The position numbers and the translations under genes are program-made. The notes beneath the pieces were generated by a model, which had not been told where the DNA came from, did not search any database, and was given only the letters and a program-made list of their open reading frames with translations. A stretch of DNA of 64,000 nt from Bacteroidota bacterium (lineage in GTDB: Bacteria > Bacteroidota > Bacteroidia > B-17B0 > Aurantibacillaceae), in assembly GCA_030684395.1 (NCBI GenBank), contig JAUXTT010000042.1, forward strand, positions 62,001-126,000, read 5' to 3'. Shown one piece after another: positions 1 through 64,000 of this stretch (its first letter is position 1; each line of letters begins with the position of its first letter).

Positions 1-309
1 TTTATCATGAAAAATGGGGTGTACATCTTTTCCACTGCAATCCGGAGAAGTATCCATATGCGAGCAAAAACAAAGCACCGGTACTTTTTTATTGGTAGTT
101 GCCGAAATGGTTGCGTATACATAACCATGTTGATCCAGTTCCGCATCTTCAATCCCCATATCATGTAGCTCCTGAACCAAAAGCCTTCCAAGGTTCTTTT
201 GTTTTTCTGTTGAAGGAGTTGTTGGAGATGTTGGATCAGACTGAGTGTCAATCTTTACGTAACGTAAAAAACGATCGGTAACGGTGTAAGTGTATTTTTC
301 TAAACTCAT
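1..309 (-). CDS. pepT: Peptidase T (tripeptide aminopeptidase), N-terminal part
   Basis: This is the first 103 codons of a gene that continues past the left edge. It starts at the ATG complementary to 307-309 and reads MSLEKYTYTVTDRFLRYVKI, then a TQSDPTSPTTPSTEKQ stretch typical of the PepT branch of M20 zinc aminopeptidases. The HMDTSPD motif near residue 83 contains the His and Asp metal ligands of the family. PepT removes the N-terminal residue of tripeptides in the cytoplasm. The gene runs the same way as clpX and lies 131 bp downstream of it; the gap holds a 10-bp inverted repeat. The dimerisation and C-terminal metal-binding parts are outside the window. Confidence 0.93.
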   Translation of the reverse strand, partial: MSLEKYTYTVTDRFLRYVKIDTQSDPTSPTTPSTEKQKNLGRLLVQELHDMGIEDAELDQHGYVYATISATTNKKVPVLCFCSHMDTSPDCSGKDVHPIFHDK

Positions 310-337
310 AAATTGATTAAGATCTAATTTACTTTTT

Positions 338-407
338 TTGCCGCGGAATAAGAAGATTCAAAATTCATATTTTCTCATTTAATCTAAATCCACAAAATCC
401 GCGGCAA
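338..407. repeat. Inverted repeat (TTGCCGCGGA / TCCGCGGCAA) between pepT and clpX
   Basis: Positions 338-347 and 398-407 are perfect 10-bp inverted arms around an AT-rich 50-nt spacer, which itself can pair AGATT (about 352) with AATCT (about 381). The T-run is on the pepT side, so it is not a classical terminator for minus-strand clpX. The GC-rich arms stand out from the AT-rich surroundings. Confidence 0.6.
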
Positions 408-440
408 CCTTCAGCTTTCATCCTGATAGACTAATAGAAT

Positions 441-1673
441 CTAGGCAGCTTTTAAACTAAGTATTTTCGAATGCTCTAATTTCTCTTTTGCAAATTTTAA
501 AGTAACAGTAAATTCCTTTGCTTTGTTTTCGTCGGATGGAATATCAAACATGGCATCTACCATAATTGCTTCACAAATTGCACGTAAACCTCTTGCTCCC
601 AGTTTAAACTCAATTGCTTTTTTTACAATGTAATCAAGTACTTTGGGTTCTATCTCCAATTTTACTCCATCCAGTTCAAATAAATATTCGTATTGCTTGA
701 TCAAAGCATTTTTCGGTTGAGTTAATATCAAACGCAATGTTGCTTCGTTCAATGGATTCAAATAAGTTAGCACCGGCAAACGCCCGATCAACTCAGGAAT
801 TAAACCAAATGATTTCATATCCTGAGGAGAAACATATTGCAATAAATTTTCTTTATCAATAGAATCATCAGAAGAACTTGCATAGCCAATTGCCTGAGTA
901 TTCATTCTTCTGGCAATAAACTTATTAATTCCATCAAAAGCTCCTCCACAAATAAATAAAATGTTTTTGGTATTCACCTGAACCATTTTTGCATCAGGAT
1001 GCTTTCTTCCTCCCTGTGGTGGAACATTTGCAATTGAATCTTCTAACAATTTTAATAAAGCCTGTTGAGTTCCTTCTTTTATATCACGGGTTAATGATGG
1101 ATTATCTCCTTTTCTGGAAATTTTATCGATCTCATCAATAAACACAATTCCGCGTTCAGCTGATTCCACATCATAATTAGCAGCCTGCAATAAACGGGTA
1201 ATAATACTTTCTACATCTTCACCTACATAACCTGCTTCCGTAAAGACAGTTGCATCGGCAATACAAAACGGAACATTTAACAATTTAGCTATAGTACGAG
1301 CTAATAGTGTTTTACCTGTTCCTGTTTCTCCAACCAATAATATATTTGATTTTTCGATCTCAATGTCGTCCTTGGTCTTTCCTGCAGAAACACGTTTAAA
1401 GTGATTGTAAACTGCCACACTGATCACCTTTTTAGCTTCGTCCTGACCAATAATATATTCGTCAAGGTAAGCCTTAATTGCATGAGGTTTAAGTAGTTTC
1501 AGTGATTGCTTGGAAGCTTCCTTACGGTTCGAATCAGCATCTGCAGAAACTATTTTGTATGCTTCAGAGACACAGGTTTCACAAATATGTCCCTGCTGTC
1601 CTGCAATAAGCATTTTAGCTTCGCGTTTATCTCTCCCACAAAACGAACAACGTATTAAATTATCTTTTGCCAT
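441..1673 (-). CDS. clpX: ATP-dependent Clp protease ATP-binding subunit ClpX
   Basis: AAA+ unfoldase that recognises tagged or native substrates and feeds them to the ClpP protease in the cytoplasm. The 410 residues match the usual length. An N-terminal zinc-binding domain has C9, C12, C31 and C34. The Walker A motif GETGTGKT is near residue 115, Walker B is in the FIDEIDKI stretch, and the sensor 2 motif GARGLRA is near residue 365. clpP is not adjacent. A -7 box lies at 1693-1700, 19 nt upstream of the ATG, so the leader should be short. No frameshift or missing key residue was seen. Confidence 0.97.
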   Translation of the reverse strand: MAKDNLIRCSFCGRDKREAKMLIAGQQGHICETCVSEAYKIVSADADSNRKEASKQSLKLLKPHAIKAYLDEYIIGQDEAKKVISVAVYNHFKRVSAGKTKDDIEIEKSNILLVGETGTGKTLLARTIAKLLNVPFCIADATVFTEAGYVGEDVESIITRLLQAANYDVESAERGIVFIDEIDKISRKGDNPSLTRDIKEGTQQALLKLLEDSIANVPPQGGRKHPDAKMVQVNTKNILFICGGAFDGINKFIARRMNTQAIGYASSSDDSIDKENLLQYVSPQDMKSFGLIPELIGRLPVLTYLNPLNEATLRLILTQPKNALIKQYEYLFELDGVKLEIEPKVLDYIVKKAIEFKLGARGLRAICEAIMVDAMFDIPSDENKAKEFTVTLKFAKEKLEHSKILSLKAA

Positions 1674-1692
1674 TTAAGTCTTAAATATAGCG

Positions 1693-1700
1693 CAAATTTA
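1693..1700 (-). promoter_or_regulatory. clpX promoter -7 element (TAAATTTG)
   Basis: On the minus strand this reads TAAATTTG, matching the Bacteroidota consensus TAnnTTTG. It ends 19 nt upstream of the clpX ATG. No convincing -33 TTTG at standard spacing was found. Confidence 0.6.
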
Positions 1701-1779
1701 AGAAATATGGCTCAAATAACGAGGATTTTGAATCTTAAATGCTAACACAGTTTTATTTGTCATGAAACACAATTCTCTG

Positions 1780-1865
1780 CCACAGATTTACGCATATTCA
1801 ATGGATTTTTAAATGCCACTTACAATGTATCACCTAGTATCTGTGTAATCTGCGTGAATCTGCGG
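1780..1865. repeat. Imperfect inverted repeat, CACAGATT/AATCTGCG family
   Basis: Left arm CCACAGATTTACGCA (1780-1794) pairs with right arm TGCGTGAATCTGCGG (1851-1865) at 13 of 15 positions. It occupies most of the ~330-bp divergent space between clpX and the DUF349 gene; the rest holds their two promoters. Partial related words occur at 11396-11420. Confidence 0.65.
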
Positions 1866-1963
1866 CTGATATTTAAAGAAACAGATCATCATAAAACTTT
1901 GTTTTCGGTAACTTTAACAGGCAATTTTATGGATTAAGCATAAAACGGGTAAAAACAATTGTA

Positions 1964-1971
1964 TATATTTG
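1964..1971 (+). promoter_or_regulatory. Promoter -7 element (TATATTTG) of the DUF349 gene
   Basis: TATATTTG matches TAnnTTTG and lies 32 nt upstream of the ATG at 2004. It overlaps the longest possible reading frame, which opens with a TTG at 1959, so transcription should start after that codon. This supports 2004 as the translation start. Confidence 0.6.
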
Positions 1972-2003
1972 TTCCTCGTAAAAAAATAGAACAGAAAGCG
2001 GAA

Positions 2004-3719
2004 ATGAAAGCAAACATTATTACAAAATTGGAAGATTTATTGACTAACGTCGATATAAGTGCGGTAGCTAACAAGATCAAAGATATTCAGCGTGAGTACG
2101 AAACAGCATTTTCTAAAGAAATGGAAAAAGCCAAGCAGGAATTTGTTGATGAAGGTGGCAAAGCGCGTGATTTTATCTACAGTAAATCGGTTGAAGATAC
2201 TAAGATCATTGATCTTTTTGACAAGTTCAGAAGTTTGAAAAAACAGTACGACAACAAGATCGCTGATGAACAAGGTAAAAACCTGATCATTAAACAGGAG
2301 ATCATAAACGATATAAACTCACTTAGTGGCCTGGAAGTTAATGTAGGAAGCGCAATAAAAAAGTTGCAGGAACTACAATTAAAATGGAAAGAAACCGGTG
2401 CAATTTCAACTCACAAATACAAGGAACTGCAAGCTGATTACAGTAAAGCGGTTGAAAATTTTAATTACAACCTTAACATTTATCGTCAGTTGCAGGATCA
2501 CGATCTAAAAAAGAACGTGGAATTGAAACAAGAAGTGTTAACTAAAATGAACACTTTACTGGCTAACGAAAATGTAAAAGAAATTGAACAGCTTATTAAA
2601 ATCTACCGTAACGATTGGGAAGAGATCGGTCCTGTAGCACAGGAAAACTGGACAGAACTTAAGTCTGCTTACAAAACAGTTGTTGATGCTATTTACGCAA
2701 AAGTAAAAGGTTTCTACAATGAAATTGAAGGTCGTAAAAAAGATAATTTAGAATTGAAAAAAGCTTTAGTTGAAAAGGCTAAAGAATTTTTGAATACTAC
2801 ACCTGAACGTGAAGATGAGTGGAAAACAAAAACAGAAGCTCTTTTAAAACTTCAGGAAGAATATAAAGGGATCGGTTATACAGAAAAACCTGCTGGAGAT
2901 GTTGTTTACAAAGAGTTCCGTGAAGCTTGTGATCAGTTCTTCGATAGAAAGAAAGAGTTTTACAGTGTATTGAAAGAAAAAGTTGGTGAGATCAAAAAAC
3001 AAAAGATCTCTTTGATAGAAAAAGCTGAAGCTCTTCAAAACGAAACTACCTGGAAAGAAACTTCTGAGAAATTGATCCGTTTGCAGGATAGTTGGAAAAA
3101 ACTGGCAAATGCAGGTGCAGAAGAATCACGTTTGTTTCAACGTTTCAGAAAAGCATGTAACGCATTCTTTGATGCGAAGAAAGCTCATTTTGATGCGCAG
3201 GACGCTCAATTCACAGGTAATTTAGAACTGAAAGAAGCTATACTTACAAAAGTAAATGCGTTTACACTTACCGATGATGCAAATGCTGACAGAGCTTCAT
3301 TGAAAGGATTTTCGGATGAGTGGAATGCTGCAGGAATGGTTCCCTTTAAAGAAAAACAACGTTTGAACGAAGGTTTCTACAAACGTTTGGATGAATTATA
3401 TGATAGCTTGATCACAAATCAGGCAGAGAAGTTTGCGATTAAATTCCAGAACAAACTGGAGCGTTTCAAAGGATCTGCTGATGCTGAGAATTTATTGAGA
3501 AAAGAAAAAGATTTCTTACGTAAGAGTTTTGATGAGATCAATAATAATATCAGGACTTATGAGAATAACATGGGATTCTTTAAGAACTCAAAAGGGAAAA
3601 GTGATTTCATGATTGAGATCGAAAACAAGATCGAAGTTGAGAAAAACAAACTGAAAGAGTTTCAGCAAAAAATAAAACTGGTGAACGAGGCTATTGATAG
3701 CTTGAAGGTGAGTAGCTAA
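2004..3719 (+). CDS. DUF349 repeat protein
   Basis: A 571-residue, highly charged, probably all-helical protein made of about five tandem DUF349 repeats of ~75 residues. Each opens with a tryptophan or aromatic motif (WKETG, WEEIG, YKGIG, WKKLA, WNAAG) followed by a long lysine-rich helix. There is no signal peptide or membrane segment, so it is cytoplasmic. The start at 2004 (MKANIITKLEDLL) was chosen over an upstream TTG because a -7 promoter box overlaps the upstream extension. DUF349 proteins are conserved in Bacteroidota but their function is not established; the coiled-coil character suggests protein or nucleic-acid binding, which is inference. A clear terminator follows. Confidence 0.85.
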   Translation: MKANIITKLEDLLTNVDISAVANKIKDIQREYETAFSKEMEKAKQEFVDEGGKARDFIYSKSVEDTKIIDLFDKFRSLKKQYDNKIADEQGKNLIIKQEIINDINSLSGLEVNVGSAIKKLQELQLKWKETGAISTHKYKELQADYSKAVENFNYNLNIYRQLQDHDLKKNVELKQEVLTKMNTLLANENVKEIEQLIKIYRNDWEEIGPVAQENWTELKSAYKTVVDAIYAKVKGFYNEIEGRKKDNLELKKALVEKAKEFLNTTPEREDEWKTKTEALLKLQEEYKGIGYTEKPAGDVVYKEFREACDQFFDRKKEFYSVLKEKVGEIKKQKISLIEKAEALQNETTWKETSEKLIRLQDSWKKLANAGAEESRLFQRFRKACNAFFDAKKAHFDAQDAQFTGNLELKEAILTKVNAFTLTDDANADRASLKGFSDEWNAAGMVPFKEKQRLNEGFYKRLDELYDSLITNQAEKFAIKFQNKLERFKGSADAENLLRKEKDFLRKSFDEINNNIRTYENNMGFFKNSKGKSDFMIEIENKIEVEKNKLKEFQQKIKLVNEAIDSLKVSS

Positions 3720-3781
3720 TCTCAACACAGAGGACTCAGAGAGTAATGAGTTACACAGAGGAAAATTTAATATGTATTAAG

Positions 3782-3808
3782 AAAACCCGGGCAGATGTTC
3801 GGGTTTTT
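3782..3808 (+). terminator. Rho-independent terminator after the DUF349 gene
   Basis: AAAACCCG (3782-3789) pairs with CGGGTTTT (3800-3807) and is followed by a T-rich tract. Between the gene and this hairpin (about 3721-3765) is a degenerate ACACAGAGGACTCAGAGAG-type repeat. Confidence 0.8.
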
Positions 3809-3820
3809 GTTTTGGTGTTC

Positions 3821-4594
3821 TTATACAATACCAAGTCCTAACAATAAAGAGAAAATCAATAACATACACGCAACAATATATTGAAGTGCTGTAACTGTTA
3901 TCTTTTTTAATAATTTATTACCAATAAATGCGCCGGCAAAAGCTGATAATGTTGCAATGAGAATAAGTGTATAATTTAGTTGCCCACCAAGATTAAAAAT
4001 TTGCCTCATATAAACTGATAAGCGAGAAATATCAATTAAACATGCAATAACAATACCTGTAGCAATGAATGATTCCTTTGTCAGGTTGGCACGAATCAAA
4101 AATGCAGTTCTTAAAGCACCCTGATTTCCTGAAAGTCCTCCAAAGAAGCCGCTTAAAAGTCCGCCGAGTGGTAAATACTTTGTGTCAAACTGAAGCTTTG
4201 ATAGTCGTGGAATTATATCGAACAAAGCAAATATTGCAAGTAAAATCGCAATTGTTAGTTTAACAGGCATAATTTGAAAGCTCCTATCTAACATACTATA
4301 TTTTAGTAAGGGTTCCATTTCACTAATTAAGGTCAGCAGGTATGCGCCGATAAAAGCTGAAATTATAGAAGGAATGCCAAAACGAATGATAGTTTTTTTG
4401 TCCGCATTTTTGCCAAGTAATGCCAGCTTAAATATATTATTTAAGAAGTGAACAATTGCAGTCAAGGCAATTGCTAATTCGATTGGGAAGAATAATGCGA
4501 AAACAGGAACCAAAATTGTTCCGAGCCCGAAGCCAGAAAAAAGTGTCAAGCCGGAACCTAAAAATGCAGCTAAAGCTATTATAAATTCCGTCAT
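3821..4594 (-). CDS. TSUP/TauE-SafE family membrane permease
   Basis: A 257-residue integral membrane protein with about seven or eight hydrophobic helices and the two-fold repeat layout of the TSUP (TauE/SafE, formerly DUF81) family. Glycine-rich motifs are visible: SGFGLGTILVPVF near residue 20 and GGLLSGFFGGLSGNQGALRT near residue 143; the second is the family signature. Relatives export sulfite, sulfoacetate or similar anions, but no neighbour indicates the substrate here. The gene converges with the DUF349 gene across a terminator and ends 27 nt from it. Membrane topology is clear; substrate is unknown. Confidence 0.85.
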   Translation of the reverse strand: MTEFIIALAAFLGSGLTLFSGFGLGTILVPVFALFFPIELAIALTAIVHFLNNIFKLALLGKNADKKTIIRFGIPSIISAFIGAYLLTLISEMEPLLKYSMLDRSFQIMPVKLTIAILLAIFALFDIIPRLSKLQFDTKYLPLGGLLSGFFGGLSGNQGALRTAFLIRANLTKESFIATGIVIACLIDISRLSVYMRQIFNLGGQLNYTLILIATLSAFAGAFIGNKLLKKITVTALQYIVACMLLIFSLLLGLGIV

Positions 4595-4663
4595 TTAATC
4601 GTGTAGGCTGTTAATTTCAATATCAAATATAAGAAAATAGCCTCCATAAAAAACGAACTTTCC

Positions 4664-5170
4664 TTATTTCAGATCCAAATCCATAATCTTAATACTTCTT
4701 CTCTTCCCTATTTTATATCGCCTTTTCATCATATTATCAAGAATCAATCCTGCTCCAATAAATGCTGCTCCTTCTTGAACTGCAAGGTCGTTTATTATTG
4801 GCTTACGTTTATTGATAAGATTATTGAATGTATCTAATCCTAAAAATCCCGGACCGAATACAAAACAGAATCTTGCCAGTCCACGGGTAACAAAATTGGC
4901 ATTGTCGCGGTAAACAACTTTTATGTCTTTAATATTTACTACGGTTTTATTTTCGAAAAAGATCAGTGAATCGCTTAATGCAACAATATTCCCTTTGTAT
5001 CTTTTATTGGTCTCTACGGTTTTGTAACGGATGTCGTCGCCTATATAATATTTTATGCGTTTGAAGCCGGTAACTTTAGAAACATCCATTGCAATAAAGC
5101 GCTGCCCGTAGCAATTAATGCCAGAAAAGAACAGCCAGAGGCTGATAACAATATAGATGCGAATTTGCAT
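4664..5170 (-). CDS. Exported hypothetical protein
   Basis: 168 residues with a signal peptide (hydrophobic VISLWLFFSGINC then CYGQ). The mature part is basic, with a predicted short beta region (KGNIVALSDSLIFFENKTVVNIKDIKVV) and a hydrophobic, glycine-containing segment near residue 130 (AAFIGAGLIL). The layout resembles small Bacteroidota envelope proteins of unknown function. I do not recognise the family. It is divergent from the DUF2279 gene, with 58 bp between the starts. Confidence 0.6.
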   Translation of the reverse strand: MQIRIYIVISLWLFFSGINCYGQRFIAMDVSKVTGFKRIKYYIGDDIRYKTVETNKRYKGNIVALSDSLIFFENKTVVNIKDIKVVYRDNANFVTRGLARFCFVFGPGFLGLDTFNNLINKRKPIINDLAVQEGAAFIGAGLILDNMMKRRYKIGKRRSIKIMDLDLK

Positions 5171-5216
5171 ACCTCAAGTTAGTGAATTAAACAACAGGGG
5201 TTCCAATAAAAAAAAT

Positions 5217-5224
5217 TAAATTTG
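5217..5224 (+). promoter_or_regulatory. -7 element (TAAATTTG) abutting the DUF2279 start codon
   Basis: TAAATTTG ends only 4 nt before the ATG at 5229. With transcription normally starting a few bases after this box, the mRNA would have essentially no leader. Confidence 0.5.
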
Positions 5225-5228
5225 CCTT

Positions 5229-6128
5229 ATGCGCATACTCCTCATACTTCTTATGTTTACCGGATGTTGGAAACAGGTATGCTCGCAGGCAGATTCCTTA
5301 AAGAAATTCAAGCAACGTAAACTTCTTCTCGGCATTGGCGCAGTTACAACCGCTACTGTTGGAAGTATCACACTCTATCAGGCATGGTACAAAGACTACA
5401 ATACAGGAAGCTTTCATGGTTTTAACGATAATACTGAGTGGTTGCAAATGGACAAGGCAGGACACACGCTTACTACTTTTCAAATTGGAAATGCCGGTTA
5501 TCATGCCTGCAAATGGAGTGGGATGGCGGAAAATAAAAGTATCCTGATCGGTGGAACAAGTGGTTTTGCTTACTTGACAATCATTGAAGTAATGGATGGC
5601 TTTTCGGAAGGCTGGGGATTCTCCTGGGGCGATATGGGATGTAATACTTTAGGTGCGGGCTTATTTACTTCACAACAATATTTCTGGAAAGAACAACGCA
5701 TCAAATTAAAATTCTCTTTTCATCAATCAAATTATTGGCAGTATCGACCAAATTTATTAGGAGAAAATCTAGGACAGCAATGGCTGAAAGATTATAATGG
5801 GCAAAGTTACTGGCTCTCCGTTAATCCATCTTCCTTTATGAAAAAAGAAACTAAATTCCCGAAATGGCTGAATGTTGCAATTGGCTATGGAGCAAACGGA
5901 ATGATCAGTGGTCACGACGATTTTGTTATTATAAAATCCGACGGACAGGTTATAGGAAACAATCGCTACAGAAGATGTTTGTTATCCCTGGATGTGGATC
6001 TTTCGAGAATTAAAACAAAATCGAAAGTATTAAAAGCAATTTTTAAAACAGTAAATTTTATTAAAGTTCCATTCCCTGCTTTGGAGCTGAGTAAAGGAAA
6101 AGTAAGTGGGCATTTGTTTTATTATTAA
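5229..6128 (+). CDS. DUF2279 (YfiM-like) exported protein
   Basis: 299 residues. An N-terminal hydrophobic signal (MRILLILLMFTGCWKQVCSQ) precedes a conserved core with WLQMDKAGHTLTTFQIG (near residue 75), a glycine-rich IGGTSGFAYLTIIEVMDG segment and the FSWGDMGCNTLGAG motif, which are hallmarks of Bacteroidota DUF2279 proteins. The family is predicted periplasmic or outer-membrane associated and has no assigned function. The Cys in TGCW could be a lipobox, but the stretch before the second Cys (VCSQ) fits a signal peptidase I site as well. The start is supported by the hydrophobic signal, although it leaves almost no leader after the promoter box. Confidence 0.75.
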   Translation: MRILLILLMFTGCWKQVCSQADSLKKFKQRKLLLGIGAVTTATVGSITLYQAWYKDYNTGSFHGFNDNTEWLQMDKAGHTLTTFQIGNAGYHACKWSGMAENKSILIGGTSGFAYLTIIEVMDGFSEGWGFSWGDMGCNTLGAGLFTSQQYFWKEQRIKLKFSFHQSNYWQYRPNLLGENLGQQWLKDYNGQSYWLSVNPSSFMKKETKFPKWLNVAIGYGANGMISGHDDFVIIKSDGQVIGNNRYRRCLLSLDVDLSRIKTKSKVLKAIFKTVNFIKVPFPALELSKGKVSGHLFYY

Positions 6129-6160
6129 TTAGTAAAACTCTGTGTTAAAATTTACAGTTC

Positions 6161-7651
6161 TCAAAATTCCAACACAAACACTGCCCCGCCCTTATTCTCA
6201 AAACGGAATTTACCTTCTATCTGCTCTACCAATCCTGAAATGATGTCCATTCCTAAGGAATAGTCGTCTTTATTTTCGGGATTAATTCCCGGTCCGTCAT
6301 CTTTAATAATAAGAGTTCTCTTTTTGCTAGTAGCAGCTCTTAATTCAACATGAATTGCTCCTTTGTTTCTACCGTTAAAAGCATGTTTAAATGAATTAGT
6401 GATTACTTCATTCACAATAAGCGAAAGTGGTATACCTGTTGAAAGATCTACATTAATATCTTCGAGATCTCTGGTAATAACTATTTCTTTATCCCCGGTT
6501 CGGTAAGAATCATACAGATTATTTACAATTTCTCCCAAATAATCTTTGAAATTTATCTTAGAGAACGACTTACTTCTGTATAGCATTTGATGAATCGTTG
6601 CAATAGAGTTTAAACGATTTCTGCATTCTTCAAACAAAGCTCTATGGTATTCATCCTTGGCTTTATCAGCCTGAAGGTTTATTAAACTTGAAACAATAGC
6701 TAAATTATTTTTTACCCTGTGGTGCACTTCCTGTAACAATATACGTTGTTCGGATACCGCCATTTCCAAATCCTTTTGATTAGTAAGTTTAGAATGTGAT
6801 TCAACAGCCAGAGAAATCATTTGCGCCACAACCAAGCCGAATTTTTGTTCTAACAAAGTCCATTCGTGTGTAGAATTTGTTTTCTCAAAACAAACAACCC
6901 CAACCATATCACCTTCAATACGTATAGGAATGTCCATCATTGCGCGGATGTTATGTGGTTTTAGATAAAATTCCAGCATCTCCTCTGTTTTTTTATCACT
7001 ATAGGTATCAGAAGTGTGAATGATTTTTTCTGTTTCGAAAAGTTTAAAATAATTAGGCATGGCAATTCTTGGCAAACCTTCCTGATCAACAAATTTATTT
7101 AGTTTCAGGTCAAAATTGCCAATACATTTTATTTGTGTATGTTCTGTATCAAACACCCAGGCATTTACCCTTTGTGTATCAGTTGCCTTTGCTGCCAGTT
7201 CCAGGATCTCATAAATAGCCTCATCCAGCTTTCCTTCCCTTATCATCCTTGATTTAGAGAGTTGCTCAATGGTAAGAAATTTTTTAATGATAACTTTTCT
7301 CTGTGATTTGGCTTTTGTATTATTCTTTACATAAAACACAAGTTTTCTTTCAATTTTATCCCCTACACTAAGAACCCTAATTTTTGTATGGATAACAGAT
7401 CCATCTTTTAAAATAAAATCATGTAAGAATTTAGTCTGATTTTTTTCATTGAAATGAAGTTTTGGTTCAAGAAAAACAGAGCCTTCCGGAAAAATATCGG
7501 TAATAGAAGTATGGTTGAGTTTTTGATTTGTGAAAAGCCAACCATGCGCCTCAATGATTGCGAAGGTACTATCGCATACAAAAACACTCTCCGACATATT
7601 GTTGAGTATAATTGAATTGAGAGAGTCAGTTTCTTTTATCTTATTCTCCAT
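6161..7651 (-). CDS. Cytoplasmic sensor histidine kinase (PAS-like, GAF, HisKA_2, HATPase)
   Basis: 496 residues without transmembrane segments. A PAS-like N-terminal domain (about 10-115) is followed by a GAF domain (about 145-290). A HisKA_2 dimerisation/phosphoacceptor helix contains EVHHRVKNNLAIVSSL near residue 308, with the phosphorylated His in the HHRVKNN motif. The C-terminal HATPase has N-box NEVITNSFKHAF and G-box motifs DDGPGINP and SLGMDII. HisKA_2 kinases often respond to light, redox or intracellular ligands. No response regulator is adjacent, so the partner is unknown. A 15-bp palindrome sits 4 nt upstream of the ATG. Confidence 0.9.
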   Translation of the reverse strand: MENKIKETDSLNSIILNNMSESVFVCDSTFAIIEAHGWLFTNQKLNHTSITDIFPEGSVFLEPKLHFNEKNQTKFLHDFILKDGSVIHTKIRVLSVGDKIERKLVFYVKNNTKAKSQRKVIIKKFLTIEQLSKSRMIREGKLDEAIYEILELAAKATDTQRVNAWVFDTEHTQIKCIGNFDLKLNKFVDQEGLPRIAMPNYFKLFETEKIIHTSDTYSDKKTEEMLEFYLKPHNIRAMMDIPIRIEGDMVGVVCFEKTNSTHEWTLLEQKFGLVVAQMISLAVESHSKLTNQKDLEMAVSEQRILLQEVHHRVKNNLAIVSSLINLQADKAKDEYHRALFEECRNRLNSIATIHQMLYRSKSFSKINFKDYLGEIVNNLYDSYRTGDKEIVITRDLEDINVDLSTGIPLSLIVNEVITNSFKHAFNGRNKGAIHVELRAATSKKRTLIIKDDGPGINPENKDDYSLGMDIISGLVEQIEGKFRFENKGGAVFVLEF

Positions 7652-7655
7652 AGCG

Positions 7656-7670
7656 CTGATTAATAATCAG
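7656..7670. promoter_or_regulatory. Perfect 15-bp palindrome just upstream of the histidine kinase start
   Basis: CTGATTAATAATCAG is symmetrical about its central A (7-bp arms) and lies where the ribosome binding site of the minus-strand kinase gene would be. It could be an operator or an mRNA hairpin; neither is proven. Confidence 0.4.
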
Positions 7671-7722
7671 TTAAAGATACTTAAAAAAATGAACTGAACA
7701 AGGTGGAAAGTATATAAACGCA

Positions 7723-7762
7723 CAAACCCCGTCGTTCGACAAGCTCACGAAGACGGGGTTTG
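7723..7762 (-). terminator. Hairpin terminator downstream of the Spy-like gene
   Basis: CAAACCCCGTC (7723-7733) and GACGGGGTTTG (7752-7762) form a perfect 11-bp stem with an 18-nt loop. The loop contains GTTCGACAAGCTCACGAA, a relative of the dispersed TCGA...GCTC core seen elsewhere in the window. It lies 21 nt beyond the stop of the gene at 7784. Confidence 0.75.
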
Positions 7763-7783
7763 TTGTTATTATCTTACTTATTC

Positions 7784-8236
7784 TTAATCTTCTACCGGAA
7801 TCATTTCTTCAACTTCAGGTTCTTGTTCATTCTGAATTTTTGTAGGTTTAGTTCCGGCCTTTTTAGCATCCTTTTTTGCTTTGTGTTTTGCTTTTAAAGT
7901 TGCTATTTGCTCAGGAGTTAAAATAGCTTTCACCGAAGTACGATATTCTTTATGGTTTGCTTTAAATTCTGCCTTTGCTTCTTCTTTTTTCTCCGGTTGC
8001 CCTTTGTATTTTGCTTTTATTTCGTCATGCTTTTTAGCCCTTGTCAATGAAAGGTCATAAACTTTTGTTTTTTGGTCGGCAGTTAAAGTAACAGCTTTAT
8101 CCAGTTTATCAACCGAACGTTGAGCTCTTTGTTCTACCGGAAGTTTACCTTTTCCTTTACCCTTTTTTGCTTCATCTTGTGCAAAAGTTGAATTTGCAGT
8201 AAGTAATACAACAAATAATAAGATCAATTTTTTCAT
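7784..8236 (-). CDS. Exported lysine-rich LTxxQ (Spy/CpxP-like) protein
   Basis: 150 residues beginning with a clear signal peptide (MKKLILLFVVLLTANSTFA, then QDE). The mature protein is helical and very lysine-rich, with two LTxxQ-type motifs (LTADQK near residue 51 and LTPEQI near residue 106), the pattern of Spy/CpxP-like periplasmic proteins in Bacteroidota. Spy itself is an ATP-independent periplasmic chaperone, but these distant Bacteroidota relatives are not functionally characterised. The C-terminus is acidic (EQEPEVEEMIPVED). Single gene with its own terminator. Confidence 0.7.
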   Translation of the reverse strand: MKKLILLFVVLLTANSTFAQDEAKKGKGKGKLPVEQRAQRSVDKLDKAVTLTADQKTKVYDLSLTRAKKHDEIKAKYKGQPEKKEEAKAEFKANHKEYRTSVKAILTPEQIATLKAKHKAKKDAKKAGTKPTKIQNEQEPEVEEMIPVED

Positions 8237-8375
8237 AATATTAAATTTTAAGATTTAATGGTTAGAGACTAAATGTATGCCAAAGTTTAATTGAAACCCA
8301 AAATTATTGTATCTTTTTTAAAATTGGGACATTATTAAAAAAATTTCGATATTTACCCACACTTAAAAAAGAACT

Positions 8376-8897
8376 ATGGAAATCATTTTTCAAATAGTAT
8401 TAATTATTGTTCCTGCAGGTGCAGTGTTTGCAATGGCTCTTTTCATGATCAAAACGTTTTTGAATAATGAAAATCGTAGAAGAGAAATGGAAATAAGAAA
8501 AGCTTCCCTTTCGATAGTGGCACCTATTCGCTTGCAAGCCTACGAGCGCGTAGTAATATTCCTGGAACGTTTGCACCCTAACAATTTAGTGATCCGAACC
8601 AATAAAGTAGGTATGACTTCTCACCAGCTTCACGCAGAACTTTTAAAAACAGTAAAAACAGAATACGAACACAATATTTCTCAACAAATCTATATGAGTC
8701 ACGGCGCCTGGGAATTGGTGAAAACAGCTAAAGAAGAAACCCTGAAACTCATTAATATTTCAACATCCAAAGTTCCTGAAAATGCTAAAAGTCAAGATCT
8801 TGCCGGTATTATTTTACAGATAGCTTCAAGCGTAGATAAAATGCCAAGTCAGGTTGCATTGGAGTTTATGAAAAAAGAAATTGCTCAGTATTATTAA
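8376..8897 (+). CDS. Membrane-anchored hypothetical protein
   Basis: 173 residues. One N-terminal transmembrane helix (about residues 5-27) is followed by a charged linker (NNENRRREMEIRKAS) and a cytoplasmic alpha-helical domain with the segments PIRLQAYERVVIFLERLHP and SQQIYMSHGAWELVKTAKEE. The pattern is a conserved Bacteroidota protein of unknown function; I cannot assign a role. It stands alone, and its 3' side is filled with palindromic repeats (8902-9056). Confidence 0.65.
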   Translation: MEIIFQIVLIIVPAGAVFAMALFMIKTFLNNENRRREMEIRKASLSIVAPIRLQAYERVVIFLERLHPNNLVIRTNKVGMTSHQLHAELLKTVKTEYEHNISQQIYMSHGAWELVKTAKEETLKLINISTSKVPENAKSQDLAGIILQIASSVDKMPSQVALEFMKKEIAQYY

Positions 8898-8901
8898 ATA
8901 T

Positions 8902-9056
8902 GTTGGCTTCGACTCCACTTCCACATCGCTCAAGACAGGTGCTCGCCAACTTTTACTATACAATTTCGGGAAACCTGCTAAGGTAGTTGAGCATAGCTGG
9001 ATTTAAGGTAGCTGAGTATAGTTGGAATTAAGGTAGCTGAGCGAAGTCGAAGCTAC
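8902..9056. repeat. Intergenic repeat block: large hairpin plus three tandem 25-bp units
   Basis: GTTGGC (8902-8907) and GCCAAC (8945-8950) close a hairpin holding core-like TTCGACTCC and TCGCTCA words. Three head-to-tail 25-bp units start at 8979, 9004 and 9029, each beginning TAAGGTAG. The last ends in the canonical element: arms GTAGCT (9033-9038) and AGCTAC (9051-9056) around core GAGCGAAGTCGA. The final arm contains the stop codon (9053-9055) of the minus-strand DUF58 gene. Confidence 0.8.
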
Positions 9057-9991
9057 ATCATCGTACTTCTCTTTGCCAGATAAGCTTTCAGAATAGTGTC
9101 AAAACCATCGTTTATATTTGCTTCAACAAGATCAATCCTATATTGAGCACATTTTAATTTAAGGTCCTCATGAAAAACCGACATACGTTCTAAGTATTGT
9201 TGACGAACATCAGTAGGATTTACCTTCAACTCCTCCCCTGTTTCCATATCAATGAAACGGTGCGGGCGGTTATCAAAATCAAAATCGATTTCTTTTTGTT
9301 TATCGGTAACATGAAAAAGAATTACTTCATGTTTTTTATGCTTTAAGTGTTGTAATGCGGAAAACAAATGCTCACTGTCTTCCTTGCTTTCAAACATATC
9401 GCTAAATAATACAACCAGTGAACGTTTGTGGATGGTTTCTGCTATTTGGTGCAATGCATCAGCAACGTTTGTGGTACGAAGACTTTCCGGTTGATGTGTT
9501 TCTGCCAACTTCTCTAATTCAGTAAACAGTAATTTTTGATGAACAGCATTGGAACGGGCATTGTAATGTATTTTTACTTCATCACTAAAAATACTTAATC
9601 CAACTGCATCACGTTGTTTTTTTAATAACTCAATTAATGCTGCTGCACATTGGATCGAGAAAATGATCTTGTTCTCCTGAACCTTATTGTCTTTACCTTC
9701 AATAAAAGGAAAGTACATGGAGGATGAAGAATCAATTACTATTTGACAACGAAGATTGGTTTCTTCTTCGTATCGTTTTACAAATAATTTATCGCTACGG
9801 GCAAATAATTTCCAATCTATATGACGGGTTGATTCGCCTTTGTTATACAAACGATGTTCAGCAAACTCCACCGAAAATCCATGGAACGGACTTTTGTGTA
9901 AACCTGTAATAAAACCTTCTACCACTTGTTTAGCAAGTAATTCAAGTTTCGAAAATTGCCGGATACTTTGGTGGTGAAGGAATATACTCAT
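9053..9991 (-). CDS. DUF58 domain protein (von Willebrand A-like fold)
   Basis: 312 residues from the ATG at 9991 (MSIFLHHQSIRQFSKLELLA); an upstream in-frame TTG at 10006 is less likely. The DUF58 signature is plain: GFSVEFAEHRLYNKGESTRH, then IDWKLFARSDKLFVKRYEEE, and a VWA-like core with a MIDAS-type DSSSSM motif. Such proteins are usually co-encoded with a MoxR AAA+ ATPase and batA/batB genes, but none is adjacent here. They are thought to act with MoxR as chaperones, so the function here is only inferred. The TAG stop codon falls inside a dispersed palindromic element. Confidence 0.85.
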   Translation of the reverse strand: MSIFLHHQSIRQFSKLELLAKQVVEGFITGLHKSPFHGFSVEFAEHRLYNKGESTRHIDWKLFARSDKLFVKRYEEETNLRCQIVIDSSSSMYFPFIEGKDNKVQENKIIFSIQCAAALIELLKKQRDAVGLSIFSDEVKIHYNARSNAVHQKLLFTELEKLAETHQPESLRTTNVADALHQIAETIHKRSLVVLFSDMFESKEDSEHLFSALQHLKHKKHEVILFHVTDKQKEIDFDFDNRPHRFIDMETGEELKVNPTDVRQQYLERMSVFHEDLKLKCAQYRIDLVEANINDGFDTILKAYLAKRSTMM

Positions 9992-10033
9992 ACTTATATA
10001 ATACAAAAGGCTGTAACTATACAGCCGTAAAAA

Positions 10034-10062
10034 AACATTCCCGAATTGTTTTCGGGAATGTT
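10034..10062 (-). terminator. Rho-independent terminator after trxA
   Basis: AACATTCCCGAA and TTCGGGAATGTT form a perfect 12-bp stem with a 5-nt loop. On the minus strand it is followed by a run of seven T, 10 nt beyond the trxA stop. Confidence 0.9.
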
Positions 10063-10071
10063 AAGATCAAA

Positions 10072-10389
10072 TTACAATTGCGCGTCTAATTTACCCGCTA
10101 AAATATTTTTAGGAACCGCTCCAACTTGTTTGTCAACGATCTCACCGTTTTTGAAGATCAATATAGTAGGAATGTTTCTTATTCCGTAGTTTGCTGAAAT
10201 GTTAGAGTTATGATCTACATTTACTTTACCTACCACTACTTTTCCCTCATAATCCTTTGATAATTCTTCTACAATTGGTCCTACCATACGGCAAGGTCCA
10301 CACCACTCTGCCCAAAAATCTACCAATACGGGTTTATCTGATTTAAGAACGAGTTCTTCGAAATTGCTGTCAGTTATTTCTAATGCCAT
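10072..10389 (-). CDS. trxA: Thioredoxin
   Basis: 105 residues, the standard thioredoxin length, no signal peptide. The active site WAEWCGPC places the redox cysteines at C30 and C33, and the cis-proline loop IRNIPTILIF is present. It is a cytoplasmic disulfide reductase for ribonucleotide reductase, peroxiredoxins and other targets. Single gene with its own strong terminator; trxB is not nearby. Confidence 0.96.
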   Translation of the reverse strand: MALEITDSNFEELVLKSDKPVLVDFWAEWCGPCRMVGPIVEELSKDYEGKVVVGKVNVDHNSNISANYGIRNIPTILIFKNGEIVDKQVGAVPKNILAGKLDAQL

Positions 10390-10514
10390 GATAAATGTTT
10401 TTAATGATTTAATTTTTTATAAATATACTTCGTATTCTGGTTTATCAATCATTAATCCAATCTATTTTTCCTGACAAATTGGCTTTCCAGTGTTAAAAAA
10501 ATAAAAGTAGAAAA

Positions 10515-10522
10515 TACATTTG
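10515..10522 (+). promoter_or_regulatory. -7 element (TACATTTG) upstream of 3-hydroxybutyrate dehydrogenase
   Basis: TACATTTG matches TAnnTTTG and lies 92 nt upstream of the ATG at 10615, implying a leader of roughly 85 nt. Confidence 0.5.
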
Positions 10523-10614
10523 TATCTAAACAAAAAGAGTACATTTAACTAAACAAATAACCACGAAGTAGCATTGATACAATACTTTAACAACAAAACT
10601 AATCAATAATTATT

Positions 10615-11385
10615 ATGGCACGTACAGCACTTATTACAGGAAGCACCAGCGGGATCGGACTGGGCATAGCTACAGAATTTGCAAAAGCAAAATACAACAT
10701 TGTTTTCAACGGATTAGAGCCAAACGGAGCCGAAATTGCAGCAAATGTGGGCAAACAATATGGTATTGAAACTATGTTTTTTCCTGCCAATATGCTGAAG
10801 GTGGATGAGTTAAAAGACATGGTAACAAAAGCAACTGAGAAATTCGGGGCAATAGATGTATTAGTTTGTAATGCGGGAATTCAATATGTATCCCCAATTG
10901 AAGATTTTCCTGCTGAAAAATGGGATGCGATCATTGGGATCAACTTAACATCTGCTTTTCATTTAACCAAAGCAGTTTGGCCAAAAATGAAAGAACAAAA
11001 ATTCGGGCGCATTATCAATATAGCATCAGCTCACGGATTGGTTGCATCTGAGTTCAAATCAGCTTATGTAACATCTAAGCATGGTATTGTTGGTTTAACC
11101 AAAGTATTAGGATTAGAAGGTGCACCTTTTAATATTACTGCAAATGCAATTTGCCCGGGTTATGTAAAAACTCCTTTGGTTGATAAACAAATTGCAGATC
11201 AGGCAAAAGCACATAATATGAGTGAGGCAGATGTAGTTAACAAAGTAATGCTATACAAACAAGCTGTAAAAGATTTTGTACCTGTGGAAACATTAGGACA
11301 ATTAGCTTTATTCTTAGCATCTGAAGGAGCAAAAACCATTACCGGAACAGCTATGCCTGTTGACGGTGGTTGGAATGCGCAGTAA
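10615..11385 (+). CDS. 3-hydroxybutyrate dehydrogenase (SDR family)
   Basis: 256 residues, short-chain dehydrogenase/reductase. The NAD-binding motif TGSTSGIGLG is near residue 8, NAG is at about 87, and the catalytic Ser-Tyr-Lys set lies in NIASAHGLVASEF and SAYVTSKHG. The C-terminal ITGTAMPVDGGWNAQ is characteristic of 3-hydroxybutyrate dehydrogenases (BdhA/HbdH), which interconvert D-3-hydroxybutyrate and acetoacetate with NAD+. The specific assignment rests on overall similarity including the LVDKQIADQAK region; another SDR activity cannot be excluded. Single gene, no ketone-body or PHB genes adjacent. CGCAGATT-type repeat words follow the stop. Confidence 0.85.
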   Translation: MARTALITGSTSGIGLGIATEFAKAKYNIVFNGLEPNGAEIAANVGKQYGIETMFFPANMLKVDELKDMVTKATEKFGAIDVLVCNAGIQYVSPIEDFPAEKWDAIIGINLTSAFHLTKAVWPKMKEQKFGRIINIASAHGLVASEFKSAYVTSKHGIVGLTKVLGLEGAPFNITANAICPGYVKTPLVDKQIADQAKAHNMSEADVVNKVMLYKQAVKDFVPVETLGQLALFLASEGAKTITGTAMPVDGGWNAQ

Positions 11386-11427
11386 AAGTACCCCGCAGAT
11401 TTCGCAGATGGACGCAGATTTTAAATT

Positions 11428-11472
11428 AACTCTATAGGAAAGACTGGCTTTTCAGATCTAACTTATAGAGTT
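11428..11472. terminator. Bidirectional hairpin between convergent genes
   Basis: AACTCTATA (11428-11436) pairs with TATAGAGTT (11464-11472), with T-rich flanks on both strands. It serves the convergent ends of the dehydrogenase gene and the ABC exporter gene. Confidence 0.6.
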
Positions 11473-11487
11473 TTTTATACAATTATA

Positions 11488-13278
11488 TTATGCTGTCTTT
11501 CTAATCTCTTCCTTAAACTGCAAATCATAAAGTTTCTTGAAATGCCCATTCTTACCCAGTAATTCCTGAATACTTCCCTGCTCTACTATCTCGCCTTTTT
11601 CCAATACAATTACTCTATCTGCTTTTTGTATGGTAGCTAAGCGATGTGCAACTATGATGGAAGTACGTCCTTTAGTTAAGGTGTCAGTTGCTTTTTGGAT
11701 CAGAATTTCTGTCGCAGTATCTATAGAGGAAGTTGCTTCGTCCAATATCAATAATGCAGGATTGTGAACATAAGCTCGGATAAAAGAGATCAATTGTCTT
11801 TGCCCGGCAGATAAGGTTGCCCCGCGTTCTTTTACATTGTAATTGTAACCATCCGGCATGTTCATAATGAAGTCATGCGCTCCTACAGCTTTTGCTGCTG
11901 TTATTACCTGTTCTTTAGTGATCTCAGGGTTATTGAGAGTGATATTGTTTAAGATGGAATCCGAATACAAAAATACATCCTGCAATACTATACCAATATT
12001 CTCACGTAAATTGTTCAGTTTATAATTGCTGATCTCTTCACCATCTATTAAAATACTTCCTTTATTATGTTCGTAAAACCGAGGCAGTAAATTGGTGATG
12101 GATGTTTTTCCGGAACCGGTTGCTCCTACCAATGCCACTGTTTCTCCTGCGTTTAAAGAGAAAGAAATATTCTTCAATACATAATCTTCATCATTGTAGG
12201 CAAACCATACATCTTTAAATTCTATTTTTCCATTCAAACTGCTAGACTCAAGATTTCCCACATCATTGATCTGTTCGTTTGTATCCAACACCTTAAACAC
12301 ACGTTCTGCAGATACCAACCCCATTTGCAAAGTGTTTAAACGATCAGCCAGCATACGAATCGGCCTGAACAACATATTCGTCAACATAATAAAAAACGTG
12401 ATCTCCCCCGGAGAAATGGTGATTTCTCCAATTCGGGCTCCTGCATACCAAATCAATAAACCAATTGCCAGTGAGGACAAGATCTCTACTACCGGAAAGA
12501 AAATAGAATAATACCAGATCGAACGAATGTTTGCATCGCGGTGTTTATTGTTGATCTCTTTAAATTTTTCAAATTCCTTTTCTTCGCGGTTAAATACCTG
12601 AACGATCTTCATTCCCTGAATATGTTCCTGTACAAATGTATTAAGAGCAGCAACTGCATTCCGCACATCATTAAAAGTAGTTTTTACTCCACGTTTAAAA
12701 AAGTTGGTTGCTATCAATAACAAAGGAACAGTTGTTAACACCACCAAAGCAAATTGCCAGTTTACTAATAACATAGCTACAACGAATACTATAAGTGTTA
12801 CTACATCTCCGGCAATAACTATAAAACCTTGTGAAAACACATCCGATAAAGCTTCTATATCCGATACTGCACGTGTAACCAACATTCCAATTGGAGTGTG
12901 ATCAAAATAACGGGTACGTAAATTAATGATGTGGCTGTATATCTCTTTGCGCATATCGCGAATGATATTTTGTCCGAGCAAAGATGTAATAACAATGTTC
13001 ATATACTGTAAAAGTGCTTCGAACACTAAAATTCCTACCAGCAACAGGATCATGTTCAACAACATATCCGCATCCTTTGCAACAATGTATTTATCAATGG
13101 TTTTTTGGATCAACAATGGTCTGGCAATTGCCAGCGCAGATAGGGAAAGTGTAATTAATACAGCAGCGAAAAATTTTCCTTTGTAAGGTTTTACATAAGC
13201 AAAAATCCTGGAGAAAATCTTCAGGTCAACTTTTTTACCTGTCCTACCGGCAGGCTGGTGTGGCTTCTTTGCTTCCAA
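11488..13278 (-). CDS. MsbA-like ABC exporter (fused membrane and ATPase domains)
   Basis: 596 residues. A six-helix ABC_membrane domain (about 30-310) is followed by an ATPase domain with Walker A GATGSGKT (about 385), signature LSAGQRQ, Walker B LLILDEATSSID and the H-loop IVAHRLATI. Such half-transporters dimerise and export lipids, peptides or drugs; the substrate here is unknown. The only plausible start is a TTG at 13278, directly after the TAA of truA and in the same frame; no ATG or GTG occurs before the first membrane helix. Part of the N-terminus (PAGRTG) is encoded by a CCTGCCGG palindromic word. It appears translationally coupled to truA. Confidence 0.92.
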   Translation of the reverse strand: MEAKKPHQPAGRTGKKVDLKIFSRIFAYVKPYKGKFFAAVLITLSLSALAIARPLLIQKTIDKYIVAKDADMLLNMILLLVGILVFEALLQYMNIVITSLLGQNIIRDMRKEIYSHIINLRTRYFDHTPIGMLVTRAVSDIEALSDVFSQGFIVIAGDVVTLIVFVVAMLLVNWQFALVVLTTVPLLLIATNFFKRGVKTTFNDVRNAVAALNTFVQEHIQGMKIVQVFNREEKEFEKFKEINNKHRDANIRSIWYYSIFFPVVEILSSLAIGLLIWYAGARIGEITISPGEITFFIMLTNMLFRPIRMLADRLNTLQMGLVSAERVFKVLDTNEQINDVGNLESSSLNGKIEFKDVWFAYNDEDYVLKNISFSLNAGETVALVGATGSGKTSITNLLPRFYEHNKGSILIDGEEISNYKLNNLRENIGIVLQDVFLYSDSILNNITLNNPEITKEQVITAAKAVGAHDFIMNMPDGYNYNVKERGATLSAGQRQLISFIRAYVHNPALLILDEATSSIDTATEILIQKATDTLTKGRTSIIVAHRLATIQKADRVIVLEKGEIVEQGSIQELLGKNGHFKKLYDLQFKEEIRKTA

Positions 13279-14043
13279 TTAAAGGTAAATATCTTTCGGG
13301 TAAATAATTTCAACCAAATACAAACCGTGTGCAGGAACTGATTTACCTGCATTACTTCTGTTCCTACTTTCTATGATCTCTTTAAATTGTTCAATCGTAA
13401 TTTTCTTCTCTCCTACTGCAACCAAAGTCCCAACAATCGCTCTTACCATATTCCTCAAAAAACGATTGGCTGAGATGGTAAAAATCAACTTATTATTTTC
13501 TTCTTTCCAAAAGGCTTTATGAATGGTGCAATTGTTAGTGAAGGTTTGAGTATTCACTTTCGAAAAACTGGTAAAGTCCTCGTATTGCAATAAATAAGAA
13601 GCAGCTTCATTCATTAATTTCACATCCAGCTCTATTCCACATTGCCATGAATAATCGCTTAAAAAAGGATCCTTATGTTTATGTATAAAATAATGATATG
13701 TACGCGAAAGTGCTTCGAACCTGGCACTGGTTTCATTTTTTACTTTCTTAATACTATGAAATGCAATATCTTTTCCCGTGATCTGATTGAGTTTATGAAG
13801 CCACTTTCTGGTTTCTAAATGGAGATTTTCTTTTTTGGAATCGAAATGGGCGATATAATTTTTTGAATGAACTCCGGCATCCGTTCTTCCACAACCAACT
13901 ACTTCTATTTTTTCCTGTAGAACTGTGCTTAGACTCTCTTCTACAACCTGCTGAACTGTATTAACCGCATTCTTTTGGATCTGCCATCCATTAAAATTTT
14001 TACCAAAATAGGATAATTCCAAAAAGTACCTGTTCACGGGCAT
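13279..14043 (-). CDS. truA: tRNA pseudouridine(38-40) synthase TruA
   Basis: 254 residues, standard TruA length. The catalytic Asp is D55 in VGCGRTDAGVHS. RYFLELSYFGKNFNGWQIQ at the N-terminus and NRFLRNMVRAIVGTLVAVG in the C-terminal half are family motifs. It converts uridines 38-40 of the tRNA anticodon stem to pseudouridine. Its TAA is followed with zero spacing by the TTG start of the ABC exporter gene, in the same frame. Confidence 0.95.
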   Translation of the reverse strand: MPVNRYFLELSYFGKNFNGWQIQKNAVNTVQQVVEESLSTVLQEKIEVVGCGRTDAGVHSKNYIAHFDSKKENLHLETRKWLHKLNQITGKDIAFHSIKKVKNETSARFEALSRTYHYFIHKHKDPFLSDYSWQCGIELDVKLMNEAASYLLQYEDFTSFSKVNTQTFTNNCTIHKAFWKEENNKLIFTISANRFLRNMVRAIVGTLVAVGEKKITIEQFKEIIESRNRSNAGKSVPAHGLYLVEIIYPKDIYL

Positions 14044-14078
14044 AAAGATACAAAAAAGAGGAATGCTGCACTTTTCTT

Positions 14079-14168
14079 ACCACAAAGATCGCAAAGAAAT
14101 CACAAAGGGCTCAAAGATAGCTTGCATCCTTTGAGTCCTTCGCGTTATAACTTAGTGTTCTTTGTGGT
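14079..14168. repeat. Nested imperfect inverted repeat, ACCACAAAG family
   Basis: Outer arms ACCACAAAGA (14079-14088) and TCTTTGTGGT (14159-14168) are complementary. Inner arms GGGCTCAAAG (14107-14116) and CTTTGAGTCC (14129-14138) match at 9 of 10. Internal tandem CACAAAG words are present. The element fills the whole gap between truA and the large gene upstream of it. Confidence 0.7.
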
Positions 14169-14180
14169 TAAAGTTTGATG

Positions 14181-17100
14181 TTATTCATCATCAACTTTCT
14201 GACCTGTTCTTTTCACTTTTTTCAAAAACTGATCCTTTTTTGCAGGTCCACAAATGTTGTATTGATAAGATGGTCCTTTATCCACATCTTGTTTTCTATT
14301 CTTGGATTTCACTTCCTTAATAATAGTATTGAATTCCTGATTGCTGGAAACACAACTCATTACACCTTTAAAGTAACTGAAATAATACCAGGTACTTTGG
14401 TCTAATTCAAAGTAAATAGTTAACAGGTCACCTGAACGTTGTTTTTTGATTTGAATTATTCCGGGAATATATCTGTTTAATTCATTTTTATAAACGTTTC
14501 CTACTCCAATGTTTCCTTCACTTAAAAAGGATTTTGAATCTTTATCAAAGCGCATGGTAACTTCATTAATGAATAATGCCTTTTCCAATTCATCCGGAAA
14601 ACGTTTAAAGCCTCCATTCAAATTGAGATCAGCAATAGCTTTATCACCTTTTTCTTTTCCTAATATCTCGCGCAATCCTTTTTCGAAGCCGGGTTTCTCA
14701 AAATCAACCGCGGCAAGTGTATTCAGGTATACTTCCATATCCTGAAACATTTTTTTCATGGCTTTGTTTTCAATAAAGAAATCAACTGTCATCATCATAT
14801 TGATAGAAGATGAATCATTAACTGTGTAATGAACCGCCGAACCGGCTGTATTTAGTTTTACTTGTCCGAAATCAGCGCCAATATCCAGTTTACCTTCGCC
14901 GTATACTGCGCAAGTAGTTGTATTTAAGCTCATAAAATTACCCGGTAAAGAGTTCTCTATTAATTTTTCTTTGGAAGAGATCCTGTACTCATTTGCTTCT
15001 TTATCGAAGAACATGAAACCATCCGCAGAAATAACTTCTTTATCCTTTCTTCCCGGGACCGGTGAAATAAAGGCGGAATATACCTTGGAGGAATCGTTGC
15101 TGTACATAATACTCGATCCCACTTCATTATTCTTTACATCCTTTAATTCTTTTGAGATAGGAATGAAGATATCTTTTGGATCGATCTCGCCGGTAAATTT
15201 CAAGTAAGACTTCCCAACTCTTCCACAATCGTGAACAATCCTGGTACCTCCATCAAAAGTTAAGAATTGATTAGCAGCAAAAAGTTTAACCTTTCCGGCG
15301 AAACTGAAGTATGGGTTGAATTTAAAATTGGATGAATCAGGAATAAGACCTTCTGAAACCGTTTGTCCTGAAGTATCCGGAGCTATTTTCGCTAATTTAA
15401 TCAGATAAGGCGAATTGTTTTCGTCGTAATAAGTATAATCTCCATTAGCCAAATACGATTTTTTACCATAAATATTTGCCTGAACATTTTTAATATTGTG
15501 GAATTTTGTAACCGTATTGGCAAGTATCACTGCATTTTTTAAAGTATCTATTACAGCTCCTTTATAGATGGTAACTTTTCCACTGTCGGGAAACAAACGT
15601 GCATCGGCAACATTTATGAAAGGCACATTTAAACAATGGATAACATATTTACGTAAGTTGTAATTAGCTGCCGGAGCAAAAAAGCGAAGAGAATCCTGTT
15701 TTGGATGTACTGAAATAAATTCCGGTCCTTCCAAATCTAATGCGTTTTCAATACCAGCATCCAATTTTTTCTTCTCATCACCTAACTGAATACTTTCTCC
15801 ATCCATAAACCATTTAAACCGATCCATGAAGGCTATATACTGGTTCTTATCAAAACGAACATAAGAACCTTCACCGTTACTAATGAACTGACCAAAGCGA
15901 TCCTGGAAATTAATGGTTGCATTTACGTTTTCAGTTGAGAAAGTAAACCCTTCTTCATCAAATGCTTTTAAATGGAAATTGGCTGTGTCAGCAAAAAACT
16001 TCCTCTGCTTAAACAGAATTTTATGAGAAATAAGATCTGCTCTTTCAAAATCCACTTTACCTTTTCCATACAATTCAGTTGGTGAAAGATCAAATGTTCC
16101 TCTGAATTCGGCTCCTTTATTATAGGCGCTAAATGGTGTTGCTTTATCAGATGCTTGCATCAGGTCCTTGTATGGCATCCAATGTATGTAAACATTTTCG
16201 CCATGTGCCTGCGGAAATTCATCAGGGGATTCGGTTTCCTTTACATCAAAATTTTGAGCAATACCATTCATCGAATCCGGGTAAAAAATAAAATTGTCGG
16301 AATGTGTTAGTGATGGTCCAAAACTAACATCACCATCGGCACCCAAACCTTTATTACTCAAACGTATCTCATTTTCAAACTTTGCCTTGCCGCCGTACAC
16401 CTGAAATCCTCCGGGAGGGGTTTTTCTGATGAAACCTAAAGAATAGTCTTTTTGTAAAGAAAGTTTTTCTCTGAAGGTTGGAAAAATCCCTGCTGAAACA
16501 AATTCTCCATCAAAGATTAATGACTCATTTCTAAAGTTATCTACACTATCAATAGTATAAGGATCGAGTTTAAAATAAAACTTGTCTTTGTTATAGGCAC
16601 CTCGTTGTATAGATCGTTTGTCATAATACGCATAAGATTCTTTGAAACTCTTAAAGATAGGAAATTGCGGTGCCAGTTTATACCCGGCATGATTGGTTTT
16701 TCCATCAACCATTAATTCTCCGTTAATATTTTGAATTACCGTTTCTACTTTTTTGTAATAATAATTCCCATTGATGTCAGGTTCAAATGATGCAACATAA
16801 ATTCTCAGGGAATCCACATTTTTAAGGTCAATTTTATTATCATCGTAGTTATAAGTAAATTCTTTTCCGTGAAACTCAAATTTTCCTGCTGATACCATTC
16901 CTGAAAAAGCAAATGTTCTTCCTTTTTTCAGAAGTATCTCTTGTTTTGCAGGGAAAACAAAAACTTTTTGAGTATCACTAAGTAAAATTTGTTTAACACC
17001 CCGAACACGAAGGTCATAATTATTATTTAAGAGGTTCAGGGTTGCATTAATACCCCCCGGATAGATGGAATGGAAGGTAATAATATCATAATCAATTTGC

Positions 17101-18644
17101 CTTTTGTTTGCTTTGATGTAATTAAATAATTTGTCCTTTACTTTAATTTCATCTGTTTCCACATCAAAATCTATTAAGCCGAACTGAACAATTTTAAACA
17201 ATACAGGGCGAAGATCAACAGCCAACCACTTCATGTATACTGCAAGGTCCTGGGCTGTAAAAACTCGTTTCTTACCTTTAGATTCATAATATTGATTTAT
17301 TTTTGAAATAGGATTTACATCTCCTGCCGAAAGCGTTTGCCATCGGTCCGCTGTAAAAAAATCCTGTGATTCAAAAAACGCCTGCCCTTGATTATTATTA
17401 AAAAGAAAGCCCATATCTACTTTAGCAGAATCAATTTTCCATGTAATTTCTTCCACATACATGTCTACTTTATGAAAAGAATTATAAAACGGGGTTTTCT
17501 GTAACCCATCCTGGGTACGTATCAGTGTCACCATTCGCTTATCCGCCAAATATTTAAAACTTAATCCGGGATGAACAATGGAGTCTTTATCTAAAATAAA
17601 TTTAACAGCAGCATTATCGGAGGTGATTTTTTCTGCACTCATTGCAAAATTTCTTGAACTCATTTGCAGAAAGTTCACCCCACCTCTTTTAAATAAAATT
17701 TTCGCAGGATTTTTAGCATCACCACTTCCAACAAATTTTGGGCCCCGCATGGAAAATCCGCCCTCGTAATCTACATCTTTCAATACATTCTTTACTAACA
17801 CGCGTTTTGTATATGTATCAAAACGCGGATAAGTATCACCTTTGTTTTCCTGCAAAACTTTGTCCTGAACTTTACCCAACTGCGATTTATCGAAATACAT
17901 TGGATTATAAAACACAGCGGAATCTGAGATATAACCACCAGTTTTACAATCAATATTTACTTTTTTCAAATCGGCATAAACATCAGCACTTAGTCCGGTT
18001 CTGGCCCAACTGGCTTTCCCTCCTTTACCAATAAATCTTCCTGTAGAAGGGAAATAAATTCCCGAAATACCTTTTATTTCGAGCGAATCTTGTTTTCCAT
18101 TTCTACACTTCAAAGTAAACGCCGGGAAAACAACTTTAGCTACACTATCATATTCAAATTTATATTCACCCTGCTCTGTATACCAATCGAAGGAATTTGA
18201 TTTATAAAAAGTATTTGATTCAAATAAGTTTAAACTTGTTTCTAAAAACTCTCCAAGTGCTTTTGTGTTTTTATTTACCAGTGCTTTTTCCAGGCATACC
18301 TGCCAACTTGCAAATCCCTGATATGTTTTATCTCCATCAATATAATTAGCAACTGCCACCAGGTAATCGTGGAAAAACGGATAGGGCTTTAATTTTTTCA
18401 GCAACATTTTATTACTGATCAAATACACATTATCCTTATATTGTTTTTCAAAAGCAGGTGTTTTCCAAAACTTCGCGAAATCATCGGTAAACTTTTTTGC
18501 CTCATCCTTGTTGGCAGAGTTATCCTGAAAATAAGCTTCAAGCTCTTTTACATACTTAATAGAGTCTTCTGAAAACGAAGAGAACTTTTGTGCTTTGGAT
18601 GTAAAAGCAACTAGAGCCAACAATATCACTAAATACTTTTTCAT
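14181..18644 (-). CDS. Very large exported protein of unknown function
   Basis: About 1,487 residues from MKKYLVILLALVAFTSKAQ at 18644; a start at 18653 is also possible. A typical signal peptide is followed by a helical first ~170 residues, then a long beta-rich body with many short repeats of the form 'FxGxxxxxxAxxF' or 'VxGxGxVxF' (for example YGKGKVDFERADLISHKILF), reminiscent of OstA/LptA- or AsmA-like beta folds. I see no T9SS sorting domain; the end is basic (KKDQFLKKVKRTGQKVDDE). The location is probably periplasm or outer membrane. It follows the tktC subunit gene by 43 nt and is likely co-transcribed. Function not recognised. Confidence 0.75.
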   Translation of the reverse strand: MKKYLVILLALVAFTSKAQKFSSFSEDSIKYVKELEAYFQDNSANKDEAKKFTDDFAKFWKTPAFEKQYKDNVYLISNKMLLKKLKPYPFFHDYLVAVANYIDGDKTYQGFASWQVCLEKALVNKNTKALGEFLETSLNLFESNTFYKSNSFDWYTEQGEYKFEYDSVAKVVFPAFTLKCRNGKQDSLEIKGISGIYFPSTGRFIGKGGKASWARTGLSADVYADLKKVNIDCKTGGYISDSAVFYNPMYFDKSQLGKVQDKVLQENKGDTYPRFDTYTKRVLVKNVLKDVDYEGGFSMRGPKFVGSGDAKNPAKILFKRGGVNFLQMSSRNFAMSAEKITSDNAAVKFILDKDSIVHPGLSFKYLADKRMVTLIRTQDGLQKTPFYNSFHKVDMYVEEITWKIDSAKVDMGFLFNNNQGQAFFESQDFFTADRWQTLSAGDVNPISKINQYYESKGKKRVFTAQDLAVYMKWLAVDLRPVLFKIVQFGLIDFDVETDEIKVKDKLFNYIKANKRQIDYDIITFHSIYPGGINATLNLLNNNYDLRVRGVKQILLSDTQKVFVFPAKQEILLKKGRTFAFSGMVSAGKFEFHGKEFTYNYDDNKIDLKNVDSLRIYVASFEPDINGNYYYKKVETVIQNINGELMVDGKTNHAGYKLAPQFPIFKSFKESYAYYDKRSIQRGAYNKDKFYFKLDPYTIDSVDNFRNESLIFDGEFVSAGIFPTFREKLSLQKDYSLGFIRKTPPGGFQVYGGKAKFENEIRLSNKGLGADGDVSFGPSLTHSDNFIFYPDSMNGIAQNFDVKETESPDEFPQAHGENVYIHWMPYKDLMQASDKATPFSAYNKGAEFRGTFDLSPTELYGKGKVDFERADLISHKILFKQRKFFADTANFHLKAFDEEGFTFSTENVNATINFQDRFGQFISNGEGSYVRFDKNQYIAFMDRFKWFMDGESIQLGDEKKKLDAGIENALDLEGPEFISVHPKQDSLRFFAPAANYNLRKYVIHCLNVPFINVADARLFPDSGKVTIYKGAVIDTLKNAVILANTVTKFHNIKNVQANIYGKKSYLANGDYTYYDENNSPYLIKLAKIAPDTSGQTVSEGLIPDSSNFKFNPYFSFAGKVKLFAANQFLTFDGGTRIVHDCGRVGKSYLKFTGEIDPKDIFIPISKELKDVKNNEVGSSIMYSNDSSKVYSAFISPVPGRKDKEVISADGFMFFDKEANEYRISSKEKLIENSLPGNFMSLNTTTCAVYGEGKLDIGADFGQVKLNTAGSAVHYTVNDSSSINMMMTVDFFIENKAMKKMFQDMEVYLNTLAAVDFEKPGFEKGLREILGKEKGDKAIADLNLNGGFKRFPDELEKALFINEVTMRFDKDSKSFLSEGNIGVGNVYKNELNRYIPGIIQIKKQRSGDLLTIYFELDQSTWYYFSYFKGVMSCVSSNQEFNTIIKEVKSKNRKQDVDKGPSYQYNICGPAKKDQFLKKVKRTGQKVDDE

Positions 18645-18687
18645 ATTTATCATGTAAAAATTAGTTGAAAGAAACTGAATCAATAAA

Positions 18688-19641
18688 TTATTTCCTGTTA
18701 AAGACCTTCATTGCTGCTTCAACAATATTAACTGTATCCAAACCATATTTAGTCATCAACTCATCCGGGGTTCCGCTTTCACCAAAACTATCATTTACAG
18801 CTACATACTCTTGTGGATACGGCGTGTTTCTTGAAAGCAACTGAGCAATGCTGTCACCTAAGCCTCCATTCATTTGATGCTCTTCTGCTGAGACAATGCA
18901 TTTTGTTTTTGCAACCGAATTTAATATAGCTTCTTCATCCAAAGGTTTTATTGTATGAATATTTATTACTTCGGCACTAATTCCTTTTTCGGCCAATTGT
19001 TCGGCAGCTTCGATTGCCTTCCAAACCAAATGTCCTGTAGCGAAAATGGAAATATCGCTACCTTCTTGCAACAACACTGCTTTACCGATTTCAAATTTTT
19101 GATCAGCCGGAGTGAAATTAGGAACAGTAGGTCTTCCAAAACGTAAATAAACCGGACCTTTATGATCTGCAATTGCCATGGTAGCTGCTTTGGTTTGGTT
19201 AAAATCGCAAGGATTAATCACTGTCATTCCGGGAAGCATTTTCATTAAACCAATATCTTCTAATATCTGATGTGTAGCTCCGTCTTCGCCAAGCGTTAAA
19301 CCTGCGTGAGATGCACAAATCTTTACATTTTTTCCGCTATAAGCAACTGATTGGCGGATTTGATCATATACACGACCTGTACTAAAGTTAGCAAAAGTAC
19401 CGGTGAATGGAATTTTTCCACCAATAGTTAAACCTGCCGCAATACCAATCATGTTTGCTTCCGCAATACCAACCTGAATAAAACGTTCAGGAAACTCTTT
19501 TTGAAAAGCATCCATTTTTAACGAACCGGTAAGGTCGGCGCACAAAGCAACTACATTAGGGTTTTTCTTTCCCAATTCAGAAAGTCCTGCACCAAAGCCC
19601 GAACGTGTATCTTTTTTTTCAGTATAGGTATATTTTTTCAT
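18688..19641 (-). CDS. Transketolase, C-terminal subunit
   Basis: 317 residues from [20 protein letters not shown] (ATG at 19641). It holds the pyrimidine-binding and C-terminal domains of transketolase: the [15 protein letters not shown] motif with the catalytic Glu that activates thiamine diphosphate, [12 protein letters not shown], and a transketolase C domain ([20 protein letters not shown]). It works with the N-terminal subunit encoded at 21206-22054 to exchange two-carbon units between sugar phosphates in the pentose phosphate pathway. Split transketolases are known in Bacteroidota, but here a VWA gene lies between the two halves. Confidence 0.93.
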
Positions 19642-19662
19642 TGTGATCATAATCGTATGTTT

Positions 19663-21114
19663 TTAAAATAATTTTAATGATATGCTTTTTTCAGACTCTA
19701 TTGTAAATTTTTTCTCAATTGTTTTTTCCGACTCTGGTTGAGTAGCTAAACGAAATTCACTTCTGTATTTGCCGGGTTGGAGATAAATAATGTCGTTTTG
19801 TGTACCGTTCAATAAATTACAAACCCATGTTAATTTTTTTCCTTCCTCCAGATAAATACTTCCAAACCCCTCTGCTCCTTTACTTATAAGTACTTGCCCT
19901 GCCGCAGGTATTTTTAAAACATTCGTTGAGCTTTGTTTTATTTCAACGTCTTTTAAATTTATTCTTGGAAGTGTTAAGATTTCCACGTCATACTTCCCTA
20001 CTATATATTTTTCAGCTTTACCAATATTCTGAACATTCAAAGTGCCTTTTCCTCCCTTTTCTTTAACAAGGAAATTCAAATTTTTATTTGGGCTATTACC
20101 ATTAACCTGTATATTCAACATTCCCTGAGGTGCGTCTAAAACAATAGTATTGTGCTTTCCTTTTTCGATAGTGATATTTTCTTTTACAACATTCGGTACA
20201 GTATGTACAACTAATTTATAAGTAAGACCGGGGTCTAATACCAGGGTGTCAGGATTGCCTCTATGGTTAAGGGTGTGAACATAATCGTATTTTATTTTCC
20301 CTGTTTTTTGTTCATAAAACGTCATAGTTACATCTGTTTCCAAAGGCTTCTTTGTAATGTTGTTAAGATTTACCTGAACAGTTGTTTGGTTCAAGGCTTC
20401 AATCATTACCAGCTTTAGTACATTTTTGAAATTGGCTTCATTACTTACATCGTAAAATTTACCCATGCATCCGAATACATCAGCAAATTTCACATCAAGC
20501 CCAATTCCAATTACGAAAGGTCTTAAAAAAATATTCTTACTTTGCAATGCTTTTGAAACTGCACAGGGATCACCGCCACATTCTTCAATTCCATCTGTTA
20601 TAAGAATCACCACATTTCTGACATTGTTTTTTTCAGGAAAGTCAGCTGCGCATTGTTCTAACGAATAAGCTATTGGTGTTGTGCCTGTTGGAGCTAATTT
20701 ATTAATTCTATCCTTTACAATTTTAGCGTTGGTTTCAACCGGAGCAAATGGCACTTCTAGCTTAGAATCTTCACAGTTTCTGGTTGGGCGAAAAGGTGTT
20801 TGATGCCCGTAACAACGCAAAGCTATTTCCAGGTTTTTTGTTCCTTTTAAACTATCCAGAAATTCACTCATTAATTTTTGAGCGATCTCGATTTTCATCC
20901 CTGTATTCCAATTACCATACATGCTGTAGGAATCATCAAAAATGAAAAGGATGCGTGTTGTGGCATTTGGGTCAAACTTTTTGCCTCCGGTAAAATCTTT
21001 GGCCTCATTCTTTTTTACCTGAGAAAATCCGGAAATGGATATGAAACATAAAAGTACAGCAGTCATTTGCGCAAATGCACGAAACCTTGAATTACTTTTT
21101 TGTTTTTTGATCAT
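19663..21114 (-). CDS. Secreted von Willebrand factor A domain protein
   Basis: 483 residues from MIKKQKSNSRFRAFAQ. A signal peptide (TAVLLCFISISGFSQ) is followed by a VWA domain (about 45-240) with a complete MIDAS: DDSYSM, the Thr in PTGTTP, and the Asp in LITDGIEECGG. The last 240 residues are beta-rich, with several carboxypeptidase-regulatory- or Ig-like segments. The protein should be periplasmic or on the surface and bind a ligand through a divalent cation. It lies between the transketolase subunit genes with 12 nt to tktC and 91 nt from tktN, so co-transcription is likely. The link to carbon metabolism is unexplained. Confidence 0.88.
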   Translation of the reverse strand: MIKKQKSNSRFRAFAQMTAVLLCFISISGFSQVKKNEAKDFTGGKKFDPNATTRILFIFDDSYSMYGNWNTGMKIEIAQKLMSEFLDSLKGTKNLEIALRCYGHQTPFRPTRNCEDSKLEVPFAPVETNAKIVKDRINKLAPTGTTPIAYSLEQCAADFPEKNNVRNVVILITDGIEECGGDPCAVSKALQSKNIFLRPFVIGIGLDVKFADVFGCMGKFYDVSNEANFKNVLKLVMIEALNQTTVQVNLNNITKKPLETDVTMTFYEQKTGKIKYDYVHTLNHRGNPDTLVLDPGLTYKLVVHTVPNVVKENITIEKGKHNTIVLDAPQGMLNIQVNGNSPNKNLNFLVKEKGGKGTLNVQNIGKAEKYIVGKYDVEILTLPRINLKDVEIKQSSTNVLKIPAAGQVLISKGAEGFGSIYLEEGKKLTWVCNLLNGTQNDIIYLQPGKYRSEFRLATQPESEKTIEKKFTIESEKSISLKLF

Positions 21115-21205
21115 ATCATTTTTTTTACCTGCCAACTACATAATAACGTAAGTCCGTTGCAATGTTTGAACCGAAAGAATGTAAACCCTAAAAAATTAAC
21201 GTTAA

Positions 21206-22054
21206 TTAATAGTCGCCCTCTGTTTCTACTTGTTGTGCCAATGCCTGAGCCAATTGCTCATTATTTGGAGCAACGCCATGCCATTTGTGTGAACCAACCA
21301 TAAAGTCGATACCTGCACCCATTTCGGTATGTAATATCACGCAGATCGGCTGTCCTTTTCCGGTTGCAGCTTTAGCTTCATTCATACCTGTCAGTACTGC
21401 ATCCATATCATTACCCTTGCTTATTTCCAATACTTTCCAACCAAATGACTCAAATTTAGCTCTCAGATTTCCTAAAGGCAATACTTTATCCACGTCACCA
21501 TCTATCTGACGGCCATTATAATCAATAGTTGAGATCAAATTATCCACTTTATTTCCTGCGGCAAACATAGCTGCCTCCCAGATCTGACCTTCCTGTAGTT
21601 CACCATCACCATGCAAAGAATAAACAATGGTATTATCCTTATTCATCTTTTTAGCCAAGGCTGTTCCAATAGCCACGCTCATGCCCTGCCCTAAAGAACC
21701 GCTGGCAATACGTACACCCGGCAAATGCTCATGTGTAGTGGGGTGCCCCTGCAACCTTGAATTCAGCTTTCTGAAGGTTTTTAATTCCGCAACGTCAAAA
21801 TAGCCCGAACGTGCTAAAACGCTATAAAACACAGGAGAGATATGTCCGTTACTCAAATAAAATGCATCCTGGCCCTTTGCATCCATATCCCAGGGCTTTG
21901 GTTGATGCTTCATTATATCAAAATATAAAGCCACCAAAAACTCGGTACAGCCCAGTGAACCACCCGGATGCCCTGAATTTACTGCATGAACCATTCTAAC
22001 AATATCCCGTCGAACTTGCGAGCATATTTTTTGTAATTGCGCTGTATCAGCCAT
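21206..22054 (-). CDS. Transketolase, N-terminal subunit
   Basis: 282 residues from MADTAQLQKICSQVRRDIVR. The ATG at 22054 was chosen because a -7 box at 22072-22079 lies inside any longer frame. The thiamine diphosphate binding region is present: HPGGSLGCTEFLVALYF, the GDGELQEGQIWEA motif and the metal-ligand Asn region TIDYNGRQIDG. It pairs with the subunit encoded at 18688-19641. First gene of a probable four-gene operon (tktN, VWA, tktC, large exported protein). Confidence 0.94.
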   Translation of the reverse strand: MADTAQLQKICSQVRRDIVRMVHAVNSGHPGGSLGCTEFLVALYFDIMKHQPKPWDMDAKGQDAFYLSNGHISPVFYSVLARSGYFDVAELKTFRKLNSRLQGHPTTHEHLPGVRIASGSLGQGMSVAIGTALAKKMNKDNTIVYSLHGDGELQEGQIWEAAMFAAGNKVDNLISTIDYNGRQIDGDVDKVLPLGNLRAKFESFGWKVLEISKGNDMDAVLTGMNEAKAATGKGQPICVILHTEMGAGIDFMVGSHKWHGVAPNNEQLAQALAQQVETEGDY

Positions 22055-22071
22055 AAATAGTGTAATTTGTG

Positions 22072-22079
22072 CAAAAGTA
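22072..22079 (-). promoter_or_regulatory. -7 element (TACTTTTG) of the transketolase operon
   Basis: On the minus strand TACTTTTG fits TAnnTTTG and ends 17 nt before the ATG at 22054. Confidence 0.55.
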
Positions 22080-22184
22080 CTATTATTCACCCGTAGGATT
22101 TTTTCTTGTTGATAAAGAACTTATTATGTTAAAAACTATGTTAATCAAAGTATTTTAGTCGGTTTTACTAGGCTTTAGCTTTAT

Positions 22185-22192
22185 TATATTTG
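22185..22192 (+). promoter_or_regulatory. -7 element (TATATTTG) of ychF
   Basis: TATATTTG matches TAnnTTTG, 92 nt upstream of the ychF ATG, giving a leader of roughly 85 nt. Confidence 0.5.
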
Positions 22193-22284
22193 CAGGTTTT
22201 TAATTCAGTCGGATTCAGCTTTTTCCAGCTTTGAAGTTTTTGTGGCTTCAGGCCCCTGACTTTCGACTCAAAATATAATTAGAT

Positions 22285-23385
22285 ATGGCTTTAAAATGTG
22301 GAATTGTTGGGTTGCCGAATGTTGGGAAATCAACCCTTTTTAACTGTTTGAGTAATGCGAAAGCGCAGGCTGCAAACTTTCCTTTTTGTACAATTGATCC
22401 GAATGTAGGGACAATCACCGTTCCTGACGAGCGTTTAAATAAACTTGCTGAGTTCGTAAAACCTCAGAATATCCTGCCTACTACGGTTGAGATCGTTGAT
22501 ATCGCCGGTTTGGTAAAAGGTGCGAGTAAGGGTGAAGGTTTAGGAAATAAGTTCTTAGGAAATATCCGGGAGTGTAATGCTATTCTTCACGTACTACGTT
22601 GTTTTGATGATCCCAATGTTGTTCATGTGGATGGTTCTGTGAACCCTGTTCGTGATAAAGAGATCATTGATACTGAATTACAGTTGAAAGATTTGGAAAG
22701 TGTTGAAACTAAGATCAGAAAATTTGAAAAAATCGCTAAAGTGGGTGCTGATAAAGAAGCTGTAAAAACCTACAATACACTTTTGAAAATGAAGCAAGTG
22801 TTGGAAAGCGGGCAATCAGCAAGAGCTGCTGGATTAGAAGAAAACGAACTTCCCTTTGTGGAAGATCTGCATTTACTTACTATCAAACCAGTAATGTATG
22901 TGTGTAACGTTGACGAGGCTTCTGCAAAAACAGGAAATGCTTACGTTGAGGCGGTAAGAGAATCAGTAAAAAACGAAGGTGCCGAAATATTAGTAATCAC
23001 TGCACAAATGGAAAGTGAGATAGCATCTTTGGAAACATATGAAGAAAAACAAATGTTCCTTGGAGAAATGGGATTGGATGAACCGGGTGTAAACAAGCTA
23101 ATCAAATTTGCTTACAAGTTATTGGATCTTCAAACTTATTTCACTGCGGGTGTAAAAGAAGTTCGTGCATGGACTATAACAAAAGGAATGAAAGCTCCTG
23201 ATGCTGCGGGTGTTATCCACACTGATTTCACTAAAGGATTTATCAAAGCAGAGGTAATCGCTTACAATGATTTCATCACCTTAGGTTCGGAAGCTGCTTG
23301 TAGAGAAGCTGGTAAGTTGAGAATAGAAGGAAAAGAGTACGTGGTAGCAGATGGAGATGTGATGCATTTTAGGTTTAATGTTTAA
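22285..23385 (+). CDS. ychF: Ribosome-binding ATPase YchF (OLA1/Obg-like)
   Basis: 366 residues, normal length. The P-loop GLPNVGKSTLFN is at residues 9-20, and the G3 region VDIAGLVKGASKGEGLGNKFL carries the YchF signature. NVDE replaces the usual NKxD at the G4 position, consistent with the ATP preference of YchF. The C-terminal TGS domain ends VVADGDVMHFRFNV. The protein binds ribosomes and affects stress responses. Its TAA stop codon is inside a perfect 44-bp palindrome. Confidence 0.96.
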   Translation: MALKCGIVGLPNVGKSTLFNCLSNAKAQAANFPFCTIDPNVGTITVPDERLNKLAEFVKPQNILPTTVEIVDIAGLVKGASKGEGLGNKFLGNIRECNAILHVLRCFDDPNVVHVDGSVNPVRDKEIIDTELQLKDLESVETKIRKFEKIAKVGADKEAVKTYNTLLKMKQVLESGQSARAAGLEENELPFVEDLHLLTIKPVMYVCNVDEASAKTGNAYVEAVRESVKNEGAEILVITAQMESEIASLETYEEKQMFLGEMGLDEPGVNKLIKFAYKLLDLQTYFTAGVKEVRAWTITKGMKAPDAAGVIHTDFTKGFIKAEVIAYNDFITLGSEAACREAGKLRIEGKEYVVADGDVMHFRFNV

Positions 23386-23424
23386 TATGTAGGGACAAGT
23401 CGCGACTTGTCCCTACATATTAAA
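23381..23424. repeat. Perfect 44-bp palindrome over the ychF stop codon
   Basis: The 22 bases 23381-23402 are the exact reverse complement of 23403-23424, with no loop. The centre reads GTCGCGAC, flanked by AGGGACAA and TTGTCCCT. The stop codon of ychF (23383-23385) lies in the left arm. It may terminate ychF transcription, but there is no spacer for a loop and no long T-tract. Confidence 0.9.
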
Positions 23425-23457
23425 CCATATCATTTGAAATAATAATTTAAGAAATAA

Positions 23458-25323
23458 ATGGCAAAACAAAATTCAAGTTATAACGAAGACAGTATTAAAT
23501 CCCTCGATTGGAAAGAGCATATCCGTATGCGTCCGGGAATGTATATTGGAAAGCTGGGAGATGGTTCCGCGTTTGATGATGGGATATATGTGTTGATCAA
23601 AGAGGTAATGGACAACTCTATTGATGAGTTCATGATGGGCGAAGGAAAAAAAATCGAGATCAATGTAAAAGAAGGTGTTGTTTCTATTCGTGATTACGGT
23701 CGTGGAATTCCATTAGGTAAAGTGGTTGATGTTGTATCAAAGATCAATACCGGTGGTAAATACGATAGCGATGCTTTCAAGAAATCAATTGGTCTGAATG
23801 GAGTTGGTACCAAGGCTGTTAACGCTTTATCCGTAAACTTTAAAGTAACTTCATACCGCGACGGACAATGCAAAACAGTTGAATTCACAAGAGGTGAAGT
23901 TGTTAAGGAACACAAATTACAATCAACAAGCGAAAACAACGGGACATATGTTGAGTTCCGCCCCGATGATACGATTTTCAAAAAATACCATTTCATACAT
24001 GAGTATATCGATCGTATGATCTGGAACTACGCGTTCTTAAACACAGGATTAAAATTATACTTCAACGGACAGGAATATAAATCGGATAATGGTTTAAAAG
24101 ATCTATTAGAGAAAAATATTTCAGGTGAGATTCTTTATCCTATCATTCATTTAAGAGGTGAAGATATTGAGTTGGCAATGACTCACAGTAACGAGCATTT
24201 CTCTGAAGAATATTACAGTTATGTTAATGGTCAGTACACCACGCAAGGTGGTACTCACCAGGCTGCCTTCAGAGAAGCAGTTGTAAAAACAATTCGTGAA
24301 TTCTTTAAAAAAGATTTTGACCCAACTGATGTTCGTAAATCAATCATTGCGGCGATCTCAGTAAAGGTTCAGGAGCCTGTTTTCGAATCACAAACCAAAA
24401 CAAAATTAGGTTCACAGGAAGTTGCTCCCGGCGGACAGTCCATGCGTTCGTTCATAAATGATTTTATGAAACAGCAACTGGATAATTACCTTCATAAAAA
24501 CCCGGAAACTGCCAGAGCTATTGAAGCAAAGATCCTTGCGAACGAACGTGAACGTAAAGAATTATCAGGTATTCAGAAGTTAGCAAGAGAGCGTGCGAAA
24601 AAATCTTCTCTACATAATAAAAAATTACGTGATTGCAGAGTTCATTTGGATGAAGTAAAAAACCCTCGTGCTCATGAAACTACGATCTTCATTTGTGAGG
24701 GTGATTCAGCAAGTGGATCTATTACCAAAACACGTGACGTAAATACACAAGCTGTATTCAGTTTAAAAGGTAAGCCTCTAAACTGTTTTGGTTTGGGGAA
24801 AAAGGTTGTGTACGAAAACGAAGAGTTCAACTTATTACAAGCAGCCTTAAACATTGAGGACGGTTTGGAGGAATTGAGATACAAAAACGTAGTTATTGCA
24901 ACCGATGCCGATGTGGATGGTATGCACATTCGTTTGTTGTTACTTACCTTCTTCTTACAATTCTTCCCTGACCTGGTAAAGAACGGACACGTTTATATTT
25001 TACAAACGCCATTGTTTCGTGTACGTAATAAAAAAGAAACGGCATATTGTTATAGTGATGAAGAAAGAAAAGCAGCGATTGCCAAGCTGGGACCAAAACC
25101 GGAGATCACACGATTTAAGGGATTAGGTGAGATCTCTCCTGATGAGTTCAAACACTTCATTGGAAAAGATATTCGTTTGGAGCCGGTGTTGTTAGATCAA
25201 CAGGCATCAATTCAGCAATTATTAAATTACTACATGGGTAAGAATACACCGGATCGTCAGGTATTTATCATAGATAATCTTCGTGTAGAAGTGGATGTTG
25301 AAGAAGAATTAGTAAAAGCATAA
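23458..25323 (+). CDS. parE: DNA topoisomerase IV subunit B (ParE)
   Basis: 621 residues. The GHKL ATPase domain has [10 protein letters not shown] (catalytic Glu and Mg-binding Asn), DYGRGIP and [13 protein letters not shown]. The TOPRIM domain has EGDSASG and DADVDGMHI. The length and the lack of the GyrB insertion fit the ParE type of Bacteroidota, as does the position 25 nt upstream of parC. With ParC it decatenates replicated chromosomes using ATP. I favour ParE over GyrB because of the paired parC gene. Confidence 0.92.
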
Positions 25324-25348
25324 TTCAGATAAAAACTTTAGATATAAA

Positions 25349-28006
25349 ATGGAAGACAAAAATTTATTTGAAAATAACGACGCCAACGATAATCACAATG
25401 ACTTGAGCAGCGTACTCCACGTTTCAGGGATGTTCAAAAACTGGTTCATTGATTATGCGAGTTATGTTATTTTAGAACGTGCGGTTCCTGCCATGGAAGA
25501 TGGCATGAAGCCCGTACAACGCCGTATCCTGCATAGTATGTGGGAGATGGAAGACGGTCGTTACAATAAAGTAGCGAACGTTATCGGTAACACCATGAAG
25601 TATCACCCACACGGTGACGCAAGTATTGGTGACGCCATGGTTGCTATCGGGCAGAAAGACCTATTGATAGACATGCAGGGGAACTGGGGTAATATATTAA
25701 CAGGAGACAGCGCCGCAGCACCTCGTTATATTGAAGCTCGTTTATCGAAATTTGGATTGGAAGTTATTTACAATCCAAAAACTACAAATTGGGGAATGAG
25801 TTATGATGGGAGACATAAAGAACCTATCACACTTCCTGTAAAGTTCCCGATCTTATTAGCACACGGTGTTGAAGGTATTGCGGTTGGTTTGGCTTGTAAA
25901 ATTCTTCCTCATAACTTTAATGAATTAATTGACGCTTCTATCCAGATACTAAAAGGCAAGAAAGCTTATATCTACCCTGATTTTCCAACGGGTGGTATAG
26001 CAGATTTTGCTGACTATAATGATGGATTGCGTGGTGGAAAAATAAAAGTTCGTGCACGTATCAAAGAATTGAACCCAAAAACATTAGTGATCACTGAGAT
26101 CCCTTTTGGAACAACAACAGGTTCATTGATCGATTCTATTCTTGCTGCAAACGATAAAGGAAAGATCAAAGTAAAAAAGGTAGAAGATAATACTGCAGAG
26201 AATGTAGAGATTTTGATCCATTTACAGCCAGGTATTTCTCCTGATAAAACAATTGATGCGCTTTATGCTTTCTCTAATTGTGAAATGAGTATTTCACCGA
26301 ATGCATGTGTAATTGAAGCACAGAAACCAAGGTTTATAGGGGTGTCGGAGATCTTAAAAATAAACACCCAAAACACACTTGATCTTTTACGAAGCGAATT
26401 AGAGATCGAAAAACATGAGTTAGAAGAAAAATGGCATTTCTCTTCTTTAGAGAAGATCTTCATTAAAGAAGAAATGTACATCGACTTTAAGAAGTACAGT
26501 AACAAAGAAAGTTTATTTGAATATTTATATGAGAGTTTTTCTCCGTTCAAAAAGAAACTAATCCGTGCAATAAGTGATGAAGATCTTCATCGTTTGACTC
26601 AGATCCCAATGATCCGTATCACTCGTTTCGACAGCATCAAAGCGGAAGCACATATGAAGGAGTTGGACGAGAAGATCGCGCAGGTTAAACATCATTTAGA
26701 GCATTTAATTGAATACGCTGTAGATTATTTCAAAAACCTAAAAAAGAAATACGGCGCAGGTAAGGAACGTAAAACGGAGACTAAACAATTGGAAACGATT
26801 GTTGCTACAGAAGTAGTTTTAGCTAACGAAAAACTTTACGTAAACCGTGCGGAAGGCTTTGCGGGAACAAGCTTGAAGAAAGACGAGTTCGTTTGTGACT
26901 GTAGTGATATAGATGACATCATAGCCTTTACAAAAGATGGCAAGATGAAGGTCTTCAAAATTGCCGATAAAGTATTTATTGGGAAAGACATTGTTCATAT
27001 TGCAGTGTTCAAGAAAAATGATGAACGTACTACTTATAACATGATCTATACCGACGGACCTAAAGGAATAACCTTTATGAAACGTTTTAATGTTACAGGT
27101 GTTACAAGAGATAAGGAATACGATCTTACTAAAGGAACTGCCAATTCAACAGTACATTGGTTTACTATCAATCCAAACGGTGAGGCTGAAAAAGTACAGG
27201 TGATTTTAAAACCTGTTGCAGGCTTGCGTAAGTTTGAGATCGATATTAATTTTGCTGACATTGAAGTGAAAGGCCGTGGGTCTACAGGTAACATTGTAAC
27301 CAAGTATGCAGTTAAAAAAGTGATACTTACTTCAAAAGGTAAGTCAACTTTAGGTGCAGAAGATTATTGGTTTGATGATGCAACACATCGTTTGAATAAG
27401 AACGAATACGGAACTTACTTAGGTAAGTTTGCCGGTGACGATAAGATCCTTACCATAACAACTAAAGGATTCTATAAGCTATATACGTTTGAATTATTGA
27501 ACCATTTTGATGAAGATATTGTTTTTATTGAAAAATACTTCCCTAACCAAACATTATCAGTGATCTATTTTGACGGAGAAAGCAAATCGTATTTCACGAA
27601 ACGTTTTAACCCGGAGAATATTTCTACTAAAGCATTGATAATAACAGAACACGATGCTTCTCGTATTGAATTGGTTACAGCTCAGGTTAATCCGGTAGTT
27701 GAAATTAAATTCGGTAAGGAAAAAGATAAAGAAATTCCTGATGAGGCTATCAATATGATAGAGTTTGCTCCAATGGTTCAAATGAAAGCTAAAGGAAAAA
27801 AACTTACTTCTTATAAAGTGAAAGACATCAGTTTACGTATCCCTCAGGAGATCAAAGAAGCGAAAGCATTTTTAGATCAGGATGGCGGCGACGAAACCGG
27901 ACTTTCGCCAATGGAACTGCACCGCAGGGCTATGGAAAAAATAAGTAAGGACAGCGCTCAGAATTTCATGAGTGGTGACGGACAAATAGGATTCAGCTTT
28001 GATTAA
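25349..28006 (+). CDS. parC: DNA topoisomerase IV subunit A (ParC)
   Basis: 885 residues. The DNA-cleavage domain begins with the GyrA/ParC motif MEDGMKPVQRRILHSMWEM. The catalytic tyrosine is Y127 in AAPRYIEARL, after TMKYHPHGDASIGDAM. A coiled-coil gate region (about 430-470) and a C-terminal beta-pinwheel (about 500-800) follow. The C-terminal half is long and divergent, as is usual in Bacteroidota. Translated with parE as a two-gene operon. Confidence 0.93.
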   Translation: MEDKNLFENNDANDNHNDLSSVLHVSGMFKNWFIDYASYVILERAVPAMEDGMKPVQRRILHSMWEMEDGRYNKVANVIGNTMKYHPHGDASIGDAMVAIGQKDLLIDMQGNWGNILTGDSAAAPRYIEARLSKFGLEVIYNPKTTNWGMSYDGRHKEPITLPVKFPILLAHGVEGIAVGLACKILPHNFNELIDASIQILKGKKAYIYPDFPTGGIADFADYNDGLRGGKIKVRARIKELNPKTLVITEIPFGTTTGSLIDSILAANDKGKIKVKKVEDNTAENVEILIHLQPGISPDKTIDALYAFSNCEMSISPNACVIEAQKPRFIGVSEILKINTQNTLDLLRSELEIEKHELEEKWHFSSLEKIFIKEEMYIDFKKYSNKESLFEYLYESFSPFKKKLIRAISDEDLHRLTQIPMIRITRFDSIKAEAHMKELDEKIAQVKHHLEHLIEYAVDYFKNLKKKYGAGKERKTETKQLETIVATEVVLANEKLYVNRAEGFAGTSLKKDEFVCDCSDIDDIIAFTKDGKMKVFKIADKVFIGKDIVHIAVFKKNDERTTYNMIYTDGPKGITFMKRFNVTGVTRDKEYDLTKGTANSTVHWFTINPNGEAEKVQVILKPVAGLRKFEIDINFADIEVKGRGSTGNIVTKYAVKKVILTSKGKSTLGAEDYWFDDATHRLNKNEYGTYLGKFAGDDKILTITTKGFYKLYTFELLNHFDEDIVFIEKYFPNQTLSVIYFDGESKSYFTKRFNPENISTKALIITEHDASRIELVTAQVNPVVEIKFGKEKDKEIPDEAINMIEFAPMVQMKAKGKKLTSYKVKDISLRIPQEIKEAKAFLDQDGGDETGLSPMELHRRAMEKISKDSAQNFMSGDGQIGFSFD

Positions 28007-28084
28007 ATTAATTCAGGTTTCAAGTTTCTGGTTGAATCGCGTACCAAAACTAGAAATAGCGAACCTGAAACCAGAAATAGTAAT

Positions 28085-29575
28085 ATGCATCATACGATCG
28101 ATATAAAAAAGAAACTTACATTAAGTGATATTAAAAACATCCTTGGCAAAAATCTGAAACTAAAATTATCAGATAATGCTGTTAAGGAAATAAACAAGTG
28201 TAGAAACTATTTAGATAAAAAGCTGAAAAAGCAAAAAGAACCAATCTATGGTATCAACACAGGTTTTGGATCACTTTGTAATGTTGAGATACCCACAGAC
28301 CAAATCGAAAAATTGCAGGAGAACCTGGTTATGTCTCATGCCTGCGGGATGGGAGAAGAAGTTCCTGCGGAGATTGTTCGTTTAATGCTTTTGTTAAAGA
28401 TTCAGGCTTTCGCTTACGGGAAATCAGCTTGTCATATTGATACCGTTGAGCGGTTGGTGTTTTTATATAACAATAATATTTTCCCTGTTGTTTATCAATT
28501 AGGTTCTTTGGGTGCTTCCGGAGATCTTTCTCCATTAGCACATATGTCTTTACCACTATTAGGAAAAGGTGAAGTATATTACTTAGGTGTAAAACAGGAA
28601 ACAGAAAAAGTTTACAAACAACTAAAACTCTCTCCTTTAAAATTAAAATCCAAAGAAGGTTTGGCTTTATTGAACGGTACACAGTTTATGAGTTCTTACG
28701 GAGTTCATTGTTTGTTACGTGCTGAACGTTTGAATGAAATTGCCGATACTACAGCTTGTGTTTCTTTGGAAGCATTTGATGGCAGAATAGAACCCTTCAA
28801 AAATCATTTACATACTATTCGCCCACATGCAGGACAGATCTCTACTTCTAAATTTGTAAGAGATACTTTAAAAGATAGTGCATTGATCGAAAGAAAAAAA
28901 GAGCATGTGCAGGATCCCTACTCTTTTCGCTGTATTCCACAAGTACATGGTGCAACAAAGGATACAGTAAATTATGTAAAATCAGTTTTTGAAACGGAGA
29001 TCAACTCAGTTACTGATAATCCAACTGTTTTTCCTGAAGAAGATGAGATCTTGTCAGGAGGAAACTTTCACGGACAACCTTTAGCATTAGCTCTGGATTT
29101 CCTTTGTATTGCTTTAGCAGAATTAGGGAGTATCTCTGAACGTCGTACTTATCAGTTGATTGCGGGCTTAAGAGGCTTGCCGCCATTCCTGGTTGCGAAT
29201 CCGGGATTAAATTCAGGTTTCATGATCCCTCAATACACAGCTGCAAGTATCGTAAGTCAGAACAAACAATTGTGTACTCCCGCTTCTGTAGATAGTATTG
29301 TTTCATCAAACGGCCAAGAAGATCATGTAAGCATGGGAGCAAATGCTGCTACAAAATGTTTTCAGGTGGTTTCTAATTTAGAGCGTATCATTGCAATTGA
29401 ATTAATGAACGCATCGCAGGCATTAGAATTCAGAAGACCTTTGAAATCGTCTGCCAAGATCGAGAAATTCGTAAAAAAATTCAGAACTACTATTCCTTTT
29501 ATAAAAGAAGATAAGATCATGTATCAGGAAATGGAAGCAGCTTTGCAATTTGTAAAGAAAACAAACGTAGATTGA
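28085..29575 (+). CDS. hutH: Histidine ammonia-lyase
   Basis: 496 residues. The MIO cofactor-forming Ala-Ser-Gly triad lies in GSLGASGDLSPLAHM near residue 143. NTGFGSLCNV near residue 59, SSNGQEDHVSMGANA and the Ser-His pair in NLVMSHACGMGEE fit the histidine-specific rather than the phenylalanine or tyrosine branch of the lyase family. It converts L-histidine to trans-urocanate and ammonia. No hutU, hutI or hutG is adjacent, so any downstream pathway genes are elsewhere. It follows parC by 78 bp; that gap holds partly self-complementary CAGGTTTC/GAAACC words. Confidence 0.92.
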   Translation: MHHTIDIKKKLTLSDIKNILGKNLKLKLSDNAVKEINKCRNYLDKKLKKQKEPIYGINTGFGSLCNVEIPTDQIEKLQENLVMSHACGMGEEVPAEIVRLMLLLKIQAFAYGKSACHIDTVERLVFLYNNNIFPVVYQLGSLGASGDLSPLAHMSLPLLGKGEVYYLGVKQETEKVYKQLKLSPLKLKSKEGLALLNGTQFMSSYGVHCLLRAERLNEIADTTACVSLEAFDGRIEPFKNHLHTIRPHAGQISTSKFVRDTLKDSALIERKKEHVQDPYSFRCIPQVHGATKDTVNYVKSVFETEINSVTDNPTVFPEEDEILSGGNFHGQPLALALDFLCIALAELGSISERRTYQLIAGLRGLPPFLVANPGLNSGFMIPQYTAASIVSQNKQLCTPASVDSIVSSNGQEDHVSMGANAATKCFQVVSNLERIIAIELMNASQALEFRRPLKSSAKIEKFVKKFRTTIPFIKEDKIMYQEMEAALQFVKKTNVD

Positions 29576-29590
29576 CATTATTTAAACTAA

Positions 29591-29661
29591 TGTCAGTTCG
29601 AGCGCAGTCGAAACAGTTGAAGAGAAGCACACTGTCGTTCTCGACTGCACTCGAACTGACA
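29591..29661. repeat. Inverted pair of 21-bp repeats (TTCGAGCGCAGTCGA core)
   Basis: Arms at 29591-29611 and 29641-29661 are complementary at 20 of 21 positions, with a 29-nt spacer. Each arm contains the dispersed GAGCGNAGTCGA-type core. It lies between hutH and the TIMP-like gene and can form a long hairpin, probably terminating hutH. Confidence 0.85.
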
Positions 29662-29685
29662 GCTACAATTAGTAAAATAGAAAAC

Positions 29686-30276
29686 ATGCAATTAGTAAAA
29701 TACATATTCCTGTTTCTTTTCCTGAATATGTTCTATTGCATAAGCGCTTGTAATTGTCCGCCTGCACCACGTTTAGATAAAGTATATACAAATGGATACG
29801 CCTTTATTTTTAAAGGTGCTGTAAAATCGGTTACACCGTGTAAAGAGGGAATTGCAAAATCACATTTTATTGTACAAGAATTATACAAAGGAAAAAGCCC
29901 GAAAGAAATTGATGTGTATTTTGATTGTGGTAAGGAGTGTCCGATGAATTTTAGTGCAGGTGAAACCTGGATCATTTATTCAAACTATGCTCAGGTTGGA
30001 AAGCCCGATGTGAGCCTTTGCTCGCGAAGTAGAAAGTTGGTTGATAATGAAATTCAAATACAAACAAATTTTATTCCTTCCGATTACAGCTTTCAACAGG
30101 AAGTAGAATGGTTGAGAACCAATTTAGGAACACATGAAGTATTAAAAGAAAATGCGAATGCCTTTTTATCTCACAGAAACGAATTGCCAAGTCGTTCAAA
30201 TGCATTACTTTTAATAGGAATCTCACTTGGAAGTTTGCTCCTACTCTATTTTGTTTTCAAGAAATTTATAAAATAA
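29686..30276 (+). CDS. Exported TIMP/netrin (NTR)-like protein with C-terminal membrane anchor
   Basis: 196 residues from MQLVKYIFLFLFLNMFYCIS; longer frames run back through the palindromic repeat and are rejected. After the signal peptide comes CNCPPAP, then AFIFKGAVKSV, FIVQELYKGK, a glycine-preceded aromatic stretch (AGETWIIYSNY) and a CSRSRKL motif. This order and the paired cysteines resemble the N-terminal domain of tissue inhibitors of metalloproteinases and other NTR folds, where the mature chain begins Cys-x-Cys. A C-terminal membrane helix (LLLIGISLGSLLLLYFVF) and basic tail anchor it. The function is inferred only from fold-like features. It is 6 nt upstream of the pyrophosphatase gene. 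Confidence 0.6.
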   Translation: MQLVKYIFLFLFLNMFYCISACNCPPAPRLDKVYTNGYAFIFKGAVKSVTPCKEGIAKSHFIVQELYKGKSPKEIDVYFDCGKECPMNFSAGETWIIYSNYAQVGKPDVSLCSRSRKLVDNEIQIQTNFIPSDYSFQQEVEWLRTNLGTHEVLKENANAFLSHRNELPSRSNALLLIGISLGSLLLLYFVFKKFIK

Positions 30277-30282
30277 ACACAC

Positions 30283-30921
30283 ATGAATATCCCTGTATTT
30301 AAAGCTCATCCATGGCACGGCATCGCACCCGGTAAAAATGCACCTGAAACGGTTACTGCTTACATAGAAATTGTACCTACTGATACTATCAAATACGAAA
30401 TCGATAAAGTAACAGGATTCAGAAAAGTAGACCGCCCTCAGAAATTCTCGAATATTGTCCCTGCATTGTATGGTTTTATTCCTCAAACTTATTGCGGAGA
30501 AAGTGTGGCCGAATACGCTACTACAAAAGCGAATAGGGCAACGGCAAAAGGTGATGGAGATCCATTGGATATTTTGGTTTTAACCGAACATATCATCACT
30601 ACCGGAGATATTATTATGGAAGCTAAACCAATTGGTGGTTTCCGAATGTTTGATAAAGATGAGATCGATGATAAGATCATTGCTGTAATGGCGAAAGACG
30701 AAATTTATTCCAACTACAACGACATCAGCGAAGTTCCTGAATCTATCATCAAACGATTAAAACATTACTTCCTTACTTACAAGAATATACCAGGAACAAC
30801 TGAACCTGTTTGTGAAATCACTCATACTTATGGTAAAGACGAAGCTTTTGAAGTAATTAAAAGAAGTTTATTTGATTATCAAAAAGAGATCCTGGAAAAG
30901 AACGTGATGTTCAGCAGCTAA
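30283..30921 (+). CDS. ppa: Inorganic pyrophosphatase (family I)
   Basis: 212 residues. The family I signature KGDGDPLDILVLTE carries the Asp ligands of the catalytic Mg ions; EIVPTDTIKYEIDK near residue 28, VDRPQKFS and YGFIPQTYC are substrate-binding segments. It hydrolyses pyrophosphate to two phosphates in the cytoplasm, pulling biosynthetic reactions forward. It lies 6 nt downstream of the TIMP-like gene and may be co-transcribed with it, an odd pairing of exported and cytoplasmic products. Confidence 0.93.
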   Translation: MNIPVFKAHPWHGIAPGKNAPETVTAYIEIVPTDTIKYEIDKVTGFRKVDRPQKFSNIVPALYGFIPQTYCGESVAEYATTKANRATAKGDGDPLDILVLTEHIITTGDIIMEAKPIGGFRMFDKDEIDDKIIAVMAKDEIYSNYNDISEVPESIIKRLKHYFLTYKNIPGTTEPVCEITHTYGKDEAFEVIKRSLFDYQKEILEKNVMFSS

Positions 30922-30930
30922 TAGTTTACA

Positions 30931-33900
30931 TTATCTCAATAAAGTAATTGAACCTGATCTTCTTTCTTCTCTTTCAGTATAAAAGATTATATCTACAATG
31001 TAGAAATATACCCCATCCTGAACAATTTTGTTTTTATATAAGCCATCCCAGGTATCGGTTATTTTATTCAGAACCGCAATCTCTTCTCCCCAGCGATTAA
31101 ATATTCTACAGCTGATCGATTTAATACAAGTACCGGTAATAAACCATTTCTCGTTATATATATCGCTATTAGGAGTAAAGCAATTAGGGATATAAGCCAT
31201 TTCTTCATCTATAAGTGCTTTAATTGTAAAACTGGAATCATAGATGCAACTATTATCATCTATTACACTGATAGAATAAATACCTTCATTCAAATTGGAA
31301 AATATAGTTGATGCTGTATAAGAAGTGTTGTTTAAACTAAACAGATAAGGTGCGGTTCCCCCATTCACACTAACGGTAACACTTCCTCCTTCTTCACATG
31401 TATATTCAGTTGTTATAAAAAATAAATCAGATGGGCCCGATGAGGCACTCAGCACTGTAACAGATACGTCTAATGTACATTGTTGATTATCTTTTACAAC
31501 GAGGGTATATGTTCCGGCATTAAGTGGCGAATAATAGGTAGTGCTGCTGAATCCTGAATTATTAAAGTCGTATACATATGGTGGAATTCCACCGGTGACT
31601 GATTGAATTGTGATTGACCCATTAGGTGTGCAGGTAGCATCAGTGGTTAAATAAGAAACACTGCTTGGAGACAAAGGATTACTGATAAAGACCAATGTAG
31701 TATCAAACGCACAGCCGTTTACATCTTTCACGGTTAAAGGGTAGTTTGATGGATTAAGTCCGGTATATATTGTAGCAGAAGAAAATCCAAGGTTATTGAA
31801 ATTGTATTGATAAGGCGGAACTCCACCACTAACCCCGCTTAATTCAATTGTTCCATTGGATGTATTACATGGCAATGTAGTTAATATTGTCTGCGGGATG
31901 TTGTTGTAAATGGTTATAGCAGCACTGTCCATAACAGTACAGCCTTCAGAAGTGGAAGCGACTAAATAATAGGTTGTTGTAACATTCGTTTTAACAAAAG
32001 GGTTTACACAATTCGTACAACTTAAACCTATAGAAGGAGACCATAAAAGATTTGTAAAAACTCCATTTGAAGTAAAACTTAATTGAACACTATCTCCTAA
32101 ACAAAGAGTTGCATCGTTAGCTACAGATAACGTAGGTGCCGATATCAGATAAATATGTACAATATCCGTTTGAATATTATTACATGAATCCTTAACGGTA
32201 ACCGAATAAGTACCGGGCCCAAAAGCTGTAAATGTTTGTTCTGTAGTTCCATCACTCCAATGGTATTCCTTAAATCCGGCACCGGCATCAAAGGTGTGGG
32301 TGGCAGATGCACACATGTATATATCATTACCCAGTTCGAGTGTTGGTGCTACTGTACTGATAGCTGATACTGTTACCGTATCGGTTGAATAGCATAATTT
32401 ATTGAAAGAAAAATCATCTAAACCAAAGTCATTTCCTGTTCCGGCTGTTGAAGTATTTATTACCTTAATGGTAACGCTGGTATTAAGACCTGAATTCCAT
32501 AAAGGAACCCCATACTCATCGTAAGCCCAAACACCTGTGTAAACAATCCCCTGATTTATTGCAACAACAACATCTCCGGTAACATCGCCTATAAAATGAA
32601 TCTCGAAAATAGGTTGTGAAACGTCGGAACGCGAGGCCCAGAATGAAAAAGCATAATTGGTATTACCTGCCAATGCATAAACGGTTTGTTCCCAAATTAT
32701 TGTTGGGCCTGATGTACAACCGTCCAAATGCATAAACATATTATCAGTTGTAGGTGTATGATCAGTTAGTTGTGGATAAACATTAAAGAAGCTAGGTCCA
32801 ACAAAATAATTACATGGCGCATAGGAAGTTGTGAAATTATGCCCACTTGTAAAACCAACATTTCCGGAACTGAAGTCAGGATTCACTACTAAATTTACAC
32901 CCGGTGTAGTAGCCGTTACGGTATAGCTAGTTGTTACCAATGGAGATGCAATTGGATCAGCAACAGTTGCATCATTCAGTCCGGCAGTTGGCAACCATGA
33001 ATAAGTAGTAAATCCCGAGCTCGAATTTAATTGTACGCCTCCTCCCTGGCAAACAATGGTATCATTACTTGCAACAACATTTGGGCATGCACAGCCTTCA
33101 TCTACCTGTCCGTTATTATTATCGTCAATTCCGTTTCCACAAATTTCAAGGCAGGCAGCAATACAATTAGCACTGATCAATTGAGGCTCAGGTGTTGCCC
33201 AACCGGTTGCTGCTTCAAACGTTCCGTCCAGACTATTTGCTGTTGCATCCATCACTGATGATCCTGCAGTTTGATTGCATCTGTAATACGCCAGTAAATT
33301 CTGTTCGTTTCCAGACATGCATTGATTGTATCCGTTGGCAACTTCAGCATCTGATAAAGGCCGGTTCCATATTCTAACTTCATCCATATTACCGTATAAA
33401 GGCAAAGGGCTTGCTGACCAATTATAACTCAACTCAGTTGGAATAATTCTAGTGATAGGCGGAGTCGTAACACTTTTTGTGTCAACCAAAACACCATTCA
33501 CAAATAGTTTGGATTGTTGTGTTGTATAATTCATTACCCCGGCAGCATGGTACCAGGTTCCTATAATAAATCCACCAAGTGGTGAATAGCTGCAACTGGG
33601 TGCAGATGGCATAGTACTATTGGGCCCATCAACTCTAAAAACAAGTTTAGTAACCGGTTCATTAAAAAAACCTCCCTGCCACCCAAATCCCAACCACTGA
33701 TCTTCAAAAACAACACCATCAACAGATGCAATCAGTACACGTGGGGCACTTCCAAACGGTTGGTTTAATTTAAACCAGCACTCCCAGGTATAACCTCCAT
33801 TATCACCACTGTAGTATTGATTATTTAAAGGTAAAGCAACCGCAGGATTATCAATATCAAATAACAATGAGCCTCCGCAAGCTGCAACAACCGGTTCCGA

Positions 33901-35136
33901 AACAATAATTTTTACAGAATCAATATCGTTTGTACACATAGCTAAATTTCCGCTGTTCGCTTTAAATTTCATCCAATAAGTGCCGGCTGTGTTAAATGTA
34001 TAAGATGTACTTAAGTTTGTTGAGAGAATAGTTGAAGGCGCCAAATACCATTGGTTGGAAACAGAATTTGTTGCTGTACCGGTAAAGTTAAGTGTTGTTC
34101 CGGTTGTTATATTATTTACTGCTGCCGGTGATGTGATAGTTGCTATAACCGGATTAGGGCAAGGTGTGTTACAACTTAAACATCCAAGCAAACTGCTACG
34201 GGTTGTAGTAAGAAAAAACTCCATACGGCTGTATTGCCCAGGAGTGAATTGATTGTAGCAACTAAAATTACTATAATCCATATAATCTTCACCAAGATCT
34301 GCAACATCTGTTGTAAACGGATTGTTGGTACTTAGATCATCGGCATCTGTACTGCAAGAATTGCTCGATGGATTACAGGATGCAAATGTTGTTTGATCGG
34401 GTGGAGTGTCACATACTTTATCACCGTCTTGTAAACAGTCACTATTGCTGCATCCATTTTGAAATGTATGATACAGTCCAAGATAATGTCCAACTTCATG
34501 GGTGCCAACGGCATCGTTTGCTACACTGGTTCCAAAATAATCAGCTTCAATTACAATTCCATCCATATTAAGACCGGCTGCTGAAGGGAAATACGCATAT
34601 CCAACAACACCCGAACCCGAACTTTGGCTCAGGATCTCTTTCACTATCCAAATATTAAGATAACAAGTGGGTGGCCAACGATTAATATCTTTTAATGCAA
34701 TATCATCCACCTCCATTGTTTCTGTAGTTAATGGAGACGTATTCCTTGTTATACCTGTTGTTGCATTTCCATTTGGATCGCGCTGAGCTAAACAAAACTG
34801 AATCTGATAATTATTACTTAAAGCAAAGTTTGCATTTAAATGCGCAATGGCAGTTTGTACCTGTGCATCACTGATATTTTCGGGACCGCTATTATGAATA
34901 ATATGAACCACAACTGGAATATTAGCAATTGAATTAATGCCTCTTTGAGTTGATAAACTTCCTTTCGAAAAATATTTATACGCTTCATTGTCCAATAAAT
35001 TTTGAACCTTATTTAACGCTTCATTTTTTTTTAAAAGTTCGCCACTGGCACAACCTGTAAATACTTCAGTTTTTTCAACCTGAGAAAATACTTTAGTTGC
35101 GATCAGTAAAAAAAAGATGATACTATTTCTTAGCAT
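30931..35136 (-). CDS. Secreted pappalysin-like metalloprotease with LamG, SprB repeats and T9SS type B sorting domain
   Basis: 1401 residues with a signal peptide. The catalytic domain (about 65-320) is peptidase M43: zinc motif HEVGHYLGLYH near residue 213 (HExxHxxGxxH) and Met-turn DYMDYSNFSCYNQF. A PKD-like segment follows, then a LamG/concanavalin domain (about 430-640), a MopE-like motif CGNGIDDNNNGQVDEGC near residue 670, a jelly-roll region, Ig-like parts and three SprB-type repeats (about 1090-1300; for example GGIPPYVYDFNNSGF). The last ~90 residues are a CHU_C/gliding-associated domain (PNCFTPNSDIYNEKWF to VYFYIVDIIFYTER), the type B T9SS signal. It should be exported through T9SS and act on the surface or outside. 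Confidence 0.93.
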   Translation of the reverse strand: MLRNSIIFFLLIATKVFSQVEKTEVFTGCASGELLKKNEALNKVQNLLDNEAYKYFSKGSLSTQRGINSIANIPVVVHIIHNSGPENISDAQVQTAIAHLNANFALSNNYQIQFCLAQRDPNGNATTGITRNTSPLTTETMEVDDIALKDINRWPPTCYLNIWIVKEILSQSSGSGVVGYAYFPSAAGLNMDGIVIEADYFGTSVANDAVGTHEVGHYLGLYHTFQNGCSNSDCLQDGDKVCDTPPDQTTFASCNPSSNSCSTDADDLSTNNPFTTDVADLGEDYMDYSNFSCYNQFTPGQYSRMEFFLTTTRSSLLGCLSCNTPCPNPVIATITSPAAVNNITTGTTLNFTGTATNSVSNQWYLAPSTILSTNLSTSYTFNTAGTYWMKFKANSGNLAMCTNDIDSVKIIVSEPVVAACGGSLLFDIDNPAVALPLNNQYYSGDNGGYTWECWFKLNQPFGSAPRVLIASVDGVVFEDQWLGFGWQGGFFNEPVTKLVFRVDGPNSTMPSAPSCSYSPLGGFIIGTWYHAAGVMNYTTQQSKLFVNGVLVDTKSVTTPPITRIIPTELSYNWSASPLPLYGNMDEVRIWNRPLSDAEVANGYNQCMSGNEQNLLAYYRCNQTAGSSVMDATANSLDGTFEAATGWATPEPQLISANCIAACLEICGNGIDDNNNGQVDEGCACPNVVASNDTIVCQGGGVQLNSSSGFTTYSWLPTAGLNDATVADPIASPLVTTSYTVTATTPGVNLVVNPDFSSGNVGFTSGHNFTTSYAPCNYFVGPSFFNVYPQLTDHTPTTDNMFMHLDGCTSGPTIIWEQTVYALAGNTNYAFSFWASRSDVSQPIFEIHFIGDVTGDVVVAINQGIVYTGVWAYDEYGVPLWNSGLNTSVTIKVINTSTAGTGNDFGLDDFSFNKLCYSTDTVTVSAISTVAPTLELGNDIYMCASATHTFDAGAGFKEYHWSDGTTEQTFTAFGPGTYSVTVKDSCNNIQTDIVHIYLISAPTLSVANDATLCLGDSVQLSFTSNGVFTNLLWSPSIGLSCTNCVNPFVKTNVTTTYYLVASTSEGCTVMDSAAITIYNNIPQTILTTLPCNTSNGTIELSGVSGGVPPYQYNFNNLGFSSATIYTGLNPSNYPLTVKDVNGCAFDTTLVFISNPLSPSSVSYLTTDATCTPNGSITIQSVTGGIPPYVYDFNNSGFSSTTYYSPLNAGTYTLVVKDNQQCTLDVSVTVLSASSGPSDLFFITTEYTCEEGGSVTVSVNGGTAPYLFSLNNTSYTASTIFSNLNEGIYSISVIDDNSCIYDSSFTIKALIDEEMAYIPNCFTPNSDIYNEKWFITGTCIKSISCRIFNRWGEEIAVLNKITDTWDGLYKNKIVQDGVYFYIVDIIFYTEREERRSGSITLLR

Positions 35137-35313
35137 AAAATTAAACAGCCTTTATTCAAGGGATTACGCATTAAATTTATAGCAAAAATGCATGATGGAA
35201 ATAGCAATTTAGCACGTAAAATTTATATAGTTAAAATACAGGTGGTTAAGATTTTCCGGTGGTTAATTTGGTTGAGCGAAAAACGAATAATAATTCAAAT
35301 AGCACGTTAACTA

Positions 35314-36096
35314 TCAAGACTTATTTATCGTGTCAAACCCAGGTCTTACAAAAGCATAAGCATTTGGAAACTCGGTCTCCGTATTACGTTTTAATTGCTG
35401 CAAAGTAGAAAGCGCCTGAAGGATGTTATCTTCCTGTTCAGGAAAGTATGTGTGCAATTTAGCAAAGGCTGCCATACTTTTTTCGATAGCTATTAAGGCA
35501 ATTTTTGCACTGCCATCGCTATCTTTCAGAAATTCACTTTCCTCCTCTTCTTCCGCATCTTCCAGTTTACCTCTTAATGCACGTTGGATCTTCATTTCTA
35601 TAAAAAACATATACCACTGAACAACTTCATAAGCATCACTAATCTCAATGGTAGTTAAAATAATTTGCTCTTCCGATTTAATCCCCAAATGTCCCTGGCT
35701 TACTAATTCTCTAACTTTTTCAGTGAAATCCGTTTGGTCTTTCAAAAAGGCACGGCACAGTTTAGAATATTCTCTGCATAACTTCGTGATGGGATGATTT
35801 TTTGCATAATCATCCTTTTCCAGTCTTTTCTTTTCTTCTTCCTCAGTTGTTTCTTTATTCAATACTTCATTAAAATCGATTCCGTATTTTTCAGCAGCTT
35901 TCTTCAGAACATCTACAACTTCTGTGAAATTAAAGGAAAGGTTATCCCAAAACTCTTTGTTCTCCGAATCCAATTGTTCTGAAGACAACTTACTTGTACT
36001 CTCAAAAACAGCACACCGTGAAGTGAAGGTACAGCGTTCACACCACCTGTCGCAGTAATTATGGATACCGGGTATGTTGTTTTTATTTGGTTTCAT
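35314..36096 (-). CDS. Hypothetical protein with N-terminal four-cysteine motif
   Basis: 260 residues, no signal peptide. The N-terminus carries C15-x3-C19-x2-C22-x5-C28 (CDRWCERCTFTSRC), a candidate zinc or iron-sulfur site. The rest is helical and acidic, with a very acidic patch (EDAEEEEESEFL) near residue 184. No known domain is recognised. It is flanked by T9SS and serine hydrolase genes on the same strand but is separately spaced (177 bp downstream of the protease start, 28 bp from the hydrolase gene). Confidence 0.6.
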   Translation of the reverse strand: MKPNKNNIPGIHNYCDRWCERCTFTSRCAVFESTSKLSSEQLDSENKEFWDNLSFNFTEVVDVLKKAAEKYGIDFNEVLNKETTEEEEKKRLEKDDYAKNHPITKLCREYSKLCRAFLKDQTDFTEKVRELVSQGHLGIKSEEQIILTTIEISDAYEVVQWYMFFIEMKIQRALRGKLEDAEEEEESEFLKDSDGSAKIALIAIEKSMAAFAKLHTYFPEQEDNILQALSTLQQLKRNTETEFPNAYAFVRPGFDTINKS

Positions 36097-36124
36097 TTAT
36101 TTTAAAGAGACTCGGATAATTTTC

Positions 36125-37633
36125 TTACTTCTTCACAAATTCATAATCCATATAATCTACAAAGTTGTTTACTTTAACTACCAGTGACTTTATTTTTCCG
36201 TCTTCAATATTTACTTTTAACTTTTGAGTACCCCAGGTTACGTACGAGTATTCGCATAAATAGGTATTATCGCCCATATACAACATCTCTCCTTTTGCCT
36301 GTGGGTGACGAGAAAAACTAACAACAAATCCGGATCCTGATTTTTTCAATTCAATTTCTCCATACACTTCATTACTGTATTTACCCGGCAGCTCCTTAGC
36401 AAGAGCGAATGCATTATTTTTCTGTTTTGTTTTATTCTCTAAATCAGTTAGATCATCTATGCTCTTCTTAATATCTACCTTAAACCCTTGATAATACTGG
36501 TCGCTAACATTTACATAAGGCTGATCAAAATAAGCAAGTAACAATTGTTCTCTTAATGCAAGGAAGAATTCGTTCATGTCAGTATTGGTCAACACAACAA
36601 TTCCAAGATTTGCTTCCGGTAAAACACAAACAGAAGTCACAAAACCATCTGCACCGCCAGTGTGTTCATACATTACTTTTCCGAACATATCTTTTATTCC
36701 CCAGCCTAATCCATATAAACTAAAATGATTACTTGGAAAATTTGGAATTCCACCTCTTCCGGCTATCATCTGCGGAGTGCGGGTAGCTTTTAATGCTGCG
36801 TAAGGAATAATATAATGCCCTAAATATTTACCTGAATCTAACTGACACATTACCCAATGGCTCATGTCTTTTACGCAGGAATTGATAGATGCAGCAGGTC
36901 CTAAGTTATCTACATTAGCGTATTCTAGCTTGGTTAGCTTATTTTTCAGTAATGTATAAGGAACAGCAGCATTCTTATCTTTTTTAATTGTTTGATAAGT
37001 AGTGCTGGTACGCAACATATACAAGGGTGTGAAGAAATTCGTTTTCAAATAATCATCCCAGGTTGTATCTGTTGCAGCTTGTATAACTTCACCCGCTGCT
37101 AAAAAAGCAGCATTGCAATATCCATAACGAGCACGGAATGAATACATGGGTTTATAGGTTTTCATATTCTCAATAAGTTCTTTCCGGGAAAGATTACAAT
37201 TCCAGTTCAGGAAATCACTTTGGAAAGTTTGAAAACCAATTCGGTGACAAAGTAAATCACGAACGGTTGTTTCTTTTGACGCATATTCGTCCTGCAAAGA
37301 AAAATAAGGCAACCATTTATTTGCTTTATCATCCAATGATATTTTTTTGCGATAATCAAGCATTGCTAAAGCCGTTCCCGTAAAAGCTTTGGAGTTAGAT
37401 GCTATTTGAAATAGAGTATTTTCATCTACTTTTTTTCCTCCACCTTTTTCAGTAGTTCCGTAACCTTTACTTACAACTACTTTACCGTCTTTTACAATTG
37501 CGACAGCAACAGCAGGAATCTGCCATTTCTTCATTTCACGCTCAATATATGTATCCAAACTATCTTTTACAAAAACAGGTTGAGCCATTAGGGAACCTAA
37601 TCCTATAAAACAAAAAGCAGCAAATAACTTCAT
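36125..37633 (-). CDS. Exported serine hydrolase, beta-lactamase/class C family
   Basis: 502 residues with a signal peptide (MKLFAAFCFIGLGSLMA). Catalytic motifs of the beta-lactamase-related family are complete: SNSK (SxxK) near residue 80, YCN (YxN) near residue 172 and HTGG (KTG-like) near residue 325. A C-terminal beta-rich DUF3471-like domain follows (about 400-500). Such enzymes are esterases, D-aminopeptidases or penicillin-binding-like hydrolases; a resistance role is not supported by the sequence alone. Confidence 0.9.
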   Translation of the reverse strand: MKLFAAFCFIGLGSLMAQPVFVKDSLDTYIEREMKKWQIPAVAVAIVKDGKVVVSKGYGTTEKGGGKKVDENTLFQIASNSKAFTGTALAMLDYRKKISLDDKANKWLPYFSLQDEYASKETTVRDLLCHRIGFQTFQSDFLNWNCNLSRKELIENMKTYKPMYSFRARYGYCNAAFLAAGEVIQAATDTTWDDYLKTNFFTPLYMLRTSTTYQTIKKDKNAAVPYTLLKNKLTKLEYANVDNLGPAASINSCVKDMSHWVMCQLDSGKYLGHYIIPYAALKATRTPQMIAGRGGIPNFPSNHFSLYGLGWGIKDMFGKVMYEHTGGADGFVTSVCVLPEANLGIVVLTNTDMNEFFLALREQLLLAYFDQPYVNVSDQYYQGFKVDIKKSIDDLTDLENKTKQKNNAFALAKELPGKYSNEVYGEIELKKSGSGFVVSFSRHPQAKGEMLYMGDNTYLCEYSYVTWGTQKLKVNIEDGKIKSLVVKVNNFVDYMDYEFVKK

Positions 37634-38035
37634 TTTCCGTTGTTTAAAAATGTGAATAAATGTACTAAAGTTCTTTCTAATTAATAGAGATATATGAAAA
37701 AACTATCTGTCAAATTTTATGGCTAAAAGTTGTGCAACCTGGAAAAAAAATACTATAAAAACTTAATAATAAACCTGCTCGACTATGGTATCGTTAAGGT
37801 GAGGATCGTAGCGATTACTGATACTTGAAATAGTAGATTGGTTCGAGCAATTTATTACAAACATAGAAAAAGGCAATTTTTTCAACAACTTCAAAAACCA
37901 AACAATAAGGGAGTGAATAAACCATTTTATTTCTGAAATAATTATTTCGAAGCTGATACCCGATTGGATTTTTCTGAATACTCTCAAGGCTTGCCTCAAT
38001 AACATCTAAAAATGAATCAGGTTAAAGTTGTAGGA
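37634..38035. other. Gene-poor AT-rich gap of ~400 bp
   Basis: An open frame of 80 codons exists on the minus strand (37763-38005), without a ribosome binding site or recognisable domain and with an ordinary AT-rich composition. It might be a degraded gene remnant, but I cannot support a gene. The right end is a dispersed palindromic element (38037-38060). Confidence 0.35.
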
Positions 38036-38036
38036 A

Positions 38037-38060
38037 GGTGGTTGAGCGAAATCGAAACCT
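38037..38060. repeat. Dispersed covarying-arm hairpin (core GAGCGAAATCGA)
   Basis: Arms GGTT (38040-38043) and AACC (38056-38059) flank core GAGCGAAATCGA (38044-38055). It is followed directly by the cold-shock gene terminator. Confidence 0.7.
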
Positions 38061-38070
38061 CACTGCACAA

Positions 38071-38102
38071 AAAAAGACTGTCCTTCACAAGACAGTCTTT
38101 TT
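38071..38102 (-). terminator. Rho-independent terminator of the cold-shock gene
   Basis: AAAAAGACTGTC (38071-38082) and GACAGTCTTTTT (38091-38102) form a perfect 12-bp stem with an 8-nt loop, 21 nt beyond the stop codon of the gene at 38124. Confidence 0.92.
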
Positions 38103-38123
38103 CTTTTTTAAAAACTCAGTATA

Positions 38124-38312
38124 TTAAGCTAGTTTTACGTTGATAGCGTTAAGACCTTTTTTACCGTCTTGAGTATCATACATAACTTCGTCATTTTCTT
38201 GAATTTCTTCAGTTAAACCTGATACGTGTACAAAAATCTCTTGTCCGTTGTCACCTTTAATAAAACCAAATCCTTTAGCTTCATTGAAGAATTTTACTGT
38301 TCCTTTGTCCAT
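38124..38312 (-). CDS. Cold-shock domain protein (CspA family)
   Basis: 62 residues, shorter than E. coli CspA (70). RNA-binding motifs RNP1 (KGFGFI) and RNP2 (IFVHVS) are present, with the aromatic residues that stack on single-stranded nucleic acid. It should act as an RNA chaperone in the cytoplasm. The gene has its own terminator, and its best promoter box is about 180 nt upstream, giving a long leader like those that regulate cold-shock genes by temperature-dependent folding. Confidence 0.95.
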   Translation of the reverse strand: MDKGTVKFFNEAKGFGFIKGDNGQEIFVHVSGLTEEIQENDEVMYDTQDGKKGLNAINVKLA

Positions 38313-38492
38313 TTTGTTGTTGTTGTTTTGTGCCCACCAATTTATAGTTGCTGAGCGGATTATTTACTTGTACTATCTTACAAACGGGATGATAAATCAT
38401 GCCTTTGCCCGCCGCTATTAAAAATGTAAAAAGGATCGAATTGCAATTTGAACTACAAACCAGATTGAGATACAATCTTCAACAGAAGAGTA

Positions 38493-38500
38493 CAAACATA
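38493..38500 (-). promoter_or_regulatory. -7 element (TATGTTTG) for the cold-shock gene, with ~175-nt leader
   Basis: On the minus strand TATGTTTG matches TAnnTTTG and lies 180 nt upstream of the ATG. The implied leader (about 38313-38487) contains no open frame and several self-complementary words. The ~320-bp space between the sigma gene and the cold-shock gene holds nothing else recognisable. Confidence 0.45.
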
Positions 38501-38633
38501 GGTATAAATAAATGATAAACAGGATTTATTACTCAACTATCTAAGGGTAAGCCTAATAGAATTATAGAGCACAAAGTAAAAAGGCTTTCAGCAACCTATT
38601 TACCCGTTTCGGTATATATTTTTCTCAACTCTG

Positions 38634-39164
38634 TTAAAGCCAACTGATCCTTGTTTTAACTGTGCCAAGCGGAATATTGTTTTTTTGAGCGATCTCTTCC
38701 TGAGTGTAACCTCCGAAATAAACGAGGTCTATTAGGTCCTTATGTTCCGGCTTAAGCCTGGCAACAACGCTTTTAACACCAATAGTATCAGTGTTCATGG
38801 AAGTATTATTATGAAAATCTATAAGTTGTTCGTTGTCCTCAATTTTGATTGATGATTGTTTTTTATTTTTTGATCTTAATGAATCTATAGAAGTGTTTCT
38901 TGCAATATTGAGCATCCATGTAAACAAAGTACCTTTCTCTTTATCGTATGAGTCCATACCTCTCCAGATCTTCACAAAAACATCCTGTAAAATATCCTCG
39001 GCGAGTTCACTATCTTTTACAATTGTGTTTATTACTCCCAAAAGTGCCCTGGAATAATTATCATAAAGTAAAGCAAAAGCAGCTTTATCTTTTTGCTTAA
39101 GTTTTTCGGCTAATTCGCGGGTACTATATGGTAAATGTTGTTTCAAACTCCTATTTAGATTCAA
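38634..39164 (-). CDS. ECF RNA polymerase sigma factor with C-terminal frameshift
   Basis: 176 residues as read, with sigma region 2 (ALLYDNYSRALLGVI, AEDILQDVFVKIW, TWMLNIARNTSIDSLR) and region 4 (LKPEHKDLIDLVYFGGYTQE, then IPLGTVKTRI). The reading frame ends abruptly at SWL-stop. In the other frame from about 38643 the DNA continues LALTELRKIYTETGK-stop (ending 38596), exactly the expected end of a Bacteroidota SigK-like region 4. A single base appears missing near 38643-38644, so the natural product would be KTRIRLALTELRK. It lies downstream of its probable cupin anti-sigma gene. Confidence 0.88.
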   Translation of the reverse strand: MNLNRSLKQHLPYSTRELAEKLKQKDKAAFALLYDNYSRALLGVINTIVKDSELAEDILQDVFVKIWRGMDSYDKEKGTLFTWMLNIARNTSIDSLRSKNKKQSSIKIEDNEQLIDFHNNTSMNTDTIGVKSVVARLKPEHKDLIDLVYFGGYTQEEIAQKNNIPLGTVKTRISWL

Positions 39165-39266
39165 TCATATAACTGTACAATAATACAACGAAATGGTTAA
39201 TTTTTTTGCTAAAAATATTTTTTAAATGATTTTTTTGTGCCTAAATCAACCTGTTCTATCCGCCTT

Positions 39267-39881
39267 TTAAGCAGCAAGCCGCTGTAATATTATCTTACAA
39301 GGCATCTCTGACGTTACTTTCACATAATGACCCATGTGCAAAGGAATAGATAAGTAATCACCGGGGATCAAAGAAAATATAGTTCCATCATCGGTAACAA
39401 TATCACAAGTTCCTTCCAGTATTAAAAATTTTTCTATCAGTTTATGGTGAGTTTCATGAGGTGCACCAAATTTCAGCCAGGCAATTGCTGTTGTTGCATT
39501 TTTTTGGTGACCAATAAGTTTTGCATAAAAGTCAACAAAATTGTCAGGAAGAACCATGTCTTCCCTATCCAACCAACTGGAGAAATCCGAAATTAAAGTG
39601 TTTTCGTTAAGCTCAGGAGGATAAGTTACTTGTTCGCCATTTGTAATTCTCTCCAAATAATCAATAGTAGCCAGTACCATTGGTTTTATAGTAATATCCA
39701 AATCAGGAGCGTTACTTTCTGAGTGTTGTATAAGGCTTTCAGTAATTCGTTCAATTTCTTCCGCTATCTCTGCATTAGTTTCAATCAGTTTGGCAATCTC
39801 CAGATTTTCTTCCTCAGATGTTAGCCCAAGAACATATAATTCCAGAATTCCACTTTCTATATATTCTTTACTGTTTTTCAT
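39267..39881 (-). CDS. Cupin-domain anti-sigma factor (ChrR-like)
   Basis: 204 residues. The N-terminal helical part (ESGILELYVLGLTSEEENLE) is the Bacteroidota anti-sigma module; I see no HxxxCxxC zinc motif. The C-terminal cupin (about 120-200) has GAPHETHHKLIEKFLILEG and a second motif ending PGDYLSIPLHMGHYV. ChrR-like proteins sequester ECF sigma factors and release them on oxidative or singlet-oxygen stress. It is encoded 102 nt upstream of the sigma gene on the same strand, with a -7 box at 39919. Confidence 0.8.
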   Translation of the reverse strand: MKNSKEYIESGILELYVLGLTSEEENLEIAKLIETNAEIAEEIERITESLIQHSESNAPDLDITIKPMVLATIDYLERITNGEQVTYPPELNENTLISDFSSWLDREDMVLPDNFVDFYAKLIGHQKNATTAIAWLKFGAPHETHHKLIEKFLILEGTCDIVTDDGTIFSLIPGDYLSIPLHMGHYVKVTSEMPCKIILQRLAA

Positions 39882-39918
39882 TTCGCCTCAAAAATGCAAA
39901 ATAGCATTTACACAAATT

Positions 39919-39926
39919 CAAAAGTA
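39919..39926 (-). promoter_or_regulatory. -7 element (TACTTTTG) of the anti-sigma/sigma pair
   Basis: Minus-strand TACTTTTG fits TAnnTTTG and lies 37 nt upstream of the ATG at 39881. An ECF autoregulated promoter could also exist but was not identified. Confidence 0.45.
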
Positions 39927-40079
39927 TAAAAACTTATTTAATTTTCCACCTATATAAATAAATACGTTGAGCTTACCCGTTTGGATTTCAGTTTTACAAT
40001 TATTTCATTCTTTTCACACTATTCACAAAGAATAGATCATTATGAGCTATTAATTATCACTTGTTTTCGATTAGTTTAA

Positions 40080-40087
40080 TAAATTTG
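40080..40087 (+). promoter_or_regulatory. -7 element (TAAATTTG) of the GNAT gene
   Basis: TAAATTTG fits TAnnTTTG and lies 42 nt upstream of the ATG at 40130. It overlaps the longer frame that opens with TTG at 40061, favouring the downstream start. Confidence 0.55.
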
Positions 40088-40129
40088 TTTCCGGCCCAAC
40101 GTGGAAATATTCATAAAAAAGAAAATTCA

Positions 40130-40669
40130 ATGGAATTTAAGCTTCAACCCACTTTAGAAAATCAATTCGTAAGTATTCGCCCCCTAAAACCGGAAGACTT
40201 TGAAATTCTTTATGCTGTTGCAAACGACCGGTTGCTTTGGGAGCAACACCCTAATAAAGACAGATACAAAAGAGAAGTGTTTGAGAATTTCTTTAAAGGA
40301 GCTATAGAATCAGAAGGGGCATTTTTGGTTTTTGATAAAGCCAGTGGAAAGGTAATTGGCAGTTCACGTTTTTATGATTGGGATAAAGAAAAAAACACCG
40401 TCGCTATTGGTTATACATTTATTGCACGCGATCATTGGGGAAGCACTTATAACCATGCACTAAAATCCCTGATGCTTGGTCACGCATTTCAATTTGTTGA
40501 TCATGTTGTGTTTCACATTGGAGCTGTTAATGTGCGCTCACAAAAAGCAATCGAAAAACTTGGAGCTGTAAAAGTTGCCGAAATTGAAATGGAATATTAC
40601 GGAGAACCTGAAAAGTTGAATTTTATTTATCAGATAGATAGGGAGAAGTGGAATGAACTGAGAAAATAA
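40130..40669 (+). CDS. GNAT family N-acetyltransferase (RimJ/RimL-like)
   Basis: 179 residues from MEFKLQPTLENQFVSIRPLK. The GNAT fold is indicated by FVSIRPLKPEDFEILYAV, the core VIGSSRFYDWDKEKNTVAIG, WGSTYNHALKSLMLGHAF (the acetyl-CoA-binding helix) and VNVRSQKAIEKLGAVKVAE, the last typical of the RimJ/RimL subgroup. The substrate, whether a protein N-terminus or small molecule, is not evident. Its stop is 3 nt from the end of the convergent hypothetical gene. Confidence 0.85.
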   Translation: MEFKLQPTLENQFVSIRPLKPEDFEILYAVANDRLLWEQHPNKDRYKREVFENFFKGAIESEGAFLVFDKASGKVIGSSRFYDWDKEKNTVAIGYTFIARDHWGSTYNHALKSLMLGHAFQFVDHVVFHIGAVNVRSQKAIEKLGAVKVAEIEMEYYGEPEKLNFIYQIDREKWNELRK

Positions 40670-40672
40670 ATT

Positions 40673-41074
40673 TTATTTTTTTCTCTTAAACTGCCCCCAC
40701 TCAATAGTTATAGTTTCTTTTTCCTTATTGATAATTATCTTCTGTTCCGTATCTTCTCTTCCCATATCACCTTCCTGTTGGTATAGTTTCAAAGTAAGGG
40801 TATCGCCTTTTTCCTTTATCACTTTATATATTCCTTTTTGATTTAAGGGAGGATAACCGGCCATTACAAAATTTGTTTTGGTGAACTCCCAGGTTCGCGA
40901 TATATTCATTCCATCTCCTGTAGGCATTTGCATCAGATCCCAGGTTCCTACAATAAAAGCAGCGTTCGCACTTGGTTTTGGCTTGGCAGTATATTTTGGT
41001 TTTGTTTTTTTAGTTTGAGCATGCATGTTAAAGATAAACGACGTTAGAATTAAAGAAATGAATATTGTTTTCAT
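40673..41074 (-). CDS. Exported lipocalin-like hypothetical protein
   Basis: 133 residues with a signal peptide (MKTIFISLILTSFIFNMHA, then Q) and a basic linker (TKKTKPKYTAKPKPS). The remaining ~90 residues are beta-rich and begin GTWDLMQMPTGDG, the Gly-x-Trp motif of lipocalin-like barrels. Function unknown. Single gene, convergent with the GNAT gene. Confidence 0.6.
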   Translation of the reverse strand: MKTIFISLILTSFIFNMHAQTKKTKPKYTAKPKPSANAAFIVGTWDLMQMPTGDGMNISRTWEFTKTNFVMAGYPPLNQKGIYKVIKEKGDTLTLKLYQQEGDMGREDTEQKIIINKEKETITIEWGQFKRKK

Positions 41075-41213
41075 GCATGGATTTTGTTGTACATAACAAA
41101 TTTAGCAAACCCATTGGGAAATCCTAATCAATTTTGTCTCTGCCTGCCAAGAGACAAGCAATAGCAAAAAAAGGTTTTTAACATTTCAATAAAACCCTTA
41201 TCTTTATCATGCA

Positions 41214-41621
41214 TTGAAAGAAAAGATAAATATACCCGAACCATGTTCTGTTCAATGGAATGAAATGGCCCCGATTGACGGAAGTAAAAGGCATTGTTTA
41301 TCCTGTCAAACGCCGGTAGTAGATTTCACCAACAAAACGCTGGAAGAGATACAAGACTTCTTCAAAGTTCCTACAAACGAAAAAACATGCGGACGTTATA
41401 ACGAACGCCACACTGAATATGCTACTTCTTTTCATGATAAATTGAACAGGATTGAAGTTTTTTTCAGTCGTTTCAAAATGAAAAAGCTCGCCTTTATTTT
41501 AATTGCATGTGCACTGTTTGTTACTTCCTGCCATAAAAAACACGTGAAGGGAAGAAGAACCACAGGGATAAGAACATTATCAAAGTCTTCGACAATGAAC
41601 CAAACTAAACAAAAAATATAA
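41214..41621 (+). CDS. Small Cys-containing protein with TM segment (TTG start)
   Basis: 135 residues from a TTG at 41214; no better start codon is in frame upstream. The first ~60 residues contain EPCSVQWNEMAPIDGSKRHC, LSCQTPVVDF and EKTCGRY, a C-x-W-x-x-M...C-x-x-C motif that recurs at the N-terminus of Bacteroidota proteins and may bind metal. A membrane segment follows (KMKKLAFILIACALFVTSC), with a lipobox-like Cys, then a basic tail. An ATG-CAT-TGA mini-ORF at 41209-41217 overlaps the TTG start. Located 15 nt upstream of murQ, so likely co-transcribed. Confidence 0.55.
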   Translation: MKEKINIPEPCSVQWNEMAPIDGSKRHCLSCQTPVVDFTNKTLEEIQDFFKVPTNEKTCGRYNERHTEYATSFHDKLNRIEVFFSRFKMKKLAFILIACALFVTSCHKKHVKGRRTTGIRTLSKSSTMNQTKQKI

Positions 41622-41636
41622 AAAGACATTTCATTA

Positions 41637-42455
41637 ATGACCCATACTTTCACTAAAACAACCGAAAGCGATTCTTATTACAACAACCTCGAACAAATGA
41701 GTGTTCAGGAGCTTTTGGTAAATATGAACAAAGAAGACAAAACAGTTCCGGATGCAATTGAAAAAATAATTCCAAAAATTGAAGCCTTAGTAAATGTAAT
41801 AGTAGAAAAAATGAGTTCAGGTGGCCGCTTGTTTTACACCGGTGCCGGAACCAGTGGAAGATTAGGAATTGTTGACGCATCTGAGTGCCCGCCTACATAC
41901 GGCATTGCGCATGGCAGAGTAATTGGAATTATTGCAGGTGGAGATACTGCCATCCGAAAAGCGGTTGAGTTTGCAGAAGATGATGAACAACAAGGCTGGG
42001 ATGATCTCGCAGCTTATACTATTAATTCAAATGATGTAGTGATTGGAATTGCTGCATCTGGAACCACACCTTATGTAATTGGCGGTTTAAAAAAATGCAA
42101 CGAATTAAATATAACTACCGGATGCATTACCTGTAATCAGGGAAGCCCGGTTGCTCAAACAGCAAAATTTCCCATTGAAGTAGTTGTAGGTCCCGAATTT
42201 GTTACCGGATCTACCCGGATGAAATCAGGCACAGCTCAAAAACTGGTATTGAACATGATCTCTACTTCGGTAATGATTAAATTAGGACATGTAAAAGGCA
42301 ACAAAATGGTTGATATGCAACTCTCGAATAACAAACTAATTGAACGCGGAGCTATTATTATTGCTAAAAATATTGGCGTTGATCTTAGTTTGGCAAAAGA
42401 TTTGCTATTGCAATACGGCTCCGTTAGGAAAGCAATTGATTCTTATAAAAAATAA
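41637..42455 (+). CDS. murQ: N-acetylmuramic acid 6-phosphate etherase
   Basis: 272 residues. SIS-domain etherase with FYTGAGTSGRLGIVDASECP (phosphate-binding), GIAASGTTPYVIGG and the catalytic-region motif GPEFVTGSTRMKSGTAQKL. It splits the lactyl ether of MurNAc-6-phosphate to GlcNAc-6-phosphate and D-lactate, in recycling of peptidoglycan. murP, anmK and nagA are not adjacent. A dispersed palindromic element (42475-42492) follows. Confidence 0.93.
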   Translation: MTHTFTKTTESDSYYNNLEQMSVQELLVNMNKEDKTVPDAIEKIIPKIEALVNVIVEKMSSGGRLFYTGAGTSGRLGIVDASECPPTYGIAHGRVIGIIAGGDTAIRKAVEFAEDDEQQGWDDLAAYTINSNDVVIGIAASGTTPYVIGGLKKCNELNITTGCITCNQGSPVAQTAKFPIEVVVGPEFVTGSTRMKSGTAQKLVLNMISTSVMIKLGHVKGNKMVDMQLSNNKLIERGAIIIAKNIGVDLSLAKDLLLQYGSVRKAIDSYKK

Positions 42456-42474
42456 TTAATACCAAATAAGTCAG

Positions 42475-42492
42475 GTCGAGCGTATTCGAGAC
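42475..42492. repeat. Dispersed covarying-arm hairpin after murQ (core GAGCGTATTCGA)
   Basis: Arms GTC (42475-42477) and GAC (42490-42492) flank core GAGCGTATTCGA (42478-42489). Confidence 0.6.
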
Positions 42493-42533
42493 TAATAAAA
42501 ATAAATTAAAACAGCCCCACAAAAAACAATAAT

Positions 42534-43796
42534 ATGATCAAACAACTATCTCTATTCATCGGTTTAACACTTACAGCAGCAAGCTTTGCTCAGGACATCG
42601 ACAACAACGATATTTCGTTTACTTATACACAATTACCCTTAACCCCTTTGAGTAAAACAATTAAGAATTATCAGGGCGTTATAGTTCAAAAATTTGAAGA
42701 CATTGTTAAGCAAAAACAAGAACTATATCTGGCAGAACTTGCTGCTGCCGAAACTGAATTTCAAAAAGCCAAAGAAGCACAAACACTTTTGCAGAAAATG
42801 GCTGATGATAAATATGCCAAAGATATGGAAGCGTGGAACAAAAAACCGATGGCAGAACAAATTTTATATTCTGCTCAAAAGCCACAACGCAGCATCATCC
42901 CTACTCCAACCAAAAGAGATGTTGCTAAACCCGAAATACCAAAAACATACGATGCACAGTTGTTAGCAGGCAAATACATTAAATTACAGGGATTCAATAA
43001 TGTGAACGATAATGCAGTTACCATTACAATTTCACTTTATGGTTTTAATTCTGAAAACCCTATCCTGAAAGAACGTATTGCACAAAAAGCTACTGCTGCA
43101 ACAAGCACTGTGCCTGCCAAGCCTGAAGTGAAAAAATATTATTACGCTATCAATTACAAACACATGATGTCGTATAAAATTGATGTTCCCGGGCAAGGTA
43201 CGGTTACCGAGCAATTCCCTGCGGAACTGGATAATTTTTCGGAATACAAAACAAATGAATTTGACAGTGTAAAATACCTCGTAACTAACTGGGAACAAAA
43301 CAAAAGCAAGATTCTGGAACAAATTCAGGATAAATCGGTTTTCGAAAATCTTGAGTACATTAATACAAAGATCAACGATAAATATGGTTTTATGAAAATG
43401 AACTATGCTACCTTGTTGAGTGTTGTTGATGAGAAAAAAGGATATCAGGATTACAAAGAAGCGTACGTTGCCGCTGAGAATGGGTACAAGGCAATTGGCT
43501 CGAGTGCAAATAAATCAGATGCATTTCCTGAACTAAGCAAAGCAATTGGTTTATGGGAAAATGCAATGAAGGAGTCGCAACCAAACAATAAAAAGGCTCG
43601 TGTTGACGGAGATGTAACGGAGATTACTATTCTTAACCTTATTGAAGCTTATATATGGAAAGATGACTATATCAATGCTAAAGCTTATATAGATAAGGTA
43701 AAAACACTTGACCCTTCTCGTAAAGGAAAAAGAAGATTGGAAAGAATGGAGCTTCTTTATAAATTAAATAAAGAACGTTTTGATGCTAATCAATAA
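42534..43796 (+). CDS. Exported hypothetical protein, TPR-like C-terminus
   Basis: 420 residues with a signal peptide (MIKQLSLFIGLTLTAASFAQ). The first half contains a charged helical segment (EDIVKQKQELYLAELAAAET) and a beta region around YYAINYKHMMSYKI. The last ~120 residues are helical, with TPR-like features (LNLIEAYIWKDDYINAKAYI, then DKVKTLDPSRKGKRR). No known domain is recognised for the whole. A strong terminator follows 15 nt after the stop codon. Confidence 0.65.
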   Translation: MIKQLSLFIGLTLTAASFAQDIDNNDISFTYTQLPLTPLSKTIKNYQGVIVQKFEDIVKQKQELYLAELAAAETEFQKAKEAQTLLQKMADDKYAKDMEAWNKKPMAEQILYSAQKPQRSIIPTPTKRDVAKPEIPKTYDAQLLAGKYIKLQGFNNVNDNAVTITISLYGFNSENPILKERIAQKATAATSTVPAKPEVKKYYYAINYKHMMSYKIDVPGQGTVTEQFPAELDNFSEYKTNEFDSVKYLVTNWEQNKSKILEQIQDKSVFENLEYINTKINDKYGFMKMNYATLLSVVDEKKGYQDYKEAYVAAENGYKAIGSSANKSDAFPELSKAIGLWENAMKESQPNNKKARVDGDVTEITILNLIEAYIWKDDYINAKAYIDKVKTLDPSRKGKRRLERMELLYKLNKERFDANQ

Positions 43797-43811
43797 TACA
43801 AAAAGATAAAA

Positions 43812-43850
43812 ACAAAAGGCTCGATTTTTACCGGGCCTTTTGTTTTTTTT
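43812..43850 (+). terminator. Rho-independent terminator
   Basis: ACAAAAGGC (43812-43820) pairs with GCCTTTTGT (43835-43843), followed by a run of seven T. Confidence 0.9.
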
Positions 43851-43927
43851 ATGAAAATAAGAAATAGTACCGGACATCGAATGCAAAAATACCCAGTAGC
43901 ACGTACTAAAAAGATATGTACAAAAGA

Positions 43928-43935
43928 TAAATTTG
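43928..43935 (+). promoter_or_regulatory. -7 element (TAAATTTG) of the OmpA-PD40 gene
   Basis: TAAATTTG fits TAnnTTTG, 20 nt before the ATG at 43956. Confidence 0.55.
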
Positions 43936-43955
43936 TTTTGTAAATATCTATTAGT

Positions 43956-45554
43956 ATGAATCTATTCAAAACACTCACACTGAGTCTTTCATTAAGCCTG
44001 GCAACATATCCGGCTAATGCACAGGAAACGCTGAAACACGAAAATCTTGGTTCCGGAGCCAATTCAACAGCGGATGAATTAAAACCCATTATTTCCGCTG
44101 ACGGGAAAACTCTTTATATGATCCGTAACGGTCATGCTCAAAACATGGCTACAGAAGATATTTGGTATTCAACGCTAAATACAGACGGAACCTGGAGCAA
44201 GGCTATGCATCCTCCAAGCCCGTTAAATCAGGGGAAAAATACTTCCGTTTGTAATGTATCGCCCGACGGAAACACTTTGATCGTGAAAGGTGCTTACGTA
44301 GATGATGAATACGAAGGTGCGGGATATTCTATTATCAAAAAAAATAAAAAAGGCAATTGGGGTGATCCAAAAAAACTTGATATTAAAAACTACAAAAAAT
44401 ATTCAGATGCTGCTTCTTGCATGGGAGCCTATTATTGTTCAGACGGGAAAACAATTCTGATCTATTTGTGTGATGAAAATGAAGGTGGAAAAGCAAACAT
44501 TTACGTTAGCCATTTGGTAGAAAAAGAAAAATGGTCGAAAGGTAAATCATTAAAAGATTTCGGAAAATTCTTAAGTAAAGCTGTAAATAACAATACCTGG
44601 ACTGAACCTGAAAAAATCGGTAATCTCAACACCAAAGAATACAGCGAAACTTATTGTTTTTTATCTTCTGACGGTGTAACACTTTATTTTGCAAGTGATC
44701 GTCCGGGCGGGCAAGGAGACCTGGATCTGTGGATGGCTAAACGTTTGGATGAAACCTGGAAAAACTGGAGCACACCTGTAAACCTGGGCCCAAAGGTAAA
44801 CTCTAAAGGAAGAGATGCTTATTATTGTGTGGATGCAAAAGCTGAATATGCATACATAGTTTCCGATCATAATTCTTTAGGAGGCGATGATATTGTAAAA
44901 ATTAAATTGACCGAAGAAATAAAACCAAACCCGGTTGTACTGATTTCAGGCAAGGTTTACAATTCAAAAACCAAAGAACCAATTGGAGCAGGAATTGAAT
45001 ACGAGAATTTAGTTGATGGTAAAAATGCAGGTTATGCAAACTCCAACTCAGTAACCGGAGAATATAAAATTGTATTACCGTATGGAAAAAATTATGGGTT
45101 TCAAGGGTCGGCAGATAAATTTATTCCTGTTTCTGATAACTTGGATCTTACCAATGTTGCAGCTTATCAGGAGATAACCAGAGATCTTTACCTTGTTCCA
45201 TTGGAAGTTGGCTCTACCATTCGTTTGAATAATATTTTCTTTGATTTTGGTAAAGCAACCTTACGACCTGAATCATTTCCGGAGCTAGATCGTTTGGTAA
45301 GCTACATGGCTGATAACAAAGGAATGGAAATTGAACTTTCGGGGCATACGGATAATGTGGGATCAGCTGATGCAAACCTAAAACTATCCGATGAAAGGGC
45401 AAAAGCAGTAACAGAGTATATTGTTGCGCAAGGCATCAAAGCTGAACGAATTAAAGCATTAGGTTATGGTGAAACAAAACCGGTAGCTTCAAACGACAAT
45501 GACGAAGGTAAACAATTGAACCGAAGAGTTGAATTTACTATTTTGAAGAATTAA
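43956..45554 (+). CDS. OmpA-family protein with WD40-like (PD40) repeats
   Basis: 532 residues. Signal peptide, then several PD40/TolB-like beta-propeller blades (for example ELKPIISADGKTLYMIRNGH, CFLSSDGVTLYFASDRPGG), a carboxypeptidase-regulatory-like domain (about 325-410; VLISGKVYNSKTKEPIGAGI) and a C-terminal OmpA/MotB domain (NIFFDFGKATLRPESFPELD to ERIKALGYGETKP and LNRRVEFTI) that binds peptidoglycan. It is anchored to the cell wall in the periplasm or outer membrane. Similar proteins are components of Bacteroidota gliding/T9SS envelope complexes, but which one is not certain. A 143-bp nested palindrome follows the gene. Confidence 0.9.
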   Translation: MNLFKTLTLSLSLSLATYPANAQETLKHENLGSGANSTADELKPIISADGKTLYMIRNGHAQNMATEDIWYSTLNTDGTWSKAMHPPSPLNQGKNTSVCNVSPDGNTLIVKGAYVDDEYEGAGYSIIKKNKKGNWGDPKKLDIKNYKKYSDAASCMGAYYCSDGKTILIYLCDENEGGKANIYVSHLVEKEKWSKGKSLKDFGKFLSKAVNNNTWTEPEKIGNLNTKEYSETYCFLSSDGVTLYFASDRPGGQGDLDLWMAKRLDETWKNWSTPVNLGPKVNSKGRDAYYCVDAKAEYAYIVSDHNSLGGDDIVKIKLTEEIKPNPVVLISGKVYNSKTKEPIGAGIEYENLVDGKNAGYANSNSVTGEYKIVLPYGKNYGFQGSADKFIPVSDNLDLTNVAAYQEITRDLYLVPLEVGSTIRLNNIFFDFGKATLRPESFPELDRLVSYMADNKGMEIELSGHTDNVGSADANLKLSDERAKAVTEYIVAQGIKAERIKALGYGETKPVASNDNDEGKQLNRRVEFTILKN

Positions 45555-45570
45555 AGTAAACTAATTTCAT

Positions 45571-45713
45571 AAAAACGAGGCTGTCTCAAAAGTCATTTTT
45601 CTTCCCAAATGTCACTTCGAGCGAAGTCGAGAAGTGTTGATTATCAGAGTGCCTGGTTCTCGACTTCGCTCGAACTGACACTCATAGTGGACTTTTGAGA
45701 CAACCTCGTTTTT
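45571..45713. repeat. 143-bp nested double palindrome after the OmpA gene
   Basis: Outer arms 45571-45594 and 45690-45713 match at 23 of 24 positions and contain GAGGCTGTCTCAAAAGTC. Inner arms 45610-45633 and 45657-45680 match at 23 of 24 and contain the TCGAGCGAAGTCGA core. The right outer arm ends in a run of T, so it can serve as terminator for the plus-strand gene. The rest of the ~380-bp gap to 45931 shows no gene. Confidence 0.9.
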
Positions 45714-45931
45714 TATTCTACTCTATGATAAATTTATCAAGTATTTGCTAACGATCTCCTATCGTGAAAATTAAGAAACAGATTCCTTTTTAATCCATGG
45801 ATTATATTTTCTTTTTATTTGCAGTATCAATTGATGGTAATGCTGTAAAATAGAATAAATTTTAAACATCCATAACGGGATATACAAAATAATTAGAGAG
45901 TTGTTAAAAGATCAGCCGCAAAAATTCTTTA

Positions 45932-46876
45932 TTAGAACTTGGCTCTTGTTTTCTTACGTTTTTTAGTTTTAAGGATATAGCCAACTTTTATCTCAAGGGC
46001 CATATAAGAATCTAACTGTTTATCTCCTCTTTGCGCTCCGGTGCCATCAGAATTTGGCATTGTTGCCGTTGGAATAACACCTTTACTTGGATCTGCCAAT
46101 GCAACAGCAACGGGACCTTTGTATTGAAATAATAATTCAGGGTCAAAATAAGTACCGTGAACATCGTCAATATAATCAGTAAACGTTTTACGGAAATTAT
46201 ATTCTAAACCAATTGTCCATTGTTTAGACAAAGATAAACGGTATCCCATACCCATTGGTATAGAAACCGACACACGTTTGTATTTTTTCGGTCCGCCCGG
46301 CAATCCCTGTCCTTCTGTTGATAATGGCTGTAGAGCATACCATTGATCATTGTATTGAGCCTTAGGGTTAAAATAAAAAGCCCCCACCCCACCAAAGAAA
46401 TAAATATAATGAGAATTGGATTTATACCTTCTCTTTCTTGTGTTTTTAATGTGGTAACGATTACCGCCTTTGTTAATATAAATCGCAAATTCCAAATTGG
46501 TAGATAATTCAACCAAGTCAGTCCTAAAACTTAAATTTCTATTATTACGAAAAATTTCTTCTGTAAGAGCGTCCTTACCCCAAAGACGCATGTAGTTAAG
46601 GTCTGATCTCCAACCCCAATGCTTTGCTAAGCGGTATCTGTAACCTGCGGTAACTGAAGGTCGTGTAAGCGACATTTCCAAATCAGCGTAACTATAGTCC
46701 TTTCCTATCTGATTTTTACCTCCTAAGTCGCCTAAAAAATTACCTGCTCCGCCCCCAAAATAAACCTCATGCCTCTGTTTTTTCCACGAATTGGACGACA
46801 TAAAGTACTGAGCCTTTAATCCGGAAGAGAGAAATAAGATTCCTATAAATATGAGTAAATATGTACTTCTTAACAT
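45932..46876 (-). CDS. Outer-membrane beta-barrel protein (DUF6089-like)
   Basis: 314 residues from MLRSTYLLIFIGILFLSSGL (46876). After the signal peptide, beta strands begin HEVYFGGGAGNFLGDLGGKN, a start typical of Bacteroidota barrels of the DUF6089 type, with TAGYRYRLAKHWGWRSDLNY and GMGYRLSLSKQWTIGLEYNF strands. The end is basic (KTKKRKKTRAKF) and does not finish with a canonical barrel signal. It lies 262 bp downstream of a T9SS type B protein and is transcribed the same way; a PorP/SprF-like assisting role is possible but unproven. Confidence 0.75.
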   Translation of the reverse strand: MLRSTYLLIFIGILFLSSGLKAQYFMSSNSWKKQRHEVYFGGGAGNFLGDLGGKNQIGKDYSYADLEMSLTRPSVTAGYRYRLAKHWGWRSDLNYMRLWGKDALTEEIFRNNRNLSFRTDLVELSTNLEFAIYINKGGNRYHIKNTRKRRYKSNSHYIYFFGGVGAFYFNPKAQYNDQWYALQPLSTEGQGLPGGPKKYKRVSVSIPMGMGYRLSLSKQWTIGLEYNFRKTFTDYIDDVHGTYFDPELLFQYKGPVAVALADPSKGVIPTATMPNSDGTGAQRGDKQLDSYMALEIKVGYILKTKKRKKTRAKF

Positions 46877-47138
46877 GTGTTTAAAAGGTAAGGATAAAGT
46901 AAATACAACAAAAGCTTGCAAATATAAAAGAACTTATCCAAAAAGTAAGTTTTTGTATCTGATGTACTTCTGTAATCCGGTAATTTTTGATTTTGTTAAT
47001 AATCCGAGTCATATGTTAAATAAGCACTAAAAGGTCATTAAATCGTATAGTAAATTTAACTATTATCCACTTGCCTGACAATTTTTTTTAGACAAAACTT
47101 CTTTTTGAACTGACAAACTCCATACCATTTAGTTAACG

Positions 47139-50100
47139 TTATTTTACAAGTAAAACATAACCTTCGTTGGAATAATCCTTACCATCAATCCCTTTTGCCT
47201 TCATAATATAAAAATAAGTCCCTTCACTCACATCAGGAGAAGGTGTCCATTTATCAGTAACACTCTTCAAATCAGCTACGTGAGATCCCCATCTGTTAAA
47301 TATGGCACAACTAAACTCATTTATACCATAACTTTTAACTCCAAAAAAGTCATTCAGGTCGTCTCCATTGGGGCTAAATACATTTGGAACCACAACAGCA
47401 ATTTCCTGCGCCAATACAATAATTTCCACGGTAGTAGAGTTTGAGCAATAGTTTAAGCTATTTACTCCTAATAAATAAGCCGTATAAGTGCCTGGAGTGG
47501 TATAATACTGATTAAGATCCGCAACAGGATTATAAACGGTTGTTGCCAAAGTATCTCCATTGCCAAAAAGCCAGTAGTAGGAATTGGCTCCGGAAGAAGT
47601 ATTGGTAAATTGAACCTGAAGTGGGGCTATTCCAATAGTTGTGTCAGCTTCAAAAGATATGCTAATAGAAGCTGAACCAATGGTTATTGGCGTTGTAGTG
47701 CTTCCACATGAATTAGTAACTGTTAATGAGTATGTTCCGGCTGTAGCTATAGTAACAATAGTATCTGTAGACAATACACTACCAATGTTATTTACCCATG
47801 AATAAGTATAACCTGATGTAGAATCAATAGAAAGTTGAGTTTGATAGCCATTACAAATGGTAGGTGTGCCGAAAATCTGTCCAATTACCGGTCCGGGTGC
47901 TGCTGATACATTTATCAATGTTGAGTTAACGCAACCAAATGCGTCTGTTCCGGTAACGCTATACGTACCGGTTGTTGCCACACTTATTGGGTTTGTAGTT
48001 TCAGTAGTGCTCCAAACATAAGAGGATGCACCACTAGCCAAAAGATCTATAGCCGCAGATCCACAAATGGTAGTGTCTCCGTTTATTTTATTAAGAATTT
48101 CTATAATTGGCAAATCATGTACTACAGCATTAATAGTGTTAACCGTTTCGCAGCCATTGCCATCAGTACCGGTAACTGTATAAGTGGTAGATCCTGCAGA
48201 GCTTGCCGGAACCGAAACAGAGTTCCCGGAAGAAATAGTGCCATTGTCCCATGAATAGGTCAGGTTAGAATTGTCGGTAGATAAAGTACCTGCAACACCT
48301 AAACAAAAATCATTTGCTGAAAAACCAAAAACAGGGTTTGCAAGGATGGTAGCCACTACAGTTACGGTATCATCACAACCATTTTGATCTACACCAACTA
48401 CTGTATAAGTGGTTGCTCCAACTGTTAATGAATTAACAGGAAAAGTACTTCCTGTTCCTGCACCATTGTTCCATGAATAAACAATATTGGGATCAGAAGA
48501 GCTAGCTGTTAATCCTGCTATTGAACTATTTAAACAAAATTGATCGTCATTTGAACTAATTACCGGCTCAGGGTGAACAGTTATAGCAAAAGAAGCAGAG
48601 GTTGAATCACAACCATTGAGATCCAATACATACAATGAGTAATTACCTGGTTGATTTGCAGAAAATGTTGAGGCAGTTGCTCCTGCTATATTACTTGCAT
48701 TCAGCAACCATTGGTAAGAAACTCCCGAAGTTGGGTTACCGTCTAAAACAATAAAATTTCCTGTACACATAGCCGATGAATCACTGGTAATCTGCGGATC
48801 AGGGCGTGGATTAAATGTTGCACTTACAGTTGAAGTTGCAACACAGGCATCCACTGTAACGGAAACAGTGTAAACACCAACATTAACACTGCTTGCATCA
48901 CTTACTGTTATAGATGTAAGATCAACTCCGGTTTGAGTTGGAACCCCTGTAGCTGCCCATGAATAAGTTGCTCCTGCCAAATCATTATTAACCGACAAAC
49001 TAAATGTACTTCCTTCACATACACTTGGTGCCTGATCAAATGTAGCGGCAGCCGGGGGTAATGTAGCATTTACGGTTGTTGAAGAAGAATCTTTACACCC
49101 ATTTGCGTCAATAGCCACTAAATAATAAGTACCGGCACCCACATTTAATAAAGTAGAATCAGAAGATAAGGAGGTTCCGGAGCCATTGGTCCATTGATAA
49201 GTAAAAGGAGCTGAACCCGACGCTGAGGCCAGTGTTATTGAACCATTAGTTAATCCACATCCTGCATCTGTATTAACAACAGGTGATAATGTTACATTTA
49301 CTACAGGCAGAGCATTTACAGAAACTGTTGTAACAGCCGACAATGAATCGCAACCTGTATTGGTAACCATTACCTGATAATTTCCGGCAGTTGTTGCTGA
49401 ATAGGTAGCAGCAGTTTCTCCACCAATTGGGCTTCCATTTAAATACCATTGATAAGTATTACCGGTTGAAGGTGATGAAGTGGATGCATCTAAAACTGTA
49501 TTTGTTCCGGCACAAAAAGAAAGTGTTCCGGTAATAGTTGGAATTGGTTTGGTTTTTATAGTAATAGTAGTGTCGGCAGAATTTCCGCAGCCTCCACTAA
49601 TAACAGTTACATTATATGGTCCTGCTGTTGCTGTATCCAAAACCAACGAAGTAAGATCTACTCCATTTTGCAAGGTATCAGTTCCTAAGGTCCAGATATA
49701 AGTTGCTCCAACCGTAATAGATCCGGGTGTTAAACTTAAAGTTGCCCCGGTTCCTTCACACACAGGGTTAATTGCAGCAAATACAGGAATCGTTGGACCA
49801 CCCAAAGTTGGAATAGTAAATGAAGTGGAGTCTTTACAACCTGTAGCTATTTCAGTTGCTACCAAATAATAAACTCCTCCGGTTGTATCTGTTAATATTG
49901 AATCCATTGGTGTGATAATACCGCCGTTTGATGCAGTCCAGTAATAAGTATAATTTGTACCGTTAGTACCAGTTGCTCCAACACCCGAAATATCACCATC
50001 GGCTAAACCACAGGTTGCAGGAGTAATAGTTAATCCTGTTGAATTAAAAGTTGGTAAAGCATTTATTACAACAGTAGTTGTGGTCGTATTTTGACAAGTG

Positions 50101-52445
50101 TTATTATCCGTAACAGTTAATGAATAAGTTCCCGCATCAGCAGTGCTTGCGTTAGCTATAAATGGATTTTGGATGGAACTTGAAAAAGAATTCGGACCTG
50201 CCCAGCTATAAGAGAAGCCTGTTGTTAAAGTCTCACTTAAATGAATTGAATCTTTAGCGCAATAAGCTCCTGAGTTAGTTGCATTAATCACCGGTAAATC
50301 ATTTACAGTAACCGAAAAAGTTGCCTGTGTAGTAGAGCAGGAATTAGTAACATCAACTGTATATTCAGTACTTGTTGTTGGATTTACAGTAATAGTATTT
50401 GTAGTTGCAGTAGTATTCCACAAATAAGATGTGCCACCGCTTGCAGTTAATGTGATTGGTGATCCATTACAAACAGTTGCACTTGCAATATCAGCTGTAA
50501 CAGTTGGTGTTGGTGCCGGGTTAATTGTTATTATTAAACTATCCCTGATAAATGATCCACAACTTGTATTAAGTTGTAAATAAATTTTAATTGTACCACT
50601 TGTTTCAGCAACTCCGGGTGTGTAATTAGTTGCTAATGATCCTGGCGCGCTAAAAACACCGGTACCGCCTGACCATGCCAATGATGTATACTGACTCGAC
50701 GTAGAACCGGATAAACTTACTGTTCCGTTAAAACATACTGAAACGTCTGCTCCCGCCTCTATGTCTAAAGGTACAAAAGGAGCCTGACAACCTCTGTTCA
50801 CATAAGTTGCAGTTCCCGCAGGATCAAATTCTACAGCCCCGCCATCTTGCCCTCCGATATTTCCGTTTTGCATGGTAAGAAGCGACTTATCATAAGAAAC
50901 AACATCAGTACATGAAGCAGGGTTACTGAATGTCATTGACAGCGTTCTTATTCCTGTTCCTGAACTGTAGTTCCCAAAATGCCCCAAGGTGTTACCTGCG
51001 CATTGAAAGATCATATAAATTGTATCGTTCAAATTTTGAAAACTTTGAGCAAGTGGATTAAACAAGGTACTTGTTACCAAAATAACTTCTGCACCTGCCG
51101 GTAATATTCCCGCAATAGGTTCTTTTACAAAACCACATCCTAAAATAGTAGAATTAATAGTTGCTACTCCATTTGCGGTTGTCGCATCCTGGCATATATT
51201 TAAATAAGGGTTACTTGGCCAGTTAACAGTAAGGTCAGCTACATTTAAAGGTGTGTTACCTACTTTAAAACGAACCATTTCGTTTTGGCCTTCGTTGCCA
51301 CCATCACATCCATCAACTAAAATACTTTCTATTTCGAAACAAGTAGCAGGTGTTCCTGTGGTTGTTATAGACCCTGCTAACTCTACTAAGTTGTAACACG
51401 GACTTCCACCATTAGGATCATATTCATAAACTGCAAAGAAATAGGTTGTACCTGAGTTTAAACCTGTAACAGTAACAGAAGTTCCGGTTCCGTCATATAC
51501 AACATAATTACCTGTTCCTAACTGGGTACCTAAAGAATAAACACTGTTTGCTGTATAAGTAGATCCGCTTGTAGGATCTGTATTAACAGAAGAAGATTGA
51601 TGAATAAGCACTATTGCATTTCCGCCGTTACCTGCTGTCCAGCTAATTGTTGCAGAAGAATTTGTAATTGAACTGCTCGCAAAAACACTTGCTTGTGTTG
51701 ATGGAGGAGTACATGGAGCTGTAGTATTCCAGGTTATGCTCACATCATCAATACCTAAACCGTGATCGGTTCCTGTATGATCGGGATCTTCCCATTTTAT
51801 CATTATAAAACTACCATCGGGCACATTAACTCCTGAAATACTCCCTGTTAATGCAGTTCTGTTTGCTGCTAAATCACCATCTAAAGCTCCTGCTGCACCT
51901 GAATTTATAGGTGAAGAAAAATCTATTCCGGTTATTTGTGTCCAACCTGTATTGGTATTAGGAGTTAGAGCTGTAATAGCGCTTGCAGAAACCTTATACC
52001 ACAAAGTAATTGTGTTTACATTTCCTGCACCCGAGTTTCTCCACTGCTCACCAACATAATCAATATTCATTGAGGTAACAATAGCACCCGTATTATTTTG
52101 CAATTGAACACCGTGTGCAAAACTACCTGCTGTTGCATTACTTGAACCTAATGCCCCAATTGCTCTTTCTGTTGTTGTTCCTGTACCGAAACTGTATAAA
52201 TTACCTCCGGTTGCTGTTCCGGCTGTAGCCGCTATAGTATTTCCGGTTCCTGTTCTTTGGGAATACCAGTTCGCAATATTGGAATTATCTGCCCATACTG
52301 TTGTAGTGCCTGTTGTAGGCAAGGTATTAAAATCCTGCGTGTAAGTACCACTTGCAGTAACCATTGAATAGGCTTGTGAAAAAGCCTTATTACCCAATAC
52401 CATTGCACAAAGCAAACCTAGTGTTAACTTGTAGTTTAATTTCAT
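47139..52445 (-). CDS. Giant T9SS type B surface adhesin with FN3, Ig/PKD and SprB-like repeats
   Basis: 1768 residues with a signal peptide (YKLTLGLLCAMVLGNKAFSQ). An N-terminal jelly-roll segment (about 25-240) is followed by a fibronectin type III domain (about 240-350), an LTD-like region (about 365-550), then about twelve Ig/PKD/SprB-like repeats with short ASGGTSYLWNTTATTNTITV-type and GTYYLVAIDANGCKDSS-type motifs. A PKD domain precedes the C-terminal ~85-residue CHU_C domain (PNVFSPNGDDLNDFFGVKSY to FNRWGSHVADLKSVTDKW), the type B T9SS signal. Composition is rich in Thr, Ser, Asn and Gly and poor in Lys. It is likely exposed on the surface and might mediate adhesion or gliding; no enzymatic domain was seen. 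Confidence 0.9.
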   Translation of the reverse strand: MKLNYKLTLGLLCAMVLGNKAFSQAYSMVTASGTYTQDFNTLPTTGTTTVWADNSNIANWYSQRTGTGNTIAATAGTATGGNLYSFGTGTTTERAIGALGSSNATAGSFAHGVQLQNNTGAIVTSMNIDYVGEQWRNSGAGNVNTITLWYKVSASAITALTPNTNTGWTQITGIDFSSPINSGAAGALDGDLAANRTALTGSISGVNVPDGSFIMIKWEDPDHTGTDHGLGIDDVSITWNTTAPCTPPSTQASVFASSSITNSSATISWTAGNGGNAIVLIHQSSSVNTDPTSGSTYTANSVYSLGTQLGTGNYVVYDGTGTSVTVTGLNSGTTYFFAVYEYDPNGGSPCYNLVELAGSITTTGTPATCFEIESILVDGCDGGNEGQNEMVRFKVGNTPLNVADLTVNWPSNPYLNICQDATTANGVATINSTILGCGFVKEPIAGILPAGAEVILVTSTLFNPLAQSFQNLNDTIYMIFQCAGNTLGHFGNYSSGTGIRTLSMTFSNPASCTDVVSYDKSLLTMQNGNIGGQDGGAVEFDPAGTATYVNRGCQAPFVPLDIEAGADVSVCFNGTVSLSGSTSSQYTSLAWSGGTGVFSAPGSLATNYTPGVAETSGTIKIYLQLNTSCGSFIRDSLIITINPAPTPTVTADIASATVCNGSPITLTASGGTSYLWNTTATTNTITVNPTTSTEYTVDVTNSCSTTQATFSVTVNDLPVINATNSGAYCAKDSIHLSETLTTGFSYSWAGPNSFSSSIQNPFIANASTADAGTYSLTVTDNNTCQNTTTTTVVINALPTFNSTGLTITPATCGLADGDISGVGATGTNGTNYTYYWTASNGGIITPMDSILTDTTGGVYYLVATEIATGCKDSTSFTIPTLGGPTIPVFAAINPVCEGTGATLSLTPGSITVGATYIWTLGTDTLQNGVDLTSLVLDTATAGPYNVTVISGGCGNSADTTITIKTKPIPTITGTLSFCAGTNTVLDASTSSPSTGNTYQWYLNGSPIGGETAATYSATTAGNYQVMVTNTGCDSLSAVTTVSVNALPVVNVTLSPVVNTDAGCGLTNGSITLASASGSAPFTYQWTNGSGTSLSSDSTLLNVGAGTYYLVAIDANGCKDSSSTTVNATLPPAAATFDQAPSVCEGSTFSLSVNNDLAGATYSWAATGVPTQTGVDLTSITVSDASSVNVGVYTVSVTVDACVATSTVSATFNPRPDPQITSDSSAMCTGNFIVLDGNPTSGVSYQWLLNASNIAGATASTFSANQPGNYSLYVLDLNGCDSTSASFAITVHPEPVISSNDDQFCLNSSIAGLTASSSDPNIVYSWNNGAGTGSTFPVNSLTVGATTYTVVGVDQNGCDDTVTVVATILANPVFGFSANDFCLGVAGTLSTDNSNLTYSWDNGTISSGNSVSVPASSAGSTTYTVTGTDGNGCETVNTINAVVHDLPIIEILNKINGDTTICGSAAIDLLASGASSYVWSTTETTNPISVATTGTYSVTGTDAFGCVNSTLINVSAAPGPVIGQIFGTPTICNGYQTQLSIDSTSGYTYSWVNNIGSVLSTDTIVTIATAGTYSLTVTNSCGSTTTPITIGSASISISFEADTTIGIAPLQVQFTNTSSGANSYYWLFGNGDTLATTVYNPVADLNQYYTTPGTYTAYLLGVNSLNYCSNSTTVEIIVLAQEIAVVVPNVFSPNGDDLNDFFGVKSYGINEFSCAIFNRWGSHVADLKSVTDKWTPSPDVSEGTYFYIMKAKGIDGKDYSNEGYVLLVK

Positions 52446-52450
52446 AAAAT

Positions 52451-55400
52451 TTATCTGATTATTATTTTATCACTTGAAGAAGTATACTTCTGCCCCACTC
52501 TTAAAATATACATGCCCTTAGCAAAGTCGTTGTTATTAATGACCAACATCCCATTCATTACCCCTTCGTAAGAAAATTCTTTTACCAATTGACCTGTTAA
52601 ACTATAAACCCCTACTTCGGTTTGTTTGCTTACTTCTTTAAAAGACACCAATACTTTATCATCAGTATAACTTATGATATAATCTTCTTCTACATCGTTA
52701 AGATAATTTACGCTAATCGTTTTTTGATAATCACGTTTACCATCTTCATCAATGCTAAACAATTTGTAATAGTTAATTCCATTAACCGGATTTTCATCAA
52801 TTAGCTGATAAGAAGCTCCCCGCCCATCAATTGATGAATTAACAGTTCCAAGAATTTCGTAAGTAACCGCATCACTGCTTTTTTGAATTTCATAATGCGA
52901 AAGGTTAACCTCTGCAATTGTTTCCCAGTTTAATACAATTGACTTATTTTCTCTTTTACCAGTAAAACTCACTAATTCAATTGGCAAAATAAATACCGGG
53001 GCACTTTTAGCAATTGCAAATTTGGAGAAAGATGAATAATTAACACGGGTAGCAAAACCTGCACCAGCACTGGTAATTCTCCCTGCAGCTCCTGCAACAG
53101 GAACCCAGGTTGTACCATCAAAAGTATTCCAGTCGGCATAATCAGTTGAAGCATTATCTCTTTTAACAACAAAAAACTGATCATCAGTTAAACCTGCAAT
53201 ATTGGTTACATACAAATCAACTCCATAAGTTCCGGAAGTAGCAACTGCACTAGGGGTAATATTCCACTCAGCAGTATTTACAACATCTGCAATTGCAACT
53301 CCCGATTGGGTTGTAACAATACGTGAATCAATATTATTTCCTGCTTCCGTAATTGAATTCACATAAGTATCAATATAAGTAGGCCCAACAATATTTCCAT
53401 TTATAAAATTAGCTGGATGATAATCGGTTGATGCAGAACTGTAGCCTAAAGGTAAAATATAGGTGGAAGTATTATTAGCGATTGAATGCCGTAAATTACC
53501 ATTTATAAATTTCGTAGAACCATACCCAATAATAGTAGGAACAGTTGTATTGGTGATTATTAATTTATTAGTGCCTGTGTTTAAAACACCATTGGTAAAT
53601 CTTAATTGATTAGAAACAGTAATATCCTGAGATAAGGTTAAACTACTTGCATTGGTATTATTTAACCACATATTGTACAATGTAGTTGTACCGGATCCTC
53701 CAAATGTTTGAGCAACTGCTGAACGAAACTCCACATTACCATTAGAGCCAGTAATTGTTCCATTATTGGTAACATTTCCTTTAATAGTTAACACACTAAG
53801 CGCATTATTGATTGTGAGTATTCCAGCACCACTGGTATTTGTAATTGACATATTATTACAAAACGCGCCGGTAGGGTATAAAACCGGAGAAGCTCCAATA
53901 ATAGGATCATTAGCTACATTATCAATAGTAACATTTGCTAATGAATCAGGAACTTTAAAATTTTGCCAGTTATTACAATCGAACCAATCAGTGTTTAATG
54001 CACCTGTCCAGTAACCGCTATTAAATCCGCCGGCAATAATTGAAAAAGAATAACCGCTGGCATAATCAGGAGATTGACCATTATAGGTAGGGCAATCGGT
54101 AGATGCAGACCAGTTACCTAGACTATTCAACCTGTCGATCCAATCTTTTTGACTGGCGGGAGTAACAGCACCGGTATATTTTACGTTTACAGTACCCGTT
54201 AACGGCAAAATACTTAAACATTTTAATGGTATTGGAAGATCGCCCCTTGTTGTTGTATTATCATTGCATGACCATGCTGTATATGTATTTATTGCAAACA
54301 TATAAGTTCCTCCTGTGTATGTTGCGTCACTTGCACCGCCCGGATTTGTCCAAGTACCACCTTGCATTAAATAAACCTGTTCATCATTACTATTGAGATT
54401 GAAGCTACTTCCTACAGGATATGAAACAGTCCAGTTATTATCGGGACTAAGACCTGAAAAAACCGAATTATTCATTATTCTAAAAGTCATAATTGTACCG
54501 GCAGTTACAGTTGAGGTAGTTCTTGTAATTCTAACAACACCCTCTCCATCTCCCCAGGTATTAGTTCCACAACCTACTCTTTCAAATCCGTTATCAGTAA
54601 TATCAAATGAAGTTCCCGGAGTTATATCCTGAAAGCAAACAATACTAATTTCATCTTCACCCCCCACACCACCACAAGCTCCCTGATTCACACACATTCC
54701 AACAATTGCCATATCGCCACCAGCTAATGTGGTTGCAACAAAAATATCAAATGTTGAACTGGTTGCACCTGTTAAGCCGGTTGCAGTTGCGGATAATGTG
54801 AATCCCGTTCCGGCAACTGTATGAATGATGCCGCTAAATGTTGCAACACCTGCAACTGCGTTAATACCCAAAGGACTTCCTGTCATAGTTCCTGTGGAAG
54901 TTAAAGTTACAGCTCCGGTAAAGCCCAGGTCTGCATTTCCGCATGCATCTGTACCAGTTAATGTAACACTTGGTGACATGTTAGCACCCGTTCCTGAGGT
55001 TGTAGGTTGTTGGGTAAATACTAAAGCTGTTGCAACAACTGCGATTGTGTTTTGTCCGTTTGTTGTACTGATTGCTGCAAATGCAATTTTGCCCGAACCT
55101 GCTGCACTGAAGGTAACGTTACCATTGGAAATTTGAAAACCAAAATCATCACCATCTAAATTACCTGCACCTAATGGGCATTTTAAAGTTAATCTAACAC
55201 TTATTATTTTTGTGCTATTATCAGCTACGTTTATATTTAATCCTGTAAAAGCAACCTGACTAGCTGTTACTACACCGGAGCCAACATTTGTTGCTCCATC
55301 AAAAAGATCGATTGCTTGTATTGCAGTAGACCAATCACCCACAGCATCTCCGGCTGCCTGAGAAAATGTGATGCTATTTACAATAGTTGATAAATTATCG

Positions 55401-56497
55401 GCATCAGGAGAACTTGCCCCGCCATCACGAACTGTAAACTGCCATACCTGAGTTCCTTGAGCTGAGGTTAATGGACCGGCAGTATTGATTACAGAAGATA
55501 TAGTTGCCGACTCGCCATTTGCAGTTATAATATCTGATAAAGAAGAAGCGGTAACTGATCCACTGCAAGTAACAGTTTGTGTAGTTGCCCCGCCACCGGC
55601 ATTTGTAACTGCTTCTCCGTTGTATGTATTAATTGATAAACCTGCTTTTAAACGCACATAAACAGGAGTTGAAGCTAAAGTAGCACTTGCATAAGCAACG
55701 TTTACCGAAGCAGCGAAAGAAGCATTATCTGTAGAAACTTCATAATTGGTAGAGCCTGATACCGTGATATTTCCAGGTGCTCCGGTTAAATTTGTTCCGC
55801 TTAAATTATAGGTTTGAGAGGTTGATGGACCTGAACCTACTACATAAGTGAAACCGGTTAAAGTAGTTTGAGAAACAGATAAAAGTGGACTTGAGCTACA
55901 AGTTGAGCCAAAAACTCCTAAATCACTTACATCATCAATATTTGCCTGAGTCCATTGTGCCGCCAAAGTTGCAAAAGGGCAGCTAGTGGCATCATCCGTT
56001 AAGACACCCGTGCATGTGGAAACTATTCTTCTTAAGGACTTGTCTAAAGTTGTGTTGGTATTGGTCCAAGCCGTACCCGGATCACAACCTATATTACCAA
56101 AAATGTCTACAAATGAAGTTGTGGATATTTTATACAAAGCAACTGCATCATCTCCATTAAATCCTACCGCAGTGGCATTTGTAGCAGCTCCTCCATAAAT
56201 AGTTGCTGCTGAGTTTTTATACACAATCACAGCACCATTGGCTAAAGTACCGGATAAAACATTTGTAGTGGTTGGAGCCGCAGCTCCATTTGCATATAAC
56301 CTTAGTTCATAATCAGCTAAATTGACCGACGCCCCTGTTCCATTATAAATTTCAATATATTTATTGTTAGAACTACCTTCAACATATTCGGAAATAAACA
56401 AATCGGTAGCCTGCGCCTTAGCCGAATTGCAAATACCAATAATAACAATCAGGGTAAGTAGAAATGTCTTTGGAATTTTTTTGAAACTTTTCACCAT
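52451..56497 (-). CDS. Giant T9SS type A surface protein with lamin-tail domain
   Basis: 1348 residues with a signal peptide (TFLLTLIVIIGICNSAKAQ). An LTD (lamin-tail) domain (about 30-170; LFISEYVEGSSNNKYIEIYN) is followed by a BACON-like/Ig segment, repeated beta domains, a beta-helix-like stretch (about 890-1030, beginning WTGALNTDWFDCNNWQNF), an FN3-like domain near the end (LVSFTGKRENKSIVLNWETI) and a C-terminal ~75-residue type A T9SS sorting domain ending in FAKGMYILRVGQKYTSSSDK. It is encoded only 5 nt upstream of the 1768-residue gene, so the two are one operon. Function beyond surface exposure is unknown. Confidence 0.9.
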   Translation of the reverse strand: MVKSFKKIPKTFLLTLIVIIGICNSAKAQATDLFISEYVEGSSNNKYIEIYNGTGASVNLADYELRLYANGAAAPTTTNVLSGTLANGAVIVYKNSAATIYGGAATNATAVGFNGDDAVALYKISTTSFVDIFGNIGCDPGTAWTNTNTTLDKSLRRIVSTCTGVLTDDATSCPFATLAAQWTQANIDDVSDLGVFGSTCSSSPLLSVSQTTLTGFTYVVGSGPSTSQTYNLSGTNLTGAPGNITVSGSTNYEVSTDNASFAASVNVAYASATLASTPVYVRLKAGLSINTYNGEAVTNAGGGATTQTVTCSGSVTASSLSDIITANGESATISSVINTAGPLTSAQGTQVWQFTVRDGGASSPDADNLSTIVNSITFSQAAGDAVGDWSTAIQAIDLFDGATNVGSGVVTASQVAFTGLNINVADNSTKIISVRLTLKCPLGAGNLDGDDFGFQISNGNVTFSAAGSGKIAFAAISTTNGQNTIAVVATALVFTQQPTTSGTGANMSPSVTLTGTDACGNADLGFTGAVTLTSTGTMTGSPLGINAVAGVATFSGIIHTVAGTGFTLSATATGLTGATSSTFDIFVATTLAGGDMAIVGMCVNQGACGGVGGEDEISIVCFQDITPGTSFDITDNGFERVGCGTNTWGDGEGVVRITRTTSTVTAGTIMTFRIMNNSVFSGLSPDNNWTVSYPVGSSFNLNSNDEQVYLMQGGTWTNPGGASDATYTGGTYMFAINTYTAWSCNDNTTTRGDLPIPLKCLSILPLTGTVNVKYTGAVTPASQKDWIDRLNSLGNWSASTDCPTYNGQSPDYASGYSFSIIAGGFNSGYWTGALNTDWFDCNNWQNFKVPDSLANVTIDNVANDPIIGASPVLYPTGAFCNNMSITNTSGAGILTINNALSVLTIKGNVTNNGTITGSNGNVEFRSAVAQTFGGSGTTTLYNMWLNNTNASSLTLSQDITVSNQLRFTNGVLNTGTNKLIITNTTVPTIIGYGSTKFINGNLRHSIANNTSTYILPLGYSSASTDYHPANFINGNIVGPTYIDTYVNSITEAGNNIDSRIVTTQSGVAIADVVNTAEWNITPSAVATSGTYGVDLYVTNIAGLTDDQFFVVKRDNASTDYADWNTFDGTTWVPVAGAAGRITSAGAGFATRVNYSSFSKFAIAKSAPVFILPIELVSFTGKRENKSIVLNWETIAEVNLSHYEIQKSSDAVTYEILGTVNSSIDGRGASYQLIDENPVNGINYYKLFSIDEDGKRDYQKTISVNYLNDVEEDYIISYTDDKVLVSFKEVSKQTEVGVYSLTGQLVKEFSYEGVMNGMLVINNNDFAKGMYILRVGQKYTSSSDKIIIR

Positions 56498-56869
56498 CGT
56501 ATAAATTCTATATTAATTTAAACGAAGTTGGTTTCGGAAGACTCACTTATAAAAAGCAAGCACCTGTAGGGAGTTCAACCTCTAATATGTTCTTAAAAAT
56601 CTTCTAGCTTCGGCTACCCTTCAACTACTCTCAGGACATGCACTCAGCTACCATAAAATATCTAAAGCGACCGCTCTGTGGTTTCGGTATTTTGTATTAC
56701 AAATTTTCATGTAACAAAATGACCTGTAGGATATTCACCCGGTTCAATGTATAAACAAATATAGGTTAAATTTTTCTAGAATCATATTAATTAGATGTTA
56801 ACAAAAGGTGATTTTTTTCAAATTCACCTCTTTTTTTCATAACTTTGTAGTTCACTAAATCAATTTAAA
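56498..56869. repeat. Repeat-rich gap upstream of the adhesin operon
   Basis: A ~370-bp divergent space. Two direct copies of an ACCTGTAGG word with similar flanks lie at 56561-56577 and 56721-56737, exactly 160 bp apart. Between them, 56605-56652 is a degenerate dispersed element with TAGCTTCGGCTACC and CACTCAGCTACC words. The -7 box of the next plus-strand gene is at 56840. No open frame is convincing. Confidence 0.6.
56840..56847 (+). promoter_or_regulatory. -7 element (TAACTTTG) of the thioredoxin-fold gene
   Basis: TAACTTTG fits TAnnTTTG, 22 nt before the ATG at 56870. Confidence 0.55.
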
Positions 56870-57490
56870 ATGAGAAAGTTAAGTATTGTCTCTTCTATCA
56901 TTCTTGTAGCGGTTATCACTATGAGCTTCATGATTAACAGCACTGACATCGCAGAACTGGCTATTGGTGCAAAAATGCCAAAAGCAGATAAAGGCATGAC
57001 GGATGTTTCGGGGAAAGAGGTTTCTTTAGGTGCTGCTAAAACTGCAAAAGGGGTTTTGGTAATTTTTTCCTGCAATACTTGCCCTTATGTTCGTTTGAGC
57101 GAATCTCGTATTAAAGAATATACCGACTTATGTACTCAAAAAGGTGTTGGTGCTATTTTATTAAACAGTAATGAAGCACAGCGTACCGAAGACGACAGCA
57201 TGGATGAAATGAAAAAATATTATGCCGATCAAAAGCTTGCGTGTTACTACGCTGTTGATGCGAAATCGGAAGTAGCTGATGCATTTGGTGCTACCCGTAC
57301 CCCACAATGTTTTTTGTTTGATAAAGACGGGGTATTAGTATACAAAGGCGCTATTGATGATAATGTAAAGGATCCAAAAGCGGTAAAGAATTTTTATTTA
57401 AAAGACGCGATAACAGCAGTAGGCGATGGTAAAAAACCTGCAACAGCAGAAAGTAAATCAATTGGCTGTACAATTAAAAGAGTGGAATAA
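56870..57490 (+). CDS. Exported thioredoxin-fold protein (AhpC/TSA-redoxin type)
   Basis: 206 residues with an N-terminal hydrophobic segment (VSSIILVAVITMSFMI). The redoxin fold has VLVIFSCNTCPYVRLSESRI, with a CNTC (CxxC) active site, then GVGAILLNSNEAQR, ATRTPQCFLFDKDGVLVYKG and YLKDAITAV. The layout fits the redoxin/thiol-disulfide or peroxiredoxin-like group that Bacteroidota export; it might reduce or oxidise periplasmic substrates, but which is unknown. A strong terminator follows. Confidence 0.85.
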   Translation: MRKLSIVSSIILVAVITMSFMINSTDIAELAIGAKMPKADKGMTDVSGKEVSLGAAKTAKGVLVIFSCNTCPYVRLSESRIKEYTDLCTQKGVGAILLNSNEAQRTEDDSMDEMKKYYADQKLACYYAVDAKSEVADAFGATRTPQCFLFDKDGVLVYKGAIDDNVKDPKAVKNFYLKDAITAVGDGKKPATAESKSIGCTIKRVE

Positions 57491-57512
57491 AACTACATAT
57501 CCCCATGATCTA

Positions 57513-57548
57513 AAAATCCCCTTTTCAAACAAATGAAAAGGGGATTTT
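57513..57548 (+). terminator. Rho-independent terminator
   Basis: AAAATCCCCTTTTC and GAAAAGGGGATTTT form a perfect 14-bp stem with an 8-nt loop. Confidence 0.93.
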
Positions 57549-57554
57549 GTTTTA

Positions 57555-57668
57555 GTGGCTTCGGCTCCGCTCAGCCACCTTTGATTTCGTTACACCGATG
57601 GTTGAGCACAGTCGACCATAATTTCCTTTTTTAGCATTATCCGGTAGCTGAGCGTAGCCGAAGCTACC
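57555..57668. repeat. Three adjacent covarying-arm hairpins between convergent genes
   Basis: First, 57555-57578: arms GTGGCT and AGCCAC around TCGGCTCCGCTC. Second, 57598-57619: arms ATGG and CCAT around a GAGCACAGTCGA core. Third, 57643-57668: arms GGTAGCT and AGCTACC around GAGCGTAGCCGA. The TAG stop of lipA (57664-57666) is in the last arm. Confidence 0.85.
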
Positions 57669-58539
57669 AAACATGTTTCTCTGCATGGTACGAAGAACGC
57701 ACTAAGGGTCCGCTTTCTACAAAACGGAAACCTTTTTCTACACCCGCTTTATAAAAACGTGCAAACTTATCGGGATGAACAAACTCCTTTACCGGCAAGT
57801 GTTTTGAGGTTGGCTGAAGATATTGCCCAACAGTTAATACATCACAACCCGAACGACGTAAGTCATCCATTGCTTCGTAAACTTCTTCTTCTTCTTCACC
57901 CAAACCAACCATAATTCCTGATTTGGTTTTTAAACCTGCATCATGAATTCGTTTGATCACTTCCATACTTCTATCGTACTTTGCTTGTATGCGAACTTGC
58001 GGTGTTAAACGTTTTACTGTTTCAATATTGTGCGAAATGATATCGGGTTTTACATCAATAACACGCTGTAAATTTTCCCATTTACCGGCAAAATCCGGGA
58101 TCAAAGTTTCAAATTTTGTTTCAGGGCTTAATTCACGTATTGCTTTAATGGTTTCTGCCCAAATAATTGAACCACCGTCTTTTAAATCATCACGATCTAC
58201 AGAAGTGATAACACAATGTTTTACATTCATCAACTTCACACTGTTTGCCACTCGCATTGGTTCATCCCAATCAACAGGACGAGGGCGACCGGTTGCAACA
58301 GAACAAAACCCACATGAACGGGTACATATATTTCCAAGAATCATGAAGGTAGCTGTTCCGGCACCCCAACATTCGCCCATATTTGGACAATTACCACTTT
58401 CGCAAATGGTGTGTAATTTATGTTTCGAAACTATTTCTCTTACTTGTAAATATTCTTTACCAGTAGGTAATTTTACCCTCAGCCAATCAGGCTTACGAGG
58501 TCTTTCTATAACTTGAGAAGGAGAACTTGAACTTTCCAT
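57664..58539 (-). CDS. lipA: Lipoyl synthase
   Basis: 291 residues, radical SAM enzyme. The auxiliary cluster cysteines are C46, C51 and C57 ([12 protein letters not shown]) and the SAM cluster cysteines C72, C76 and C79 (CTRSCGFC). The C-terminal conserved RSSYHAE motif ligating the auxiliary cluster is present. It inserts sulfur at C6 and C8 of octanoyl groups on lipoyl domains. The end HVW-stop is short for the family, and its TAG belongs to a dispersed hairpin. It lies 15 nt downstream of the barrel protein gene on the same strand, so the pair may be an operon. Confidence 0.96.
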
Positions 58540-58554
58540 TGTAACAACACAGGT

Positions 58555-59298
58555 TTAAAACCATTTTTTACCAAACACAATTCCAAGGTACAAAGTTACA
58601 AAAACTTGCTCTCTTTTTACATTTGCCATGGTAGGAACCGGAACCGGAAATGCATCCACTACAACACCTGCTTCCAGAGCCTTTACCTCGTTTGAATAAT
58701 CGGCATACTCAAAGCTGAAACCCATTTTTCCGTAGGCGCCCGGATAGATTCGCATGTTTCCAAAGCCGTATAAAGATGGTGCTCTGCCTGCTATATTAGT
58801 AAGAGTGTGCAATTCAGGATCGTATTTTTCAATAACCGGAGAAGTTAGGTTTTCTTTAAAAACGTATAAATAAACGGGCTTTGCAAATGTTAAATTAGGG
58901 CCAAAAGAAGTACTCATTCTGATCTCAACGCTTTTACGTTCTGAACGCTCATACAATGTGCGTTGAAATCCAATCCCGCCTCTTAACATAAATAAACTGT
59001 TCAGCTTACCATAATAAAAACTTTTGCTGCCTCCTACTCCTTCGTAACGAACTTTAAATTCTTTAGGATGTTTCATGTTCAATAACTGAACTTCCATAAA
59101 ACGTTTTTTCTTTCCGGTAACGTGTTTGAGCCGCTTGTATTCTGCACCAAAACCACGCGAATGAGCAAAGATTCCGCCTGTTGCTTCGTTACGGTACAGA
59201 ACATTTATTTCTTCACCCTGAGCAACAGCAGTTATTGCACTTTGAGCAAAAGTCCCAATGCAAAAGAAAAATAAAATTATGCTGAAAATTTGCTTCAT
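58555..59298 (-). CDS. Exported outer-membrane beta-barrel-like protein
   Basis: 247 residues from MKQIFSIILFFFCIGTFAQS; the start at 59298 is used because longer frames cross the promoter box at 59310. The mature part is beta-rich (for example FKVRYEGVGGSKSFYYG, then LFMLRGGIGFQRTL and SFGPNLTFAKPVYLYVF) and ends in aromatic FGKKWF, like an outer-membrane barrel. Function unknown. It precedes lipA by 15 nt. Confidence 0.7.
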   Translation of the reverse strand: MKQIFSIILFFFCIGTFAQSAITAVAQGEEINVLYRNEATGGIFAHSRGFGAEYKRLKHVTGKKKRFMEVQLLNMKHPKEFKVRYEGVGGSKSFYYGKLNSLFMLRGGIGFQRTLYERSERKSVEIRMSTSFGPNLTFAKPVYLYVFKENLTSPVIEKYDPELHTLTNIAGRAPSLYGFGNMRIYPGAYGKMGFSFEYADYSNEVKALEAGVVVDAFPVPVPTMANVKREQVFVTLYLGIVFGKKWF

Positions 59299-59309
59299 AT
59301 TAACCTTAA

Positions 59310-59317
59310 CAAATATA
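59310..59317 (-). promoter_or_regulatory. -7 element (TATATTTG) of the barrel-lipA pair
   Basis: Minus-strand TATATTTG fits TAnnTTTG, 11 nt before the ATG at 59298. Confidence 0.5.
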
Positions 59318-59363
59318 ATAATAAAAGCCGGTGTTTGTAGATAAACAACATAAATTATTCCCT

Positions 59364-59371
59364 TAACTTTG
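59364..59371 (+). promoter_or_regulatory. -7 element (TAACTTTG) of the OsmC gene
   Basis: TAACTTTG fits TAnnTTTG, 21 nt before the ATG at 59393. It overlaps an upstream TTG at 59369 that would otherwise extend the frame. Confidence 0.55.
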
Positions 59372-59392
59372 TTCGGATCAAAAAACACCAAA

Positions 59393-59797
59393 ATGGCTAC
59401 ATCTAAAGTAATATATAAAGGTAATCTTCGCACGGAAGCTACACATTTAGAATCGGGAACAGTTATCATAACAGACGCCCCAAAGGATAACCAGGGAAAC
59501 GGTGAATCGTTTTCCCCAACTGATTTATTGGCTACTTCATTATCTTGTTGTATGTTAAGTATTATGGGAATTGTTGCCAAACGAGACGGAATAGATATAG
59601 AAGGAACAGAAACCGAGGTAACAAAAGTTATGTACGCCGAACCAAGAAGAGTTGGCGAGATTCATGTAAAATTTGTGATGCCAAAAAAAAATTACGACGA
59701 AAAACAGCGTAAATTACTGGAACATGCTGCATATACCTGCCCTGTAGCAAAAAGTATTCATCCTGACATTAAACAGGTGATAGAATTTATTTATTAG
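59393..59797 (+). CDS. OsmC/Ohr family protein
   Basis: 134 residues from MATSKVIYKGNLRTEATHLE. Family motifs: SPTDLLATSLSCCMLSIMG with the first peroxidatic Cys, and AAYTCPVAKSIHPDI with the second. OsmC-type proteins reduce organic hydroperoxides using these two cysteines. A -7 box at 59364 supports the start. The 103-bp gap after it holds a degenerate TTTAGTTGAGAGTTT/AAACTCTAAACT hairpin. Confidence 0.88.
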   Translation: MATSKVIYKGNLRTEATHLESGTVIITDAPKDNQGNGESFSPTDLLATSLSCCMLSIMGIVAKRDGIDIEGTETEVTKVMYAEPRRVGEIHVKFVMPKKNYDEKQRKLLEHAAYTCPVAKSIHPDIKQVIEFIY

Positions 59798-59900
59798 TTG
59801 GTAGTATTTAGTTGAGAGTTTTGAGGAAGAGAAGTGTAGTTTTTAGTATTGAAAATATGAGTTTATAGTCTCTAATAACTCTGAACTAAAACTCTAAACT

Positions 59901-60413
59901 CTATGGTACTACAAGTTCCGGGGTTTCCAAAACCTTGCTTTGGTGCAATGCCCTGTCGTAAAAATAGATTTTGTATTTAATTACTTTATGGGAAGTAAGC
60001 TGACGATAGCCATTCAGGCTGATCTCAAACTCTCCCTTTAAATAATCTTCCTTATTGGTTTTTTCAACAAACTGAACACGCTGCTTGATTAAACCCGTAT
60101 CAATAGTATTTGTTTGAAGATCGTAAATGGCAGTATCTTTAAAGCTTCCGTCGGTTGCCTTATAAAAGGTTTTTATGTACAGATTGTAATAGTACGGGGT
60201 AGATTTATCATAGATACCGGTTGTGTCTGAAGATTTCAAGCCAATATCTCCATCTCCATCGGTAAACTTCAATACCATAAAAGCTTCATACTTATTATAG
60301 GCTACAAAACTTTTGTATTCCAACACAGGCTCAATAGGATATTCTTCTTTTGATTTCTTACACGAAACCAAAAAAACAATCAGCGTTATTACTGTTACTA
60401 TACGTACTGTCAT
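59901..60413 (-). CDS. Lipoprotein, hypothetical
   Basis: 170 residues from MTVRIVTVITLIVFLVSCKK (ATG at 60413), with lipobox LVSC. The longer reading frame would overlap the start and promoter of the divergent gene at 60492 and is rejected. The mature part has an FTDGDGDIGL motif, a calcium-binding-like segment common in Bacteroidota lipoproteins, then beta strands. Function unknown. Confidence 0.7.
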   Translation of the reverse strand: MTVRIVTVITLIVFLVSCKKSKEEYPIEPVLEYKSFVAYNKYEAFMVLKFTDGDGDIGLKSSDTTGIYDKSTPYYYNLYIKTFYKATDGSFKDTAIYDLQTNTIDTGLIKQRVQFVEKTNKEDYLKGEFEISLNGYRQLTSHKVIKYKIYFYDRALHQSKVLETPELVVP

Positions 60414-60478
60414 TACGAGTTTAAAGATACAATTAAAAATGTTCACGAGCAAGAAAGCACTATTGTAATTTTTTAAAT

Positions 60479-60486
60479 TAATTTTG
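60479..60486 (+). promoter_or_regulatory. -7 element (TAATTTTG) abutting the LuxE-like start
   Basis: TAATTTTG fits TAnnTTTG and ends 5 nt before the ATG at 60492, so the mRNA may be nearly leaderless. Confidence 0.5.
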
Positions 60487-60491
60487 TAGCA

Positions 60492-61475
60492 ATGGCAAAT
60501 TACTTTGATGAGATTTTTAACATTAGAACCAGGGAGGAATTTGAAAGGCTTGCTCTGGAGGCCTTTCATTTTCAGCTAAAAAACAATCTTGTTTACAAAG
60601 AATTTGTTTCCTACTTGTCCATAAATCCATTAATGGTAAAACAAACAGAGCAAATTCCATTTTTACCCATACAATTTTTCAAGAGTCATCACGTTTATGC
60701 ATCTTCCAAAAAGGAAGAAATTGTTTTTACGAGTTCTGGAACTACAGGAATGGTAACTTCAAAACATCCTGTAGCCGGTATTTCAATATATGAACGCAGT
60801 TTTTCAAAAGCATTCGAATTATTTTACGGTGATCCTGCCAACTATTGTATACTTGCACTGCTTCCCTCCTATCTGGAAAGAGAAGGTTCATCGCTTGTTT
60901 ATATGGCTCTGAATCTGATCGAAAAAAGTAAACAAAATGGAAGTGGTTTTTATCTTCATAATATTAACGAACTTAAAACTGCTGTTTCTAAATTAAAAGC
61001 GAAAAAACAAAAGACCATTTTATTAGGTGTTTCCTATGCTTTGATGGATCTTGCAGATAGTGGTTGTGAATTGAATGAAAATTTTATAGTGATGGAAACC
61101 GGCGGTATGAAAGGTAAACGTAAGGAATTACTGAAAGAAGAATTACACCGGTATTTAGCTGAACGTTTTAAGATTTCAAAGATACATTCGGAATATGGGA
61201 TGACCGAGTTGTTGTCCCAGGCATATAGTTTAGGTGATGGTATTTATCAATGTCCTCCGTGGATGCAGGTTTCAACAAGAGAGGTAAATGATCCTTTTTC
61301 TAAAACAAAGCCAAACAAATCGGGTGGAATAAATGTAATTGATTTAGCTAATTTATACAGCTGCCCATTTATTGCAACACAAGATTTGGGAAAAATTTTA
61401 CCAAACGGCGATTTCGAAATTATTGGTAGATTTGATAACAGCGATATAAGAGGCTGTAATTTATTAGTACAATAA
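60492..61475 (+). CDS. LuxE-like acyl-protein synthetase / AMP-forming ligase-type protein
   Basis: 327 residues, cytoplasmic. The adenylate-forming enzyme motif VFTSSGTTGMVTS is near residue 78, and EYGMTELLSQAYS near residue 236 is the second conserved motif. The size and order fit the LuxE family (acyl-protein synthetases) rather than full-length ligases. It could activate a fatty acid as acyl-AMP and pass it to a protein or lipid. Followed by a PAP2 gene whose start codon overlaps its stop by one base, so they are translationally coupled. Confidence 0.82.
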   Translation: MANYFDEIFNIRTREEFERLALEAFHFQLKNNLVYKEFVSYLSINPLMVKQTEQIPFLPIQFFKSHHVYASSKKEEIVFTSSGTTGMVTSKHPVAGISIYERSFSKAFELFYGDPANYCILALLPSYLEREGSSLVYMALNLIEKSKQNGSGFYLHNINELKTAVSKLKAKKQKTILLGVSYALMDLADSGCELNENFIVMETGGMKGKRKELLKEELHRYLAERFKISKIHSEYGMTELLSQAYSLGDGIYQCPPWMQVSTREVNDPFSKTKPNKSGGINVIDLANLYSCPFIATQDLGKILPNGDFEIIGRFDNSDIRGCNLLVQ

Positions 61476-62059
61476 TGAGAGTATTATTTTTAATAAGCAT
61501 GTTTTTAATGGCTGCAAAAATAGTTGCCCAGCCCTTTGAAGTACGCTTGATGCATAAAATTCATAGAGACAGTACTGTTTTTGAAGACAAGTTTTATAAA
61601 GGAATCAGCCCAACTGTTGTGCCCATTGGAATTGCAGCTCCCACAGGTTTGATACTTGCCGGGTTTATAAATAAAGATGAAGCCTTAAAAAGAGAAGGTT
61701 ACAGAGCCGGTGCAACTTTTATACTAAACTCTGCATTGTCTGTTGGCTTAAAATACAGCATACAACGCAAACGCCCCTTTGTAAAATACCCTGATCTGTT
61801 TCATAAAAAAGCACATGTAGGTCCTTTGTCTTTTCCTTCGGGACATACATCAACTGCTTTTGCAACAGCTACTTCTTTAACACTTGCAACTAAAAAATGG
61901 TATGTGGCTGTACCTGCTTATGCATGGGCAAGCGGTGTTGCTTATTCACGCATGTATTTAGGAGTTCATTATCCAAGCGATGTATTAGGCGGGATGGTAA
62001 TTGGAATAGGGACAGGCTTTTTAGTTTGGAAGGTTGATAAGTGGATGCAAAAAAAATAA
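61475..62059 (+). CDS. PAP2 family membrane phosphatase
   Basis: 194 residues with several membrane helices. The three acid phosphatase motifs are complete: KYSIQRKRP, SFPSGHTS and SRMYLGVHYPSD. PAP2 enzymes dephosphorylate lipid phosphates such as phosphatidate or undecaprenyl pyrophosphate. Coupled to the LuxE-like gene by a 1-nt overlap. Confidence 0.88.
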   Translation: MRVLFLISMFLMAAKIVAQPFEVRLMHKIHRDSTVFEDKFYKGISPTVVPIGIAAPTGLILAGFINKDEALKREGYRAGATFILNSALSVGLKYSIQRKRPFVKYPDLFHKKAHVGPLSFPSGHTSTAFATATSLTLATKKWYVAVPAYAWASGVAYSRMYLGVHYPSDVLGGMVIGIGTGFLVWKVDKWMQKK

Positions 62060-62065
62060 AGCCGC

Positions 62066-62086
62066 CCCTTTCGACTCCGCTCAGGG
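62066..62086. repeat. Dispersed covarying-arm hairpin after the PAP2 gene
   Basis: Arms CCCT (62066-62069) and AGGG (62083-62086) flank core TCGACTCCGCTC (62071-62082, the reverse of GAGCGGAGTCGA). Confidence 0.7.
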
Positions 62087-62184
62087 ACTGGCAGCTTCTT
62101 ATGTTTCTGCTTTTAAGATCGCTGAATTAGTAAAATTAAAACAAATTATTGTATCACTATCACCGACTATGGAGAACTAATATT

Positions 62185-62314
62185 CGGCTACTCTGTAGCC
62201 GCTTTTTGTTGTGTTATTTATTATTAATATTTTGCTATTTGTAACTAACGGCTGCAGCGCAGCCAGAGATTATTATAAAAAGAAAGATGTGCTTTTCATG
62301 GCTACAGAGTAGCC
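62185..62314. repeat. Three GGCTAC-type palindromic hairpins
   Basis: CGGCTACTCTGTAGCCG (62185-62201), GGCTGCAGCGCAGCC (62250-62264) and GGCTACAGAGTAGCC (62300-62314) are near-perfect hairpins, 36-65 bp apart in the gap between the PAP2 gene and the minus-strand FG-GAP gene. The first and third are related by inversion. Confidence 0.8.
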
Positions 62315-62327
62315 AAACTTTTTTTTG

Positions 62328-64000
62328 CTACTTCAGAATCAATTTTTCGGTTGTAACAGAATTCCCCCTAACAATCATCACATTATAAACTCCTGTTTTC
62401 AAATTATATTTTTTTGTATCGATGCTGATTTGTTTTACGTTTCCTGTATGAAACTCTGCTACTACTTTACCATCTGTTGAAGTGATCACCACTTTGTCAT
62501 TTGCAGTGAAGTCCTTTCCCATTTTAATTATAATCATTCCATCTGAGGGATTGGGATAAATATGAATCCTTTCCTTTTTATTTTTCTCAAAAATACCAAT
62601 CGTTGCTCCTTCTACATAAGTTGCAAATTGATTGGATGATACATTTGTGTAATACTCAGTTAATCCAAGAGGCCAAACGACCTTTACTGAATCAATCTGT
62701 GTAGCATCTCCCAAACCGAAATGTGCACGCATATCATTTTGTCCACAATAAGAGCTTTGTGCAGAAAGCTCTCTCATTTGCCAGACTGTATTTCCGTTGA
62801 TAATTGCCTTTACATAAACCCTTGCTCCAATTGCAGATCTATTACTTACCGTTCCTGTTAAAGTAAAGGTACACCAGTTGTTACTATTGGAATTATTATG
62901 ATACATAAAATGCGGTCTGTCGATGTTATTATATCTGCAGGTGGCCACCACCAGATCTTCAAAACCATCATTATCATAATCTCCAAAAGCGCAACCATAC
63001 GACCAGGAAGAATCAGCCACAATTGCATCTGTGCTGTTTCTCGAAAAAGTGCCATCGCCATTATTGATATAAAAATAATTCAGGAGTTGAGTAGCTGCAA
63101 ATGAATTGGTAACAAACAGGTCCTGATCCCCGTCATTATCCACATCGCTCCATGCCGAACTGAATGAATTGGAACGTGTTCTTGAAACCGTATCACTGAT
63201 CATTTTTGTAAAAACAAAATTACCATCGTTACGAAATAATGCATTGTAACTTCTGTCGTTAGCTAAAAAAACATCGAGGTCTCCGTCATTATCGTAATCA
63301 GCCCAACTCCCGCTCATTGTACTGTCTCCATTGGTTAGTAAAGGCCCCGTTGTCAGTTTCAGAAATGTCCCTCCGCCATCGTTACGGTAAATATTTTCAT
63401 TGTTGTTGTTCTCGTTGCTTACAAACATATCCAGATCTCCATCGCTATCTATATCGACCCAATTAGCACAACGGGAGAAAAATTGGTCATTGGCAATTGT
63501 TCCTGCTGTAATTTTCGTGAATGTTCCATTTCCGTTACTGTGATACAGAAAATTCTTTCTGGCACCTGCGCTGTTACATACATAGAGATCTACAAAACCA
63601 TCCTTATCGTAATCGCCCCAGGAAGCAGTTTCAGAATAGCCAAGATCATTTACCTGAATGCCTGTACCAACTTTAGTGAAATTCCCTGAGCCCTCATTAG
63701 CGTACATAAGGTTATTTACATTATACCAATTGGCAACAAACGCATCCACATCTCCATCATTATCTATATCTGCAAAAGTTGCTCCATCAGATGGATCGCC
63801 GTCTTTCACAATAGTATCATTCAGCACTTTTGTAAAGTTCCCTGTTCCGTTGTTGATATATAATTGATTGTTCTGTCCGCCAAAAGGTCCATTACTAATA
63901 AAACAATCAACAAAACCATCGTTGTTTACATCAATCCAGTTTACACTGCGCGAATCACCACTATCACTTGCCAATGGCGAGTTGAAGACTTTTGTAAAAT
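62328..64000 (-). CDS. FG-GAP/ASPIC repeat protein with T9SS type A sorting domain, partial
   Basis: At least 557 codons, continuing past the right edge; the first in-frame TTG at 63974 is not the true start because the frame is open to 64000 with further FG-GAP-type sequence. Seven or so FG-GAP/VCBS repeats occur with the Ca-binding D-x-D-x-DG motif (for example DIDNDGDVDAF, DYDNDGDLDVF). An ASPIC/UnbV domain follows (about 365-465; GARVYVKAIINGNTVWQMRE), then a C-terminal type A T9SS sorting domain (HIYPNPSDGMIIIKMG to the end NLKTGVYNVMIVRG). Likely secreted or surface-exposed. Function not known. Confidence 0.9.
   Translation of the reverse strand, partial: FTKVFNSPLASDSGDSRSVNWIDVNNDGFVDCFISNGPFGGQNNQLYINNGTGNFTKVLNDTIVKDGDPSDGATFADIDNDGDVDAFVANWYNVNNLMYANEGSGNFTKVGTGIQVNDLGYSETASWGDYDKDGFVDLYVCNSAGARKNFLYHSNGNGTFTKITAGTIANDQFFSRCANWVDIDSDGDLDMFVSNENNNNENIYRNDGGGTFLKLTTGPLLTNGDSTMSGSWADYDNDGDLDVFLANDRSYNALFRNDGNFVFTKMISDTVSRTRSNSFSSAWSDVDNDGDQDLFVTNSFAATQLLNYFYINNGDGTFSRNSTDAIVADSSWSYGCAFGDYDNDGFEDLVVATCRYNNIDRPHFMYHNNSNSNNWCTFTLTGTVSNRSAIGARVYVKAIINGNTVWQMRELSAQSSYCGQNDMRAHFGLGDATQIDSVKVVWPLGLTEYYTNVSSNQFATYVEGATIGIFEKNKKERIHIYPNPSDGMIIIKMGKDFTANDKVVITSTDGKVVAEFHTGNVKQISIDTKKYNLKTGVYNVMIVRGNSVTTEKLILK

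Follow-up and report, generated by a model that had tools for sequence, protein, structure and literature searches.

Does a small exported protein of a Bacteroidota bacterium, encoded close to a metallopeptidase gene, belong with the animal tissue inhibitors of metalloproteinases (TIMPs), and could it act as one? The question is raised by one open reading frame (ORF) in the window, by which we mean the whole stretch of 64,000 nucleotides that was analysed. From a handful of short motifs a first-pass annotation had proposed that this ORF encodes a membrane-anchored protein of the TIMP/NTR type, and it had speculated about a pairing with the nearby M43 peptidase. The features of the locus are as follows.

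28085..29575, + strand: aromatic lyase gene (Pfam Lyase_aromatic, PF00221, E 2.2e-187), which we take to be of the histidine-ammonia-lyase type
29686..30276, + strand: TIMP/NTR-like protein, predicted to be membrane-anchored; 196 amino acids, ATG start
29686..29748, + strand: signal peptide predicted from the sequence, residues 1–21, with the predicted cut just before Cys22 (mature Cys1)
29749..30129, + strand: predicted TIMP/NTR-like OB domain, mature residues 1–127 (AlphaFold2; VIA range 1–127)
30193..30273, + strand: predicted C-terminal transmembrane helix with a Lys-rich end, mature residues 149–175 (helix 149–174 in the model)
30283..30921, + strand: inorganic pyrophosphatase (Pfam PF00719, E 3.8e-43)
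30931..35136, − strand: M43 metallopeptidase with a type IX sorting domain (Peptidase_M43, Laminin_G_3, SprB and CHU_C matches)

The five motifs on which the annotation was based (CNCPPAP, AFIFKGAV, VQELYKG, AGETWIIY and CSRSRKL) are all present in the ORF, and conserved residues fall in each of these stretches in alignment A1, which contains 33 close members of the family. Cys22, Cys24, Gly69, Cys85, Gly92, Trp95, Ile97, Tyr98, Cys112 and Arg116 are invariant in the 33 rows, as are Glu139, Leu143, Asn165 and Pro168, and Phe42 and Gly44 are nearly so. A wider set of 94 distinct members (E ≤ 1e-15, including the sister protein L156) was compiled for the cysteines, and 92 of these have the C-x-C motif. 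The proposed anchoring by a C-terminal helix agrees with these data: 90 of 92 members end in a hydrophobic 19-mer that scores over 1.6, the exceptions being L156 and L003 (the latter stops at a contig end), and the model of the window protein contains the corresponding helix. Lys or Arg occurs within the last six residues of 90 of the 92 members, and the helix is preceded by an N-x-x-P linker (Asn in 72 and Pro in 82 of 92). The combination of a signal peptide with a C-terminal hydrophobic segment suggests a periplasmic domain that is held by the inner membrane.

The mature window protein was modelled with AlphaFold2 using alignment A2, which contains 48 sequences of the window family. The best of five models has a mean pLDDT of 83.9 and a pTM of 0.71 (the five span pLDDT values of 81.6–83.9), with lower confidence near residues 81–90 (64) and 101–110 (59). 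Strands are formed by residues 19–28, 35–47, 53–59 and 73–78, and a C-terminal helix by residues 149–174. Foldseek against the PDB returned 17 matches at E ≤ 1e-3, all of which are TIMPs, the PCOLCE NTR domain, agrin NtA or complement chains of the C3, C4 and C5 type including cobra venom factor; ordered by E-value, complement C3b chains come first, followed by PCOLCE NTR, agrin NtA, C5 and the TIMPs. In VIA, N-TIMP-3 ranks top with a Z-score of 10.3 (r.m.s.d. of 2.6 over 108 residues), followed by N-TIMP-1 with a Z-score of 10.0 (2.9 over 109 residues). In both of these alignments residue 1 of the model falls on residue 1 of the chain (PDB entry 3ma2 is numbered from 301). The best 50 rows are all TIMPs, NTR/NtA modules or complement chains. 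Structure prediction and fold comparison, as far as a model can tell, thus bear out the TIMP/NTR-like fold that had been proposed. The fold alone singles out no inhibitor, since complement chains rank above the TIMPs in Foldseek and C5, with a Z-score of 9.6, ties with them in VIA (within 1 Z).

Direct sequence searches gave a different outcome for the window protein and for its more distant relatives. A Pfam scan of the window protein found neither TIMP nor NTR (no TIMP match at E ≤ 10), and PDB sequence searches with the protein and with the A1 profile gave no useful match. Pfam TIMP is absent among the families listed for the 33 close members, one of which matches NTR at E 0.8. Searched against genomes, Pfam TIMP exceeds its cut-off in one of 149, and it has no match in the genome that contains the window. 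The connection to TIMPs comes through sister domains, which are weaker, diverged A1 matches in other Bacteroidia; 20 such regions were examined and 19 had an ORF match. Alignment A3 contains these 19 sister proteins together with the window protein (20 in total), and A4 contains 16 sisters, leaving out the window protein and the long-tailed L156, L160 and L171. One sister, L161:4767-5171 (the same place as L126), is found by the window family profile at E 2.1e-11 and passes Pfam TIMP (E 9e-9, 35.8 bits, cut-off 23.1). At E ≤ 1, TIMP and NTR each match four of the 20 A3 members and NtA matches two. A PDB search with A4 returned, at E < 1e-3, 15 distinct chain sequences that are exclusively TIMP-1, TIMP-2 or TIMP-3 (best E 1.5e-8), with alignments that begin at TIMP residue 1. 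The window family in turn aligns to the sisters (A2 against A4, hhalign 99.3%). After removal of the window protein, the A3 profile scores the window domain, taken with most of the signal peptide and tail cut off, at 68.3 bits versus at most 9.8 for 2000 shuffles. These last three results form a two-step chain that argues for homology, more than a likeness of motifs. The kinship suspected in the first-pass annotation is therefore best described as well-supported transitive homology via bacterial sister domains, together with the cysteine pattern described below.

Some other matches were set aside. DUF4131 matches weakly in ten of the 33 close members (best E 5.9e-4) and, in three of six members scanned singly, covers approximately residues 5–108 at 13–17 bits versus a cut-off of 31.6. 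NCBIfam models run on A3 returned 15 families, each in one of the 20 members, which we take as chance: an adhesin model reaches 1.7e-5 and the rest are at 0.005 or weaker, including two toxin-subunit models (E 0.04 and 0.07). The sister TIMP-like domains L156:241-1014, L160:5055-6197 and L171:3573-5018 have long C-terminal extensions. MORN_2 repeats match three of the 20 A3 members, and from length and repeats our guess is that these are the same three proteins.

TIMP disulfides are numbered C1–C70 and C3–C99. In the window family Cys1, Cys3, Cys64 and Cys91 (mature numbering) occur in 92 of 92 rows, all of which were selected for C-x-C, and the pairs Cys1/Cys64 and Cys3/Cys91 match the two TIMP disulfides in order and context. 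We predict from the sequences that they form disulfides in the TIMP pattern. C-x-C is missing from two members of different taxonomic families, L120 (genome G246, family f21) and L149 (genome G294, family f12). In these Cys1 is lost (to Tyr and Val) and Cys64 is lost as well (to Ser and Gly), while Cys3 and Cys91 are retained in the alignment as read by eye. That both cysteines disappeared together in two lineages is a good argument for a C1–C64 bond. Of the 92 rows, 62 have both Cys31 (counted within one column) and Cys60, 27 have neither and three have just one of the two, which makes it probable that they are a pair private to this group; L120 has Cys60 and no Cys31. In 51 of 92 members, though not in the window protein, an extra cysteine lies near position 14, and no clear partner for it is apparent. 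Canonical TIMPs have a third disulfide in the N-domain, C13–C124, and a C-terminal domain with six cysteines. Cysteines for neither were found in the window protein, which has a membrane helix instead.

The mature N-terminus is of particular concern for function. Ala precedes Cys1 in 75 of 92 members, and in 82 the site ahead of Cys1 is compatible with signal peptidase I (−3/−1 rule), whereas a strict lipobox ([LVI][ASTVIG][GAS]C) fits six, with the ISAC of the window protein among them. The family pattern and the C1–C64 pairing favour signal peptidase I as the predicted processing enzyme. L046 and L047 probably have residues ahead of Cys1. Residue 2 is Gln in 48, Asp in 21 and Glu in ten of 92 members, and Asn in the window protein.

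The window protein as a query finds one match in its own genome, and of the 87 genomes in its taxonomic family 81 have a homologue, with one match each; the order-level search covered the same 87 genomes and added nothing. At E ≤ 0.01 the A1 profile has matches in 74 of the 295 class genomes searched, spread over 42 of 156 genera, and 50 of these 74 genomes have strong members (E ≤ 1e-20). The one-copy count is valid for the close family only, since a few genomes, for example G051 and G226, contain a second, more diverged domain. In a sample of the phylum 11 of 148 genomes match, the sole strong match being the genome of the window itself. The weak matches are in six further genomes of the class and in four outside it, where the alignment covers part of the profile only. 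At G162:C6:74960-75538, beside a lyase gene, a strong family match (E 8.0e-40) contains one internal TAA stop, which may mean a copy in decay or an error of sequencing.

The genes around these loci are in part conserved. A lyase gene lies directly upstream on the same strand at 63 of 89 loci with enough flank, the pyrophosphatase gene lies directly downstream at 34 of 88 and a gene that we take from its sequence to be hisS-like lies within 3.5 kb upstream at 36 of 62. Lyase, pyrophosphatase and hisS-like genes are the conserved neighbours that were identified, and no protease gene was seen in such a position. The TIMP-like gene is co-inherited with the lyase gene and perhaps co-transcribed with it. 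Although the lyase is the most conserved of the neighbours found, the idea that the two genes are linked in function was set aside, as five of the 50 strong-member genomes (G097, G177, G195, G209 and G268) have no lyase match. These lyase-free genomes and the upstream hisS-like gene suggest that the lyase linkage may be inherited gene order. The lyase match in the genome of L161 is on another contig.

Individual loci in family f12 depart from this arrangement. At L148 and L149 (genus g61) an ORF of 960 or 952 amino acids and one of 244 amino acids, presumably response-regulator-like, adjoin the family member in place of the lyase. L138 and L139 (genus g21) are members that are retained in genomes without a lyase match, and the genes upstream of L138 (for L139 judged by ORF size) appear to us to resemble those for a pterin synthase, FolE and FabD.

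In the window itself a palindromic repeat with arms GTCAGTTCGAGCGCAGTCGA occupies positions 29592–29660, between the lyase gene and the TIMP-like ORF, with further copies at 42470–42489 and 45611–45679. Its arms give five matches in the window at up to three mismatches versus none expected, its core has 18 exact matches in the genome versus none for the reversed pattern and its RNA fold has a z-score of −6.4. It resembles a dispersed element of the REP kind.

Taken together, the TIMP/NTR fold in the model, the homology via the sisters, the two cysteine pairs, the signal peptide and the C-terminal hydrophobic helix were all obtained by computation, and with considerable confidence we identify the window protein as a membrane-anchored bacterial homologue of the TIMP N-terminal (NTR) domain, identity and topology being judged jointly. 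As to its action, signal peptidase I would cut before Cys1 and the domain would be oxidised in the periplasm, where the inner membrane would retain it, a short Lys tail lying in the cytoplasm. The free N-terminal Cys1 and the disulfide ridge may then enter the zinc site of a metallopeptidase, blocking the enzyme. The periplasm would thereby be guarded against exported metallopeptidases of the cell itself, and the target would not specifically be the adjacent M43. We consider this blocking of a metallopeptidase by Cys1 to be plausible, with the balance tilting somewhat against it. In TIMPs residue 2 is Thr or Ser and enters the S1′ pocket; the presence of Gln, Asp or Glu at this position in 79 of 92 members speaks against the inhibitor reading. 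The wider proposal, in which a zinc-chelating inhibitor of the TIMP type is a vertically kept core gene and acts as a tethered periplasmic guard in one large group of Bacteroidia, is more doubtful still.

The strongest competitor of the inhibitor step has the same anatomy and leaves the identity untouched: the domain may be a non-inhibitory NTR module that binds another periplasmic protein or a ligand, with the Cys1 end serving a structural role only. It would account for the tie in VIA and Foldseek between TIMPs and C345C, PCOLCE NTR and NtA, and for strong conservation far from the N-terminus (Trp74 in 92, Arg95 in 91 and Glu118 in 89 of 92 members, as well as linker residues Asn144 in 72 and Pro147 in 82). 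Members without Cys1 persist, and the conserved neighbours that were identified are non-proteases. On the other hand, if its role were purely structural, there would be no need for C-x-C to follow a site resembling that of signal peptidase I, as it does in 82 of 92 members, and in the PDB the sister profile matches TIMPs by sequence and not other NTR modules. We give this explanation an even chance; as a class it is more likely than the inhibitor step, but it comes without a specific mechanism.

The pairing suggested in the first-pass annotation, in which the protein would be an inhibitor dedicated to the adjacent M43 peptidase, is in our view very improbable. The peptidase gene is indeed present on the opposite strand 0.65 kb away; the gap is, however, filled by the pyrophosphatase gene, which the annotation did not mention. 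M43 adjoins the family gene, with the pyrophosphatase gene in between, in the window and in one relative of the same genus only (L031/L051, a single genome), and this comparison of neighbourhoods gives the pairing no support. Seven of the 41 loci flanked by 6 kb or more on both sides have a metzincin motif: next door in the window and L051, 7–9 kb upstream in four and 10 kb downstream in one. The five distant proteins are 29–36% identical to the M43 of the window. The other 34 loci have no metzincin motif in the stretch examined, and none was seen in 20 sister-domain loci. A conserved adjacent metzincin gene, as in the mtz-tim pair of Listeria, is thus found at two of 41 family loci and at none of the 20 sister loci. 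M43 matches accompany the family in 50 of 50 strong-member genomes (E ≤ 1e-20) versus 220 of 245 others, but the M43-free genomes listed are mostly in a few families (f33, f36, f41, f45 and f54), so that these 50 are not independent evidence. Co-occurrence says little when M43 matches are this widespread (270 of the 295 class genomes have them, and the genome of the window has 11), and G311 has a sister domain and no M43 match.

Slightly less probable again is a lipoprotein, in which signal peptidase II lipidates Cys22, making Cys1 unable to act as that of TIMPs does and the N-terminal resemblance accidental: ISAC fits the lipobox, but few other members share this fit while most have a signal peptidase I site, the C-terminal helix is already an anchor, and Cys1 and Cys64, being lost together, are probably paired.

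Our preferred identification, a membrane-anchored homologue of the TIMP N-terminal domain, connects with what has been described. That some bacterial proteins lie within the reach of Pfam TIMP is already known, L161 being an example. The window protein is named by no model in Pfam or NCBIfam, and among the papers listed in a search of open-licence literature, mostly at title level, none was seen to name the family; the lyase-linked branch of TIMP/NTR domains with a membrane helix as an anchor appears to be new. Sequence profiles link bacterial proteins to animal TIMPs at E ∼1e-8, and one branch with the TIMP cysteine pattern is present in nearly every genome (81 of 87) of its taxonomic family. 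Together these findings make it possible to test whether bacteria use inhibition of the TIMP type and where the TIMP domain arose. Were the inhibitor reading true, the inhibitory fold of TIMPs would be older than animals or would have been transferred between bacteria and animals.

With the N-terminal domains of animal TIMP-1, TIMP-2 and TIMP-3 (PF00965) the window protein shares the modelled NTR/OB fold, a predicted C-x-C start of the mature chain, two equivalent cysteine pairs and sequence kinship via the bacterial sisters. It differs in that it has a membrane helix and lacks the TIMP C-terminal domain, and for this reason it is not a canonical TIMP; its group also lacks the C13–C124 pair, has its own C31–C60 pair and mostly has Gln, Asp or Glu as residue 2. 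Since these parts of the TIMP definition fail, we regard it as a variant within the TIMP/NTR superfamily and not as a TIMP. The soluble bacterial protein L161:4767-5171 (135 amino acids) has the same domain; unlike the window protein, it has no membrane helix as judged by eye and lies above the Pfam TIMP cut-off. Complement C345C, PCOLCE NTR and agrin NtA have the same fold as the model, with Z-scores of 7.9 to 9.6 among the matches listed, but are parts of large secreted animal proteins and, to our knowledge, are not led by a free Cys1. Listeria Tim is reported to be a TIMP-like lipoprotein whose gene adjoins that of a metzincin on a phage-like locus, and the metzincin cleaves it; its likeness to TIMP is structural and not of sequence, with a Phyre2 confidence of ∼60% (PMC8235301). 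Compared by that description, both proteins are bacterial, exported, membrane-attached and TIMP-like, but Tim is a lipoprotein beside a metzincin, whereas the window protein is predicted to be helix-anchored and is without a conserved metzincin neighbour. The same account describes AprI as a periplasmic inhibitor of Pseudomonas alkaline protease and states that AprI and TIMPs contact metzincins similarly (PMC8235301); the title of its reference 52 has the N-terminal amine of AprI binding zinc. If the window protein is inhibitory, it would by analogy be a similar guard of the periplasm.
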